Virus record (IMG/VR): IMGVR_UViG_3300031251_000978
Span: 1-45,817 of that record
Reading direction: 5' to 3' (one strand)
Length of the DNA stretch: 45,817 bases
Source of the DNA: a virus
Shown: piece by piece, positions 1 to 45,817 of the stretch
How the letters are laid out: every line of letters begins with the position of its first letter
How positions within the stretch are numbered: the stretch's first letter is position 1
Position numbers and translations under genes: made by a program
The notes under the pieces: model-generated
Seen by the model: only the letters and a program-made list of their open reading frames with translations
Database searches by the model: none
Told to the model about the DNA's origin: nothing

Positions 1-333
1 GTCGAAACGTACGACAAGTCGGCCAAGGTTCCGAAGTATGTCCGCGCAGCCGTGGCAGCCCTTCGCCCGCTGGCCGGGAACCCGTTCGATGTTGTGGATG
101 CCGAGCCGCTCGACCCGCTGAGCGAGGAGGACGGCGCACGCTATCAGCAGGTCATCGAGTTCATGCGCAAAGAGAACACGACGTCGGTCTCCCGCGTGGC
201 GCGAAAACTCGGGCTGGGCTATACCGCAGTACAGCGGATCATGAGCCACGCTGAGGTCAACGGCGTGGTAACAAAGAACTTTTTCGGCACTGGCCGAGAC
301 CTCCTCCCTGCACCCCCCGAAGGAGCACCATGA
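1..333 (+). CDS. C-terminal part of a protein with an FtsK gamma-like winged helix (5' end outside window)
   Basis: The reading frame is open from the first base of the window, so the gene begins upstream; the GTG at 52 is only an internal possibility. The last ~60 residues, starting at ARYQQVIEFM and including the stretch TTSVSRVARKLGLGYTAVQRIM, resemble the FtsK gamma domain, a winged helix that in FtsK recognises KOPS sequences. No motor domain is visible, so this is probably a phage or mobile-element protein that borrowed the domain for DNA binding. It ends with an ATGA overlap with the next gene. The function of the full protein cannot be judged from the fragment. Confidence 0.6.
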   Translation, partial: VETYDKSAKVPKYVRAAVAALRPLAGNPFDVVDAEPLDPLSEEDGARYQQVIEFMRKENTTSVSRVARKLGLGYTAVQRIMSHAEVNGVVTKNFFGTGRDLLPAPPEGAP

Positions 334-557
334 CTGACGAATGGCTGAACGAGATCGAAGGCTTCGGACAGCGCCGAGAGCGGCTGCATGATGAGATCGA
401 GCACATGGATTTCAACGCGCAGGCCGTCTATGCGATGGTGATCCGGTGGGCAGAAGGAGCCATCCAGTACGAGCGCCTGCGGCTGGCAAATTCGATTGCA
501 TACAGTTCACGGCCACTCGTTGCCATCCGTGCGCGCAATGCCGGGAGGGGTGAATGA
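330..557 (+). CDS. Hypothetical protein, 75 aa
   Basis: The ATG overlaps the upstream TGA (ATGA) and has a good ribosome site (GAAGGAG, 6-7 bases before the start). The product is charged, probably helical in its N-terminal half, and has no recognised domain. It ends with another ATGA overlap onto a third small ORF, so the three form one translationally coupled rightward group. Its beginning (MTDE) is shared with the next ORF, which may reflect an old duplication of a start region or coincidence. Confidence 0.55.
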   Translation: MTDEWLNEIEGFGQRRERLHDEIEHMDFNAQAVYAMVIRWAEGAIQYERLRLANSIAYSSRPLVAIRARNAGRGE

Positions 558-727
558 CTGACGAAATCAAAGCCTTGCGCGAGCAGCGGAGGCTGGTCAA
601 ACCCCTCCCATGCTTGTCGGTGATGCACCGTAACAGAAATTTCCTAAGTGGTCTCCACAGCCAACCTTTTCGGGGTTATCCACAGGTTAACCCACAGAAA
701 GAATGGGCGACTTTTCCAGCGCTGTAG
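554..727 (+). CDS. Small ORF, 57 aa, possibly a truncated gene
   Basis: The ATG overlaps the stop of the preceding gene and follows a purine-rich site (GGGAGGGG). The first ~15 residues (MTDEIKALREQRR) look like real protein. The remainder reads like out-of-context sequence and crosses a perfect DnaA-box-like nonamer. I read it as the 5' stub of a gene interrupted by a recombination junction near 595-640. It may still be translated. Confidence 0.3.
   Translation: MTDEIKALREQRRLVKPLPCLSVMHRNRNFLSGLHSQPFRGYPQVNPQKEWATFPAL
676..684 (+). promoter_or_regulatory. DnaA-box-like nonamer TTATCCACA
   Basis: An exact match to the strong E. coli DnaA box, followed after three bases by the related TTAACCCACA. 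A single box is weak evidence for an origin. It lies in the poorly coding region between the left small genes and the KilA-N gene. Confidence 0.25.
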
Positions 728-789
728 GACAAACCCGGTATCATGCGAATCGAGTCGATTGACGCATGGCCATCGTCCCGGCTCAGCCC

Positions 790-818
790 AAAAAAATACC
801 GACCCTAAGGTCGGTATT
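790..818 (-). terminator. Intrinsic terminator, leftward
   Basis: A perfect 10-bp stem (795-804 with 809-818) encloses a 4-base loop. On the minus strand it is followed by a run of T (790-794, extended by the stem end). It would stop leftward transcription that runs past the late operon and antisense through the KilA-N gene. Little T follows the stem on the plus strand, so it is directional. The rest of 728-966 holds no gene I can support. Confidence 0.75.
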
Positions 819-966
819 GGGCTCTACCCCGAAGTCAATAAGTCTTGCCGGACCGACCTCGGAACTTGTAACGAGCTGACGGGATTGTACGTTGCGATCA
901 CTCTGGCGATCAAGCCATAAAACGTAACAAGCCTTCCCCGAAGCAGGGCACTTACTGGAGGAATCC

Positions 967-1791
967 ATGCCTGCGCAAACTCATCAATCGTCTCTCAACC
1001 TGATCTCGCACCACGTCGCAGACAGCATCATTCAACAGCGTGCTGAGGATGGCTATATCAACGCCACCGATCTGTGCAACGCAGCCGGCAAGCGCTGGTA
1101 CAACTATCTCCGAAACGAGACCACCGGTCATTTCCTTCGCGCGCTTTCTGCCAAAACTCAGATTAGCGTTCTGCTTTTAAATCAACAGGTTACGTCACCT
1201 CAAGGCACGCACAGCACCTGGGTTCACCCAAAGGTGGCTATCCATCTGGCCCAATGGCTGTCGGCCGACTTTGCTGTGCAGGTCTCCGAATGGATTTACG
1301 ACTGGATGTCAGGAGCCAGTCGTCCGAAGGAGCCGACGCTGCCTTACCATCTTCGGCGCCACATGCTGAACTTGGGCAAAATTCCGCCGACGCACTTCTC
1401 CATCCTGCAAGAGATGACAAACACGTTGATCGCCCCGCTCGAGGTGCGCGGATACACGCTTCCGGAGAGTCTCATGCCGGACATCTCACAGGGAAAGATG
1501 TTCTGCAAATTCCTGCGCGACGAGCTGAACATCGATACCGACTCACTGCCCACCTACGTGCACGAATTCGAAGATGGCCGCACAGTGGTCGCCAAGCTGT
1601 ACCCTATCGAAGTGCTCGTGGCCTTTCGAAACTATATCAACCAAGTGTGGATGCCTCAGAGGGCGGCCGGGTACTTCAAAGAGCGCGACCCATCGGCACT
1701 CCCCAAGCTCGACCAGCTTCTGATGATCACGCAGACCAGAGCTGCGAACGCCCCACGTCTCAACCCGCCGCAGCATCCCCGGGCTGCTTGA
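967..1791 (+). CDS. KilA-N domain protein, 274 aa
   Basis: The start is fixed by a strong ribosome site (GGAGGA) before ATG 967. Residues ~15-115 match the KilA-N DNA-binding fold: DGYINATDLCNAAGK, YLRN, then THSTWVHPKVAIHLAQWLS. The C-terminal ~150 residues (from LPYHLRRHML through GKMFCKFLRDEL to YFKERDP) form a second conserved-looking domain I cannot name. Known KilA-N proteins are phage regulators or antirepressors; the prophage abortive-infection protein BstA also carries a KilA-N-like domain, so an anti-phage role is possible but unproven. The gene stands alone on the plus strand beyond the lysis genes and is probably expressed separately, as a moron. Confidence 0.85.
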   Translation: MPAQTHQSSLNLISHHVADSIIQQRAEDGYINATDLCNAAGKRWYNYLRNETTGHFLRALSAKTQISVLLLNQQVTSPQGTHSTWVHPKVAIHLAQWLSADFAVQVSEWIYDWMSGASRPKEPTLPYHLRRHMLNLGKIPPTHFSILQEMTNTLIAPLEVRGYTLPESLMPDISQGKMFCKFLRDELNIDTDSLPTYVHEFEDGRTVVAKLYPIEVLVAFRNYINQVWMPQRAAGYFKERDPSALPKLDQLLMITQTRAANAPRLNPPQHPRAA

Positions 1792-1803
1792 CGGCTGACC
1801 TGC

Positions 1804-1831
1804 ACGGTGTCGAGCTAGCCCTCGACACCGT
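1804..1831. repeat. Perfect 11-bp inverted repeat after the KilA-N stop
   Basis: Arms 1804-1814 and 1821-1831 pair perfectly around a 6-base loop, 12 bases after the KilA-N stop codon. There is no T run on either side, so it may be a 3'-end stabilising hairpin or a weak terminator. A regulatory palindrome is also possible. Confidence 0.5.
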
Positions 1832-1978
1832 ATGCTCGACCAGTAGCCGACCCCACACCACAGTGGGGCGGCCACCATCAACCCTCAAGGCTCAGCGAGA
1901 GGCCCCGACAGGCTGTTGGGAGTCGGCGTAGGCTTTGCAGGCCACGGGGCGCGCGGGCATCGGCCACCCTGAAACGCG

Positions 1979-2008
1979 AAAAGCGCCCCAGGCCGAAGCC
2001 CGGGGCGC
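1979..2008 (-). terminator. Terminator of the late operon
   Basis: On the minus strand, just downstream of the holin stop, a GC-rich stem (GCGCCCC at 1983-1989 pairing with 2002-2008, with further pairing inside) encloses a CTTCGG-type loop and is followed by TTTT. It fits as the first terminator at the end of the leftward late operon; the one at 790-818 would be a backup. Confidence 0.75.
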
Positions 2009-2030
2009 ATTGAGTGGAGTTGACCAAGCG

Positions 2031-2564
2031 TCACGTTCGCGGGGGTGCACCGGCCGCGAGCTCGTCCTTCCGGGCGCTGCCGGCGCTGGAGCCAAAGTAG
2101 TAGGAGATGATCGACGTCCAGGCGGTCGCGAGCATGCCGAGCAGCAGCTGCAGCGTCGGCGAGTCAGTCAGCGTCAGGTACTTCGATGCCATGCCGGCCA
2201 GCAAGCCCAGGAAGCCTACAGTGACGACGATGGCCAGGGTCGGCGGGATGATTGAAGGGCTCGACTTCTGCAGATCTCGCGCGCTGGCCCGGTCGCCGGC
2301 GGCAATGGCCTCAAGCTGCTCGATGTGCGTGAAGCCCATCTGCTGCATGTGTTCCTGGAACTGGTTGTCGGCCTGCTTGAGCGCGAGCGTTTGCTCGGGC
2401 GTCATTCCTGACAGCGCCGCCTTCACCTTGTCGGCTGTCGGCTCGCTTATGCCGAGCGCGCTGGCCGCCGCGGTGATCGCCATGTCGACGAGAGGACCCG
2501 CAGGGCCCGCGATAGCCGTGCCGATCCAGGGCGCCACCGTCTTCAAAAGTGCTTGCCAATCCAT
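2031..2564 (-). CDS. Holin of the 3-TM phage holin family, 177 aa
   Basis: The N-terminus has a hydrophobic Gly/Ala-rich segment (residues ~8-40, including GTAIAGPAGPLVDMAI). Two further membrane segments lie at ~105-130 (PPTLAIVVTVGFLGLLAGM) and ~138-155. A helical region with MTPEQTLALKQADNQFQEHM lies between them. This arrangement is typical of the Holin_3TMs phage family. Holins form inner-membrane lesions that release the endolysin at a set time. It is the last gene of the late operon, 1 base after the endolysin stop, and is followed by a terminator. Confidence 0.85.
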   Translation of the reverse strand: MDWQALLKTVAPWIGTAIAGPAGPLVDMAITAAASALGISEPTADKVKAALSGMTPEQTLALKQADNQFQEHMQQMGFTHIEQLEAIAAGDRASARDLQKSSPSIIPPTLAIVVTVGFLGLLAGMASKYLTLTDSPTLQLLLGMLATAWTSIISYYFGSSAGSARKDELAAGAPPRT

Positions 2565-2565
2565 G

Positions 2566-3069
2566 TCAGACCCCCAGCGCTGCGCGCGCGTTGTCGTAGT
2601 AGCCGTTCCAGGTCTCGCGCCTGGGTTTGCCCGGGCGCCAGTTGCGCAACGCGTAGCAGTCCCAGGCGCCCTCCACGTCGCCGATCTGCGGCAGCGGCGC
2701 GGAGTCGCAATACAGCACGGCGCGCGCGACGCAGCAGCCGAGCAGGTCGTCTTCCTGCATCGACAGCCACACGGCCGGGCCGTTGAAGCCCACCTCCCGC
2801 TCGGCGCACACGTTGTGCATGACGCCGGCCGTCAGCTGGTTGCCGAGCACGCCCTTGATGCCGCCGCCCTGCTCGCACTGCCAGAACGAGACGGCCGGGC
2901 CGTTGTTCTGCTGACGCCGGTAGCGGAAGCGGCTCTCCTGCTGGCCGATGGTCAGCAGCATCAGGCGCGCTTTCGGGGAATCCCAGGCAATCGGCAGCAT
3001 GGCCAACGCCGGGTTGAGGATGGTCGAGATGACCTCGAGGAGCGGCATCGACGTGTTGCGGTCGGTCAT
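2566..3069 (-). CDS. Probable endolysin (lysozyme-like fold), 167 aa
   Basis: The start ATG at 3069 follows an AAGG site; longer upstream frames run into the neighbour gene. The segment GQQESRFRYRRQ has a Glu in the position of the catalytic Glu of lysozyme/transglycosylase-type enzymes, followed by a GPAVSFWQCEQGGG segment resembling the G-x-x-Q motif of that superfamily. The C-terminal WNGYYDNARAAL resembles the end of phage muramidases. No signal peptide is seen, so export through the adjacent holin is expected. The family assignment rests on motif resemblance and on its place beside the holin. Confidence 0.6.
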   Translation of the reverse strand: MTDRNTSMPLLEVISTILNPALAMLPIAWDSPKARLMLLTIGQQESRFRYRRQQNNGPAVSFWQCEQGGGIKGVLGNQLTAGVMHNVCAEREVGFNGPAVWLSMQEDDLLGCCVARAVLYCDSAPLPQIGDVEGAWDCYALRNWRPGKPRRETWNGYYDNARAALGV

Positions 3070-3071
3070 GG

Positions 3072-3569
3072 TCAGGCCTTCGTGAACGTGAAGCACGGCA
3101 CCGCGAACCAGGTCGTGCCGATGAGATAGGTGCGCCAGCCCACCTTGAGCTGGATCTCCTTGCGCCACCACCACAGCGGCCCGTTGTCGTAGAGCCCTGG
3201 CTCAGGCGGCCAGGGCCCCTGTACCGGCACGCCAAACGAGGCCGCCAGACCCTGCATGCGGTTGCGCCAGCCGAGCCAATAGAGCGAGCACCAGAAGCGG
3301 CCATGGCGGTCCAGCACTGCGGACACGGCCGGCTCGTAGGTGCCCCCCGGCAATCGCTCGTTCGGCGTCGACCACCACCAGGCCCACGCCGGAAGGTCGC
3401 CGCGGATCACGTCGGCGTGCTGGCCATTGCTGTCGGCGCTCGGCTTCTCATCCCACTTCGCGAACACGAATGCGATTGCGACGACCGCAGGCGTGATCAG
3501 CAGCGCCAGCAGGATGAGATCGAGAGCCAGCAGCATCAGCGCGATGGCGATCGGCTTCACGTATTTCAT
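3072..3569 (-). CDS. Phage membrane protein with Trp-rich domain (DUF7338-like), 165 aa
   Basis: I use ATG 3569 because it overlaps the upstream stop (ATGA) and starts directly before a long hydrophobic segment (residues ~5-38). The remainder is rich in Trp (AWAWWWSTPNERLPGG, FWCSLYWLGWRNRMQG, PLWWWRKE), a pattern I know from phage proteins often found near lysis or tail genes. The function is unknown. Position and membrane anchor would suit a lysis accessory, but it lacks the coiled-coil layout of an inner-membrane spanin. Confidence 0.65.
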   Translation of the reverse strand: MKYVKPIAIALMLLALDLILLALLITPAVVAIAFVFAKWDEKPSADSNGQHADVIRGDLPAWAWWWSTPNERLPGGTYEPAVSAVLDRHGRFWCSLYWLGWRNRMQGLAASFGVPVQGPWPPEPGLYDNGPLWWWRKEIQLKVGWRTYLIGTTWFAVPCFTFTKA

Positions 3570-3856
3570 GGCTTGAACCCGTGGTTTTTTGCGAAGTCGA
3601 GCAGCAGGTAGCCAATGCCAACGATGGCCGCCCACACCAGGCCCGCGAGGGTCTTGGTGATCACCGCCTCGCGGAACTTGATCGACTGCTCCTGCCTCGC
3701 AATTGCGAGGCGGACCCAGCGGCGCTCTTCGGCGGAGAGAAAGTCGTCGGGCAGCTTTTCTGTTACCGCCTCAGCGATGTCGCGCACCAGGCGCGCCCGC
3801 CGACGGGAAGCGTCGCCGGGCAGTTCGTCTGGTTGCGTTTCGTATTCATCGCTCAT
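3566..3856 (-). CDS. Small C-terminally anchored membrane protein, 96 aa
   Basis: Starts at MSDEYETQ (ATG 3856); longer frames would overlap the fibre gene without a ribosome site. It has an acidic and charged N-terminal half (helical, ~residues 15-65) and one membrane span near residues 68-86 (TLAGLVWAAIVGIGYLLL). It overlaps the next gene by 4 bases. A holin-like or lysis-related role is plausible from location only. Confidence 0.65.
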   Translation of the reverse strand: MSDEYETQPDELPGDASRRRARLVRDIAEAVTEKLPDDFLSAEERRWVRLAIARQEQSIKFREAVITKTLAGLVWAAIVGIGYLLLDFAKNHGFKP

Positions 3857-3860
3857 GCCG

Positions 3861-4769
3861 TCATGCGTATTCGTAGACGACGAAAATCCCGCCGGCGCCC
3901 GTGCCACCCGTAGAGCCACCGACGCCTGCACCAGCGGCAGATCCGCCGCCGCCAGAGCCACGACCGGAAGCAGGCAGGCCATTGGAAACGGACGCTCCGA
4001 CGCCCGTGCCGCCAGCGCCGCCGCCACCGCCGTACAAGCTATTTGCGCCGGCACTGCCGACGACGAAGCCCGCAGCAAACGAGCACGCAGCCTGAGCCGA
4101 GTTCTGCCCCGCCAGGTTGAGGATGTTTCCGCCGGATCCTGCGACGCAAGTTGCTCCAGGGCTGTTGATCACGGCGGCAGCCGTTGCAGCTGCTCCACCA
4201 GTCCCGCCGGTGAGAGTCATCAGCGCGCCGAACGTGCTCGAACCGCCATTCCCACCAGCGCCGATTGAGCCGGCGGTGCCCCCAGCGCCAATCGTCACAG
4301 TGGCGCCCGCGAAGCCCGACGTGATGAACGACTCCCCGATGGAGCCCGCTGCGCCGCCAATACCAACCGAGATCTGACCCGCCGCGGTGGCGAGAGCACC
4401 ACCCCCGCCGCCGCCCGCGCCCTGCCCCTTCAGCAGGATCCGGGTGGTCCCTGGGCTGGGGGTATAGGTGCCGCTGGCGGTGAAGGTCTGGACGTTGAGT
4501 AGGCGACCCGTCGTCGCCGTCTTCAGATTGGCGAGCAGGGTTGAGGTCGTCCCATCGTCCACCGAGTTCTGACCGGTGTTGTCAGAGATGAACTGAGCGA
4601 GCACCGCAGCCATGATCGACGACTGTCGCCAGGTCTTGTTCAACTGAGCGCTCGTTGCAACGCCTGATTGATACCCTGTGCTAAGCACAGACAAGCCGGC
4701 ATACGTTGCCTGGCTAACCACGTTCGCGCCACCGGCATAGGCGAACGGGAGAAAGTCGTTTGTTGCCAT
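3861..4769 (-). CDS. Tail fibre/adhesin with glycine-rich C-terminal domain, 302 aa
   Basis: The N-terminal ~85 residues (MATNDFLPFAYAGGANVVSQ, then SQLNKTWRQSSIMAAVLAQFISDNTGQ) match a fibre N-terminus recurrent in beta-proteobacterial prophages. From residue ~95 to ~300 the protein is dominated by Gly, Ala and Ser runs (GGGGGAL, GAGGTAGSIGAGGNGG, GGGGGAGGTGVG), like the polyglycine-rich receptor-binding domain of some phage adhesins. It presumably contacts the host surface. The low-complexity part often varies between related phages. It follows an internal terminator, so its expression may be lower or depend on antitermination. Confidence 0.75.
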   Translation of the reverse strand: MATNDFLPFAYAGGANVVSQATYAGLSVLSTGYQSGVATSAQLNKTWRQSSIMAAVLAQFISDNTGQNSVDDGTTSTLLANLKTATTGRLLNVQTFTASGTYTPSPGTTRILLKGQGAGGGGGGALATAAGQISVGIGGAAGSIGESFITSGFAGATVTIGAGGTAGSIGAGGNGGSSTFGALMTLTGGTGGAAATAAAVINSPGATCVAGSGGNILNLAGQNSAQAACSFAAGFVVGSAGANSLYGGGGGAGGTGVGASVSNGLPASGRGSGGGGSAAGAGVGGSTGGTGAGGIFVVYEYA

Positions 4770-4796
4770 TGAATTCCTGCTGGAGTAGAGGACGAG

Positions 4797-4819
4797 AAAA
4801 AGCCCGCACTCGGCGGGCT
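4797..4819 (-). terminator. Internal terminator in the late operon, upstream of the fibre gene
   Basis: The stem AGCCCGC (4801-4807) pairs with GCGGGCT (4813-4819) around a 5-base loop and is followed on the minus strand by TTTT (4797-4800). It lies between the DUF2612 gene and the fibre gene. It would attenuate fibre and lysis genes unless transcription is antiterminated. Confidence 0.7.
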
Positions 4820-4842
4820 ATGGAAATAAGGGAGAAGGGCTG

Positions 4843-5496
4843 CTACAGGGAGATCGCCCAGGCGCCTGTATCGAAGCCGGAGATGTTCGAGTTCTGAACG
4901 TCGAAGCCGAAGAAAGGCGATCCACCTACCGACGGCTTCCAGAAGTTCTGATGAACCCCTTCCGGCTTGAGAAGCAGGTATCCGTTCTTCAACAGGGCCA
5001 GTAGCACTGCCGAAGGCGTAGGGCCGCCGACGAACAAATCCATGCTCATGTCCTGGTTGTCGGATGCGAAAACCACTGCGCCAGTCCCAGCGAAGACCTG
5101 CGACACGATCGACAGGAAGCTCGGCATCGTGCCGTCCCAGTGATTCGCTCCAATCTTCGCGCGCAGCATCGTGCGGTAAGTCGCATCATCCAGGGCTGTT
5201 AGGCCAGTGCTCGGATCGAATGGACCCTGCCAACTGCCTTGATCGAAACCTAGACCCGCTGTGTCGAGCGAGAAATACACCCCGGTCAGGGGAATGGCCA
5301 CGTAGCGCGACAGACCAATCCAGATGCCGAGGGCGTCCAGTTGCACACCCACCGCCAGGTCGAGATCGAAATCTGCCGGTAGCGTCCTAACGAAACTGGT
5401 CGCGTCCAACAGTCCATTCGACAAAGCCTGAACCATCGCCACGAAGTTCGGCGCGTCGGCATGTTCGCTGGTAATGAGGTCGGTATAGATCGTCAT
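4843..5496 (-). CDS. Baseplate/tail protein, DUF2612 family, 217 aa
   Basis: Start at MTIYTDLIT (ATG 5496), overlapping the stop of baseplate J (ATGA). The N-terminal pattern (LITSEHADAPNFVAMVQALSN, DLDLAVGVQLDALGIWIGLSR) is characteristic of DUF2612 tail proteins, which occupy the place of the P2 gpI-type protein linking baseplate J to the fibre. The C-terminus is rich in aromatic and Gly residues. Gene order (J-like, then this, then fibre) supports the role. Confidence 0.8.
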   Translation of the reverse strand: MTIYTDLITSEHADAPNFVAMVQALSNGLLDATSFVRTLPADFDLDLAVGVQLDALGIWIGLSRYVAIPLTGVYFSLDTAGLGFDQGSWQGPFDPSTGLTALDDATYRTMLRAKIGANHWDGTMPSFLSIVSQVFAGTGAVVFASDNQDMSMDLFVGGPTPSAVLLALLKNGYLLLKPEGVHQNFWKPSVGGSPFFGFDVQNSNISGFDTGAWAISL

Positions 5497-6671
5497 CAAA
5501 TCACCGTCAGAGCGATGTCGGCCACGGCGCAAGTAGCGTTCTGGTTGAAGGCAATCGCCACGTCGGAATTCCCTACCGCCGCAGGCTTGGCGCTGATTTG
5601 CAGGACGGTCACTTCGTAGCTGGTCGATCCGGTCCCGCCGTACAACTGAGCCGGCAGGTACAGACGGGTCAGGAACACCGATTGACCAATCGGCAGCGCG
5701 TTGATGTACGCCGCGATGGCTGCCTTGATCTGCGTTCCGATCGTGGAGGTGTAGCCAGTCAGGGCCTTTACGGTGATACCGACTGAGATCGGGACTGCGG
5801 TCGGCACGTAGAAGCGGATGGTGTGCGCCACACCGATGCTATCCGTCACCACTTGGGAGGTTGTCCCGTAGGTGTACGCGCCGGGAGTCTTCTTGTTCGA
5901 GATGGCCGTAGCAATGGCAAGCGCAGCACCACCCTGCACCACCAGTGAGATCGAATGCGGAGGCAGCCCATTCGAGTCGGTCGCATTCGTGTCGTTCTCG
6001 TAGGCAACTGCCTGGGTGACACCGGTCACGCCCTGCACTGCACCCAGGACTCCAGCGAGGACGGTCAGGGAGGGCAGCGCCACGCTGTTGCCTTGACGAA
6101 CACGCAGAGCGGCGTCGGATTCGACCGGAGCCCCGACAGAGGCCGCTGAGGCATTCGTGGCCGTCTGCCAACCATAGGTCGGGGTCTGGATGGCCGTCAC
6201 CGTGCCTACTCCGGCCGAAATCGCGCCGATCGTCTGGCATGTCGCGGTCACCGTAATGGTGCCGCTCGCCGGGATTGTCACCGAGGCCGGGAGCGCCCAG
6301 TTGATGTTGTTCACATCGGCAACGATGCCGTTCGCGATGACCGTACCAGCCACGCCAACCAGCGTGAGATTTACCGTGCTTTTCGTGGCGACCGCGCGCG
6401 CAATGCCGTTGATCTTGACGCTGCTGGACAGGCCATTGCCTTGAGCCGTAGCCGGGCTGAAGCTGTTGTAGACGGCTATCGTGGCCGCATTGGCATCGTT
6501 GATTGCCGCCGCCATGATCCCCAGGAACTGCCCGTCCTGAGAGTCATTGCCAAGATACACGTCGGCGCCATAGATCGCCTGGTACTGGGCCTGCAGGTAG
6601 GCCAGGATGCTGGCGAACGACGGCGCGCTGATCCCGGTGGCGTCAACGGTCGGTGCGGTGGGAGATGCCAT
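5496..6671 (-). CDS. Baseplate assembly protein J-like (Mu gp47/P2 gpJ family), 391 aa
   Basis: Typical family N-terminus: an Asp-rich start then ILAYLQAQYQAIYGADVYLGNDSQDGQFLGIMAAAINDAN. The central beta-rich domain includes VGAPVESDAALRVRQG, the diagnostic motif of gpJ/gp47 proteins, and the C-terminal domain contains IGQSVFLTRLYLPA. Length is normal. It builds the outer ring of the baseplate. It lies directly downstream of the gp46-like wedge protein, as expected. Confidence 0.92.
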   Translation of the reverse strand: MASPTAPTVDATGISAPSFASILAYLQAQYQAIYGADVYLGNDSQDGQFLGIMAAAINDANAATIAVYNSFSPATAQGNGLSSSVKINGIARAVATKSTVNLTLVGVAGTVIANGIVADVNNINWALPASVTIPASGTITVTATCQTIGAISAGVGTVTAIQTPTYGWQTATNASAASVGAPVESDAALRVRQGNSVALPSLTVLAGVLGAVQGVTGVTQAVAYENDTNATDSNGLPPHSISLVVQGGAALAIATAISNKKTPGAYTYGTTSQVVTDSIGVAHTIRFYVPTAVPISVGITVKALTGYTSTIGTQIKAAIAAYINALPIGQSVFLTRLYLPAQLYGGTGSTSYEVTVLQISAKPAAVGNSDVAIAFNQNATCAVADIALTVI

Positions 6672-7022
6672 TTACTGAGTGACCTCGATGGTGGTCGTTC
6701 CGTAGACCGTGTTGATCGTGGCGGCGACGCTGAGCTTTCGCGAATTGCCGTCGAAGGAACTGCTGTAGCTGACGATCTCAGACACTCCCTGCGTTCCGAG
6801 GATGCGCTCCTTGATCGCAGCATCAGGGTTCCGGCCTGGAAGCCTCTTCCCGAGAACCTGCTCGTTCCACGGCGTTCCGTCCGTGATGTCGACGAACCAC
6901 TCCCCGAGCCAGAGTGCCAGGCGCGTCTCCACGGCCTGACCGACGGCATCCGGGCTATCCACGAGGAACGCGTTCGAGCCCAAGGTGTAGTCACCGGAGG
7001 CACTGAGCTTTCTGTAGCGCAT
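6672..7022 (-). CDS. Baseplate wedge protein, GP46/gp25-like, 116 aa
   Basis: Start chosen at MRYRKLSASGDY. Contains VETRLALWLGEWFVDITDGTPW followed by IKERILGTQGVSEI, the hallmark of Mu gp46/T4 gp25-type wedge proteins that join baseplate and sheath. Only 0-1 base separates it from the gpJ-like gene. Confidence 0.85.
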   Translation of the reverse strand: MRYRKLSASGDYTLGSNAFLVDSPDAVGQAVETRLALWLGEWFVDITDGTPWNEQVLGKRLPGRNPDAAIKERILGTQGVSEIVSYSSSFDGNSRKLSVAATINTVYGTTTIEVTQ

Positions 7023-7032
7023 CCGATCTCCC

Positions 7033-7791
7033 TTACGGCGTCGGGCCGCCAGTGTTGCCGGCACCCGTCGTGACGCCCGTGTGGGCGTGGGTGTGCAGCG
7101 GCGTGGTCTGGGCGGTGACTTCGGTGTTGACGTGCAGCGGGCCTTGGAGCGTGACGCCCGCGGTGCCGGAGCCCGTGGTCTGGGTCACGTTGCCGTTCAA
7201 CTGGATGACCGGCGCATTGATGATTACCTGCGCACCGGTCAGGGTGACATTCCCCGTCGCCTCCGCGACGATGTCGCCTGAGGTCTTCGCGTGAATCTGG
7301 TGGCTCGTTGGGTTGAGCTCAATGAAAGCCGATCCGTCGTCGCTGCGCAGTTGGACGGTCGTCGTGCTGACGCTGCTGAGCACGCGCGGCTGCGACCGTG
7401 GACCGACCAGCACGAAGCCGTCGGATAGGTCGTGCATACGCATGCGCGTCTGCCCTTGCACGCCGCCCTGCTGCCACCAGCCATCAATGCAGCGCGAGCT
7501 GAACACCACCAGGCACTCGTCGCCAGCCTTGATCGGAAAGGTCAAGGTCGCTCCGCCCCCGCTCGGAAACACCACCGGGCAGTCCAGCAAGAGCGGGAGA
7601 TTGATCGGCGATGTGGTTCCGTCCGACGCCCGCGCCTGAAGGCTGATCGACGGCTGAACCACGCACGTCATTGCACCCGGGTTAAAAGACTGCACAATGC
7701 CGGGCAGCGCGGTCCAGAGGCTGGCTTGGTTCCCCTCGAAGGCAATCCGAGTCGCCTCTTCAGGGTCGTCATATCGTTCGCGTCTGTCCAT
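7033..7791 (-). CDS. Baseplate spike protein (gpV/gp45-like), 252 aa
   Basis: Start at MDRRERYDD (ATG 7791); the upstream extension would run through the oppositely oriented moron and lacks phage-like sequence. It has an N-terminal OB-type domain (residues ~20-130, with FPIKAGDECLVVFSSRCIDGWWQQGG, a motif of the Gp138/gp45 spike family). A repetitive beta-helical stalk follows, and the C-terminus (PLHTHAHTGVTTGAGNTGGPTP) is His- and Gly-rich. That tip matches the metal-binding apex of phage membrane-piercing spikes (HxH). Confidence 0.88.
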   Translation of the reverse strand: MDRRERYDDPEEATRIAFEGNQASLWTALPGIVQSFNPGAMTCVVQPSISLQARASDGTTSPINLPLLLDCPVVFPSGGGATLTFPIKAGDECLVVFSSRCIDGWWQQGGVQGQTRMRMHDLSDGFVLVGPRSQPRVLSSVSTTTVQLRSDDGSAFIELNPTSHQIHAKTSGDIVAEATGNVTLTGAQVIINAPVIQLNGNVTQTTGSGTAGVTLQGPLHVNTEVTAQTTPLHTHAHTGVTTGAGNTGGPTP

Positions 7792-7805
7792 CTGGAGGGG
7801 AATCC

Positions 7806-8285
7806 ATGAAGAGGTGTATTGCAGCGGTTGTGGCCGCCTGCGTTTCAATGGCCTGTCTCGCGCAGGGAAAGTCCACAGCGAAGCCGGAACTGGTCTGGCT
7901 CCAAATCGTCGACGCCGGCATGAAAGCTGGCAGCTACCCGCTTTCATGGGCGTTGGTGCTCTATCCAGAGCGCGCGTGCCCGTTCACGAATATCAATGGT
8001 CACGAATCGATGATCGCGGCCACTATGACCAGCGTCCCCGTGTGTGCTGGAGTCACGGAGACGGGAAAGAATGTCCTAGTTGCGGGACCATCCGTAGGCG
8101 TTCAAACCTTTTCGACGGTTCTATTTGCTCACGCCAAGGTCAACCCGGATGGACAAAGCGCCTCGATTATCGAGACGAATTTCGACGCGGGAGCGAATTT
8201 CAAAAGATACCTCGATGAGCAGAAGAAGATCGTCGAGCAATCTAGGCCCGGTGCACCACTCCCACCCAGAGGCAGTGCGCCCTAA
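7806..8285 (+). CDS. Moron: exported protein of unknown function, 159 aa
   Basis: It lies on the plus strand inside the leftward baseplate cluster, overlapping the hub gene's 3' end by 4 bases. The start is supported by GGAGGGGAATCC before ATG 7806. The N-terminus is a clear signal peptide (MKRCIAAVVAACVSMACLAQG), probably cleaved near residue 20. The mature part has Cys residues in ERACPF and VPVCAG that could form a disulfide. I do not recognise the family. Lone reverse-oriented genes with signal peptides in structural operons are usually morons expressed by the lysogen and may alter the host envelope or superinfection. Confidence 0.7.
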   Translation: MKRCIAAVVAACVSMACLAQGKSTAKPELVWLQIVDAGMKAGSYPLSWALVLYPERACPFTNINGHESMIAATMTSVPVCAGVTETGKNVLVAGPSVGVQTFSTVLFAHAKVNPDGQSASIIETNFDAGANFKRYLDEQKKIVEQSRPGAPLPPRGSAP

Positions 8286-9286
8286 CCAAAGGGTTTGATC
8301 GAATCGACGTAGGGCTGCCCGATCGTCGTTACATTGCTGCCCGCGCTGGACAGTGGCACATCCGCGTTGATCGCGAGGCAGATCAGGTGCGTGTACCAGT
8401 CGTTGCCGCGGGTGTCCCCGTTGTGGTCGGCGCGCATGACGTAGTACAGGCCGTCGCTGTTGATGGTCGTGCCGAACTGCCCGAGCGTCTGCCGCTCAAG
8501 CGACTGGGTCTGATCGGAGCCAAGCCCGACACGAACGCGCTGGATGCTCGCGTTGTCCAGTTTCACCGCCTGGCCAATCTTGATGCTCGGATTAAGCAGC
8601 GTGATCAGCTTGATGCCGTTCTGGGTCTGCTCGGGAAGCCCGATCATCCCGGTGGCGCTCGTGATCACTGGAACTTCGCCGGGCTTGTATTCGGTGAGCG
8701 GAATGAAATCTACCTTCCCGTCCTGGATGCTCCAGCCGGCTGCCGAGTCCCTGGCAATGGTTCGCAGCTGATCACGAGACATGCCGAACAGCACCTCGCC
8801 CCTCGGCGTGGGGTTGCCCTGCAGGTTCGCAGGCATGTAGCCCTGAGACACGTTGTGCCGCGCCATATCGCGGATAACCATCTGGATCTTGTCCTGCGGC
8901 GTCGCGCCGGCGGCCAGCGAGAGAGCTGTGACCGAGAAGTTGTAGGCACTGTCGCCATCGGCCGCCGAAAGGTCCAGATAGGTGTCGGTCTGCGATTCTC
9001 GACCATGCCGGACCTGCTTGATCGACCCGTCGAAGATCACGCCGAAATTGCCCTCGTAGCCGGCCTGGATCACAACGCGGGTGAATTCGGGCGCCGGCAG
9101 GCGCTGCATGATGTTCGAGGCAGTAGCGTCGGAGACGTTGTAGACGCGAATCTCAGCGCTGTTCGGCGTCTGCATGTCACCTCTTCGAATCGAGAAGGCG
9201 AATCGCAAAGCCGATAGGTCGATCCCGTTGCCCGTCGCATCTCCGATTAGGAGGCTGGCCTTGCGCAGGTACTGCTGAACGCTCAT
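8282..9286 (-). CDS. Baseplate hub protein (Mu gp44/P2 gpD-like), 334 aa
   Basis: Begins MSVQQYLRKASLLIGD; N-terminal domain with FSIRRGDMQTPNSAEIRVYNVSD and later IVFDGSIKQ-type beta segments, then the central PQDKIQMVIRDMARHNVS. The protein folds as a trimeric ring supporting the spike. Order (plug, hub, spike, gp46, gp47) supports it. Two rightward genes flank it on either side, showing insertion of accessory DNA at the hub gene borders. Confidence 0.8.
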   Translation of the reverse strand: MSVQQYLRKASLLIGDATGNGIDLSALRFAFSIRRGDMQTPNSAEIRVYNVSDATASNIMQRLPAPEFTRVVIQAGYEGNFGVIFDGSIKQVRHGRESQTDTYLDLSAADGDSAYNFSVTALSLAAGATPQDKIQMVIRDMARHNVSQGYMPANLQGNPTPRGEVLFGMSRDQLRTIARDSAAGWSIQDGKVDFIPLTEYKPGEVPVITSATGMIGLPEQTQNGIKLITLLNPSIKIGQAVKLDNASIQRVRVGLGSDQTQSLERQTLGQFGTTINSDGLYYVMRADHNGDTRGNDWYTHLICLAINADVPLSSAGSNVTTIGQPYVDSIKPFG

Positions 9287-9342
9287 GGGAGGCCCCCATG
9301 CGAAGATGAGTCTTCCACAACATCACCTCGCAAGGGGACTCC

Positions 9343-9561
9343 ATGACTATTCACAACCTCGGAACGCTTGCCGTCAAGTGCCCGCAATGCGACCACCAGA
9401 TCATGATAGCCACTTCCGAAACTGGCAGCGAAGTGCAGCCCTGTAGCGCCTGCGGTCACCAGATCACCGAGGACGAGGTGAGAGCCCAGGCTCTCGACAA
9501 AGCGAAGGCAGAGGCCTTGCGCTTCGCTGAGCAAAAAATCCGGGACGCCCTCAAGAAGTAG
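9343..9561 (+). CDS. Moron: small zinc-ribbon protein, 72 aa
   Basis: Plus-strand gene between two leftward baseplate genes, with a good site (AAGGGGA) before ATG 9343. The N-terminal half has CPQC and CSAC pairs spaced as a zinc ribbon (CxxC...CxxC, residues ~14-42); the C-terminal half is a charged helix. It may bind nucleic acid or a protein partner. The opposite-strand frame over it has no phage-like sequence. The target is unknown. Confidence 0.65.
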   Translation: MTIHNLGTLAVKCPQCDHQIMIATSETGSEVQPCSACGHQITEDEVRAQALDKAKAEALRFAEQKIRDALKK

Positions 9562-9620
9562 CCGAAGATGCTCAATCTGCTGCTCGATTTCGGTCGTGTC
9601 GACGGATAGCGAGGTGTTTG

Positions 9621-9935
9621 TCACGGCGTCACCCAGAAGAGCAGGGCCTCTGTGCCCAGGTTGTCGAAGGTCGGCGTCGCATCGGGATCGTGCGCGGTCT
9701 GCACGAAGAGCTGGCCGCCGAACTGGTAGTAGGAATACTGGCCGAGCAGGTCGATGCCGGTCACCAGCGGAATTCCACAGACGATCGGCACGTTGTTCGA
9801 ATCGGCGATGTCCAGAACCCATCCGCCCTGATCGACGTTCTGGTAGGTCAACGTCATCCGATAGTCGACGGCACCAAGCGTGATCTTGAACGTCTGTGGC
9901 GTCGAACTCAGGGGGATGACGAAGATACTAGCCAT
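9621..9935 (-). CDS. Baseplate plug-type protein (DUF6983-like), 104 aa
   Basis: Beta-rich small protein with FKITLGAVDYRMTLTYQNVDQGGWVLDI and TGIDLLGQYSYY, the pattern of the phage 'baseplate plug' family found between the Dit-like protein and the hub in this type of myophage. It begins one base after the stop of the preceding gene. Confidence 0.75.
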   Translation of the reverse strand: MASIFVIPLSSTPQTFKITLGAVDYRMTLTYQNVDQGGWVLDIADSNNVPIVCGIPLVTGIDLLGQYSYYQFGGQLFVQTAHDPDATPTFDNLGTEALLFWVTP

Positions 9936-9936
9936 T

Positions 9937-10527
9937 TCAGCCCGTCCATTCGGAAGGCGACAGGGCGCCTCCTGGTGATGGAGTGGCGCCGGTCTGTGGT
10001 TGCTTCACGCCAGCATCCACGGTCTCCGCAGTGCTGGCAGGGTTCGCCTGATTGGCCGAGGGCGGCAGAGTCGTTGCCTGCGTGCTGACGATGATGATTT
10101 CCCGGCACGTCGCCGATACCATCAACAAGTCGTTAGTCCTGTTGTCGCGCGTGACCTGGAGGGCGACGAGCAGCATGTTCGAATACTGCCGCCTGGCCGT
10201 GGTGATGGTGAACGGCTGCCGACCCTGCTGCAGGGCGAGCAGTTGGGAATACACGCCATCGATGTAGCTCGAACCCGATGCACTACCCCCATCGAAGAAT
10301 GCCGAGAACGTTCCTGCCAAGGCGTCGATAGAACTGTTCGACCACCCACACCGGATGACGACCTCTGACGGACGCTTGTAGGCATGGTCGGTGATCGACG
10401 CGCCCTGCTCTACCGGTTGCTCGGTGATCTGCAGGGTGTCGGAGTAGTTCTCCTCCAACGTAGCCTGGATCTCGATGCCGCCGATGACGCTCGGCGATGT
10501 CAGCGATAGGTAGTCAGAGATTGCCAT
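9937..10527 (-). CDS. Dit-like/baseplate protein, 196 aa
   Basis: The N-terminal segment IGGIEIQATLEENYSDTLQITEQPVEQGASITDHAYKRP is a widespread motif of Dit-like baseplate proteins, preceding the YIDGVYSQLLALQQGRQPFTI region. The C-terminal ~45 residues are low-complexity (Pro, Thr, Gly). Position directly after the tape measure gene (1-base overlap) supports a role connecting tail tube to baseplate. Confidence 0.75.
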   Translation of the reverse strand: MAISDYLSLTSPSVIGGIEIQATLEENYSDTLQITEQPVEQGASITDHAYKRPSEVVIRCGWSNSSIDALAGTFSAFFDGGSASGSSYIDGVYSQLLALQQGRQPFTITTARRQYSNMLLVALQVTRDNRTNDLLMVSATCREIIIVSTQATTLPPSANQANPASTAETVDAGVKQPQTGATPSPGGALSPSEWTG

Positions 10528-12065
10528 CAGCTTACCGCCGATTGAGTGTTTCGCACGAGAGTTTCATTCACGCGCCCCTGCTCGCTGGCCACCGCTTTGC
10601 CAGTAGACGCGGCATCGCCGCCAGCAACATTGATGTTTGTCGTCTGGCTGATCTGCACGGCGGATGCGCCACGATTGGCGGCTTCCCGAGCACGCGCGTC
10701 TTCATCCTTGCCAGGGCGTTCGTAATAGCGGCTGACAATCTCTCCAGCTTGGCGGGCATTCTTGCTGGCCCGAAGCAGATCTCCGGCCTTTGCCTCCGAC
10801 CCTTTGGTCAGTTCGAAGTTCACGAACTCGAGTTGCTCCTGCAGGGATGCTTGGCTAAGTTCTTTGCCGTACTGCGCCTTGAATGCGGCCTGTCGGTCAG
10901 GATGCCACTGAGCAATGCCGACGGCCTGTCCGTTGTCACCTAACTTCTTAGGATCGAAGTTCGAGTTCTCTTGCTTGAGGTTGGCAACGATCCCGGCCGC
11001 CTGCTCTTTCGTCCAGCCCTTGCTGACGAAGTACGCGACGGTTGACTGCTCTGTCCCGGAGGCCGGCGCCGATGGCTTCGCGGCTCCAGTGGGGCCGTTC
11101 AACCCGATAGCTTCGTCCACCTTGTCTTTGATCCCCAGCTTTTCCAGCAGCCATGCCGTGCCAGCACCGATCTTGTCGCTCCAATTCTCGGGGATCGCCT
11201 TGTTAATCTCTTCACCCAGCAGCTTCACCCAGCCGTAGACGTTCTTCCAGCCGTCGGCGATGGTCTTCAGGATCGGCGTGATGAAGCCTGCGGCCGTCAG
11301 GATCCCCTTAGCAATGCCGGCGACAACCTCGCCGATCTGCTTGCCGTTCTTGTCGAACCACTTCGCCGCCTCTTCCATCTGCGGCCCCAAGGCGTCGATC
11401 AGGCTCAGGCCGATCTGCACGCCGATGGCCTCGATACGCGTCTGGAGACTGCGCAGCTTGATTTCGAACTCGTGCGCGTCCTTGGTGGCCTTCTCGAACC
11501 CCGCGTCGGCCAGAAGACGCCGCTGTTCCTCAAGCTGCTTCTGGAATTCACCGTTGCGCATCGCGAGCATGGTGTTCTCGCTGATGCCGAAGATGCCCGC
11601 GTACTGGTTGGCCAGGTACTGCGGCTTCTTGGCCATCTCCCTGCCGAGGTCGGCCATGATGTCGACCGTGTCGCGCATCTTGCCGTTCACATCCCGGGTT
11701 TGGACACCCAGCGACTGCAGGAACCCCTCGCTCCCAGGGTTGTTGCGCATGTAGCGCGCCAACGCCTCAACCGAGCCAAGGGCCTCTTCGCTCGATGCCC
11801 CGAAGTTTTGAGCAGCCTTCTCGAACGCCTTGATGTTGGTCGCACTCGCTCCAGTACGTTGCGACGCGAAGTACAGCGCCTCCATGTTGGACGCGAAGCG
11901 GGACACCGCCGCACCCACCACCAGCGCGGCGCCTTCGATGGCCGCCACGAGGCCGCCGACGGCCTTGGCAGAGGCCTCGATGCCACCGATGAACTTCTTG
12001 AAGCTCTGCTCGTCGACGCGAAATCCGACACTTACCAGATAGTCGCGCATCGTCTCAGTGGCCAT
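10527..12065 (-). CDS. Tape measure protein with muralytic domain, 512 aa
   Basis: N-terminal tape-measure core (DYLVSVGFRVDEQSFKKFIGGIEAS, then long alternating helices to ~residue 325) sets tail length and guides DNA ejection. Residues ~339-440 form a phage_lysozyme2-type domain: VSKGWTKEQAAGIVANLKQEN with putative catalytic E366, then AVGIAQWHPDRQ. This would locally cut peptidoglycan during infection. At 512 aa it is a short tape measure, predicting a short contractile tail. Its start overlaps the chaperone frameshift ORF by 11 bases. Confidence 0.9.
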   Translation of the reverse strand: MATETMRDYLVSVGFRVDEQSFKKFIGGIEASAKAVGGLVAAIEGAALVVGAAVSRFASNMEALYFASQRTGASATNIKAFEKAAQNFGASSEEALGSVEALARYMRNNPGSEGFLQSLGVQTRDVNGKMRDTVDIMADLGREMAKKPQYLANQYAGIFGISENTMLAMRNGEFQKQLEEQRRLLADAGFEKATKDAHEFEIKLRSLQTRIEAIGVQIGLSLIDALGPQMEEAAKWFDKNGKQIGEVVAGIAKGILTAAGFITPILKTIADGWKNVYGWVKLLGEEINKAIPENWSDKIGAGTAWLLEKLGIKDKVDEAIGLNGPTGAAKPSAPASGTEQSTVAYFVSKGWTKEQAAGIVANLKQENSNFDPKKLGDNGQAVGIAQWHPDRQAAFKAQYGKELSQASLQEQLEFVNFELTKGSEAKAGDLLRASKNARQAGEIVSRYYERPGKDEDARAREAANRGASAVQISQTTNINVAGGDAASTGKAVASEQGRVNETLVRNTQSAVS

Positions 12066-12303
12066 GCTGCTTTCTCAGTTGTTCCTGCGCGAGGGCTTCG
12101 TTGTCAGCACGCACGGCGAGAGCATCGTTCATCAAGGCGATGTCGAAGAGATCGAGCGTCCCATCCTTGAGCGATTCGTACCGGCACATGCCAGCGAGCA
12201 CGGGGGCGAGGAGCATGTCCTCACCGTCAGGAAGGGTCAGCCAGTCTGCTTCGACGGCATCAGCGATCCTTGCTGGCTCATAAGGATGCCGCCGATAAAA
12301 GGG
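12055..12303 (-). CDS. Second tail assembly chaperone frame, reached by -1 frameshift (gpGT-type)
   Basis: On the minus strand this frame is open from the slippery site at 12297-12303 to the TGA at 12055-12057. It encodes a convincing C-terminal chaperone domain (WLTLPDGEDMLLAPVL, AGMCRYESLKDGTLDLFD, ALMNDALAVRADNEALAQEQ). It is in the -1 frame relative to the 12237-12683 chaperone, whose stop lies inside it. The only internal ATG (12216) would drop the first ~30 residues. This matches the lambda G/GT arrangement, where a minor frameshift product recruits the tape measure protein. The frame ends 11 bases inside the tape measure gene. Confidence 0.8.
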   Translation of the reverse strand, partial: PFYRRHPYEPARIADAVEADWLTLPDGEDMLLAPVLAGMCRYESLKDGTLDLFDIALMNDALAVRADNEALAQEQLRKQHGH

Positions 12304-12683
12304 CCGAGGTTCTCCTGAATGACCTTCATGACGATCTGCATGATCGCGCTCAGGTCAACGTCGTCGAACATGCAAGCCTTCGCCTGAGCGCTCCACACCG
12401 GCGCCCAGGTCTGGCCGTTTCCGCGCTGTACTACGCTCAGGCAGGTGGAGATGATGTACTCGCCGACCTCGTCTGACATCGTAGCGAGGCCGTCCGCGAA
12501 GGGACCAAGCAGTTCCGCAAAGCCACCCAGGTCCTGGTTCAGGCCGCCCTCTTTCGAGAGCTTCACGAACACCGGAATCAGCGTCGGGATGATCGGGGCG
12601 ATCCGCCGCGACAGGTGAAACTGGCGCATCGCATCCAGCTTTCCCATGCGGTAGAGCTGCCCGTTCAGATCGAACTCGATCAT
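12237..12683 (-). CDS. Tail assembly chaperone (gpG-type), 148 aa
   Basis: Located between tube and tape measure. N-terminus FDLNGQLYRMGKLDAMRQFHLSRRIAPI is typical of tail assembly chaperones of DUF3383-sheath phages. A conserved Cys-containing helix pair follows (EYIISTCLSVVQRG). Its ATG overlaps the tube stop (ATGA). It probably coats the tape measure protein before tube polymerisation; a fraction of ribosomes should shift at 12297-12303 to make the long form. Confidence 0.85.
   Translation of the reverse strand: MIEFDLNGQLYRMGKLDAMRQFHLSRRIAPIIPTLIPVFVKLSKEGGLNQDLGGFAELLGPFADGLATMSDEVGEYIISTCLSVVQRGNGQTWAPVWSAQAKACMFDDVDLSAIMQIVMKVIQENLGPFIGGILMSQQGSLMPSKQTG
12297..12303 (-). promoter_or_regulatory. 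-1 ribosomal frameshift site C CCT TTT
   Basis: Reading the chaperone frame, GGC CCT TTT ATC contains a canonical X XXY YYZ heptamer (C CCT TTT) 60 bases before the zero-frame stop. Slippage by -1 joins the two chaperone frames without an intervening stop. Confidence 0.8.
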
Positions 12684-13123
12684 GCGTAGGTGCCCAACAC
12701 GGAATCAATCTTGATGCTGTCGAACACCCACTCGACGATCGCGCCATCCTTCTTGTAGTTCAAGGCTGGCTTCTTCTTGAACGCGCACGAACGGGCGGTC
12801 GTCACATCCCCGCTCATGGGGTTGCGAATCGTGATCAGGTTCTGGCCGTGCAGGGAACTGGTGAGCGTCTGCGCGTCGTACATGACCTGGAGCTTGGCGT
12901 TCGTGGGCGAGGTCTGCAACAGCCGCACGGTGACGGTGCCGGACTTGTCGGCGTGCAGCGAGTGCATGCCTTCGCCGTCAGCGCCGATCAGCATCGTGTT
13001 CTTGTCGCCGGCCATCTCGATCGTGATGCCCTCGTCCGCCACCGCGGCGCCGTAGCCCAGACTGAGAATGCCGGTCGGGCCCACGAGCGAAGCCTGGACA
13101 TCCTGAAAGCTGTAAGTCGACAT
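12680..13123 (-). CDS. Tail tube protein (DUF3277), 147 aa
   Basis: MSTYSFQDVQASLVGPTG...LGYGAAVADEGITIEM and later KSGTVTVRLLQTSPTNAKL and DVTTARSCAFKKKP are signatures of DUF3277 tube proteins, which polymerise into the inner tube. It directly follows the sheath gene, the usual order. Confidence 0.92.
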   Translation of the reverse strand: MSTYSFQDVQASLVGPTGILSLGYGAAVADEGITIEMAGDKNTMLIGADGEGMHSLHADKSGTVTVRLLQTSPTNAKLQVMYDAQTLTSSLHGQNLITIRNPMSGDVTTARSCAFKKKPALNYKKDGAIVEWVFDSIKIDSVLGTYA

Positions 13124-13135
13124 TGGAGATTCCTC

Positions 13136-14959
13136 TTAGCGGTTGACGTTGATGACCACGTTCACGAAATGCACTGCACCGGCCAGCTTGATCGCGCACT
13201 GGATCACCGGGGCCTTCCGTGCCGAGCGATCGGACTGGTTCTGCGTGGCGATCGGCGGGGCATAGACGTAGTAACCCTTGCTCAGGGTGTCGCCCTGGTT
13301 CAGCGCACCGAAGCCGGCCGCGTTCCAGACCCCTGGAGCCACCAGGCCATTGGTCACCGCCTGATCGAGCTCCTTCGAGATCGTCGACAGGATCAGGTTG
13401 ACTCCCGCATCGGTCTGCGGAATCTTGGTCGTGCTGGTGTAGAGCAGGTTGTAGACGGCGGTCTGAACGTCGTTCTGCAGCCAATCGGTGCCGTGGACTT
13501 CGTCGAAGAAGTACCCGTTCACCATCACGCCTTCTTGGATGATCGACGTGCTGTTGTTGTAGGCGACGAAGACATTGCAGTTCTTCGCGGCGAGCGCCGC
13601 AGCCTGGCTGGAGGTCAGCGTCTCGGCCACCACGCCCGGCTCTTGCTTGAACTTGATCGTCAGCGTCGTGTTCGAGCCGCCGAAATTCACCGTGAAGGCC
13701 CGGCCGAAGATCGAAGCCGCGGCAAACTGATTCGAGCTGGAGAACTGCACGAAAGTGCGCTTGTAGCCGAGCGCCTTGAGCTGGCTCGCGATGTCCGCGC
13801 TGCTGGTCGGCACCAGGGCCAGGACGTTCTGCGTGGTCACGCCGTAGATGCGCGAGGTGTTGTCCGCCTCGATGTATGCAGCGACAGCCAGATTGTCCGA
13901 GTCAGCCATGGCGACCGAAGCGGCGAAGTAGAGGCCATACCAATCGTTCGACATGTTGTCGAAGGCGGCCACCGCTGCCGCCGCAGTCTCGGCGCTGGAG
14001 CCTTGAGCCGGCGTCGACGCAACTCCGCTGGTCAGGCCCAGCATCGTGGAGATGTCAGTGCCCGAGCCAGTCGGGGTGGCATAGGTGATCGACGAGGCAT
14101 TCACGCCGCCGCTCAGGGTCGCGCCCGAGACAGTGATGTTGGTGCCAGTCTTCGCCAGGGTGAACGCGTTGCCCGCGGTGCCGACCGAGGTGTAGGTCAG
14201 GGTCGTCACCGCGCCGCTGGTTGCGTAGGCGCACTTGACGATGTTGACATCGTTCGAAGCGATCAGGAACGCTTGCAGGTTCGCTGCAGTGTTCGCCGCC
14301 GAGGTGCCGATCAGGACCTGGTTGCCAGTCGGGGCGGATGCAACGAAGGTGATGGTCGTGCCACCGATGACGACCGTGTCGCTTGCGGACGGGTTCGTGC
14401 TCATCGTGATCGTGCCGGCCGCTTTGACTCCGGCCCCGGTCGTTGCGCTGGAGATCTCGAAGCGCTGGTAGGTGGCGTTCCACACGCAAGTACCTGCAGA
14501 CGACAGGGCTGTGGTGATCGTGCTCGCCACCGCGTTCAGGTTCGACGCGGCAGTAAAGCTCAGCCCCGAGAGGGTCTTGACGACACCATCGATCGTGATC
14601 GCGAAACTGCCTGCACTGATCACGGTCCAGTTCGTCATGACCTGAGCAGCAGCCGACAGCAGTCCGCCACGCACGATCGCTGCCGTGGCGGTGCGAGCCC
14701 AGCGGCCGATATACATGTACGAGGGCTGAGGCGTCTGGCCGAAGTAGAGGGCGGCCGCTTGATACTCCGGCGCGCTCGTACCGAAGTCAGCAGCCACGGC
14801 CGCGATGGTGGTGTAGAGGCGCAGCCGCTCGGTCGTGTCGATGATCGAACTGTCACCGGCGATCAGCAGGCTTCCGAAGTTTCGGGTCGCCGCCGCCACA
14901 GGCGACATGACCACTTGAACGTTGACGACGTTGCTGACAGGAAGTCCAAGGTTTGCCAT
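13136..14959 (-). CDS. Contractile tail sheath protein (DUF3383) with inserted domain, 607 aa
   Basis: N-terminal [25 protein letters not shown] and C-terminal regions ([35 protein letters not shown]) match DUF3383 sheath proteins, normally ~490-510 aa. About 110 extra residues (~177-288) interrupt the family pattern between [10 protein letters not shown] and [14 protein letters not shown]. The insert is Thr/Ala/Val-rich and beta-like, with [15 protein letters not shown] and [21 protein letters not shown]. It is probably a surface-exposed decoration on the sheath. A good ribosome site precedes the ATG. Confidence 0.92.
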
Positions 14960-14974
14960 GGGGCGTGATCCTCG

Positions 14975-15550
14975 TTAGTTGGAAATGATCCCGATCTCGT
15001 CGGAGATCAGGATGGGGTCTGCGCTCAGGATGTTCAGAACGCCATAGGTGCGCTTCACCTGCCGGCGAAACCGGGCCGTGATGTCGAAGCGCTTGATCCA
15101 CTGCTGGTTGAAGAGCTCGGGGAACGCCCGCGCCAGCCCGCATTCGATGTAGCCCATGCCCTGCAAGCGAAGGAAGTCGAGGTTCTGGGGGATCGACAGG
15201 CCGTCGCGCAGCATCGCCGCGAACGTGGCGCCCAGAGGGCCGTAGAACGTGCAGGCTAGGTCGATGTCCTCGTGACGTTGCATGTTGTCCGATCCGTCGC
15301 CGGTCGGGCTGTGCTCGATGTATGCCCCAGCATCCGGGTTGATCACAGTCACACCGATCGCGCACCAGTTGATCGACGGTTCTGGCTGCTTTGGGCTGGT
15401 CGGCTGCCAGCGCGGTCGCACGAGCGATCCATCCAGGCCGGTGATACCGGCGACCAGTCCTTGGAAGACAGCATCGAGATCAGAATCTTCCAGCGGCGGC
15501 GAGACTACCGCGGGGCCAAGGTAGCCCCCGGTTGCGGATGTGTTGCCCAT
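14975..15550 (-). CDS. Phage neck terminator protein-like, 191 aa
   Basis: Contains FQGLVAGITGLDGSLVRPRWQP, WCAIGVT and FYGPLGATFAAMLRDGLSIPQNL, the pattern of the phage neck terminator family encoded just before the sheath. It likely caps the tail tube and joins head to tail. The downstream sheath gene begins 16 bases after its stop. Confidence 0.8.
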   Translation of the reverse strand: MGNTSATGGYLGPAVVSPPLEDSDLDAVFQGLVAGITGLDGSLVRPRWQPTSPKQPEPSINWCAIGVTVINPDAGAYIEHSPTGDGSDNMQRHEDIDLACTFYGPLGATFAAMLRDGLSIPQNLDFLRLQGMGYIECGLARAFPELFNQQWIKRFDITARFRRQVKRTYGVLNILSADPILISDEIGIISN

Positions 15551-15553
15551 GCC

Positions 15554-15925
15554 CTACCCCGCCAGCGGAATGATGTCGCAGTTCGCAACCGTGAAGCCGC
15601 GTCCGAAATGGCTGTAGTCGGCCACATTACTCACCGTGTAGCGCTTGCCGCGCCACCGAACGACATCCGCCGTCAGACCGTCGTCGCCATCCGTCAAGAC
15701 GAACTTGGTGTGCAGGGTGATATTCCCCTTCACCCGCTCACCCGAGGCAATGCGCTCCAGGATGTCGCCACTGTCGTTGGTGACGACGGCCGAGAAGGTG
15801 ATCAGGCGCACCGTGTTGACTGCGATCCCATCCTCGCCCACGGTCTGAGAAGTGCGCTCACACACCAGCCCCGTGTTCATGAAGTCCGGATCCGAGAGGA
15901 TGTCGGTGACGTCGAGAAGTGCCAT
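15554..15925 (-). CDS. Head-tail connector protein, 123 aa
   Basis: A small beta-rich protein (MALLDVTDILSDPDFMNTGLVCERTSQ, later RWRGKRYTVSNVADYSHFGRGF) between the gp10-like and neck terminator genes. Position and pattern match the head closure/adaptor protein of this head module; the exact partner is inferred. Confidence 0.65.
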   Translation of the reverse strand: MALLDVTDILSDPDFMNTGLVCERTSQTVGEDGIAVNTVRLITFSAVVTNDSGDILERIASGERVKGNITLHTKFVLTDGDDGLTADVVRWRGKRYTVSNVADYSHFGRGFTVANCDIIPLAG

Positions 15926-15943
15926 CCGGCCTCCGGGAAATCT

Positions 15944-15966
15944 AGGGTGGAACCTGGTTCCACCCT
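15944..15966. repeat. Perfect 10-bp hairpin between connector genes
   Basis: Arms 15944-15953 and 15957-15966 pair perfectly around a 3-base loop. It lies between the stop of the gp10-like gene (15970) and the start of the next gene. There is no T run, so a processing or mRNA-stability hairpin that tunes the expression of the two genes is more likely than a terminator. Confidence 0.6.
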
Positions 15967-15969
15967 GTG

Positions 15970-16548
15970 CTATTTATCGCCGCGCACCACGTAGTTGATG
16001 CTATTGCGGAGCTGCCCGGTGTTCACCAAGGGTTGGATGCCGGCGACATTCTGGGCGAGTTCCTCAGGGACGCCGTTGGCGACCATCTCCAGGTACTCAA
16101 GTTCAGCCTTGCGCTGGGACTTGGTTTGACGACTGCGGAAGCGATTCGCGATGGTGGATGCTGCCAGCGGAGCGAACTCGCCATCGTTGATCGTCTTCTT
16201 GATGCTGGTTTGAGCGATCAATCCTGCAGCTTCGAGCTGCGGCTCTATCTTCTGGATCTGGCCATCCAGCGCCGCGTTCGTGGCTGCCTTCAGGCGTTCT
16301 TCCAGTTTCGGCTGCACCGCCTTGATACCAGGCCCCATGAATGGCCGGGCCGGAATGTTTGCGGCTGGGCTGCCGTTGTCGTGGATGTAGGCCAACGTGG
16401 CGTTGTTCATCGCCTCGGTCGAACCATCGTCGCTGCGCGTCGCATCCGCCTCGGGCACGCCGACGAGCACATCCTTCCGGGTCAGCGCATTGATGCCTTT
16501 CACCAGGGCAGACAACTTGTCCACCCGCAGTTTCAGGCTCCCGCTCAC
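15970..16548 (-). CDS. HK97 gp10-like tail/neck protein, 192 aa
   Basis: I choose GTG 16548 because it overlaps the upstream TGA (GTGA) and begins the natural N-terminus (V)SGSLKLRVDKLSALVKG; the longer frame has no phage character. The segment PARPFMGPGIKAVQPKLEERLKAA with NNATLAYIHDNGSP is the well-known signature of this family, which completes the tail or connector. A helical middle and a C-terminal NTGQLRNSINYVV follow. Confidence 0.8.
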   Translation of the reverse strand: MSGSLKLRVDKLSALVKGINALTRKDVLVGVPEADATRSDDGSTEAMNNATLAYIHDNGSPAANIPARPFMGPGIKAVQPKLEERLKAATNAALDGQIQKIEPQLEAAGLIAQTSIKKTINDGEFAPLAASTIANRFRSRQTKSQRKAELEYLEMVANGVPEELAQNVAGIQPLVNTGQLRNSINYVVRGDK

Positions 16549-16928
16549 ATCTGCACCCCGCCCGCACCAGCATAGCGAGCCAGTTGCAGGAACTGGATGC
16601 CGTACATGGTCGAATTCCAAAACCCGCCGCCTTCGAGAGCAACAGCGCCCGTGTCGTAGCTTGCGCTGACCTTGTCGACAGCCTTGGCAGACTGCGGACC
16701 GTTCACCATTCCAGGAACGCCTCCAGCCTGCGCTGTCTGCTGATCACGGGTGCCGAGCGCCAGGTGGTGAGCCACGTAGAGCATGGTTCCGAGATCGAGC
16801 ATGTCGCCCCACCGATCCGCATTGAGCAGATTCCCCGCGAGCGTCATCCAGAACGTGATCTGACCATCACGATAGTCGGACGTACTGGCGAACTCCGGAA
16901 ATGCCTGGCGGAACGTGTTGGGCGTCAT
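16545..16928 (-). CDS. Head-tail adaptor, DUF4054 family, 127 aa
   Basis: MTPNTFRQAFPEFASTSDYRDGQITFWMTLAGNLLNADRWGD and LYVAHHLALG are diagnostic of DUF4054 proteins, all-helical adaptors that dock on the portal. It overlaps both neighbours by 4 bases. Confidence 0.88.
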   Translation of the reverse strand: MTPNTFRQAFPEFASTSDYRDGQITFWMTLAGNLLNADRWGDMLDLGTMLYVAHHLALGTRDQQTAQAGGVPGMVNGPQSAKAVDKVSASYDTGAVALEGGGFWNSTMYGIQFLQLARYAGAGGVQM

Positions 16929-17095
16929 GGCTTCTTTCGGGTGGGTTCCTTGACCGGTTCGCTATGGTGCTGAGCGTACCAGTGTTCGGCCACCTCACCC
17001 TCGATCACTTCGTCTACCTGGTACTTGCGTTCCGAGGTGCCGGTAATGAGGGTGAAGGGCTCGACAACCCGGCGCTTAGATGCCGTCTCGGGCAC
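16925..17095 (-). CDS. Small phage protein, 56 aa
   Basis: The gap between the capsid and DUF4054 genes contains an open frame starting at GTG 17095, inside the end of the capsid gene, and ending with an ATGA overlap onto the DUF4054 gene. The product (VVEPFTLITGTSERKYQVDE, then EVAEHWYAQHH, basic C-terminus) resembles small STY1053-like proteins that often sit in this spot. Its coupling at the 3' end and the good protein pattern support it; the non-ATG start is the weak point. Confidence 0.7.
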   Translation of the reverse strand: MPETASKRRVVEPFTLITGTSERKYQVDEVIEGEVAEHWYAQHHSEPVKEPTRKKP

Positions 17096-18116
17096 CGGTC
17101 GTTTCCGGATAGACCAGTTCCACCGCGCCCAGGCGACCGAAGTAGGTCGTCAGTTGGCGCAGGTCACGGTACTCCAGCGGGGTGCGCTGGAGCGGCACCA
17201 GCGGGAAGCGGATACGCATCGGGTCCTTGGTGTAGGCGTACATCCGGTCCTTGCCCGAAGAGCCTGGACCCTGACCGCCACGGGTCGTGCCGGTGAGCCA
17301 CTTCAGCGGCAGGATGTTCAGCGGTCGGCCGTTCACACTGTTGCTCAGGCTATTGTTCTTCAGGAACTCCAGGATCGAGATGTTGCCGGCAGTGCTGACC
17401 AGGTTGGCCACCAGGAAGCCGTACTGCAGCGGGGGAAGCAGCAGGGTGTCCGGGCAAACAGCGTAGCCACTGCCAGCCCAGACGCTGTTCAGCAGTTCGT
17501 TCACGTCGGCCAGGATCTGGGCAGCCGTGGCAGTGGTGGTCCAGCTGCCGGTGACCGCGTTCGCGACGTTGGTCATCAGGGTCTGGTTCAGCATGCCAGT
17601 CAGGCCCAGGCCGGTGTCGCCCAGATAGACCTGCTCGTCGATGTCCATCTGGTACTTCAGCTGCATGCCGGCGAACTTCTGCTGATCGACCGGGCGACCG
17701 AGCTTCTGGGCGCTTTCCAGTTCCGGGAGGGTCCAGCCCAGTTGCATGGCCCACAGGTTCAACGGCGTGGTGGTCTTGCCGATGTCCAGAGACACGCCAA
17801 GGATCGCATTGGCGTCCTTGCCGACCCATGCCTTGTTCGAGCCCGTCACGCCGTTGGGCGACGCGAACGTGCTGTTGGTGAAGGCCGAGAACTCGTCGGC
17901 GATCGACACATCCTCGCGGAGGTCGATGTCCCGCGACCACGTCACCGCGGCCAAGGGTTCATGCAGGCGCGGGTCGAGCCGCTCCAGCTCGCCGATCAGG
18001 AACGAACCGGCGGAGTCGATGGTCTGAGCATCGAAGGTGAGAAGGCCGTCCTGGAACTTCAGTCGGCGGGCGGCTGCCGCAACAGCGGTCAGTTCGGGGG
18101 ACTTGAAAGCAGACAT
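17076..18116 (-). CDS. Major capsid protein (DUF2184), 346 aa
   Basis: Start MSAFKSPELTAVAAAARR at ATG 18116 with ribosome site AGGAG. Family features include DAQTIDSAGSFLIGELERLDPRLHEPL, RDIDLREDVSIADE and the C-terminal RIRFPLVPLQRTPLEYRDLRQLTTYFGRLG. It forms the HK97-fold shell. It follows the cement protein by 14 bases, and 21 bases of its 3' end overlap the next small gene. Confidence 0.93.
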   Translation of the reverse strand: MSAFKSPELTAVAAAARRLKFQDGLLTFDAQTIDSAGSFLIGELERLDPRLHEPLAAVTWSRDIDLREDVSIADEFSAFTNSTFASPNGVTGSNKAWVGKDANAILGVSLDIGKTTTPLNLWAMQLGWTLPELESAQKLGRPVDQQKFAGMQLKYQMDIDEQVYLGDTGLGLTGMLNQTLMTNVANAVTGSWTTTATAAQILADVNELLNSVWAGSGYAVCPDTLLLPPLQYGFLVANLVSTAGNISILEFLKNNSLSNSVNGRPLNILPLKWLTGTTRGGQGPGSSGKDRMYAYTKDPMRIRFPLVPLQRTPLEYRDLRQLTTYFGRLGAVELVYPETTGARDGI

Positions 18117-18129
18117 GTGTTTGCTCCTA

Positions 18130-18621
18130 TCAGATGTTGAAGGCGATTTCGGCGTTGCCGTTGGCGTCAGCCGGACCCATGAACGAGGCGCCAGTGACGG
18201 TGATGGTGTTGGTCGTATCCGAAGCAGCTTCGATGCCGCCGATGACTTTCGCGCCGGACGGCGTCGCCACGCGGATGTACACGGTGCTGCCCAGGGAGGC
18301 AGTGCCCGCATTCACCTTCACGTTGATGTAGCCGCGGCGCAGGATGTTGGCCGTGCCGGTCGTGAGAGGCACGCTGGTGCCCAGCGGATCGCTGGCATTC
18401 GCGCCCTGGGTCGGGAACGGACGCACCAGAAGACCGTAGACCGACGCCGAAACGTCGCCCGTGGTGATCGGCACGAACGCGCCGGACACGACCTTGCCCG
18501 GCAGGCCGAAGCCCGGGAAAGGCAGCGAACTGTTCAGGACTTGCGTCTCGATGGTGGAGAGCGACTGACGGGTAACGTCGCCCGGAATGCCCGAAGGCAT
18601 GCGATAGAGAAATGCGGTCAT
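18130..18621 (-). CDS. Capsid cement/decoration protein (Gp24-like), 163 aa
   Basis: N-terminal MTAFLYRMPSGIPGDVTRQSLSTIETQVL is the standard beginning of 'structural cement protein Gp24' members, followed by a beta-rich body with VYGLLVRPFPTQG and ITVTGASFMGPADANGNAEIAFNI. It stabilises the capsid after expansion. Located between protease and capsid as expected. Confidence 0.88.
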   Translation of the reverse strand: MTAFLYRMPSGIPGDVTRQSLSTIETQVLNSSLPFPGFGLPGKVVSGAFVPITTGDVSASVYGLLVRPFPTQGANASDPLGTSVPLTTGTANILRRGYINVKVNAGTASLGSTVYIRVATPSGAKVIGGIEAASDTTNTITVTGASFMGPADANGNAEIAFNI

Positions 18622-18638
18622 TTCAGGTTTCCTCTAAG

Positions 18639-19328
18639 TTAGCGGGCGGAACGGTTTGCCCAGAAATCCCGGTTACGGGCATTGATGGCGGTCACAGCTT
18701 GCGTGGGACCGAAGTCGCGGGTTGCAGCGCTCTTGCGAGTGCCAGCGGAGTTGTTCTTGGCGCGCGCCAGTTCGGCCGCACCAGTGAACACAGAGGCGAG
18801 CGAATCGCCGGTGAGCGTCTTCAGCTCACGGCCGGCGAGAAACGGCGCAACAAGCGCCTTCCCTTCGTCGGTTGCACAAGCCTTCTCGAGAACGGCGCGC
18901 ATGTGGTTGTCCACGTCGACCGTCGCGGCCTTGCCGTCCGTGGTCTTGAGCGCGAAGCCGGGGACCAGGATCTCGGCGCGCGAGAGGACAGCCTTGAGCG
19001 AGTCGCCGGACAGCACCTTGGCGGTGTCGTCCTTATCGGCTTTCTCTGCTTCCAGGACCGTGTCGGTGGTCTCGTCGCCATCCTCGTCGTCATCGTCCTT
19101 GGACTTGGCATCCTTGGTCTTCTTCAGATCTTGGATGTCGGCATCCATCGATGCAAGCTTGGAGAGGATCTTGCCCAGCGAATCGCCGGTCTTGTCCTTG
19201 TCCTTTTCCTTCTCGTCGTCCTTGTCGTCGCCATCGGCGTCCATGGACTCCAGTTCTTCCTTGACGGCGTCGGCATCCTTCGCCTTGACGGCGGTCATGA
19301 TCCGATCCCAAAAGCTGCGCTTTTTCAT
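18639..19328 (-). CDS. Possible nested scaffold protein from an internal start, 229 aa
   Basis: Inside the protease gene, ATG 19328 (MKKRSFWDRIMTAVK) is in frame and preceded at proper spacing by GAGGA. The product would be exactly the acidic coiled-coil scaffold region without the protease. This matches the lambda C/Nu3 layout, where the scaffold is made from an internal start of the protease gene. It is inferred from start site and domain boundary only. Confidence 0.5.
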   Translation of the reverse strand: MKKRSFWDRIMTAVKAKDADAVKEELESMDADGDDKDDEKEKDKDKTGDSLGKILSKLASMDADIQDLKKTKDAKSKDDDDEDGDETTDTVLEAEKADKDDTAKVLSGDSLKAVLSRAEILVPGFALKTTDGKAATVDVDNHMRAVLEKACATDEGKALVAPFLAGRELKTLTGDSLASVFTGAAELARAKNNSAGTRKSAATRDFGPTQAVTAINARNRDFWANRSAR

Positions 19329-19883
19329 CTTCGGTTCCTCATCTTTGATTGAACAACGCGGGCCAGCTCGGCCTCGCTCAACTAAGGCAACGTGGTTCCC
19401 CACGATGTCACGCTGTACCCCGCGTCCGGGTTCGGTCTGCTCGTAGGCCGCCTCGTAGCCGGCGGACACTTCGGGCAATGATTTGTTGACATACTCGATC
19501 GCCTTGGCGTCGGTGATGACAAGGTCTGCGATCAGCAGGTCGTTCTCGATCCCAGAGCCGCGGCGCACGTTCTGCACCGTGCCGATGGCCAGTTGCTGCC
19601 AGTTCTCGGGGCTCACGAACTCGTTCGGGTGCTCTACCGTGACGGCCTTGCCTTCGAAGCTGGCGATCGTTTCTGCTCGGAAAACTTCCTCTTCCAGCCG
19701 ATCGATGCGGACCTCGCCATTGATTCCTTCGAGCGGCAGCTCCTCATCGGTGTAGCGCTGCATTCCCGTGCGAGCGATAGGCACGTCCTGGCAGACGAGA
19801 AAGCCCTCCGGGGTTGTGCTGCGCTTGGCGCCGAGGTCCTCGGTCGTGTAGAAACGGCCTCGGTCGATCGTCTTTTGCTTCAT
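18639..19883 (-). CDS. Prohead protease DUF2213 fused to scaffold-like domain, 414 aa
   Basis: ATG 19883 follows the stop of the upstream gene by 2 bases. Residues ~1-180 are the DUF2213 protease: YTDEELPLEGINGEVRIDR, AVTVEHPNEF (likely catalytic His), and SLPEVSAGYEA (likely nucleophile Ser). The remainder is an acidic, lysine-rich, helical scaffold-like region (EELESMDADGDDKDDEKEKD). An internal start for this part is annotated separately. It should process scaffold and capsid during prohead maturation. Confidence 0.88.
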   Translation of the reverse strand: MKQKTIDRGRFYTTEDLGAKRSTTPEGFLVCQDVPIARTGMQRYTDEELPLEGINGEVRIDRLEEEVFRAETIASFEGKAVTVEHPNEFVSPENWQQLAIGTVQNVRRGSGIENDLLIADLVITDAKAIEYVNKSLPEVSAGYEAAYEQTEPGRGVQRDIVGNHVALVERGRAGPRCSIKDEEPKMKKRSFWDRIMTAVKAKDADAVKEELESMDADGDDKDDEKEKDKDKTGDSLGKILSKLASMDADIQDLKKTKDAKSKDDDDEDGDETTDTVLEAEKADKDDTAKVLSGDSLKAVLSRAEILVPGFALKTTDGKAATVDVDNHMRAVLEKACATDEGKALVAPFLAGRELKTLTGDSLASVFTGAAELARAKNNSAGTRKSAATRDFGPTQAVTAINARNRDFWANRSAR

Positions 19884-19885
19884 GG

Positions 19886-20644
19886 TCACTCGCTCAGGAT
19901 CGGTTCCGCAAAGCACCGGCAGTTGTAGATGCACCCTGGATTCGCGCGCGCGCCGCTATGCTGGTCAGCGACCGGAGGGTCTTTCCAGGCGAACACCTTG
20001 CCGTTGAGCACCTTGTGATCTGGTCGCACCGTGCTGTCATGGCTGGTGCGCCATACGTAGTGCGTCGAGCCGATGGCCGTGGCTCGTGCTTCGGTGAGAT
20101 TCGACGATGTGCGCGCTACCTCGGTGCGAGCAATCAGAGTCGCTCGGCTCTTCGCCACCTCACCCGAGCGCATGATCTCGGCCGCGATTTCCTTCGCCCG
20201 GGTGCTGTCCTCCAGGCTCTTGATCGTCAGTTCGTGGAGTCGTTGACCCGCATCGAGAGGAATGCTCTTGATCAGGGTGACCTGCTCGGCCATCAACTGA
20301 CGAAGCGTCTCGCCCACCGGAGCGCTCTGAATCTGCCGCTGCAGTTCCTTCGACATCTCCGTGCTAACTTGCTTCCACCCTGCGAGATCGCGGTTGTTCA
20401 CGCTCTCTACCATCTGCGCTGCCGTCGCTGTGGCCCACGGGGTCAGTGCATCGGCATAGGCCCGTAGCATCTGATTGATGGTTGGAACGTTGGCCGGGTC
20501 AAGCGGCTTCGCTCCGGCGATCAGATTGCCAACCGTCTCTGCCAGGCGCCTAAGCTGCCGCTCGTACACCCTTTCCGCCTGCTTCGGCCTCGCTAGGTTT
20601 CGAAAGTTCTGCTGCGGGATCTTGGCCCGGTCCTGCGTTTTCAT
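19886..20644 (-). CDS. Head morphogenesis protein (Mu gpF/SPP1 gp7-like), 252 aa
   Basis: The C-terminal domain has the family motif RATLIARTEVARTSSNLTEARA, then YVWRTSHDSTVRPDHKVLNGKVFAWKDPP and HSGARANPGCIYNCRCF, with conserved Asp/His/Cys residues. The N-terminal RPKQAERVYERQLRRLAE matches the helical start, so the long form beginning inside the portal gene (95-base overlap) is likely right. It is a minor capsid protein incorporated through the portal. Confidence 0.88.
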   Translation of the reverse strand: MKTQDRAKIPQQNFRNLARPKQAERVYERQLRRLAETVGNLIAGAKPLDPANVPTINQMLRAYADALTPWATATAAQMVESVNNRDLAGWKQVSTEMSKELQRQIQSAPVGETLRQLMAEQVTLIKSIPLDAGQRLHELTIKSLEDSTRAKEIAAEIMRSGEVAKSRATLIARTEVARTSSNLTEARATAIGSTHYVWRTSHDSTVRPDHKVLNGKVFAWKDPPVADQHSGARANPGCIYNCRCFAEPILSE

Positions 20645-22004
20645 CGGGCAACTCCGGTGCCGGTGGCGGCTCTTCTTCCGCCTCCTTGATGTCCTCGTCC
20701 GTCACGTTCGACCAGACGCCGGTAACGTGCGACGACTGCCGCAGTTCCTTCAGGGCTGTTGCACGGTCGACGATCCCCGCATCGGAAGCCGCAACGACCG
20801 CATTGGTGATGGCCGTCGTGATCGTGGCCTTGTCGGTGTCCGACACCTGCCACAGCGGGTTGAACTCGAAGTCGAACGACTCTGGTGGCGGCTCGCCCAG
20901 TTCCGAGCGGAAGAGCGCGTCGTAGACCTTCCCCACTCCCGTGCGAAGCCGTCGCTCCTGCTGCTGCTTGACGTTGTCGTAGTAGTTGCGGATGTCGCTC
21001 TCGCCCGTGCTGCTCAAGCCCGCCGGAGACTGACCGAACAACCGCACCAGCGGAATGCCGAGCGCGCCGCTGATTTGCTGGCCGAACTGCAGGAGAACAT
21101 CATTCAAGCCCGCGAACGTGTACTGGTGGGCCTCGAATTCGTCATTGCTGTCCATGAGGGTCATGCCCTCGTTGGACTGAAACTGACGGATCATGTCGAT
21201 CTGCTTCAGAAGCCCGTCGTAGGACTTGCCACCCATGGCGATGACCTCGCGCAGGTTCTGGACCTTATAGGTGCGAAGGTGCGCTTTGAACACCAGCTGA
21301 GCAGCCCCTTGCGTGGTGCTGTCGAACGCCACAAGGCGATCCCATAGGCGCTCAAGCACAGACTGGCCCCAGCCGTTCTCCGCGATCCGCTGCCAATACG
21401 GCAGGTCAACGCCCTCCACCCGAATCACCCGCGAGTGATGGATGCGCATATTCACCAGGGCCTGAGCGTCCGCGATCACGTCGTAGAACTTCGGCTTCCC
21501 CATCTCAGGGCCGAAGTCGGTGATCAGATCCTGTAGCGTGGGCTGGACAACCCACCGATCGAGCGGCAGCAGTCCCTTGAATTGCCCCTTCTGGATCGTG
21601 TCCAGATTCAGCGGCGTGTCTGGCTTTTGACCGTCGATCATCAGCACCGCGACGCAACCGCCATAGAGCCGCGACCATTTGACCGTATCGTTCAGCGCAT
21701 CCCAGATCTGCAGCCGGCCAGCAGCCTTCTGCAGCGACTCCATGTCGTCCGGGGGAATGTCACCCTTGAGCTCGATCCCCTGCCGGGTCATGTCGTCAGC
21801 GTAGGTGTCCACGGCCTGACCAGCGATCCAGCTGGAGCGGTAGACGAACTCCATCTCCACCCGGTTGCGGGACATCGGCGAGAAGCCATAGCGATTCCCG
21901 TCGCTCAGGTTCCCCGTGCCCATCCCCACGCGCGCAGAGAAGTTCTGGAAGCTGTCCTTGGTAGCGACCTGGCGGGCGCGGGCGGCTCGTGTTTGTCTTT
22001 TCAT
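20550..22004 (-). CDS. Portal protein (DUF1073), 484 aa
   Basis: I choose MKRQTRAARARQ at ATG 22004 because it overlaps the terminase stop (ATGA). Family motifs: DSFQNFSARVGMGTGNLSDGNRYGF, YRSSWIAGQAVDTYADDMTRQGIE, WSRLYGGCVAVLMIDGQ, FGQSPAGLSSTGESDIRNYYD. The last ~60 residues are acidic and Pro-rich. It forms the 12-mer ring for DNA entry and exit. Confidence 0.93.
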   Translation of the reverse strand: MKRQTRAARARQVATKDSFQNFSARVGMGTGNLSDGNRYGFSPMSRNRVEMEFVYRSSWIAGQAVDTYADDMTRQGIELKGDIPPDDMESLQKAAGRLQIWDALNDTVKWSRLYGGCVAVLMIDGQKPDTPLNLDTIQKGQFKGLLPLDRWVVQPTLQDLITDFGPEMGKPKFYDVIADAQALVNMRIHHSRVIRVEGVDLPYWQRIAENGWGQSVLERLWDRLVAFDSTTQGAAQLVFKAHLRTYKVQNLREVIAMGGKSYDGLLKQIDMIRQFQSNEGMTLMDSNDEFEAHQYTFAGLNDVLLQFGQQISGALGIPLVRLFGQSPAGLSSTGESDIRNYYDNVKQQQERRLRTGVGKVYDALFRSELGEPPPESFDFEFNPLWQVSDTDKATITTAITNAVVAASDAGIVDRATALKELRQSSHVTGVWSNVTDEDIKEAEEEPPPAPELPDENAGPGQDPAAELSKPSEAEAGGKGVRAAA

Positions 22005-23398
22005 CCTGCAAGCCTTGCCCATATTTCGATCGCCCGAGCGCCTGGCGGGTAGCACATGACGAAGGCATCGGCCAAGTTCGGAGAAGCAACCTCCCGCTTG
22101 GCCAAATCCTTCTTGCTCTCCACCTTGACGCGCCCGTTCTGGTCGTAGTCACGCTTCGGAGTCGACAACTCATCGACCAAACGATCCAGGTGCGGGCAGT
22201 CGCTCGCGATGCTGATCAACTGGTCGTCATCGAACTTCTCGCCCCGATGCACGGCGTTGTAGGTGTTCCTGAACCTGTCCGCCAGCATCCACCAAGCCTG
22301 TGCCTTGATGTTGGCGAACATGTCCTTGTTCGTGATGCCTGGCTGGTAGCTCCTATCCGGCTCCCAGACCTGAGCACCAGCGTTGAACTTCTCGTAGCTG
22401 ACCAGGAAGGTCTCGCCCTCCGACCGACGCTGGTCGTTGATCTCGCCGAACTTCGCGCCCGACCCGGCGCCGACGCCGATCGAGTCGTAGGTCACGGAAG
22501 CTTCGCGACCGCGCGCCGCGGCGTAGGTCCGAGCGCAACTCTTGAGCAATTCGTCCTCGCCAGCCTTCCACTCGTCTGCCCAACTCACCACGGAGCCGTA
22601 TGCGAAGACGTTGGCGCACTTGTCGTTGCCGCTGTCGGCGACGTCGAAGCCGATGCGCTTCGATCCAGATGCTTCGAAGCCGATCTTCTTGTGGGCGTCG
22701 ATCGCTGCGAGTACCCACGAGCGTTTGATGATCGCCGCGTCGTCGTCGTCCTTCGGCATCCCTTCGTAGATGTGAAGGTACTCGTCATGGTCCTCGAGCT
22801 TCGCCGCCTCGATGATCTTCAGCATCGTCTCCGACAGGAATGGGTTCTCGTCGTAGTTGATTTTCCGGATGATCGTGTCGGGCGGTGGGCTCGTGACGAA
22901 GCGCTTGTACGCAAAGTCGGTAGCCAACTTCGGGTTGAAAATCACCCACACCTGTGAGCCGGCCTTCCGGATCGTCGGCTCCAGGATCTTCCACTGCTCC
23001 TCGGTGAGGTTGTGCGCTTCCTCGATCCAGAGGATGTCAATGCTCTCCAGCGACTTGATTTCGTCAATCGACCGCCACAGGCCGTAGAACAGGAACTCAC
23101 TGCCCGTTCTACGCCCTCGGATCTTGTTGTCCAGCACGGTGAAGCGCGGGCTCAGGCCGAAGCGCTCGATCTGCATCTTCAGCAGCGTGTAGACCGACTC
23201 CTCGATCTTGTTCTGGAACTGCCGCACGCAAAGGACGCGAATCTTGCATTTGTCCGCCAGGTACGTGACGAAGCCCGCGGCATCCCATGACTTCGACGAA
23301 GCCCGCCCCCCATAAAGAACACGGTTGCGCGCCGGCGTGAGCCAGAAGTCACGCAGCGCGGGGTTCAGGCTTGGGGAGGCCTCCATAGAAGTCGTCAA
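22001..23398 (-). CDS. terL: Terminase large subunit, 465 aa
   Basis: ATPase domain with Walker A-like GGRASSKS (~residues 30-37), the region RVLCVRQFQNKIEESVY, and Walker B IDILWIEEAHN. The nuclease domain contains GFDVADSGNDKCANVF with the first catalytic Asp and later NLADAFVMCY. The sequence belongs to the PBSX-like Terminase_3 group. It packages DNA into proheads with the small subunit encoded upstream, whose gene overlaps it by 50 bases. Confidence 0.94.
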   Translation of the reverse strand: MTTSMEASPSLNPALRDFWLTPARNRVLYGGRASSKSWDAAGFVTYLADKCKIRVLCVRQFQNKIEESVYTLLKMQIERFGLSPRFTVLDNKIRGRRTGSEFLFYGLWRSIDEIKSLESIDILWIEEAHNLTEEQWKILEPTIRKAGSQVWVIFNPKLATDFAYKRFVTSPPPDTIIRKINYDENPFLSETMLKIIEAAKLEDHDEYLHIYEGMPKDDDDAAIIKRSWVLAAIDAHKKIGFEASGSKRIGFDVADSGNDKCANVFAYGSVVSWADEWKAGEDELLKSCARTYAAARGREASVTYDSIGVGAGSGAKFGEINDQRRSEGETFLVSYEKFNAGAQVWEPDRSYQPGITNKDMFANIKAQAWWMLADRFRNTYNAVHRGEKFDDDQLISIASDCPHLDRLVDELSTPKRDYDQNGRVKVESKKDLAKREVASPNLADAFVMCYPPGARAIEIWARLAG

Positions 23399-23903
23399 GA
23401 GATGGTGGCCTTTCGTCGGGCTCGTTCAGCGACTTGACCGTGTCTTTGTTCGCCGCCACCAGGTTTAGTGCGATCGAGCTCGAGTCGTTCGCCATCTTGG
23501 TCAGGACCGCAATGCCCTTGAGCGATTCCACGCTCTGCGCGTTGAGTGGCGTGGCGTCGTCGATCTTGGCCACTTCGCTGTGAGCAATGGCCGAAAGCCG
23601 GTGAGCCGTTGCCGCTCCGTAGTCCGCTGCTCGTGCCAAGTGATCGCTGATTGAGCGAAGCTTCGAGGCCAGCGACTGCGCGGAAAGCTGCGCGGAAATC
23701 GGGAGAGCCTTAAGTGCCTGCTCGGTCGCAACTATTTGATTTGCAACGACTTTGATCTGTGTCACCTGCGCGGTTACTTTTTCGCGCAGGGTGGATTCAG
23801 CCACTCCGAACTCTTTCGCAAGAGCACGGCGGGATTCGCCTTCGAGCAACCGGCGCTCGATCTCGACCCACTGGGAATCGGTGAGTTTCGACTTCCGGCC
23901 CAT
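23349..23903 (-). CDS. Terminase small subunit, 184 aa
   Basis: N-terminal HTH (KLTDSQWVEIERRLLEGESRRALAKEFGVAESTLREKV) recognises the packaging site; helical oligomerisation region follows (residues ~50-150). The C-terminal PSLDDFYGGLPKPEPRAA is typical of the tail that meets the large subunit. Order and overlap with the large subunit gene support it. Confidence 0.85.
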   Translation of the reverse strand: MGRKSKLTDSQWVEIERRLLEGESRRALAKEFGVAESTLREKVTAQVTQIKVVANQIVATEQALKALPISAQLSAQSLASKLRSISDHLARAADYGAATAHRLSAIAHSEVAKIDDATPLNAQSVESLKGIAVLTKMANDSSSIALNLVAANKDTVKSLNEPDERPPSLDDFYGGLPKPEPRAA

Positions 23904-23905
23904 GG

Positions 23906-24220
23906 TCAGGCCCTCACCGGCAGGATCGCCGATAGCGTCAGGATCAGCTGACTGTTGCTGGTCTGGCAGGTGACCTTGAACTCGTAGTTGACTCCGTCCA
24001 GTCCGCCACTCACGCCGACCAGCACCATCGAACCACCGGAGATGGAGAAGGCGCCAACCACCAGTGCAGGACCTGCATCCACACCGGCGCAGACGGCGAA
24101 CGTGGTCGAGACGATCGACGCCAGGGTCACGCCGTCAGGCAGCGCGTCCGTGAAGTCGAAGGTCAGCGGCACCGTCTCGGCCGGATCCTTGCAGGAGAAG
24201 AACTGGATGTCGCAGGTCAT
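23906..24220 (-). CDS. Beta-rich phage structural protein, 104 aa
   Basis: The pattern (FDFTDALPDGVTLASIVSTTFAVCAGVD, then NYEFKVTCQTSNSQLILTLSAILPVR) looks like a small Ig-like or BppU-type beta-sandwich of the kind seen in phage surface proteins. It is tightly coupled between the 831-aa repeat protein (ATGA overlap) and the terminase. Confidence 0.65.
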   Translation of the reverse strand: MTCDIQFFSCKDPAETVPLTFDFTDALPDGVTLASIVSTTFAVCAGVDAGPALVVGAFSISGGSMVLVGVSGGLDGVNYEFKVTCQTSNSQLILTLSAILPVRA

Positions 24221-26712
24221 TTTGTTGCCGTGAAATCCCGTTGATCCGCTGTCACGATGTAGTTACTGGCCTCAGCGTCGACCGTGAAGTCTCGAGACGA
24301 GGCCACTGCGGTCCAATTCGCCGAGGCACCCGATGCCCTGAAGTTCCGTGCGGTCGCTGTCACCAGATACCTAGGATCGGCGATCAATGACGACCCGATG
24401 AAGATGCCCGGAGCCAAGCCCGTCAGCCCGATCAATGCGGGCCCAGGGACCAGCCCAAGATTTGCCGACTGCACCAGACTGGGCGCGAACCCCGTCAATC
24501 CGAGCAGAGCCGTACCGGGTGCGACTGCCACGCCTGCTGTGCGGCTGATCGTCGGCGCCAGGCCGGTGATCGTCAGAGCCGCTTGCGCCGGTGCGACCGC
24601 GCGCGGCTGCAGCAGCGTGGGTGCGAAGCCCGCGATCACCATGCTCGCCGCGCTCGGCGTCACGCTCTGTGCCGCCGTCCTCGCCACGGTCGGCGCGTAT
24701 CCAGTCAGCGCCAATGCCACGGCGCCTGGAGTGACGACACTTGCAGCCGACTGGGTGATGACCGGCGCAAACCCGGTCAAGGTCAGCGCGTCGACACCAG
24801 GCTGCACGCTCTGCGTCTGGTCGATCGCCGGCGCAAAGCCGCTCAGAGCCAGAGCTATAGGGTCCGGAATGACCGTTATGCCGCTCGGGAGTGCCTGAGT
24901 GATCGACGGCGCGTAGCCGGTGAGCCCTAGAGACGCGGGTGCCGACGGTAAAACCGTCGCGTAGATAACCCCGAAGTACGCCGCTTGATTCGCCGATATG
25001 GCGAAGCGATTCGCGCTTTGCTCCGTCGTGTAGACGACGACTTCCGATATCCGACCGGCGTAGGGACGATCCAGCGTCCCCGCCGTGTTGTTGCAGCCGT
25101 TGCCGACAATCAAGCGGTGGTTGGCGGTGCCCGAGCTTTGGAAGCTACCGGTCGCCAACGAGCCCGCGACTGAGGTAAGTGTTCTGTTGCCCGACCCGTC
25201 AATCTGCGTCGTCAACTGGGAGTTGGTGACTGCAGAGCAGATCGCATTGCGCACACTAAGCGCAAGGTTGTTGTCCAGCGTCGTCAGCAGCTGGAAAGCC
25301 GTAGTCGGCGCCGTACCCCCGGCACCCGAGCCCATTGTTAGCCCGATATTGGTCGTGCGACGCTCAAAGACAAAGCCCGAACTAATGTCGTACTGCGCGC
25401 TCCTCTCAAGGACCGCCATGCCGCCTTGAGTCTGCGTGTTGTTCGCAATCTGATCGACCACGAACATGCTCACGGCGCGCGAGCTATTCAATCCGGCAAT
25501 GTTGTATCCGGTGGCCTCGGCATCGTCCGTCCCGTCAAACTGCGCGGTCGGCAAAGAATTCGACGTGACCAAAACCCCGGCGGCCACAATTTTTGGCTGC
25601 GTTGCCGTGGTCGGCGCGCTCTTGTCGTTGCCGTTCCCCGACTGGTCGTAGTCTGTGACCCGAAACCCGTCGCTAGCACCGCAAAACGTCAGCAGCGCGG
25701 CTGTATCGAGCGCGGCCGGTGAGCCGGTAAAACCCACATCCAGCGTTGCGTTGTCGCTGGACCGGCGTACCCGCAGGCAATACCCGGTGTAGCCCGAACG
25801 AAGCAACCGACTCGAATAGGCCGACGCCGCGCCGGGGTAGAGGTCCAACAGCAGCGGTGGCCCTCGGTACACCGTCGGCGCAAAGCCCGCGAGAACCAGT
25901 GCCTTGACGCCAGGAGCGACCACCTTCGGCTGCGCAAGGGTCGGCGCGAAGCCGGCGATGGCAAGCGCCTTCTGCGCTGGCGTGACTATCTTGGGCTGCG
26001 CGATCGTCGGGGCATAGCCCGCCACCGCCAGAGCAAGTTGCGCAGGCGTGATGACGACCGCAGCGCCCTCGGTGAACGTTACCAGGGAGCCGATTCCCTG
26101 CGATGCCGTTGTCCACGACCACGTAGCCGATTGCGCGCCGGCTGCGACCAGCTTGTAAGAGCAGTCGCCCGGGATGTAGACCCCCGAGGTGTTCGGGTCG
26201 TTGTAGATCGTCGTGTAGCCCGACGACACGCTCATGCTCGTGCCGTTGTAGCTGCCGTCCAGCATCATGCCGGCGGTCACAACCAGCGTTGCAGCGCTCG
26301 TGGCCGATGTCGGCCCCGCACCAAAGGTCGTTACGGCATTCGCACTGTTGCGCGCCGTGGGGCCGAGGACGAGTCCACCCGGCGCGCTGAACTCGGCGAT
26401 CGAGCATTCGCTGTAGGCGTCGCTCGCCACCCAATTGAAGGCACAAGACTCCGACCCGCCTGCGGTCGACTTCTTGTAGTAGATCGCGACGTTGATCGAA
26501 ACCGCGCCATTCAGGACGCTGATCGCCTGCGCCGCCACCGTCCAGCCCAAGGGCGTCGTCGGCGTGAAATTCGCGGTAAGACTGGATGCCGCGAAGCCGG
26601 TCGCGACGAGCCAATTCCCTGTCGTTACCCCGGTGATCGTGGGCGTGTTGGTCGGCGACCCGGACCCGCCAACTTGGGAGTTCGCGCCCTTCTGGACAAA
26701 GGCGATCGTCAC
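24217..26712 (-). CDS. 831-aa repeat-bearing tail/decoration protein with a lectin-like domain
   Basis: Residues 1-215 form a beta-rich domain (TGVTTGNWLVATGFAASS..., ECSIAEFSAPGGL). Three ~22-24-residue repeats of the form VxPxxxALxLxGFAPTL follow at ~219-283. A concanavalin/arabinofuranosidase-B-like domain spans ~288-583 (SGYTGYCLRVRRSSDNATLDVGF, RVTDYDQSGNGNDKSAP, FAISANQAAYFG). Eight more repeats lie at ~587-775, then a short C-terminal beta region. Repeats plus a lectin-like fold suggest a virion surface protein that binds host glycans. It lies upstream of the terminase genes, not next to the fibre gene. Confidence 0.75.
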   Translation of the reverse strand: MTIAFVQKGANSQVGGSGSPTNTPTITGVTTGNWLVATGFAASSLTANFTPTTPLGWTVAAQAISVLNGAVSINVAIYYKKSTAGGSESCAFNWVASDAYSECSIAEFSAPGGLVLGPTARNSANAVTTFGAGPTSATSAATLVVTAGMMLDGSYNGTSMSVSSGYTTIYNDPNTSGVYIPGDCSYKLVAAGAQSATWSWTTASQGIGSLVTFTEGAAVVITPAQLALAVAGYAPTIAQPKIVTPAQKALAIAGFAPTLAQPKVVAPGVKALVLAGFAPTVYRGPPLLLDLYPGAASAYSSRLLRSGYTGYCLRVRRSSDNATLDVGFTGSPAALDTAALLTFCGASDGFRVTDYDQSGNGNDKSAPTTATQPKIVAAGVLVTSNSLPTAQFDGTDDAEATGYNIAGLNSSRAVSMFVVDQIANNTQTQGGMAVLERSAQYDISSGFVFERRTTNIGLTMGSGAGGTAPTTAFQLLTTLDNNLALSVRNAICSAVTNSQLTTQIDGSGNRTLTSVAGSLATGSFQSSGTANHRLIVGNGCNNTAGTLDRPYAGRISEVVVYTTEQSANRFAISANQAAYFGVIYATVLPSAPASLGLTGYAPSITQALPSGITVIPDPIALALSGFAPAIDQTQSVQPGVDALTLTGFAPVITQSAASVVTPGAVALALTGYAPTVARTAAQSVTPSAASMVIAGFAPTLLQPRAVAPAQAALTITGLAPTISRTAGVAVAPGTALLGLTGFAPSLVQSANLGLVPGPALIGLTGLAPGIFIGSSLIADPRYLVTATARNFRASGASANWTAVASSRDFTVDAEASNYIVTADQRDFTATK
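24388..24954 (-). repeat. Eight tandem GFAP repeats (second block)
   Basis: Eight degenerate ~69-75-base repeats encode units with the core (A)LxLTGFAPTV followed by a polar linker and VxPG. The variation is at protein level, unlike the perfect repeats of the pentapeptide gene, which points to an old expansion under selection. Confidence 0.8.
25864..26058 (-). repeat. Three tandem GFAP repeats (first block)
   Basis: Three units with ALAVAGYAPTI, ALAIAGFAPTL and ALVLAGFAPTV cores and conserved IVTPAQ/VVAPGV linkers. They precede the lectin-like domain and match the eight-unit block on its other side. Confidence 0.8.
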
Positions 26713-26727
26713 GGCCGGAGACCCGGC

Positions 26728-27195
26728 TTACGTAGCCGTTAGGATGCCGCTCGCGTTCGGCGTGAAGGTCAGCGTGTTGCCGGCGGTCGTCAGCGGCACG
26801 TCGGCAGGCGTCGCATCACCCAGGAAGTATGCGATCAGCGGGTTCACCTTGCTGTTCAGCGTTCCGAGGTAGTACAGCACCCCATATCGCCAAGCCGGGA
26901 TCCCAGTGCCCGACGCCGTCCAAACGGCCGAACTGCTCGTGAACTTCACGACGCCCGAGGTCTGCGACAGTGCGGCGGACGGAGGGTTGATGCCGCCAGT
27001 CGTGTAGCCGTTGCCGTTGGCGATCTCGCTGCCCGAGGCGACGGCCCACAGCTCGTCAGTCGCCGTGTTCGGCGTCCAAGCGGAGGTGACCAGAGCTAGG
27101 CGGAAGTTCGCTGCGGTGGCATTCAGCAGCCCGGTCGCGTTGAACAGGTTGAGCTTCGGCAAGTTGCCGATGACGAATGGACCGGGAGCTGCCAT
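26728..27195 (-). CDS. Phage structural protein of the decoration cluster, 155 aa
   Basis: Begins MAAPGPFVIGNLPKLNLFNATGLLNATAANFRLALVTSAW, a pattern seen in small phage structural proteins, with WRYGVLYYLGTLNSKVNPLIAYFLGDA later. Probably beta-rich. It belongs to the group of small structural genes that open the late operon. Its exact location in the virion is unknown. Confidence 0.65.
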   Translation of the reverse strand: MAAPGPFVIGNLPKLNLFNATGLLNATAANFRLALVTSAWTPNTATDELWAVASGSEIANGNGYTTGGINPPSAALSQTSGVVKFTSSSAVWTASGTGIPAWRYGVLYYLGTLNSKVNPLIAYFLGDATPADVPLTTAGNTLTFTPNASGILTAT

Positions 27196-27218
27196 GTCGA
27201 ATCCTTAGGGGGCGTACA

Positions 27219-27307
27219 CGCCTCCCAGCGGCGGTGAAAGGGAGAAAGCCCGCGCTGTTGCTGGGAGGCGGTTCGCTGGCGGCGTCTTGCCCGACGACTG
27301 CGCGGGC
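27219..27307 (-). repeat. Two interleaved inverted repeats in the leader of the 26728 gene
   Basis: A perfect 11-bp inverted repeat (27219-27229 with 27260-27270) overlaps in space with a perfect 8-bp one (27248-27255 with 27300-27307): the left arm of the second lies in the loop of the first. Such interleaving permits a pseudoknot or two alternative hairpins. It sits 24-112 bases upstream of the start codon at 27195, in the 264-base gap 27196-27459, where I see no convincing gene. Confidence 0.45.
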
Positions 27308-27459
27308 CGGCTTGGCCTTCACGGGGAGGCTGCAATAACCGCTTGCCGTGTCAGTGTGGATGCCGGATTTGGTGGCTCTTCAGCATCAGCGATGTCGGCA
27401 CGCGATAGCGCGGGCGGCAGAACCGCTCGAGCCATCGGCACAACACGCAGCGCATAGGA

Positions 27460-27780
27460 TCAGGCCGAAGCCTTGGCGACCAGCGAGACGGGCACCGCCA
27501 GTGAAATGGTCGTCGGCGTCGGAGGTGCGACCACGAAGGGTTCAGCCGCTACGACAGCCGGAGCCAAGGCAGCACCCGAACCGTCGACCAGCGCGATCGA
27601 AGCGCTGTAGGTGCCCGGGGGCACATCGGCGATCGAGACTTCGGTCTCGGTCAGGGCAGCGGTGCCCAGCAAGACGGCGCCCGAGCTCATCTCGGTCAGC
27701 GTCAGGTGATAGCCCGCGGCAACGGTGCCGGCCGGGAAGTCTTGAGAGGCGGTCGTGAAGTCGTAGACAGCAGAGGTCAT
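27460..27780 (-). CDS. Beta-sandwich phage structural protein, 106 aa
   Basis: The sequence reads as a single Ig-like domain (FPAGTVAAGYHLTLTEMSSGAVLLGTAAL, EVSIADVPPGTYSASIALVDGSG) with a Pro/Thr-rich C-terminal extension. Such domains decorate virions. It is the second gene of the late operon. Confidence 0.65.
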   Translation of the reverse strand: MTSAVYDFTTASQDFPAGTVAAGYHLTLTEMSSGAVLLGTAALTETEVSIADVPPGTYSASIALVDGSGAALAPAVVAAEPFVVAPPTPTTISLAVPVSLVAKASA

Positions 27781-27792
27781 GGATGGCTCCGG

Positions 27793-27987
27793 TTAGGAAA
27801 CGGGTTTCTTGGTGACGACGTAGCCGGCGGCTTCAACAAGCGCAACAGCAGCGTCCAACTTGGCTTCGGTTGCCTTCGCATGGGAAAGGAACGCGCCGAA
27901 ATGGGCCTCGATCTCGCCAGGGAGCTGGCCGAGCTTCGCGCGCACTTCGGCAGCAGCGGCTTCCAGAGCGGCGATGGGAGATGTCAT
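27793..27987 (-). CDS. Small helical protein, 64 aa, first gene of the late operon
   Basis: Start at MTSPIAALEAAAAEVRAKLGQ (ATG 27987, GAGG site). The longer frame would read through the terminator upstream. The product is an Ala-rich, heptad-patterned helix with a short C-terminal YVVTKKPVS. Function unknown; a small coiled-coil virion or assembly factor is likely. Confidence 0.6.
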   Translation of the reverse strand: MTSPIAALEAAAAEVRAKLGQLPGEIEAHFGAFLSHAKATEAKLDAAVALVEAAGYVVTKKPVS

Positions 27988-28002
27988 GGGCGCCTCAGAA
28001 TG

Positions 28003-28023
28003 AAAAAGCCCACCGAAGTGGGC
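28003..28023 (-). terminator. Strong terminator just upstream of the first late gene
   Basis: On the minus strand GCCCAC-TTCG-GTGGGC (28008-28023), with a stable UUCG-type tetraloop, is followed by five T (28003-28007). It ends 16 bases before the first late start codon. The late transcript must pass it, which points to antitermination. Confidence 0.8.
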
Positions 28024-28097
28024 AAAAAGGCCGGTGGTCGACCTTGGAGACAACTATCAATGATGTAAGGATGAGAGCCCCAAATAGGAATTCTGAG

Positions 28098-28436
28098 ATG
28101 GCCCTCTACCAACTTACCCTCTTTTATCCAAGCGTTCGGCAGCATGCGAACCTGCTGCGTGACATCCGAAGCTCGGTCGAATCAACTGCCGGCAAGAACT
28201 GGCGCGTCATCTCAGCGGGAGAACATACCTGCGCCATCGCCTTCGAAACTGATCTCGCGCACGATGTGATTCGTGCGCGCCTTGGCAACTTCAACGGTAT
28301 TGAGCAATTTCAGTTTCTGCTCGTAGAAGTTGCGGGCGTCATTGGCGGCTATCTATCGAAGGACGTCTGGTCCTGGGTCGCGGCTCAAGAGATCGAGATC
28401 AAGAAGCGAAAAGCCGCCTCAGCGGGCGGCTCTTAG
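28098..28436 (+). CDS. Hypothetical rightward protein, 112 aa (possible moron)
   Basis: ATG 28098 follows AGGAATTCTGAG. The product (MALYQLTLFYPSVRQHANLLRDIRSS, WRVISAGEHTCAIAFETDLAHDVIRARL, FQFLLVEVAGVIGGYLSKDVWSWV) looks like a small alpha/beta domain, basic at the end. I do not recognise it. It sits alone, opposite to the flanking leftward operons. It covers the leader between the late promoter and the first late gene, so its transcription opposes late transcription. Confidence 0.6.
   Translation: MALYQLTLFYPSVRQHANLLRDIRSSVESTAGKNWRVISAGEHTCAIAFETDLAHDVIRARLGNFNGIEQFQFLLVEVAGVIGGYLSKDVWSWVAAQEIEIKKRKAASAGGS
28409..28431 (-). terminator. tR'-like terminator downstream of the late promoter
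   Basis: On the minus strand AGCCGCC (28425-28431) pairs with GGCGGCT (28412-28418) around a 6-base loop, then TTT(C). It lies about 80-90 bases downstream of the promoter-like sequence at 28504-28549. This promoter-terminator spacing resembles the lambda pR'-tR' leader where Q acts. Confidence 0.6.
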
Positions 28437-28503
28437 AAATTTGGAGGTGGCTCCGCCATCAATCGGCGGGCCTGCTCTATTGCTTTGCCGACGACACATC
28501 GGC

Positions 28504-28549
28504 TATATACAGGTGGCCGCACTGTACACGAATATTTGATCCGCAACAA
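28504..28549 (-). promoter_or_regulatory. Candidate late promoter(s), leftward
   Basis: Two sigma70-like pairs overlap on the minus strand. The first is TTGTTG (28544-28549) with TACAGT (28521-28526) at 17 bp. The second is TTCGTG (28527-28532) with TATATA (28504-28509), also at 17 bp. They lie in the gap between the Q-position gene and the late genes. Not proven by any data here. Confidence 0.45.
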
Positions 28550-28567
28550 GGGGCATGCATCCAGTCC

Positions 28568-29140
28568 TCATAGATGAAGCTGGGCTGCGATCTTCCGCAT
28601 CGCCGCGGGACCTGCTCTCCCCTGCTCCCGCTCGATCTCACCCACAAGCCACCGGGCGAGATCTCGATGCTCATGGCGGAATTGCTTCTCGAACAAGATG
28701 CGCCCGGTGCCCCTACAGTGTTTGCAGATCGCGCCGCCGATGGTCGTGCTGCCCTTGATGACGCTCTGGCCGTGGCCCCCGCAGTGCTTGCAGACGCCGT
28801 CGCGATGCCACGCTAGGCAGGCTTTGGCCATATCACCGCACTGCAGGGTCGTCATCTTCATGCGTAGAGCAGGCGCCTTGCCGCGCAGCCACTCGACCAT
28901 GATCTCGACGATCTCCTGGGCGGCGCTGTTGTCTCCCATGAAGAGCCGCTCGAGCGGTACTGCTAGCTGCGCTTTGGGGATGGGAACCTGGCGCCCCTTC
29001 GACCAGGTCCGGCCTTCAGACAGGTCGCGGTGGGCAAGACCCATCGCACCGAGGACATCTGTATCGCTGTACGAAGTGCGCTCATCCACCGTCAGGCAGG
29101 AGGAGCGAACGGCGGAGGCGTAGCGGTCAAGAATCTTCAT
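28568..29140 (-). CDS. Q-position zinc-finger protein, putative late antiterminator, 190 aa
   Basis: It contains two CxxCxGxG motifs (C117/C120 with GHG and C139/C142 with GTG) forming a DnaJ-like zinc finger. An N-terminal helical part precedes them and a basic helical C-terminus follows (RHEHRDLARWLVGEIEREQ). Lambda-family Q antiterminators also carry a CxxCxGxG-type zinc site, and the gene is last in the early operon, directly before a promoter and two terminators that lead into the late genes. I propose it modifies RNA polymerase at the late promoter. The sequence similarity to known Q proteins is only at motif level. Confidence 0.6.
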   Translation of the reverse strand: MKILDRYASAVRSSCLTVDERTSYSDTDVLGAMGLAHRDLSEGRTWSKGRQVPIPKAQLAVPLERLFMGDNSAAQEIVEIMVEWLRGKAPALRMKMTTLQCGDMAKACLAWHRDGVCKHCGGHGQSVIKGSTTIGGAICKHCRGTGRILFEKQFRHEHRDLARWLVGEIEREQGRAGPAAMRKIAAQLHL

Positions 29141-29143
29141 TCG

Positions 29144-29350
29144 TCAATTCCTTTCGCCGTATTCGAAGGGCTCGAAGCCCAAGCGCCGAGCGGCGATCAC
29201 TGACGGCGGCTCGGGCAACAGGCTTTCATCGATTACCGGCCAGGATTCATCCCGCTCCTTCTTGCACTGTTCGCACATCGAAGGGCCACCGCAGGCGGCT
29301 TTTTGGGTGTTGGGAACTGGGTTGATCCAGCCGTGGGGCTTGTCAGTCAT
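29144..29350 (-). CDS. Small Cys-containing protein, 68 aa
   Basis: ATG 29350 overlaps the ninG stop (ATGA). It contains C-x(5)-C-x2-C (ACGGPSMCEQC) and an acidic stretch; the end is PPSVIAARRLGFEPFEYGERN. It may bind metal through three Cys. Not recognised further. Confidence 0.6.
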   Translation of the reverse strand: MTDKPHGWINPVPNTQKAACGGPSMCEQCKKERDESWPVIDESLLPEPPSVIAARRLGFEPFEYGERN

Positions 29351-29931
29351 GCTTTCCTCCGTAGATCGCGCAACTTGGCGCGATAGATCACCTTGATTTG
29401 CCGCAGGATGTGGCGCTCCCACTTCACGGGCTCGTTGTCGGCTTCGAGGCGTTCGACCTCGGCCAACCCGACGCGCGCGATCATTCCCTCGCGGAACAAT
29501 CCGGCGTTCGCTCCACCAGGCCTATTGCAGGACACGCGCTGTGCGTGCACGTTCGCCTCGTCGAAGCGGAGATGGCCGGCAGCGCCGCGGGTGCGCCAGT
29601 GCCCGGCGTTCACCTTCGGCTGGCCGAGCACGTCGCGCTCCATCGGCTTGCCGCAACAGATGCAGGGCTTACCGAAGTCGCGGAGACGGATGTAGGCGTT
29701 GAATGCCTCCTGCGTCTCTTCGATCAGTTCGCCGATCGTCATCTGCTCTTGACGCTTGGCGCGGTCAGCTTTCAGTTCAGCGGTCTTGGCCTTCTTTTCC
29801 TCAGCTTCCCGCCTCTTGCGTGCACGCTCTAGGCCGCATTGAGGGCCGCAGACCACCTGCATCGGACGACTCGGGATGAATGCTGCACGGCAGTTCTTGC
29901 ACGCCTTCGGCTTCGTGGGAGACTGGATCAT
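29347..29931 (-). CDS. ninG: NinG-like recombination protein (lambda NinG/Rap family), 194 aa
   Basis: N-terminal zinc motif (KACKNCRAAFIPSRPMQVVCGPQCG), a Lys/Glu-rich helix (RKRREAEEKKAKTAELKADRAKR), then FNAYIRLRDFGKPCICCGKP and NAGHWRTRGAAGHLRFDEANVHAQRVSCNR, an HNH-like core typical of NinG. In lambda it acts in recombination as a structure-specific endonuclease. Its place before the Q-position gene repeats the lambda nin order. Confidence 0.9.
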   Translation of the reverse strand: MIQSPTKPKACKNCRAAFIPSRPMQVVCGPQCGLERARKRREAEEKKAKTAELKADRAKRQEQMTIGELIEETQEAFNAYIRLRDFGKPCICCGKPMERDVLGQPKVNAGHWRTRGAAGHLRFDEANVHAQRVSCNRPGGANAGLFREGMIARVGLAEVERLEADNEPVKWERHILRQIKVIYRAKLRDLRRKA

Positions 29932-30362
29932 TTCTTGATCCTCCTAGCCTGCATCCACCGCATGAAGGGGTAGCGGATCTGGGAATTGAACACCTCGAGC
30001 GCCCGCGCGTCGTGATCCAGCTCGGCCCGGGTGTTGATCCTGCAAACCGCTCGGACCGCGTCGGCAGCGCTTGCCGGATCCCTGACGGTGTGGACACCAG
30101 TCGATTCCATGAAGGCCCAAAAATCGGCGTCCTCACACCACATGCCCGCCAGCTTTGCCCAGTGACGACCCTTCACAGGTTCGGATTGCTCCTGCACTGC
30201 TCCATGGCCATCGACCAAAGCAGCAAGGGCAACAGCCCGGCCAGGTGCACCGAACAGTATGAAAGCCGCTTGGGCGTTCCGCGGCTCGATGTCGATCGAC
30301 AGCCGAAGAGTTCCGTCGCTCATGGTCTTGACGCTGACCGACGCGCCTTCGATGACGCTCAT
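29928..30362 (-). CDS. Conserved-looking phage protein, 144 aa
   Basis: Start at MSVIEGASVSVKTMSDGTLRL (ATG 30362) overlaps the stop of the 23-residue ORF (ATGA). Contains RNAQAAFILFGAPGRAVALAAL and the distinctive PVKGRHWAKLAGMWCEDADFWAFM, found in nin-region-type phage genes; ends in a basic RRIKK. Function unknown; the setting suggests DNA metabolism. Confidence 0.65.
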   Translation of the reverse strand: MSVIEGASVSVKTMSDGTLRLSIDIEPRNAQAAFILFGAPGRAVALAALVDGHGAVQEQSEPVKGRHWAKLAGMWCEDADFWAFMESTGVHTVRDPASAADAVRAVCRINTRAELDHDARALEVFNSQIRYPFMRWMQARRIKK

Positions 30363-30430
30363 GGCCAGGTTCCCCCGTTGAGGATGTAGACCGCCTTCCA
30401 GTTCTCGAACTCCAGCGGCGCGAAGCTCAT
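30359..30430 (-). CDS. 23-residue coupled micro-ORF
   Basis: ATG 30430 overlaps the upstream stop and its own stop overlaps the next ATG, both as ATGA. The product begins MSFAPLEFENWKAVY and is balanced and Trp-containing. Without it there would be an unexplained 64-base gap with perfect coupling at both ends. It may be a functional microprotein or a device to carry ribosomes to the next gene. Confidence 0.5.
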   Translation of the reverse strand: MSFAPLEFENWKAVYILNGGTWP

Positions 30431-30678
30431 GTTGTAAGGACAGGCGTCGACGGGCTTTCTGTTCTCTCGGGCTGCTGATTCGGCACTGCACTCGACGGCG
30501 CGGCGGGTGTAGAAGCTGAGCTTTTCACGGCCTGCGCCAGCATTTCCGGCAAGTCCGCCAGTTCCGGGTTCTGCGCGGCCAACTCCTTCGCTCGACGCCA
30601 GCAATGCGCCTTCCACGCTTCTCGGAAGGGCTCGGCCATCAGCGAGACCAAATGCTCCAGATGTTCCAGCTTGTTCAT
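30427..30678 (-). CDS. Small helical protein, 83 aa
   Basis: Start MNKLEHLEHLVSLMAEPFREAWKAHCWRRAKELA at ATG 30678 with ATGA overlap. N-terminal half is an amphipathic helix pair; the C-terminal half is low-complexity (Ser, Pro, Thr). A common type of small phage early protein with no assigned function. Confidence 0.6.
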   Translation of the reverse strand: MNKLEHLEHLVSLMAEPFREAWKAHCWRRAKELAAQNPELADLPEMLAQAVKSSASTPAAPSSAVPNQQPERTESPSTPVLTT

Positions 30679-30899
30679 GCATTGACTGCCTCCGGTTGCT
30701 TTTTCAACCGCCGATCCGGGAACTCGCCCTCGACCAGCTGATAGGTCACGGGCACTGAGGCCAGCTGCCCTTTTGCCTTCAGCCCTGCCGTCGCGCTGCT
30801 GATCTGGCGCTTGGTCATGCCGGTGACGGCCATCAGCTCCTGAGTCGTGCGCGGAATACCATCCGACAACGCATTGACGACGATTCGCATCGCTGTCAT
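30675..30899 (-). CDS. Small winged-helix-like protein, 74 aa
   Basis: MTAMRIVVNALSDGIPRTTQELMAVTGMTKRQISSATAGLKAKGQLAS reads as a winged HTH with a clear recognition helix (TKRQISSATAGLKAKG). The rest is short and basic. It probably binds DNA, perhaps as a replication or transcription accessory. Coupled on both sides by ATGA overlaps. Confidence 0.65.
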   Translation of the reverse strand: MTAMRIVVNALSDGIPRTTQELMAVTGMTKRQISSATAGLKAKGQLASVPVTYQLVEGEFPDRRLKKQPEAVNA

Positions 30900-30934
30900 G
30901 CAACCACCTCTTCGTTTAGAAACCTGCTCTGCAT
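30896..30934 (-). CDS. 12-residue leader ORF before the winged-helix gene
   Basis: ATG 30934 has a strong site (AAAGAGGA) and encodes MQSRFLNEEVVA; its TGA overlaps the ATG of the next gene (ATGA). The next gene has no good ribosome site of its own, so this leader may deliver ribosomes to it. Confidence 0.4.
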   Translation of the reverse strand: MQSRFLNEEVVA

Positions 30935-31202
30935 TTCCGTCCTCTTTAACTATGGATAAGCCCTTGAATACCGGGCCTCTTCTGAGCCCTGACCCCGAGC
31001 GGACAGACCTAGCCTCCTTAGGCTGGCCTTCACATGCTTCCGACTTGACCCGTCGCGTTACATGACCCGGTAGCCTTGACGTTCACAGGTGCTGCCTTCG
31101 CCGCCTGCCGGGGTGTTTCAGAACTTCCTCACAGTCCCCCGCTCTTCCCTTGCTGCTGTCGTTAAATGCTGGCCGACCGGCAAGGTGCTTGATGGAAAGG
31201 CT
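30935..31202 (-). other. 268-base non-coding gap in the early operon
   Basis: I see no open frame with protein character here. It holds an orphan Shine-Dalgarno-like AAGGAGG near 31015 inside the small inverted repeat AGCCT-AAGG-AGGCT. The sequence may be the remnant of a deleted gene or carry an antitermination or processing site. Confidence 0.4.
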
Positions 31203-32042
31203 CTACGGCACTGCCATCGCCTGCCTGAGGGTCTGTGTGAGGCCCTGGGCCAGTGCGAACAAGCCGAGGCGCTGGTGGTAGTCGTTGGCGTCCTCACCAA
31301 TGCGGTCGCTCATCCAGTAAGGCCATCCGATCTCCCGAGCGATGCGCTCACCGGTGCCGCTGGCGTCGTTGTCGGCGAGGACAATCCCTCCTTCGAGATC
31401 TGCCGAGACCTTCTTCATATTCCCGGCGCTGAAGCAGACGTGCAGCGTGTACGGGCGCTTCAGGTTCTTGAGGGCACCGCGGGCCGACAAGGCTGTGGCG
31501 TAGCCTTCGCAGAGGATGTGAGGGCCGCGGTTGGCGAAGATGAACTCGGCACCGCCCGAGCGTTGCCCGAAGATGAACTTCTTTTCGCCGGCTTCGGTGA
31601 TGGTCTGAGCACCAACGATCTGACGGTTGACCCACATCGGGATCACGGCCAGCGGGCCGAGGTCCGTCTTCAGGACGTTCAGCATCTCGTCGGGAAAGCC
31701 CTTCGCGGCTGTGTAAGCGTGCTTTCGGGCTTCGCACTGGCTGAGCATCTGTCGAGCGCGGTCAGCCGCTCTCGCCTGGTTCCGTGCGATCTCCTGTGAT
31801 GCCTCACGCGCAATGCGTTGAATCTCTTGGTGCCCTACCGCTGACTCACCCTCGCAGCGCCAGACACTGACCTCATGCATCGTCGCGTGGTTCTGGACAA
31901 ACCCATGGTCGCCCATGAACTTCACCGCGCCATTGCGATGCATCGGCTTGTCAGTCGTTTTGAATCGCTTCCAGACGCCGATCTGGGGCAGCGCGTCGAT
32001 GATGACGCCGTGGGCGCGGCAAAAGTCGATGAAGGAAGTCAT
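31203..32042 (-). CDS. TOPRIM-domain primase-like protein, 279 aa
   Basis: The C-terminal half has TOPRIM features: HILCEGYATALSARGAL with the catalytic Glu, and GGIVLADNDASGTGE carrying the D-x-D. The N-terminal part (FIDFCRAHGVIIDALPQIGVWKRFKTTDKP) resembles the start of phage primases, without a full Cys zinc finger. A helical linker with FGQRSGGAEFIFANRG follows. It overlaps the helicase gene (ATGA), suggesting a primase-helicase replication pair. Confidence 0.85.
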   Translation of the reverse strand: MTSFIDFCRAHGVIIDALPQIGVWKRFKTTDKPMHRNGAVKFMGDHGFVQNHATMHEVSVWRCEGESAVGHQEIQRIAREASQEIARNQARAADRARQMLSQCEARKHAYTAAKGFPDEMLNVLKTDLGPLAVIPMWVNRQIVGAQTITEAGEKKFIFGQRSGGAEFIFANRGPHILCEGYATALSARGALKNLKRPYTLHVCFSAGNMKKVSADLEGGIVLADNDASGTGERIAREIGWPYWMSDRIGEDANDYHQRLGLFALAQGLTQTLRQAMAVP

Positions 32043-33532
32043 GCGGCCCGAGCCTCCTTCTGCCTAGCCTTGGCTTCCCGGATGCGCTGGCTGGTTAGCC
32101 AGCTACGCACTTGGCGCGAGGCAATCGTCGGCTCCACGTGAAGGCCGTTCGGCCATGAGCCAAACTTCGCCTTGAACTTGTGCGAAGCCCAGCCTGGCTG
32201 ATAACTGCGCTCCTCGGCATAGCCGAGAAGTTGGGCGTACCAATCACGCTTTTCCTGACGCGCCTTCCCAGCGCCGATCAATTCTTCCATCTCGCCAGCA
32301 ACCGCAGTCACCTCGTTGCGGCGCTGCCGAACGAACCCGCAGCAGGGGCAGCTGTCAGCCGCACTGGGCCAGACGTGAGAGCAGCGTGGGCACTTCGCAG
32401 CCGTCTTCTCGGCCTCGGTCTTTTCCTTCTTGGTCTTTTCCTTGCCGTCGTCCAGTTCATGGACGCCCTGCTCGTAGACATCATCCCAGTCCTCTTGGAA
32501 CCGGAGGTAGTTGCCCGAGTGATCCAGCCACAGCGCGAAGTCCTTGCCAGGATGCGAGCGCATGACGCGGCCCATCTGCTGGATGTGCGAACTGAGTGAC
32601 TTGCTGAAGGGGCGAGCCGAGACGCCGATCATGACGTCCGAAACGTCAAAGCCCTTGGTCAGGATGTCGGTAGCGATCAAGCCATGGATCGAGGATTCCG
32701 CCTTCGCGAATTCCTTCACCGCGTCTTGCTTGAACTGGTCGTCATCCTTGTACGAAAGGCTCACGAAGTTGTAGCCGGCCTCAGCGAACTTCTGCGCCAG
32801 GTCGGCGCCGTGCGCGACACCAGCGCAGAAGACAACGGTCTTGCGAGGGCCACCGAAGACTTCGTGAGTCTTCTTCACCCACTCCGTCACGATGTCACCA
32901 GTGATTTTCAGGCCACGCTCGGTCACTTCGTCCTGCGCCCACTCGCCAGCGACCTTCTTGGCGCCAGTCATGTCGATTTCCTTGGCGATGAACACGCGCA
33001 GCGGCGTCAACTTTCCGAGGCGCACCAACTCCGAAGTGGTGACGCTGGACACGACGTTGGAATAGATCGCACCGAGGCCCTTCGTGAAGGGTGTTGCGGT
33101 CAGGCCGATCACGCGCACGTCGGGGTTGTTCTTGATGAACTGGACGGTCTGCTTGCGAGTCTGGTGCGCCTCGTCGACGATCAAGACCTTCAGGCCGGGG
33201 AAACTGCCGCGCTTCTCGATGGTCTGCGCACTGCAGATTTGGATCCGCTCAGCCGGCCGATACCGCCAGTGGCCCGACTGCATCACGCCGTGGTCGATGC
33301 CGTACTTCTGCAGGCGAAGACTGGTCTGGTCGCAGAGGACAATCCGATCGAGCAGCATCGCCGCGCGGTTTCCCTTGCCTGCCGTGGCTTCGAGCAGCGC
33401 GATGGCCATTTCCGTCTTGCCGGCACCAGTGGGCGCGACAAGAATTTGTGAACGATGCCCTTGAGCGAAGCCCTGACGCAAAAGGTCAAGGATGCCCTTC
33501 TGATATTCGTAGAGCTCCAGGGCCTGTTTCAT
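32039..33532 (-). CDS. SF2 DEAH helicase with C-terminal zinc finger, 497 aa
   Basis: Motif I APTGAGKT (~residues 33-40), motif II VDEAH, motif III LTATPF, motif V ATDILTKGFDV and motif VI QQMGRVMR are all present. After ~residue 380 a Lys/Glu-rich linker leads to CPRCSHVWPSAADSCPCCGF (four Cys, zinc ribbon) and a basic end. It should unwind DNA at the phage origin or remodel forks. Confidence 0.93.
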   Translation of the reverse strand: MKQALELYEYQKGILDLLRQGFAQGHRSQILVAPTGAGKTEMAIALLEATAGKGNRAAMLLDRIVLCDQTSLRLQKYGIDHGVMQSGHWRYRPAERIQICSAQTIEKRGSFPGLKVLIVDEAHQTRKQTVQFIKNNPDVRVIGLTATPFTKGLGAIYSNVVSSVTTSELVRLGKLTPLRVFIAKEIDMTGAKKVAGEWAQDEVTERGLKITGDIVTEWVKKTHEVFGGPRKTVVFCAGVAHGADLAQKFAEAGYNFVSLSYKDDDQFKQDAVKEFAKAESSIHGLIATDILTKGFDVSDVMIGVSARPFSKSLSSHIQQMGRVMRSHPGKDFALWLDHSGNYLRFQEDWDDVYEQGVHELDDGKEKTKKEKTEAEKTAAKCPRCSHVWPSAADSCPCCGFVRQRRNEVTAVAGEMEELIGAGKARQEKRDWYAQLLGYAEERSYQPGWASHKFKAKFGSWPNGLHVEPTIASRQVRSWLTSQRIREAKARQKEARAA

Positions 33533-34308
33533 GCTGCCCTCAGCTTCTTCAGTTCTTTGGCGTTCATGCCAACCTGCTTCATCAGTTCCCGGTTTTCGGT
33601 CTGGAAGCGGTCGCGGGAAACGCGCATCGCCGATAGTTCGGCTTCGAGCGTTTTCACCTGAGCGCGCAGGTCGGAGATGATTTCGGCGGCGTTGATACGC
33701 TCGACCTCAGGCGCATCCATCTGGCCGACTGCGATCTGCGCGCGGAGAACTTCGTTTTCCTCGGCCAGCTCACTGATGGCAAAAGCGGCCTCGGTCAGTT
33801 CGTCGCGGGAGTCGTTCGCAGGGGTGCCAGCCTGTTCCTTGATGACGCGGGCGCCGGCCGTGGCAAGGCGGGTGGTGACGCGTTCGCCCTCGGCCTTAAC
33901 CCGCTCGCGCCACTCACCCACTTCGGACTCAAATTCTTCCTCGGGAACAGCCGCAAGCTTCTGAGCCCGGCTGGAGAGGTCTTTGCTAACGCCGACATCG
34001 GCCAACTTTGGTCGGCGGTCGTTGGTGACGACCGCCGACGAACCGTCGTTCGCACCGGCTTTCGCTCCCGAAACGGAAGCGCCGCGGTTTAATCCTCCGG
34101 TCTGCTTCTGCGCCGCGATCAGTTCACCCAAACGGCGCTCTGCTCGGATGCGGATTTCGGCCGCATCGACTTCCATGTCCTTGTTCTTGGCCTGCATCGC
34201 ATAGATGCGCATGGCGTCGGCCTTGTCGCGGAGGTCCTTCACCTCGTCGACGGCTACGGCTTCGGAGAGCGCGCGGCGGGCCGCGTCGTACTTGACCAAT
34301 GCCGTCAT
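33529..34308 (-). CDS. Phage replication-region protein with coiled coil, 259 aa
   Basis: N-terminal ALVKYDAARRALSEAVAVDEVKDLRDKADAMRIYAMQAKN and AAEIRIRAERRLGELIAAQKQTGG form a pattern common in phages and integrative elements. A central segment with ADVGVSKDLSSRAQKLAAVPEEEFE looks HTH-like. The final ~90 residues are a Leu-heptad coiled coil (ELTEAAFAISELAEENEVLRAQ). It may be a DNA-binding replication accessory such as an initiator or helicase loader, as it lies where lambda O/P would. Not proven. Confidence 0.6.
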   Translation of the reverse strand: MTALVKYDAARRALSEAVAVDEVKDLRDKADAMRIYAMQAKNKDMEVDAAEIRIRAERRLGELIAAQKQTGGLNRGASVSGAKAGANDGSSAVVTNDRRPKLADVGVSKDLSSRAQKLAAVPEEEFESEVGEWRERVKAEGERVTTRLATAGARVIKEQAGTPANDSRDELTEAAFAISELAEENEVLRAQIAVGQMDAPEVERINAAEIISDLRAQVKTLEAELSAMRVSRDRFQTENRELMKQVGMNAKELKKLRAA

Positions 34309-34694
34309 GTGCCGCTACCACCCTTAGCGGTCTCAATGGCGACGTGCGCGCCGTATTCGGCCGCCCGCTCACCGGCGATTTGCTTTGCCTCCTCGGCGGA
34401 GCGATTCAACGCGGCAATAAGCGCAGGGATTTCTTCAGGTTCGAAGTCTGAATAGTGAAGTTCACCATCCTCCTCGAACGCCAGGATGACTTGGCCATAT
34501 GGGTTCGTGTAGACCATCGCCTTCCGCTTCGAGAAGTCGATGACCATGCGGCCGTCCTCGCGCAGTTCGTCGTAATCAGGGGCGCTCATTTCCAAGTTCT
34601 TCCTTCGTGTGCCATCACCCACATCGCCGTCGACCAACTGCGGTGATAGCAAAGCCAGTAGGACGAGCCGGACGATGTAGGTGATGCGGTTCAT
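34305..34694 (-). CDS. Small acidic phage protein, 129 aa (or 94 aa from an inner start)
   Basis: Two starts are possible. ATG 34694 overlaps the previous stop (ATGA) and adds a hydrophobic N-terminus (YIVRLVLLALLSPQL). ATG 34589 (MSAPDYDELREDGRM) follows GGAAGAACTTGGAA and begins the soluble part. The body contains DFSKRKAMVYTNPYGQVILAFEEDGE. It may be made in both membrane-anchored and soluble forms. Function unknown. Confidence 0.55.
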   Translation of the reverse strand: MNRITYIVRLVLLALLSPQLVDGDVGDGTRRKNLEMSAPDYDELREDGRMVIDFSKRKAMVYTNPYGQVILAFEEDGELHYSDFEPEEIPALIAALNRSAEEAKQIAGERAAEYGAHVAIETAKGGSGT

Positions 34695-35041
34695 GCGATC
34701 TTTTGGGTTGCAGTGATCTGCTCAAGCACGGTCAACTGCGCGTGGCTCGCGATCCACTGCGTTACGAGCGTGTTTCCCACATACATCTCGAAGTCGGGAA
34801 TGCGATGGGCCGGCAGGTTGCGGCGCGACTTTTTGTCGTCCTTGGCAAGCCAGTCGCTGATGTGCTGGGCGGTGAACTCCATGTCGCGCGCCATGTCGGC
34901 AGCCTTCGCACCCTTGATGCGGCGCAGCGCCCATGCGGCGCGAACTGCATCGCGGTATGTCTTGCAGTAATTGACCCATTGCTGGGGCGCAACGGAAGGC
35001 GCATCAAGCCTTCCGTGGAGGGGGAATTCAAGTTGATCCAT
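34691..35041 (-). CDS. HTH regulator in the CII position, 116 aa
   Basis: Start at MDQLEFPLHGRLDAPSV (ATG 35041). The region AWALRRIKGAKAADMARDMEFTAQHISDWLAKDDKKSRRNLPAHRIPDFEMYVGNTLVTQWIA contains an HTH whose recognition helix is around FTAQHISDWL. The protein follows Cro and the large inverted repeat in the order where lambda has cII. A role in the lysis-lysogeny decision is inferred from place; sequence similarity to CII is not obvious. Confidence 0.6.
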   Translation of the reverse strand: MDQLEFPLHGRLDAPSVAPQQWVNYCKTYRDAVRAAWALRRIKGAKAADMARDMEFTAQHISDWLAKDDKKSRRNLPAHRIPDFEMYVGNTLVTQWIASHAQLTVLEQITATQKIA

Positions 35042-35135
35042 CGGGGCCTCGATAGAAAAATGAAAACGTCTAACCAGTCGACTAACCAGTCCGCGCTGGT
35101 GAAAACTAAGGGCATGACGACGCGAAAAATCACGC

Positions 35136-35222
35136 CCTTCTTGATGTGCCCTGCCGGCATTGCGCCCATGGCAGGAGGCCCCCCGCAGACGAGCGCGGAG
35201 ACCGGAGGACACATCAAGAAGG
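35136..35222. repeat. 17-bp inverted repeat, 16/17 paired, in the tR1-like position
   Basis: Arms 35136-35152 and 35206-35222 pair at 16 of 17 positions around a 53-base GC-rich loop that can fold further. On the minus strand it is followed shortly by ATTTTTCG. It lies between the early genes next to cro and the CII-position gene, the place of lambda tR1. It could be a terminator, an antitermination site or a structured RNA. The surrounding 35042-35257 holds no convincing gene. Confidence 0.6.
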
Positions 35223-35257
35223 AGACTTGTTGGGTTCATGTGCATGACGCCGCGCAA

Positions 35258-35404
35258 TCAGTCCTTCAGGACCTCGTTCGTGGCGATGCAGCCGACCAGC
35301 GCCGCGAAGGCGAACATGAAAGCGTCGGCGTTCCAAATGGCGTCGGCAGCCGTGTAGCCGGCACCTGCCATCAGCAAGACGTAGATGAAGGCGTTGCGGA
35401 CCAC
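35258..35404 (-). CDS. Small membrane protein, 48 aa
   Basis: GTG 35404 follows AAGG and lies 3 bases after the KilA-N stop. The product is hydrophobic for most of its length (NAFIYVLLMAGAGYTAADA, then AFMFAFAALVGCIATNEVLKD), giving two likely spans. Such proteins in early operons may alter the host membrane or exclude superinfecting phage; function unknown. Confidence 0.6.
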   Translation of the reverse strand: MVRNAFIYVLLMAGAGYTAADAIWNADAFMFAFAALVGCIATNEVLKD

Positions 35405-35407
35405 GGG

Positions 35408-36067
35408 TCAGGCCTTTGCGGTGTCAGCCAGCATCGGAGTGCGCGCCATGCGCCAGTCCATGGCGTAGGAGCGCAGAGCCGACTTGCGCTGGTCGTAGGC
35501 GAAGCCGCGACCAATCAAGACCGCGTTGCGCTCTTCGAGGTGCGTCAGGAGCGCGAGGTCGTCGACACTGAGCGCATCACGGTCCAGTCCCTTGAACTCG
35601 CCGGCGAGGATGCTGTTGATCAGCCGAGCCTCGTTGCAGTAATGTTGAGCCGCAGTCACCTTGCCGTCGTCGGCGCGGGTGAGGCGCAGCATCTCGCTCA
35701 TCACCTTGTATGTGGCCGCGCATTGGTTGCGCTCCTTGCGCCAGTCAACCTTGCCGCGAATCAGAAGATCGATCTGCTCGTCGCACCAGACTGCGAAGTC
35801 CACATCGAGCCAGCGCGCGAAGGCGACGGCGAGGCGTGGATGCAGCCACGTTCCACCAGAAGCGCCGCGCTTCGTTTTCAAATACCCGGAAAGTCGGGTA
35901 TTCGAATCGCGGCGCAGGATGGCGGCCACGTAGTCCTTGGTATCTTGGTTCGCGAGCCAGTGATCGACGCGCTTGCTGAACTTCGCCGCCGCCTGTGTGG
36001 CGTTGAACCAGCCATCGTCCTGGTAGGCGATGGCATGCCCTTGGTAGTCGCGGGTGACGATCTGCAT
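35408..36067 (-). CDS. KilA-N domain protein, 219 aa
   Basis: Residues ~10-105 are KilA-N: AYQDDGWFNATQAAAKFSKRVDHWLA and GGTWLHPRLAVAFARWLDVDFAVWCDEQID. The C-terminal half is helical with NEARLINSILAGEFKGLDRDALSVDDLALLTHLEERNAVLIGRGFAYDQRK. As the second gene of the early operon after the Cro-like gene it is a likely early regulator or antirepressor. It is the second KilA-N protein in this prophage; beyond the N-domain the two do not look related. Confidence 0.85.
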   Translation of the reverse strand: MQIVTRDYQGHAIAYQDDGWFNATQAAAKFSKRVDHWLANQDTKDYVAAILRRDSNTRLSGYLKTKRGASGGTWLHPRLAVAFARWLDVDFAVWCDEQIDLLIRGKVDWRKERNQCAATYKVMSEMLRLTRADDGKVTAAQHYCNEARLINSILAGEFKGLDRDALSVDDLALLTHLEERNAVLIGRGFAYDQRKSALRSYAMDWRMARTPMLADTAKA

Positions 36068-36268
36068 TTAGGCCGCCTTTGCGCGATCGTTGGATGCCCC
36101 GAAGAGTTCTGGCAATCGCTCGCGCGCCAAGGCCGCGAGGACACGGTCCGCGATCCGATCAGGCAATTCGTCGGGCCACTGCGTCACTGCGGCAGGGGTA
36201 ATGCCGACTGCTTTGGCGGCGGCGGTGACGGATCCCCCGAGAAGTTCAATGGCTTTGGTCTTGAGCAT
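36068..36268 (-). CDS. cro: Cro-like repressor, 66 aa
   Basis: MLKTKAIELLGGSVTAAAKAVGITPAAVTQWPDELPDRIADRVLAAL has the Cro-family HTH (AAAKAVGITPAAVTQW). It is divergent from the CI-like gene with operators between. A candidate promoter, TTGTCA and TAACCT at 17 bp on the minus strand (36282-36304 region), would start transcription at or near the ATG, so the mRNA may be leaderless; no clear ribosome site is present. Confidence 0.85.
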   Translation of the reverse strand: MLKTKAIELLGGSVTAAAKAVGITPAAVTQWPDELPDRIADRVLAALARERLPELFGASNDRAKAA

Positions 36269-36277
36269 GCCGTGAGG

Positions 36278-36352
36278 TTAGCACGCTTATTCCATATTGA
36301 CAAAGCCCGCTTAGTGAAGTCGGGTATGTAATCATGCTTATGACGACGCTTA
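36278..36352. promoter_or_regulatory. oR-like operator array between cro and the CI-like gene
   Basis: The best site is TTAGCACGCTTA (36278-36289). More divergent copies with the GCTTA half-site lie at 36302-36313, 36329-36340 and 36341-36352. The first overlaps the -10 of the leftward cro promoter. TTGACA (36297-36302) and TATGTA (36325-36330) could belong to the rightward repressor promoter, but their 22-bp spacing is poor, which suits a promoter needing activation. The last two sites cover the CI-like start. Confidence 0.65.
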
Positions 36353-36828
36353 TCGAGCGCATGGAGGAACTCATGCGTGCAACCCAGTGGGACGTGGCCA
36401 ACGTCGCGAAGGTTGCGGGCGTGACCGAGTCAGCCGTTTATCAATGGCTGGGCAAGGGAAGCAAGGCCATCCATTCCATTGGCAAGATCGAGGCAGCGTC
36501 GAAGCTTGAGAAGGCAACCGGTTTTTGTGCGCTCTGGATCGCCAAGGGGAAAGGACCAAAGCGTCTTCCACTTGGTGGTCAATCGGCTGCTCAAAGTGAA
36601 CTGCCGCAGCCGCCGTCGACCCTTGAACTTTTGCAGGCGCTCGTTGCAAAGCTTGAGATAGCTGACGAGATCACCCGTTTGCAGGCCGCGCCGCTTTTTG
36701 AACGGATGGCTCGGGATCGCGCCATGGCCGATGCAATTGCTTCAAAACTCGCGTCCTTGCTTGATGGGCCAACCCTGACAGTTGAGACCAAAGATTTCAC
36801 AAAAAAACAAACAAGACCAATCTCTTGA
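36334..36828 (+). CDS. CI-like HTH repressor without autoprotease domain, 164 aa
   Basis: N-terminal HTH_3-like domain (MRATQWDVANVAKVAGVTESAVYQWLGKGSKAIHSIGKIEAASKLEKATGF, core ~residues 15-70) followed by ~90 mostly helical residues (LELLQALVAKLEIADEITRLQAAPLFERMARDRA). No S24/LexA-type Ser-Lys protease domain is present, so RecA-driven self-cleavage is not expected. Starts at 36340 and 36361 are also possible. It is followed after 3 bases by a HipA-like kinase gene, an arrangement like HipB-HipA. Confidence 0.8.
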   Translation: MLMTTLIERMEELMRATQWDVANVAKVAGVTESAVYQWLGKGSKAIHSIGKIEAASKLEKATGFCALWIAKGKGPKRLPLGGQSAAQSELPQPPSTLELLQALVAKLEIADEITRLQAAPLFERMARDRAMADAIASKLASLLDGPTLTVETKDFTKKQTRPIS

Positions 36829-36831
36829 CCT

Positions 36832-37563
36832 ATGGCGCAGTTGAGTCTCCTCCCAGTCAACGTCACAGCAATCGTTCCGTCCGTCTCGGTCGGCCTCGAC
36901 GGCAAAGATCTGAAATGGGTTGCCCGCGGGGACGATGGGAACGACTACGCTATGAAGACGGTAGCCGATTCGGAGACGCTCCCGCTGAGCGAGTGGGTCT
37001 GCTACTCCATGTGGGGCGAATGCGGTCTTCCTGTCCCGGACTGCGCAGTTCTTGTGCGTAGATCAGATCCGCCCGCGTTCGGCTCGCGTATCGAACTGCA
37101 GTCCTATCAGTTGCCGAAAGGTCCCGCTTCGTTCTATACGATCGCACAGTACTTTCGCCCTCACCTCGCCGACCTTGGCCGCCTCTACCCGGCAGATGCC
37201 TTTCTTCCCAACAATGATCGGCACGGCAGGAATGTCATATTTCGGCAGCAACTCACGGGGACCACGATGGTCTCCATTGATTTCTCAAGGGCATGGCTTC
37301 AATCTGGACAGCCCTTTGGAGATATGAACTCATTGACTGGAAGCCATACTGCGAAGTGGTGGCATCACTTTCGGGACCTTATGAACGTCAAGGCGGACCA
37401 CGACGCACTCGACAAAATTCTCGCGCTGCCTGACGACTGGATGCTCAAGACAATCAGCCAAGCGCCCGCAGAGTGGTCAGCCAATATCAACCTTACAGCT
37501 GTTGACGATTTCTGGAGAAATCAGCGCCAAGCCCGTGCCACCAGTGCGAAAATGTGGCTATGA
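36832..37563 (+). CDS. HipA-like kinase in the rex position, 243 aa
   Basis: The fold signature is that of compact HipA_2-type kinases: nucleotide-binding Lys42 in DYAMKTV, Glu54 in the next helix, hinge-like IELQSYQLP, catalytic loop AFLPNNDRHGRN (Asp129, Asn134) and metal-binding Asp150 in VSIDFSRAW. All key residues are present, so it should be active. At 243 aa it is much shorter than HipA (~440) and lacks its N-subdomain. It is in one operon with the CI-like gene (3-base gap) and overlaps its partner by 4 bases. Likely expressed in the lysogen; a toxin or infection-triggered defence role is inferred. Confidence 0.7.
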   Translation: MAQLSLLPVNVTAIVPSVSVGLDGKDLKWVARGDDGNDYAMKTVADSETLPLSEWVCYSMWGECGLPVPDCAVLVRRSDPPAFGSRIELQSYQLPKGPASFYTIAQYFRPHLADLGRLYPADAFLPNNDRHGRNVIFRQQLTGTTMVSIDFSRAWLQSGQPFGDMNSLTGSHTAKWWHHFRDLMNVKADHDALDKILALPDDWMLKTISQAPAEWSANINLTAVDDFWRNQRQARATSAKMWL

Positions 37564-38396
37564 CAGCGATAGCGCGAACGCGCTTGATCAACTTTCGACC
37601 ATATCGCCATCGAGGCGAGCAATGCACGCTTGGGCTCATCGTTTTTCGGCCTGATGGATCCGTTTCCGCACATTTGGGAGAGCATCTTCGCAAAGCCAGT
37701 GCGATGGACCCGTCGTGCAACCTAGCCGACTTACGCGACGGCGTTGCCGCTATCGCCACTGAGATTCAGGCCCATCCCTTAGCCGCGACGCTTTACGAGG
37801 ATGGCGTCGGGGCCATCAGCTTGAGCCGTGATGAGGGACAGTTTGAGTACGTCTCGGAAGAAGAATTCAGGACAGCGATTCTCTGGTCACTAGCGGTTGC
37901 CGTCGAGCCGCACAAGCCATCCAATGTGCGAGCACCTCGTGCTGCCGTGTCACGGCTGTTTATCGAAGTGAAGTCAGCGTTTGAGACATACGGCTGGCTG
38001 GCGACACCAGGCGAAACGCTGGCTGCGCACAAAATCATTCCTAGGTTCGCCTTGTCACTTGAGGAAGGTCTCACAGTCGACTTCGCGCTTCAAAACGGCG
38101 CATTGAACTGCATACAGACCCTCGACTATCGCAGCAACGCAGAGCATCGGAAAGTTGAGGCGAACGCGAAGTTGCTGACCCTCGGACTGGCTACGTCCTT
38201 CGCGCCCAAACAGAAGGCCCAGCGCTTCGCCTTGATTGCGGGAGCGGGAATAGAAATCGCACAGCCAGGGCTGAGGTTGGCGGAGCGCATGGCCGATGAC
38301 GTTTTCATCCACGAATCAGCCGCGGACATGAATCGATTGTTCGAGAAGATGTCCAGCGCGATGGGTCAGGATCCGATGGCGCAGCTCCAGGTCTAG
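37560..38396 (+). CDS. Partner of the HipA-like kinase (DUF3037-like N-terminus), 278 aa
   Basis: It starts within the kinase stop (ATGA). The N-terminal ~100 residues (LINFRPYRHRGEQCTLGLIVFRPDGSVSAHLGEHLRKASAMD) recall DUF3037, a domain often encoded next to HipA_2-type kinases. The C-terminal part (FIEVKSAFETYGWL, VDFALQNGALNCIQTLDYR, HRKVEANAKLLTLGLATSF) is a mixed alpha/beta domain I cannot name. Tight coupling suggests a complex with the kinase, as substrate, sensor or neutraliser. A strong terminator follows. Confidence 0.6.
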   Translation: MTAIARTRLINFRPYRHRGEQCTLGLIVFRPDGSVSAHLGEHLRKASAMDPSCNLADLRDGVAAIATEIQAHPLAATLYEDGVGAISLSRDEGQFEYVSEEEFRTAILWSLAVAVEPHKPSNVRAPRAAVSRLFIEVKSAFETYGWLATPGETLAAHKIIPRFALSLEEGLTVDFALQNGALNCIQTLDYRSNAEHRKVEANAKLLTLGLATSFAPKQKAQRFALIAGAGIEIAQPGLRLAERMADDVFIHESAADMNRLFEKMSSAMGQDPMAQLQV

Positions 38397-38417
38397 AAAT
38401 TCCTCGCTCCCTCAGCC

Positions 38418-38441
38418 GCCACCAACAGGGTGGCTTTTTTT
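38418..38441 (+). terminator. Terminator of the lysogenic operon
   Basis: GCCACC (38418-38423) pairs with GGTGGC (38429-38434) around AACAG, followed by seven T. It isolates the repressor-kinase-partner operon from the rightward operon beyond. Confidence 0.9.
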
Positions 38442-38452
38442 CGTTCAATAAC

Positions 38453-38513
38453 CAAGCGTGCTAAGAGGTTATCGCTTAGCTTGCTTGTGTTTTTTACTTA
38501 GCGCGCTTAGTAT
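38453..38513 (+). promoter_or_regulatory. oL-like operator array with rightward promoter
   Basis: Three copies of TTAGCNNGCTT(A/G) lie at 38453-38464 (reverse orientation), 38476-38487 and 38498-38509, 22-23 bases apart, about two helical turns. They cover a good promoter: TTGTGT (38485-38490), 17 bp, TAGTAT (38508-38513). The first and third are near identical to the site at 36278, so the same repressor should close both early promoters. Confidence 0.75.
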
Positions 38514-38553
38514 CTCCCCATGCCTTGCACATCAGCAGGGCCAGGAGAAAGCA

Positions 38554-38904
38554 GTGTCATCCCTCCCGAACATCGGCCAGGTCGCCCAGGCCAAGGAACT
38601 CGAAGCCTTCCGCAACCGTGCCTCTGTCTCCTTGCGGTCGAGATTCCCGAAGAAGACCGCCAAGGACGTTGGCGTTTCCTTCTTCCACATCCCTGACTAC
38701 GACTTCACCGAAGAAGCAGCTCAGGAACTGATCGATTCTCTTGTTCGCCGTATCGAGCAATCGAGCTTCTCGCACAGGGACTGCGGAGTTGAGGCTCTGG
38801 AGTATCTGAGGGATGCGGGGACGGTGCTGCGGAATGCTGCGGATGAGATGGAAGCCGCATGGGACCGCCAGCAGCAGCGCATTGACGAGGGAGATTACCT
38901 CTAA
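38554..38904 (+). CDS. First gene of the rightward operon, 116 aa
   Basis: GTG 38554 with AGGAGAAAGCA is downstream of the promoter; the longer frame from 38458 would start before the -10 and can be excluded for that transcript. The product is charged and helical (AQAKELEAFRNRASVSLRSRFPKKTAKDVGV, CGVEALEYLRDAGTVLRNAADEMEAAWDRQQQ). No family recognised. It ends overlapping the next ATG (TAATG). Confidence 0.65.
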   Translation: MSSLPNIGQVAQAKELEAFRNRASVSLRSRFPKKTAKDVGVSFFHIPDYDFTEEAAQELIDSLVRRIEQSSFSHRDCGVEALEYLRDAGTVLRNAADEMEAAWDRQQQRIDEGDYL

Positions 38905-39053
38905 TGAACGCCATCTTCGGAAAGGCCGCGTCCGACCCGCGCGTGTACTTCGTCTGGTTCGTTGGAGAAGCGTTCTTCAAGAACATGTGCAGCGGCTGGC
39001 ATGCCGTTGTCGATGACTTTGGCAACTTGGTTGCCGTGCGGAGCTTCGCATGA
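38904..39053 (+). CDS. Small protein, 49 aa
   Basis: Start overlaps the upstream TAA; stop overlaps the next ATG. Product [29 protein letters not shown]...[19 protein letters not shown] is aromatic-rich with no obvious span. Coupling on both sides makes it a likely real gene of unknown function. Confidence 0.55.
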
Positions 39054-39211
39054 CCCCGCTTCGCTTCTCCCGCCGCATGTTCGACCAGCACCCTGGAGAT
39101 GCTCAGTACGCCTGCAGTGTCACGCGATTCAAGCGCCGCATGCCGGCGAGCGAAATCGCCCTCTACCTGATCGCGGCGGTTGCCGTGGTCGTCATCTATC
39201 TCACACGTTAG
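39050..39211 (+). CDS. Small C-terminally anchored membrane protein, 53 aa
   Basis: ATGA overlap with the gene before. A basic N-terminal half ([22 protein letters not shown]) precedes a single C-terminal span ([18 protein letters not shown]). Function unknown. Confidence 0.6.
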
Positions 39212-39219
39212 GAATCGTC

Positions 39220-40077
39220 ATGGCAAAGATCAAAATCGTCTCGCGCTACAACAGCGAAACCGTCCTCTTCGAGTGCGATGCGCCGGAGGGCCTCGATAGC
39301 GGGCTGCACATGCGGCATGCGCTGGAGCAGGCGACCGAGGCTCGCGCCAACCTGCGCGGCGCCAACCTGAGCGACGCCGACCTGAGCGACGCCAACCTGC
39401 GCGACGCCGACCTGCGCGACGCCAACCTGCGCGGCGCCAACCTGAGCGACGCCGACCTGAGCGACGCCAACCTGCGCGGCGCCTACCTGCGCGGCGCCAA
39501 CCTGAGCGACGCCAACCTGAGCGACGCCTACCTGCGCGGCGCCTACCTGCGCGACGCCAACCTGAGCGACGCCAACCTGAGCGACGCCAACCTGCGCGGC
39601 GCCGACCTGCGCGACGCCAACCTGAGCGGCGCCAACCTGAGCGACGCCAACCTGAGCGACGCCAACCTGAGCGACGCCTACCTGAGCGACGCCAACCTGC
39701 GCGGCGCCAACCTGAGCGGCGCCAACCTGAGCGACGCCAACCTGAGCGACGCCTACCTGCGCGACGCCTACCTGCGCGACTGTCCAGTCAAGATCGAGAA
39801 CATCCATCAGCGCATCTACGAAGCGGCGTCTGCCGAGGGCGCGCTCGATATGGGTTCGTGGCACTGCGGGACCACCCATTGCCGCGCCGGCTGGGTTGTC
39901 ACTCTCGCTGGCGAAGGCGGCAAGGCGCTCGAATTTGCGATGGGCACGCCTGCAGCCGCTGCGTTGATCTATCTGGCAAGCGACCCGAAACTGGAGCGCA
40001 TGCCGGACTTCTATTGCGGCAACGAACGGGCGCTGGCCGATATGAAGCGGTTGGCTGACGAAGCGGAGGCTGCATGA
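39220..40077 (+). CDS. Pentapeptide repeat protein with C-terminal phage domain, 285 aa
   Basis: ATG 39220 follows TTAGGAATC. After a 42-residue N-terminal part come 29 exact five-residue repeats A(N/D/Y)L(R/S)(G/D), forming a right-handed beta-helix of about seven turns. The ~95-residue C-terminus ([58 protein letters not shown]) is a domain seen with such repeats in phage proteins. Some pentapeptide proteins mimic DNA and inhibit gyrase (MfpA, Qnr); a DNA-mimic role is possible, though here the faces alternate Arg and Asp. Confidence 0.88.
39346..39780 (+). repeat. 29 perfect 15-bp tandem repeats (pentapeptide code)
   Basis: Every unit reads GCC-(A/G/T)AC-CTG-(C/A)GC-G(G/A)C. All differences fall on three of the 15 bases and all change the amino acid; there is no synonymous variation. 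This indicates very recent expansion or ongoing homogenisation by unequal recombination or slippage. Confidence 0.95.
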
Positions 40078-40202
40078 ACCCCGCCTCTCCTATTGGAGAC
40101 GATGCAGAGCACGACTGCGACTTCTTCACCGAAACCGGGATTCTCGGGTTCGTTGTTCTGTGCGTGTGCCTGTTGGGATATGGACTGTGGGTGTTGCTGT
40201 GA
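40074..40202 (+). CDS. Small membrane protein, 42 aa
   Basis: ATGA overlap with the pentapeptide gene. Acidic N-terminal part ([15 protein letters not shown]) then one span ([21 protein letters not shown]). Ends with a GTGA overlap onto the next ORF. Unknown function. Confidence 0.6.
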
Positions 40203-40447
40203 ACGACACCGCCGCCAGCCTACAGGTCGCCTATGACGTAGCTGTCGATCAGTTCGGCCCCGACTCCATCGAAGCACTCGACGCCGAGCGCGCCGCCCGT
40301 AACTTTTTCAAGGATCAGCAATGCAAGTCTACAAAGCAATCAACGCCGTCCAGTCTGCTCTCGCCTCTGTCGGCATCAGCAAGGATTCCCGCAACGCGCA
40401 GCAGGGCTACAACTTCCGCGGGATCGATCAGGTCTACAACACGCTGA
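40199..40447 (+). CDS. Small ORF overlapping the ERF gene, 82 aa (3' end uncertain)
   Basis: GTG 40199 overlaps the upstream stop. The first ~41 residues ([19 protein letters not shown], then IEALDAERAARNFFKDQQ) look real. After that the frame runs 127 bases into the ERF gene and reads as Ser/Thr-rich shadow sequence. It probably once ended at the ERF start and lost its stop. Confidence 0.45.
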   Translation: MNDTAASLQVAYDVAVDQFGPDSIEALDAERAARNFFKDQQCKSTKQSTPSSLLSPLSASARIPATRSRATTSAGSIRSTTR

Positions 40448-40971
40448 GCCCGCTGCTCGCAAAGCATGGCTTGTGCATCCTGCCCAGGGTGCTGGCTCGC
40501 ACCGTCGCCGAGCATCCGTCCAAGAATGGCGGCGTCTTGTTCTACGTGACCGTCGAAGTCGAGTTCGATTTCGTCTGCGCGGAGGACGGCTCCAAGCATG
40601 TGGTGAAGACTTTCGGCGAGGCGATGGACAGCGGCGACAAGGCCACCAACAAGGCCATGTCAGCAGCCTATAAGTACGCTGCCATGCAGGCGTTCGCCAT
40701 CCCAACTGAGGGCGACAACGACGCCGACGCCACGACGCACGAGGTTGAACGACGCGGCCAAGCGGAATTGCGCGCAGCGTGGTTGAAGACCCAGTTCGGG
40801 CGGATCGACGCGGCCAAGAGTTCGGGCGAGATGAAGGGCGCCTTGAACGACGCGCTTGCCATCGCGGCCAACGAAGCCGACCAAGACGCAATCGACCAGC
40901 TCAAGGCTCACGCCCGGGCCAAGGTCGAGCGCGCCGCAGCAGCCAAGGCAAAGCAGCCCGAAGCCGCCTGA
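40321..40971 (+). CDS. ERF family single-strand annealing recombinase, 216 aa
   Basis: MQVYKAINAVQSALASVGISKDSRNAQQGYNFRGIDQVYNTLSPLLAKHGL is the classic ERF N-terminus; GEAMDSGDKATNKAMSAAYKYAAMQAFAIPTE is the conserved core. A Lys/Ala-rich tail follows. ERF proteins anneal DNA strands and circularise or recombine phage genomes. AAGGATCAGCA precedes the ATG. No exonuclease partner is evident nearby. Confidence 0.93.
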   Translation: MQVYKAINAVQSALASVGISKDSRNAQQGYNFRGIDQVYNTLSPLLAKHGLCILPRVLARTVAEHPSKNGGVLFYVTVEVEFDFVCAEDGSKHVVKTFGEAMDSGDKATNKAMSAAYKYAAMQAFAIPTEGDNDADATTHEVERRGQAELRAAWLKTQFGRIDAAKSSGEMKGALNDALAIAANEADQDAIDQLKAHARAKVERAAAAKAKQPEAA

Positions 40972-41135
40972 TGCCGCAACGCGATTACCGGGCTTACGCC
41001 ATTTCCCCTGCTGGTAAAGCCGCAAGGGCTCGCGCACATGCCCGGTACGTCGCCAAGCGCCGCGAACAGAACGCTCGAACCCGATTCAACCCTGCGCCTC
41101 TCGCGCAAGCAATGACCAACTGGAGAACCGCATGA
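40971..41135 (+). CDS. Small basic protein, 54 aa
   Basis: ATG overlaps the ERF stop and its own stop overlaps the Gp157 start. Very Arg/Ala-rich (KAARARAHARYVAKRREQNARTRFN), probably nucleic-acid binding. Placed between ERF and Gp157 in a coupled chain. Confidence 0.6.
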   Translation: MPQRDYRAYAISPAGKAARARAHARYVAKRREQNARTRFNPAPLAQAMTNWRTA

Positions 41136-41629
41136 CCGCCCTCTACGAATTAGCCGCCACCTTCCGCGCCGAAGCCGCCAAGCTTGCCGAACTGGACCTT
41201 GACGACCAGACGTTGCTCGACACCCTGGAGGGCATGTCTGGCGACCTCGAAGTCAAGGCGCAGAACGTCGTGATGTTCGCCCGAAACCTTGAGGCATCCG
41301 CCGTCGCCATCAAGGAAGCCGAGGCACAGATGGCTGCGCGCCGGAAGGCAATCGAGAACCGCGCGGCCGGCCTTCGTAAGTACGTGCAGACCTCGATGCA
41401 GGTTGCTGGCGTGACCAAGATCGAATGCCCGTACTTCGCGCTGAAGCTCCAGAACAACCCGCCGAGCGTGGATGTGTTCGAGCCGGGTCTGATCCCGCTG
41501 GAGTTCATGACCCAGCCGAAGCCGCCGGAGCCGGCGCCGAACAAGACCGCGATCGCAGCGGAGCTGAAGGCAGGCCACGAGGTGCCTGGCGCGCGGCTCG
41601 TGCAGTCGCAGAGGCTGGTGGTCGCCTGA
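41132..41629 (+). CDS. Siphovirus Gp157 family protein, 165 aa
   Basis: LYELAATFRAEAAKLAELDLDDQTLLDTLEGMSGDLEVKAQNVVMFARNLEASA and the coiled-coil/KKIECPYFALKLQNNPPSVDV-like region identify Gp157. The family accompanies phage recombination genes, and in some phages was linked to resistance. Its place after ERF fits. Confidence 0.88.
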   Translation: MTALYELAATFRAEAAKLAELDLDDQTLLDTLEGMSGDLEVKAQNVVMFARNLEASAVAIKEAEAQMAARRKAIENRAAGLRKYVQTSMQVAGVTKIECPYFALKLQNNPPSVDVFEPGLIPLEFMTQPKPPEPAPNKTAIAAELKAGHEVPGARLVQSQRLVVA

Positions 41630-41880
41630 TGGAGCCCACCCACATCGGCTTCCGGGTGCTCGCCTCGCCGGCCCAGCCCGGGTTCGACGACGAGGTCGAG
41701 AACTTCGAGATCCGCCAGGCGGCGATCGACTGCGCCCAGCTGCTGGACTCGAAGGGCTGGAAGAACGTGCGCTGCGTCGAAGTCAACAGCCGGCCGCCCC
41801 GCTACCCGGGAGAGTGCTTTGGCGACGCAATCGAGGAGTTCACGGACATCGAGTGGCAGTGCCATCAGATCGGCGCCTAG
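41629..41880 (+). CDS. Hypothetical phage protein, 83 aa
   Basis: ATG overlaps the Gp157 stop. Contains QAAIDCAQLLDSKGWKNVRCVEVNSRPP and ends EFTDIEWQCHQIGA. Mixed alpha/beta; no family recognised. Codon use is like its neighbours. Confidence 0.6.
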   Translation: MEPTHIGFRVLASPAQPGFDDEVENFEIRQAAIDCAQLLDSKGWKNVRCVEVNSRPPRYPGECFGDAIEEFTDIEWQCHQIGA

Positions 41881-41905
41881 TCCCTCCCACTAAAGGAAGA
41901 ATGAA

Positions 41906-42145
41906 ATGAGCACAGAGGAACGAGTCTTTGAACTCATCCGGCAACAGGCTGGCATCGAAGGAGCCATGTCTGCCGATCAATCGTTTTCCGCTGACTACGG
42001 TTTCGATTTGCTGGACAACGTCGAGATGCTGATGGCAATCGAGGACGAATTCGGCATCGAGATTTCCGCCTGGGCGGCCCAGGAAATCGGGACAGTCGCA
42101 GAAGCTATCGCCCTCGTTGACCGACTGGTTGGTGAGCAAGCATGA
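41906..42145 (+). CDS. Acyl-carrier-protein-like protein without the carrier serine, 79 aa
   Basis: The whole sequence aligns with bacterial ACP (MSTEERVFELIRQQAGIE..., YGFDLLDNVEMLMAIEDEFGIEI). The pantetheine-bearing Ser of the DSL motif (Ser36 in E. coli ACP) is Leu here (DLL). So it should fold as ACP but not carry an acyl chain. It may bind host ACP partners as a decoy or act as an adaptor. GGAAGAATGAA gives a good ribosome site. Confidence 0.8.
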   Translation: MSTEERVFELIRQQAGIEGAMSADQSFSADYGFDLLDNVEMLMAIEDEFGIEISAWAAQEIGTVAEAIALVDRLVGEQA

Positions 42146-43185
42146 CACCCCAAGCCGCGCAAAAAGAGAGGGAAGCCGTGAGCGACGACCAGCTGCGCGA
42201 TCTCGCTGATGACTTCAAATCGCACATCCTGCACGCTGGCGTGCGGCACGATGAGTTCGACTACATGGGATTCGCCCGTGCTGTCCTTTCTCTCGCCACC
42301 AAGCAAGCAGACAAGCCTGTAGGAGCGGAGGCGAAGGAGCTTCAGGTGACCGCCTGCTACTTCCCCAAAACAGGCGACGCGGAGCTTTCGTGGGAGCGCA
42401 ACGGCAAGTCGCTTTCCATGACAGTGCCGGTGACGCCCGAGCAAGGGAGAGCACTGGCGGACATCGTGTGGCCTTGCGTGTTCTGGCCTGCTGTCGCCCA
42501 TCCTCCCACCCCAGTAGTGGCCCGCGACTGGACGGCGATCGAAGCGGCGATTCATGCCTACGTCGAAGACTACGAGATGGTCGGCGAGGACGAGGAGGGC
42601 CGCGACGGTTGCTACACGCCCACCGAGACGGAGCGCGACATCATCACCGATGCTGTGATGGGGCTGCTGGCCGACACCGACTTCGTTGCAGCCTATGACC
42701 GTGTTGCCGCCACCCCGGCAGAGCCGGTAGGCGAGCCGCTGACGGATGACGTGTGGCCCGACTACATCGCCGGACTGATTGAAACGTACCTCAAAGGCGA
42801 CCCCGCACCGGACAAGCGAAAAGGCGCCATCGCAGGAATCATCCGTCGCCGGATGTACCTCGCCACCCCACCCTCCCCAGCACTGCGCGACGTACGATGC
42901 AAAGGCGATCCGGGTGAGTGCGACTTCAACGGCGCGTGCATGTATGGCTGTGGACGCGTGCTGGCCGACCAAGCCTTGCTGGAAGGATTGAGTCGGCATA
43001 TTCCCCAGGTGTTGGAAGAACTGCAATTCGAGCGCGGGACCAACTCCCTCGCTGCATACAACCTGCGTCTGTGCATGATCGAGGTTAAGAAGGCACTGGA
43101 AGGTAAGCGAACTCCGGCGAACCCAAGAGCAGAGTTGGCCGTTGGTGACGTGCTGGCCGAGCGCAAGAGGCAGGATGCGAAATGA
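42142..43185 (+). CDS. Mosaic hypothetical phage protein, 347 aa
   Basis: ATGA overlap with the ACP-like gene. The N-terminal part (DDQLRDLADDFKSHILHAGV, DYMGFARAVLSLATKQ) resembles phage proteins starting with a short HTH-like segment. The middle has a Cys cluster (CKGDPGECDFNGACMYGCGR) that may bind metal. The C-terminus DVLAERKRQDAK looks like the first residues of a longer domain that is missing, so this is probably a recombination mosaic. Confidence 0.6.
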   Translation: MTPQAAQKEREAVSDDQLRDLADDFKSHILHAGVRHDEFDYMGFARAVLSLATKQADKPVGAEAKELQVTACYFPKTGDAELSWERNGKSLSMTVPVTPEQGRALADIVWPCVFWPAVAHPPTPVVARDWTAIEAAIHAYVEDYEMVGEDEEGRDGCYTPTETERDIITDAVMGLLADTDFVAAYDRVAATPAEPVGEPLTDDVWPDYIAGLIETYLKGDPAPDKRKGAIAGIIRRRMYLATPPSPALRDVRCKGDPGECDFNGACMYGCGRVLADQALLEGLSRHIPQVLEELQFERGTNSLAAYNLRLCMIEVKKALEGKRTPANPRAELAVGDVLAERKRQDAK

Positions 43186-43418
43186 GCCTTTCTTCGCATC
43201 AAAGCGCCCGCATGAAAAACGATGAGTGGTTGACGCCGCCGGAAATCGTGAAAGCGCTCGGACCCTTCTGCCTCGATCCGTGCTCCCCAGTGGCTCGCCC
43301 GTGGGAAACAGCAGCGAACCACTACACGATGCATGACGACGGACTGTCGAAGCCTTGGGAGGGCAGAGTCTGGCTCAACCCTCCATTTGGCCGAGAAGCA
43401 GTTAATTGGAGGTGGGGA
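43182..43418 (+). pseudogene. 5' fragment of a phage N6-adenine methyltransferase
   Basis: DEWLTPPEIVKALGPFCLDPCSPV, NHYTMHDDGLSKPWEGRVWLNPPFGRE matches the beginning of phage Dam-type methyltransferases (DNA_N-6-adenine family) including the catalytic NPPF motif. It then stops matching and continues in frame into the next gene. The C-terminal two-thirds of the enzyme is absent, so no methylation is expected. Confidence 0.75.
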
Positions 43419-43703
43419 ATGAGCGATGTGAAGCTGCCGGATCCAAAGTACATCTATCACGACGATGGCGAGAGCGATGACCTATTCGAGTTCGCCACGT
43501 CTGGCGCTGTAGACGAACGCTGCGCGAAATGCGAGCGCTTGTACACGCAAGAGATGATGCTCGCCTTCCGCGCTGAAGGTGTAGCCCAGGCGCTGGAGAG
43601 CCTGAAGTTCCACCCGAGTGCATCGCAAGTGCATCCAGACTATCGGGACTGGTTCAACAAGACCATCGATGCGGCTATCCAGGGAGGCAACCATGGCGCA
43701 TGA
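43419..43703 (+). CDS. Small phage protein with CxxC, 94 aa
   Basis: ATG 43419 follows an unusually strong site (TTGGAGGTGGGGA) lying inside the methyltransferase fragment. Product MSDVKLPDPKYIYHDDGESDDLF, then DERCAKCERLYTQEMMLAFRAEG. It could also be translated as the tail of the methyltransferase fusion. Function unknown. Confidence 0.6.
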   Translation: MSDVKLPDPKYIYHDDGESDDLFEFATSGAVDERCAKCERLYTQEMMLAFRAEGVAQALESLKFHPSASQVHPDYRDWFNKTIDAAIQGGNHGA

Positions 43704-44172
43704 AGAGATTCGCAAAGCCGTCGTCAAGGCGCGCAACTTCCCGCACAACACCTGCGGAGCCAGCCGACACGTTGAGCAGATCGGCGAGCACCTCATCACA
43801 GGCACGCCGTACCCGATGCTCACAGAGGAGGGCCCCTACTGCGGCGAGTCGATTCTGTCGGTCGTTGCGTCGCTCTACAAGGCTAGAACGCAGCTCGCAG
43901 AGATGGAGAGCTTGCGCAAGGATGCCGAGCGGTATCGCTGGCTGCGCGATGGCGACGGAATTTCGCCTCTCTACCCCGACCGTCAGTTGATGCTAATGGC
44001 ATGGGGCCACGCCGGTGGCGTTCTTTGCCCCCTGGGACCCCGTGAGAGAAGACGCTTTCTCGTGGAGTGCAACTGCGCATCATGCGGCGCCCCTCTTCAC
44101 CACCACCCAGATGCTCGCCTATGGCGACGAACGTGCTGCGCAGGCACTGGAGGAAGCGGCGCAGTCAATTGA
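43693..44172 (+). CDS. Phage protein with disrupted C-terminus, 159 aa
   Basis: ATG 43693 follows GGAGGCAACC. Residues to ~112 look typical (NTCGASRHVEQIGEHLITGTPYP, LRKDAERYRWLRDGDG). The remainder is Arg/Cys-rich and reads as a shadow of the next frame. A junction or frameshift near 44010-44040 is likely. Confidence 0.5.
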   Translation: MAHEEIRKAVVKARNFPHNTCGASRHVEQIGEHLITGTPYPMLTEEGPYCGESILSVVASLYKARTQLAEMESLRKDAERYRWLRDGDGISPLYPDRQLMLMAWGHAGGVLCPLGPRERRRFLVECNCASCGAPLHHHPDARLWRRTCCAGTGGSGAVN

Positions 44173-44311
44173 AAGCCAAGACACCAACGGCGACTACCTT
44201 GGCGGCTGGCAGGAAATTTTCGCGGCGGTTGCGAGATCGCTCATCCCGGCTATCAAGGAGAGGAAGAAGGGACATGACCACCCCACATATACCGGGAGCA
44301 GCAATGGGTGA
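44015..44311 (+). CDS. Phage protein in the +1 frame, 98 aa or less
   Basis: GTG 44015 or GTG 44039. From APLFTTTQMLAYGDERAAQALEEAAQSIE onward it has real protein character with helical pattern to the end. It overlaps the previous frame by ~130-160 bases, so it may be the displaced C-terminus of a fused phage protein. Confidence 0.45.
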   Translation: MAFFAPWDPVREDAFSWSATAHHAAPLFTTTQMLAYGDERAAQALEEAAQSIESQDTNGDYLGGWQEIFAAVARSLIPAIKERKKGHDHPTYTGSSNG

Positions 44312-44504
44312 GGACGCCTACTACGATGATCGCGACGAGGACTTCGATGAGCCCGTGTGCGAGCGCTGCCGAGGCGACGGCATGGACCCGTGGTGCGACT
44401 ACATGCTGCCGTGCCCTGACTGCCACAGCGAGCAATACGCCGAGATCATCACCCCCACCCAGGCTGAAGGGGCTGATAGCACTATGGGAGGGCTGACGGA
44501 ATGA
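44274..44504 (+). CDS. Zinc-ribbon protein, 76 aa
   Basis: ATG 44274 follows AGGAAGAAGGGAC. An acidic N-terminal half (EDAYYDDRDEDFDEPV) precedes CERCRGDGMDPWCDYMLPCPDCHS, a double CxxC motif of DnaJ-like type. It may be a small regulator. Overlaps the next gene (ATGA). Confidence 0.65.
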   Translation: MTTPHIPGAAMGEDAYYDDRDEDFDEPVCERCRGDGMDPWCDYMLPCPDCHSEQYAEIITPTQAEGADSTMGGLTE

Positions 44505-44686
44505 GCGAAGCAGAAGATCGCGTAATCTACCGTGCCGACCTGTGCAAGAAACTTGGCGTCGGCAGCGAGGCGATGCGCCGCTGGCTCAAGGCCGGCAAGC
44601 TGCCAAAGCCAGACGTGGACATCAGCCAGAAGACTCGCGGCTGGAAGCTATCCACCCTGCGCGCTGCCGGGATCAACCTTGTCTAG
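44501..44686 (+). CDS. AlpA/MerR-type HTH protein, likely excisionase, 61 aa
   Basis: VIYRADLCKKLGVGSEAMRRWLKAGKLPKPDVDISQKTRGWKLSTLRA is the AlpA/excisionase-type winged HTH. It is next to, and convergent with, the integrase; their 3' ends overlap by 39 bases. As the last gene of the repressible rightward operon it would be expressed on induction, as expected for a recombination directionality factor. Confidence 0.8.
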   Translation: MSEAEDRVIYRADLCKKLGVGSEAMRRWLKAGKLPKPDVDISQKTRGWKLSTLRAAGINLV

Positions 44687-45817
44687 CCAGTCGGCCCAGG
44701 CCTGGAGCATGGGCTTGCGCTCCCGCATGTACTCGGCGCGGTTGTATGCAGAGCGCACCTTGTCCTCTGGTGAGTGCGCGAGCTGCCGCTCGATGGCGTC
44801 CTTGCCATACCCTTCCTCGTTCGCCCAAGTCGAGGCGACGGTGCGCCAGCCATGACCCGTCATCTCGCCCTTGTAGCCCATGCGCGCCATCAAGGCGAGC
44901 ACGGTGTTCTCGCTGATAGGCCGATCCAGCCGGTGGTCAGCAGCGAACACGTATTCGCTTCCGCGCTGGCGGGCTCGCATCTTGTCGAGGATTTCGAGAG
45001 CCTGTCGGGAGAGCGGAACCATGTGGTCCTTCCGGCCCTTCATCCGATCGTCCTGAATGCGCCATACGTCGCCATCGAGCTCGCCCCATGTCATGAAGCG
45101 CATCTCGTTGGTGCGGACCCATGTGTAGGCCAAGAAGCGGCAGGCCAGCACCGAGCTCAAGTCCTTTTCGAACGACAGCCGCTCAAGGAGATCATGAACG
45201 TCCGTCAGGCGCACGGCGGCATGATGCTTGACCTTCGAGCGCCCGAACGCCGTCTTCGAGTCGATCAGGGCGGCCGGGTTGAGCTCGGCGAATTTCTGCT
45301 CGACCGCCCAGTTGAAGACCTGCGAGCTCCACATCTTCACCTTGCGGACGTAGTTGTAGTGGCCGGCCGCATTCATGCGGTTGAGCTCATCCAGCAGCAG
45401 GCCGCGGTCGATTGCTGCCGTTGCCTTGGCGCCGAGGTTCGGCACAAGGTGGAGCTCGATTCCTCGCAGGGCATTCGTCCGGTATGCGTCGGCAACGTCC
45501 TTGCGGCCATTCCAGTAGGTCTGGCAGTCCTCCCAGAACGTGGTCTTCGGCTTCGCCTTGGCCTTCGGAGAAATGCCGTCAAGAAGCCCCTTGCGGAGCT
45601 CGTCGCGCTTGATCCGGGCTTCGGCCAGGCTCAGCAGTGGGTAGGGACCGAGGGACTTGGTTTGCGGCTTTCCATCGACACGGTAGGCTACTCGCCAGAC
45701 CTTCGCGCCGGTCGGGCTGATGTAGAGAAACATGCCGTGCCCGTCGAACAGTTTGCGCGCCTTGTCGGCAGGCTTGGCGGTACGACACTGGTGATCGGAA
45801 AGCGTGTTTGTAGGCAT
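44648..45817 (-). CDS. int: P4-type tyrosine integrase, 389 aa
   Basis: N-terminal DUF4102 domain (LFDGHGMFLYISPTGAKVWRVAYR), core-binding domain ~95-195, and catalytic domain with Arg in TWVRTNEMRF, HGWR (His-x-x-Arg), the QLAHSPED His and the nucleophile Tyr in AYNRAEYMRER. Length is normal. The window ends at its ATG, so promoter and attachment site lie just outside. P4-type integrases usually use tRNA genes, which cannot be seen here. Confidence 0.93.
   Translation of the reverse strand: MPTNTLSDHQCRTAKPADKARKLFDGHGMFLYISPTGAKVWRVAYRVDGKPQTKSLGPYPLLSLAEARIKRDELRKGLLDGISPKAKAKPKTTFWEDCQTYWNGRKDVADAYRTNALRGIELHLVPNLGAKATAAIDRGLLLDELNRMNAAGHYNYVRKVKMWSSQVFNWAVEQKFAELNPAALIDSKTAFGRSKVKHHAAVRLTDVHDLLERLSFEKDLSSVLACRFLAYTWVRTNEMRFMTWGELDGDVWRIQDDRMKGRKDHMVPLSRQALEILDKMRARQRGSEYVFAADHRLDRPISENTVLALMARMGYKGEMTGHGWRTVASTWANEEGYGKDAIERQLAHSPEDKVRSAYNRAEYMRERKPMLQAWADWLDKVDPGSAQGG

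Follow-up and report, generated by a model that had tools for sequence, protein, structure and literature searches.

Related systems

Pairs of a HipA-like kinase and a DUF3037 protein encoded directly downstream have been linked to phage defence. In the available sections of PMC12548924, a HipA/DUF3037 operon lies beside a retron (Retron-Sda1), and deletion of the kinase gene abolished defence. Deletion of the DUF3037 gene was toxic, and deletion of the HTH gene had no effect. The pair corresponds to PADLOC PDC-M66, and its kinase is described as a toxin neutralised by the DUF3037 protein. Similarly, the available portion of PMC13092281 describes DS-6 of E. coli, in which a HipA-like kinase is paired with a DUF3037/DUF1829 protein, as a defence system whose activity is abolished by a point mutation in the kinase. 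The same portion renames DS-6 as HipAD, and gives an E. coli prophage defence paper as the source of the name.

Defence genes have also been placed downstream of CI-type repressors. BstA occupies this position according to the available text of PMC8585504, in which rexAB is given as precedent, and the excerpted text of PMC12894663 locates a defensive RexAB-type pair of P. putida downstream of a CI-type repressor.

The window analysed here is the whole of IMG/VR virus record IMGVR_UViG_3300031251_000978 (45,817 bases). It carries a kinase gene and a partner gene that probably constitute a HipAD-type toxin/neutraliser pair, held as cargo in the lysogenic (cI–rex) operon of a temperate phage. Judged from sequence, the pair appears to be a new and divergent HipAD member, and the slot that it occupies is likewise of a known type. 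As in HipAD/DS-6 and PDC-M66, a HipA-like kinase is followed directly by a DUF3037-type protein; the window pair differs from them in its divergence and its scores under the family cut-offs, and a phage repressor gene ends 3 bases ahead of it. Retron-Sda1 combines the same two kinds of gene, with a retron as neighbour where the window has a prophage repressor. The slot downstream of a CI-type repressor is shared with lambda rexAB, BstA and the P. putida RexAB-type genes, but the window proteins are different ones, and their mechanism presumably differs too. No Rex family was found for the kinase or the partner in Pfam and PHROGs. Among the papers listed by word searches of the open-licence literature, no title or abstract opening described a HipA pair behind a prophage repressor. 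What the window and its relatives add is comparative evidence that suggests an interchangeable cassette, with the repressor an unlikely antitoxin.

HipBA and HipBST likewise share the kinase core fold, and their operons too contain an HTH gene. An HTH gene followed by HipA is the hipBA layout, and in HipBST operons the small HipS gene lies between those for HipB and HipT. In the window, by comparison, no gene separates the HTH and kinase genes, the partner is a two-domain DUF3037-type protein encoded 3′ of the kinase, and the HTH protein is a phage repressor of a kind that is swapped among relatives.

Layout of the immunity region

The window encodes a terminase large subunit (22001–23398, minus strand; up to 66% identity to phage records) and, at its right end, a tyrosine-integrase-like gene. 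In the immunity region, a 66-residue Cro-type repressor (36068–36268, minus strand; Pfam P22_Cro 33.2 bits, cut-off 30.2; phrog_409) is divergent to the operon, and is adjoined by a KilA-N protein gene (35408–36067, minus strand; Pfam KilA-N E 3e-19). A second protein that resembles KilA-N by eye is encoded at 967–1791 on the plus strand.

The preliminary description had read three plus-strand genes as one operon in the position of lambda cI–rexAB, and this layout stands. A short phage repressor of 164 residues with an HTH (36334–36828) is followed after a 3-base gap by the kinase (36832–37563), which overlaps the partner (37560–38396) by 4 bases (ATGA); kinase and partner both start with ATG. 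The pair thus lies 3′ of the repressor, in the same orientation and ahead of the terminator, with operator-like sites on both sides. The lambda immunity region has the same layout, with three operator sites per side (OR and OL); the kinase and partner occupy the place of rex. The repressor matches phrog_2328 (transcriptional repressor, E 1.2e-6) and, under the cut-off, Pfam P22_Cro (E 7.5e-4), and an S24 peptidase match was absent in the Pfam search. The G+C content of the operon (56.5%) is below that of the window (61.6%), which fits the acquisition of cargo.

Operator arrays had likewise been proposed, and a motif scan predicts three sites in each flank. The motif TTAGCNNGCTTA, allowing at most two mismatches, recurs as direct repeats of the form TTAGC-N2-GCTTA, spaced by 22–27 bases, in the cro–repressor gap (36278–36289, 36302–36313 and 36329–36340) and past the terminator (38453–38464, 38476–38487 and 38498–38509). 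The third upstream site overlies the repressor start. Counted by strand, the motif gives 10 hits in the 182 nt of flanks against 16 in the remaining window, a contrast that is inflated because the motif was derived from these same flanks. The shorter word CGCTTAG was not enriched across the whole window (5 occurrences against 3.7 expected). The intrinsic terminator that had been said to close the operon is predicted at 38414–38435 on the plus strand, where a stem precedes six to seven consecutive T; the scan by itself is weak evidence, since it returned six terminator-like sites in 2.7 kb against 2.2 expected. Beyond the second operator array, a pentapeptide-repeat-like protein was noted by eye (38962–40077).

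The kinase and its partner

The 243-residue kinase was assigned to the HipA_2 type from Pfam, alignment, its structural model and phrog_3162 (E 4e-14). Its direct match to Pfam HipA_2 (E 4.2e-6) reaches 26.7 bits, 0.3 bit short of the cut-off of 27, and 30 of 31 aligned kinases match that family. The residues named earlier as catalytic, K42, E54, D129/N134 and D150, proved invariant, together with R130, across the 31-sequence alignment that includes the window. The AlphaFold2 model (pLDDT 88.3, pTM 0.87) has a kinase fold, and VIA matches it to CtkA (Z 14.3, rmsd 4.1, 221 residues aligned), PI4KII (Z 13.3), HipA 4pu4 (Z 11.2) and HipT (Z 11.1). The best Foldseek match is HipA 4pu5 (E 7e-5), and the kinase family profile reaches HipT among Protein Data Bank sequences (E 2e-4). 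Profile search and predicted structure both bear out the earlier call of a HipA-like kinase. The listed HipA chains align to the model from residue 64–152 onward, over 196–211 residues; as the window kinase is 243 residues in all, it has no room for the N-terminal subdomain of HipA, in which it differs from HipBA.

The partner (278 residues) is the likely neutraliser. It had been expected to match DUF3037, and does so by way of its relatives: it aligns with them along its length, and the family is matched by 29 of 31 partners in the alignment. The window protein belongs to the remaining two: its direct score (E 0.09, 13.4 bits) is below the cut-off of 22.6, and its match to phrog_5137 is weak (E 0.005). 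DUF1829 was absent from all 31 partners in Pfam at E 0.01. PADLOC PDC-M66 models gave no match to either window protein at E 1. Against L017, the locus of the nearest relative found, they matched the kinase (E 2.4e-4) and gave no match to the partner, and they matched the partner of another relative, L012, at E 6e-13.

The model of the partner (pLDDT 90.8, pTM 0.56) falls into two halves by its elements. VIA places its C-terminal domain (residues ~130–270) nearest to BsoBI (Z 9.5, rmsd 4.0, 131 residues aligned) and to the Can2/Cdn1 nucleases (Z 8–9), with response regulators at about Z 7. These matches are modest, so we only lean towards a restriction endonuclease-like domain. Foldseek returned no match to the partner model at E ≤ 0.001 (best Cdn1, 2e-3), and a search of the partner sequence against solved structures gave a single match (E 0.012), which was taken as chance. 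Furthermore, K178, H183 and E186 are each shared by at least 90% of the aligned sequences, and the window partner has Gln, Asn and Gln at these positions, which makes nuclease activity of the partner doubtful.

Relatives of the pair

Sixty-two loci were collected with kinase queries, a separate partner query and E. coli hits to the Klebsiella form of the pair. After exclusion of 15 contig repeats, the window itself (L001), a comparison locus without the pair (L008) and L002, a weak kinase hit at which neither profile finds a gene, 44 loci were analysed together with the window; a few of them represent one prophage from two collections. Kinase and partner follow one another in this order on one strand at 44 of the 45 loci, window included. 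The exception, L045, has a partner gene (about 6842–7960) without a detectable kinase, and an upstream ORF that resembles an IS3-type transposase by eye suggests insertion into the kinase gene.

At 90% kinase identity, the loci and the window form 31 clusters. A same-strand phage repressor (HTH or S24) lies within 900 bases upstream in 20 of these, a cluster being scored positive if at least one member has one, and L019 and L025 having one intervening gene. The upstream gene encodes an unclassified short protein in two clusters (L018 and L036), and a repressor was not found upstream in the other nine, including L009, L024 and L042, in which a contig end is no more than about 1.2 kb from the kinase. 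L003 and L004 carry the pair without an annotated upstream HTH gene; their upstream status rests on the record annotation, and the upstream ORFs of L003, L004, L015 and L062 lay outside the family scan. Among viral contigs, a phage context is given by the selection itself; in the set of bacterial genomes, a phage repressor is upstream at five of eight loci. At L018 (7420–8004), the gene that overlaps the kinase start has an HTH-like beginning by eye and a helicase-like stretch (phrog_16 E 1.4e-8, Pfam ResIII E 8e-6), and may be a repressor–helicase chimera. At L024 (279–767), both small genes upstream of the pair match DinI-type families.

Aligned relatives of the window proteins are 17–47% identical to them. 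L017 shares 47% identity in the kinase and 44% in the partner, and its S24-type CI is 29% identical to the window repressor. A tblastn search of 50,697 phage records matched neither the window kinase nor the window partner, and named phage records gave no match for the window repressor or for the pair in its Klebsiella and E. coli forms. Viral scans with the window partner alone and with the window repressor alone confirmed no relatives, and an empty-slot sister of this phage was accordingly not found. The KilA-N protein led to 17 viral relatives, with neither kinase nor partner in the stretches examined.

Function of the pair

The earlier proposal that cargo in this slot serves superinfection exclusion is likely to be right, given the defence published for relatives, and by the same analogy this is the most likely role of the pair. 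Defence, the requirement for the kinase and toxicity without the partner come from publications on those relatives, in the parts available. In a lysogen, the repressor promoter would drive all three genes. Translational coupling would link the kinase to the repressor stop codon and the partner to the kinase stop codon; the Shine–Dalgarno score of the kinase start (−0.7) is the weakest among 23 starts hand-picked from across the window, the others scoring −2.5 to −12.2, which fits the first of these couplings. The DUF3037 partner would keep the kinase inactive until a second phage infects, when a signal of phage origin would release it, possibly through detection by the nuclease-like domain of the partner. 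The freed kinase may then phosphorylate an essential host or phage protein, blocking growth of the incoming phage. For the window pair, its activity, the shared promoter, the coupling, the trigger and the target are what we infer. Such a scheme raises the question by what means the phage, on leaving lysogeny with the shared promoter shut, would evade the kinase that it encodes.

Several findings were counted against the HipAD-type reading. They comprise the scores under family cut-offs, the lack of a PDC-M66 match and the low identity to relatives; the Gln, Asn and Gln of the partner and the nine of 31 clusters without an upstream repressor; a kinase–repressor correlation that is low yet not nil (see below); and the lack of a tblastn match in phage records.

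A bolder version, which we consider doubtful, is that the operon forms an alarm metered by the repressor. Kinase translation would hang on that of the repressor, the worn-down nuclease domain of the partner would read incoming or replicating phage DNA and free the kinase, and many phage families would trade the cassette across unrelated immunity types. If so, the cassette would work under any repressor.

An addiction module that serves mainly to keep the lysogen is an improbable reading of the pair; on that view, loss of the prophage would be followed by loss of the partner first and then by arrest. The toxin/neutraliser logic and the tight junction with the repressor gene are in keeping with such a role, but phage defence is published for relatives (available parts of PMC12548924 and PMC13092281) and the slot is known for the defence genes BstA and RexAB (available parts of PMC8585504 and PMC12894663). 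Addiction and defence are, in addition, mutually compatible.

The repressor as a candidate antitoxin

It had been suggested that the prophage repressor doubles as a HipB-like neutraliser, so that loss of the repressor would free the kinase. The HTH gene lies directly upstream of the kinase at a 3-base gap, and the HTH–HipA order recalls hipBA. An antitoxin repressor should co-travel with its kinase. At 21 loci the repressor is of the S24 type (for L033 and L051 an assignment through relatedness or PHROGs instead of Pfam). Pairwise identities across these loci correlate at 0.97 for kinase and partner, 0.34 for kinase and repressor and 0.40 for partner and repressor, all three values being higher than in every one of 2000 permutations. 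The weak kinase–repressor correlation speaks for some co-travel, but for the most part the repressor does not go with the kinase, and several kinase/partner pairs of 96–100% identity follow repressors that are 24–33% identical. L006 and L033 have identical kinases and partners behind repressors of 26% identity, and the kinase/partner/repressor identities are 99/99/24% for L005/L006 and 97/96/27% for L005/L031. More similar repressors are kept in L005/L033 (99/99/77%), L007/L028 (99/99/46%) and L049/L059 (82/96/98%), and in L007/L027, where near-identical pairs have repressors of 81% identity.

Moreover, deletion of the HTH gene in a relative was harmless to defence and deletion of DUF3037 was toxic (PMC12548924, available sections), the pairs of L003 and L004 have no annotated HTH gene, and the window repressor resembles the other upstream repressors weakly (best phmmer E 1e-5, in a small set). 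By analogy with relatives, the repressor is unlikely to be an antitoxin of the kinase, and the suggestion of a HipB-like neutraliser, which was rejected because the repressor swaps behind near-identical pairs, is very improbable. Least probable of all is that kinase and partner are decayed cargo without activity, as the low family scores and the absence of K178, H183 and E186 from the partner might suggest, since neither frame is interrupted or shortened, the kinase catalytic residues and the start/stop junctions are retained, and two of the partner changes occur in relatives (E186Q in L017 and K178Q in L036).

Cargo exchange in the cI–rex slot

The cargo itself is exchanged in two E. coli prophages, ES2 and W21, which have the CI protein WP_032443189.1 in common. 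Their flanks are 99.6% identical over 1.6 kb before the cargo and 97.9% identical over 2.2 kb after it; ES2 carries a HipA/DUF3037 pair, and W21 another two-gene pair. As repressors swap behind near-identical pairs and cargo swaps behind one CI, the HipAD-type pair appears to be an interchangeable cassette of the cI–rex slot. A toxin-type defence pair would then move as a unit among unrelated phage immunity regions, which sets the likely neutraliser (DUF3037) apart from a bystander (the repressor). DNA like that of the ES2 pair was found in two of 5426 E. coli genomes, so cargo of this type is rare in E. coli. The first protein of the W21 pair (L008, 5901–7402) matches PADLOC PDC-M63A (E 2.7e-11), which makes that pair a candidate defence cassette.

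Follow-up and report, generated by a model that had tools for sequence, protein, structure and literature searches.

Acyl carrier protein (ACP) genes are widespread in phages, and annotations commonly present them as auxiliary metabolic genes that serve lipid synthesis. The gene at positions 41906..42145 (+ strand) of a 45,817-nucleotide virus contig (IMG/VR record IMGVR_UViG_3300031251_000978; this whole stretch is called the window here) raises the question of what an ACP-like protein does for a phage when the serine that carries the 4'-phosphopantetheine arm is a leucine. The family is already known, and the window protein is an unusual phage variant of it. We lean toward the reading that an intact ACP-fold phage protein without the attachment site works as an uncharged protein-binding module and not as a carrier.

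Family membership and fold

An earlier note on this DNA had proposed ACP homology along the full length of the product, and the database matches bear this out. The 79-residue protein matches Pfam PF00550 (PP-binding) at 37.8 bits, against a curated cut-off of 20.8 (E = 2.3e-9), and phrog_5934, 'acyl carrier protein', over residues 3-78 (E = 2.6e-14). Its best PDB match is Aquifex ACP (E = 1.1e-11, residues 2-76), and it is roughly 30-51% identical over its length to bacterial and phage ACPs. These sequence comparisons make the window protein a genuine member of the ACP family, with similarity far above chance.

An AlphaFold2 model built on a 28-sequence alignment (pLDDT 91.3, pTM 0.78) has helices at residues 3-15, 35-49, 55-60, and 64-78, and the four-helix ACP fold is predicted with high confidence. 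The top PDB matches of this predicted structure in Foldseek are all ACPs; E. coli ACP (4etw_B) superimposes with TM scores of 0.88/0.93 and an rmsd of 1.0 Å. The prediction and these matches speak against the lack of an ACP fold, which the earlier note had named as grounds for dropping its proposal.

Compared with bacterial AcpP and the TIGR00517 family (E. coli AcpP, Aquifex ACP), the window protein has the same fold and length, a pI of 4.05, and an acidic helix-II face, and it is 43-45% identical. It differs in lacking Ser36 and the acids of helix III, in lying outside a fab operon, and in scoring 59.5 bits against TIGR00517, under the equivalog cut-off of 70.45. It is closer in setting to the phage ACPs of PHROG 5934 (category moron, auxiliary metabolic gene and host takeover), whose profile it matches and whose size and phage context it shares. 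However, 12 of the 14 named-phage members examined keep the serine, and the family entry is silent on serine loss.

The serine site

The DSL phosphopantetheine serine (E. coli S36) aligns with Leu35 in the segment GFDLLDNVEM of the window protein. The alignments and the model agree in placing codon 35 (TTG, Leu; 42008..42010, + strand) at the ACP Ser36 position, where predicted helix II (35-49) begins. The replacement of this serine by leucine, claimed when the sequence was first read, is confirmed, and the DSL serine by which a functional carrier is recognized is missing. Residues 29-53 contain no Ser or Thr, so there is no shifted substitute for it. Because leucine replaces the serine and helix II holds no Ser or Thr, charging is not expected; judging from the biochemistry of the family, attachment of 4'-phosphopantetheine should be impossible.

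It is very improbable that the window protein is charged elsewhere or by other chemistry and is a carrier still. In favour of this, the AcpS-facing residues of helix II are retained, and the loop preceding that helix contains Ser26 and Ser28. Against it, helix II has no Ser or Thr where it starts or close by, the only modification known is the one at the DSL serine, and a domain scan of the window detected no AcpS-family or phosphopantetheinyl transferase domain. In E. coli, ACP(S36T) stays unmodified and does not function in lipid synthesis (PMC3340395).

Around the lost serine, D34, D37, V39, E40, M43, E46, D47, and I53 are retained, corresponding to E. coli D35, D38, V40, E41, M44, E47, E48, and I54. 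We take these helix-II residues to serve partner recognition in E. coli ACP. In helix III, by contrast, the window protein has A, W, A, and Q in place of the E. coli ACP acids D56, E57, E58, and E60, which makes docking on all ACP partners unlikely. The window protein is also one residue shorter before helix II than a standard ACP.

Nearest relatives

The two closest homologues, L245 (50% identical) and L026 (51%), both keep the serine; the latter also lies near an ERF gene, as the window gene does. No close relative of the window protein was found in IMG/VR, GTDB contigs, phage and plasmid records, or 369 genomes of the class to which a Caballeronia genome belongs; these searches matched only ACPs, none of them more than 51% identical. 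The available sequences of phages related to that of the window through Gp157 (L010-L021) contain no ACP gene.

The retention of the serine in these relatives bears on the main rival to our reading, namely that the gene encodes a normal phage ACP, like L245 and L026, in which codon 35 shows one T/C change, either as a recent loss in one genome or as an assembly or sequencing error. Leu TTG and Ser TCG are one transition apart, and only one virus contig underlies the record. With serine in the nearest homologues, such a local mutation or base error has to be weighed seriously, although we think it rather unlikely. The window protein is changed elsewhere too, in the helix-III acids and in the length before helix II, which one error in a standard ACP would not explain. 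In addition, Leu, Phe, Asp, or Glu occupies the same site in other phages. The suspicion voiced in the earlier note, that homologues retaining Ser would point to local mutation, holds for the nearest relatives but not more widely, because serine-less forms recur in unrelated phages; for the same reason the window case is no isolated oddity.

Serine-less ACP-like proteins in other phages

The recurrence was surveyed by a motif scan of IMG/VR with the frame D-x-L-D-x-[VI]-E, followed further on by [ML] and E-[ED], in which the residue x at the serine site alone was varied. Leu or Phe at x was found in two stretches, L117 (Leu) and L118 (Phe), and Asp or Glu in 49, of which 46 have an ACP HMM match (several of them weak or partial) and three do not; Ser at x (codons WSN) was found in at least 120. 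Because the motifs already demand most of the helix-II acids, conservation of these acids in the survey is partly circular, and we did not use it as evidence. No serine-less motif was found in 369 genomes of the Caballeronia class, but 24 of 36 of these genomes contained the Ser motif.

After near-copies had been removed at 70% identity and short pieces dropped (ten short Asp/Glu stretches among them), 21 clear, distinct serine-less sequences were left, the window protein included: 12 with Glu, six with Asp, two with Leu, and one with Phe. In a tree of 149 ACPs, made up of these 21 and 128 Ser rows with host ACPs among them, the serine-less rows are scattered, requiring 20 changes against a shuffled mean of 20 on a poorly resolved tree. 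This scatter is compatible with repeated loss of the serine but is no proof of it; the proteins are too short for the tree to be resolved, and the losses are therefore not countable.

One pairing is better supported. L117 (IMGVR_UViG_3300002307_000177; GGDLLDIIELVM), the sole other case of Leu for Ser that we found, groups with L132, an Asp version (SH-aLRT 94). As Leu and Asp interchange in this pair with Ser absent, the serine is dispensable there. L117 differs from the window protein in several respects: the two are 31% identical, its tree partner is the Asp version, and it adjoins a MazG gene rather than an ERF gene. L250 carries Ser at the site.

Isolated phages provide further examples. 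The two of 14 named-phage proteins without Ser belong to Serratia phage phiMAM1 (YP_007349071.1, annotated 'acyl carrier protein'), with Glu at the site, and to Pseudomonas phage Lu11 (gp353, hypothetical), with Asp. They resemble the window protein as ACP-like proteins with the site residue replaced but differ in having an acidic residue instead of Leu, and the phages that encode them are far bigger, at 158 and 281 kb, respectively. The phiMAM1, Lu11, L117, L118, L031, and L026 proteins also match phrog_5934. As a separate observation, Glu or Asp sits exactly at the phosphopantetheine serine in L031 (4001-4231), L052 (4016-4237), L105 (1959-2231), and L115 (1809-2231), the annotated phiMAM1 ACP included, and labels that call these proteins carriers are doubtful.

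A Pfam scan of 69 neighbours of serine-less genes returned families of ssDNA-binding protein, primase, thymidylate synthase, MazG, nucleotide kinase, and nuclease; no fatty-acid-synthesis family appeared among 25 of the 33 families. One neighbour in L052 is a Pam3 gp33-like DUF7307 protein. No gene order is common to the serine-less loci.

Genome setting

The ACP-like open reading frame (41906-42145, +) starts with ATG and runs for 79 codons without an internal stop. A likely ribosome-binding site, AAGGAAG, precedes it (41894..41900, +), and its stop overlaps the start of the next gene by four bases (ATGA). A 102-residue open reading frame across it on the minus strand (41840-42148) was taken as a shadow ORF. 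The gene belongs to a plus-strand cluster that begins with an ERF-family ssDNA-annealing recombinase (40321..40971; PF04404, 1e-23; phrog_155) and a Gp157-family protein (41132..41629; Sipho_Gp157, PF05565, 1e-45; phrog_253, with the PHROG label 'Mu Gam-like end protection'). A small ORF without a family match, whose ATG overlaps the Gp157 stop (41629..41880), comes between Gp157 and the ACP-like gene. Downstream are a 347-residue protein without a family match, the overlapping gene (42142..43185), and a short Dam-like DNA adenine methyltransferase (43182..43703; PF05869, 1.9e-7; phrog_111, 3e-20). No lipid enzyme was found among the window genes scanned or beside the ACP-like gene.

The window (62% GC) represents a contractile-tailed phage whose minus strand encodes baseplate, sheath, portal, and terminase proteins. 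Its right end carries a tyrosine integrase gene (44648..45817, -; PF00589, phrog_1), which indicates that the phage is temperate. The integrase shares 72% identity with its counterpart in Variovorax phage VarioGold and is the one hint that the host may belong to the Burkholderiales. Third-position GC is 0.62 in the ACP-like gene versus 0.82 in the ERF gene and 0.85 in the Gp157 gene, as for a gene that may have arrived later in the cluster.

Such an arrival is also what might be seen if the gene were a decaying moron, a once-useful carrier gene drifting without function, and the loss of the serine and of the helix-III acids and the lack of lipid enzymes nearby would agree with this. The gene nevertheless has an open frame, a ribosome-binding site, and an overlapping downstream gene, and its product keeps the core residues and a full-length predicted fold. 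Phages also tend to delete useless DNA. We consider decay improbable on these grounds.

A possible role without the arm

The points that we count for an uncharged protein-binding module are the ACP family membership and fold, the keeping of helix-II residues with loss of the serine, the signals of an intact gene (open frame, ribosome-binding site, and overlap), and the recurrence of serine-less forms. To these may be added the difference between the serine-less and Ser motifs in bacterial genomes, the DNA-metabolism genes beside serine-less genes, and the absence of an AcpS-family domain from the window. The serine in the nearest homologues and the lost helix-III acids count against it.

If the window protein is such a module, its acidic helix-II face would most likely dock on a protein that recognizes the ACP surface. 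Candidates are an ACP-binding protein of the host for which the arm is unnecessary or a replication or recombination protein of the phage, and on that partner the window protein could act as a competitor or an adaptor. Fatty acid synthases, SpoT, and MukB, which the earlier note had suggested as targets of a decoy, would be met by a protein with the helix-II face intact but without the helix-III acids. The ATPase of MukB offers a precedent for a role independent of the arm: it is stimulated as well by apo-AcpP as by holo-AcpP (PMC8602292), so that MukB could feasibly respond to an ACP ligand that is uncharged.

More broadly, and more tentatively, phages may repeatedly have made ACP into an arm-less 'pseudo-ACP', mostly with Asp or Glu and rarely with Leu or Phe at the site, that binds host or phage proteins of DNA metabolism in the course of infection. 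The window protein would then be a hydrophobic-site member of an unnamed class, an idea that we hold at somewhat short of even odds.

Phage ACPs have been described, with the remark that 'their function remains unclear' (PMC5463345). Proteomics of Sajous1, a Vi01-like phage, recovered gp186, a 'putative acyl carrier protein' (PMC10892097), and at least one gene annotated as a phage ACP is thus expressed. Our literature search, which missed most subscription journals, found no description of serine-less phage ACPs. Hypermodified-base pathways were considered as an explanation of phage ACPs and set aside, as what the paper on SP-15 names is an acyl carrier protein reductase and not an ACP.

If many phage ACPs lack the key residue, the lipid label is wrong for those proteins, and the ACP fold would be a protein-binding tool in infection. 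The non-metabolic ACP partners of bacteria (MukBEF, SpoT, and iron-sulphur assembly) would then be natural candidates for phage targets. A missing serine can be read from the sequence, and annotation can therefore be corrected at once.

Other genes in the window

Several other genes of the window deserve mention. Directly upstream of the ERF gene, on the strand of the recombination cluster, a gene at 38962-40077 (+) encodes a protein that consists mostly of pentapeptide repeats (A[ND]L[RS][GD]; repeats at about 39300-39850), and a long ORF of repeats also appears on the minus strand as its mirror reading. In the same region, the product of 36832-37563 (+) has a HipA-like kinase domain (PF20613, E = 4e-6, just under the cut-off) and is a possible persistence or exclusion gene. 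A KilA-N domain protein encoded at 967-1791 (+) matches the BstA abortive-infection family (phrog_6287, E = 7.9e-54) and may be an anti-phage gene of the prophage. Beside the terminase genes, an 831-residue protein (24217-26712, -) contains an arabinofuranosidase-type catalytic domain (PF09206, E = 7e-8), which suggests a possible part in sugar degradation.
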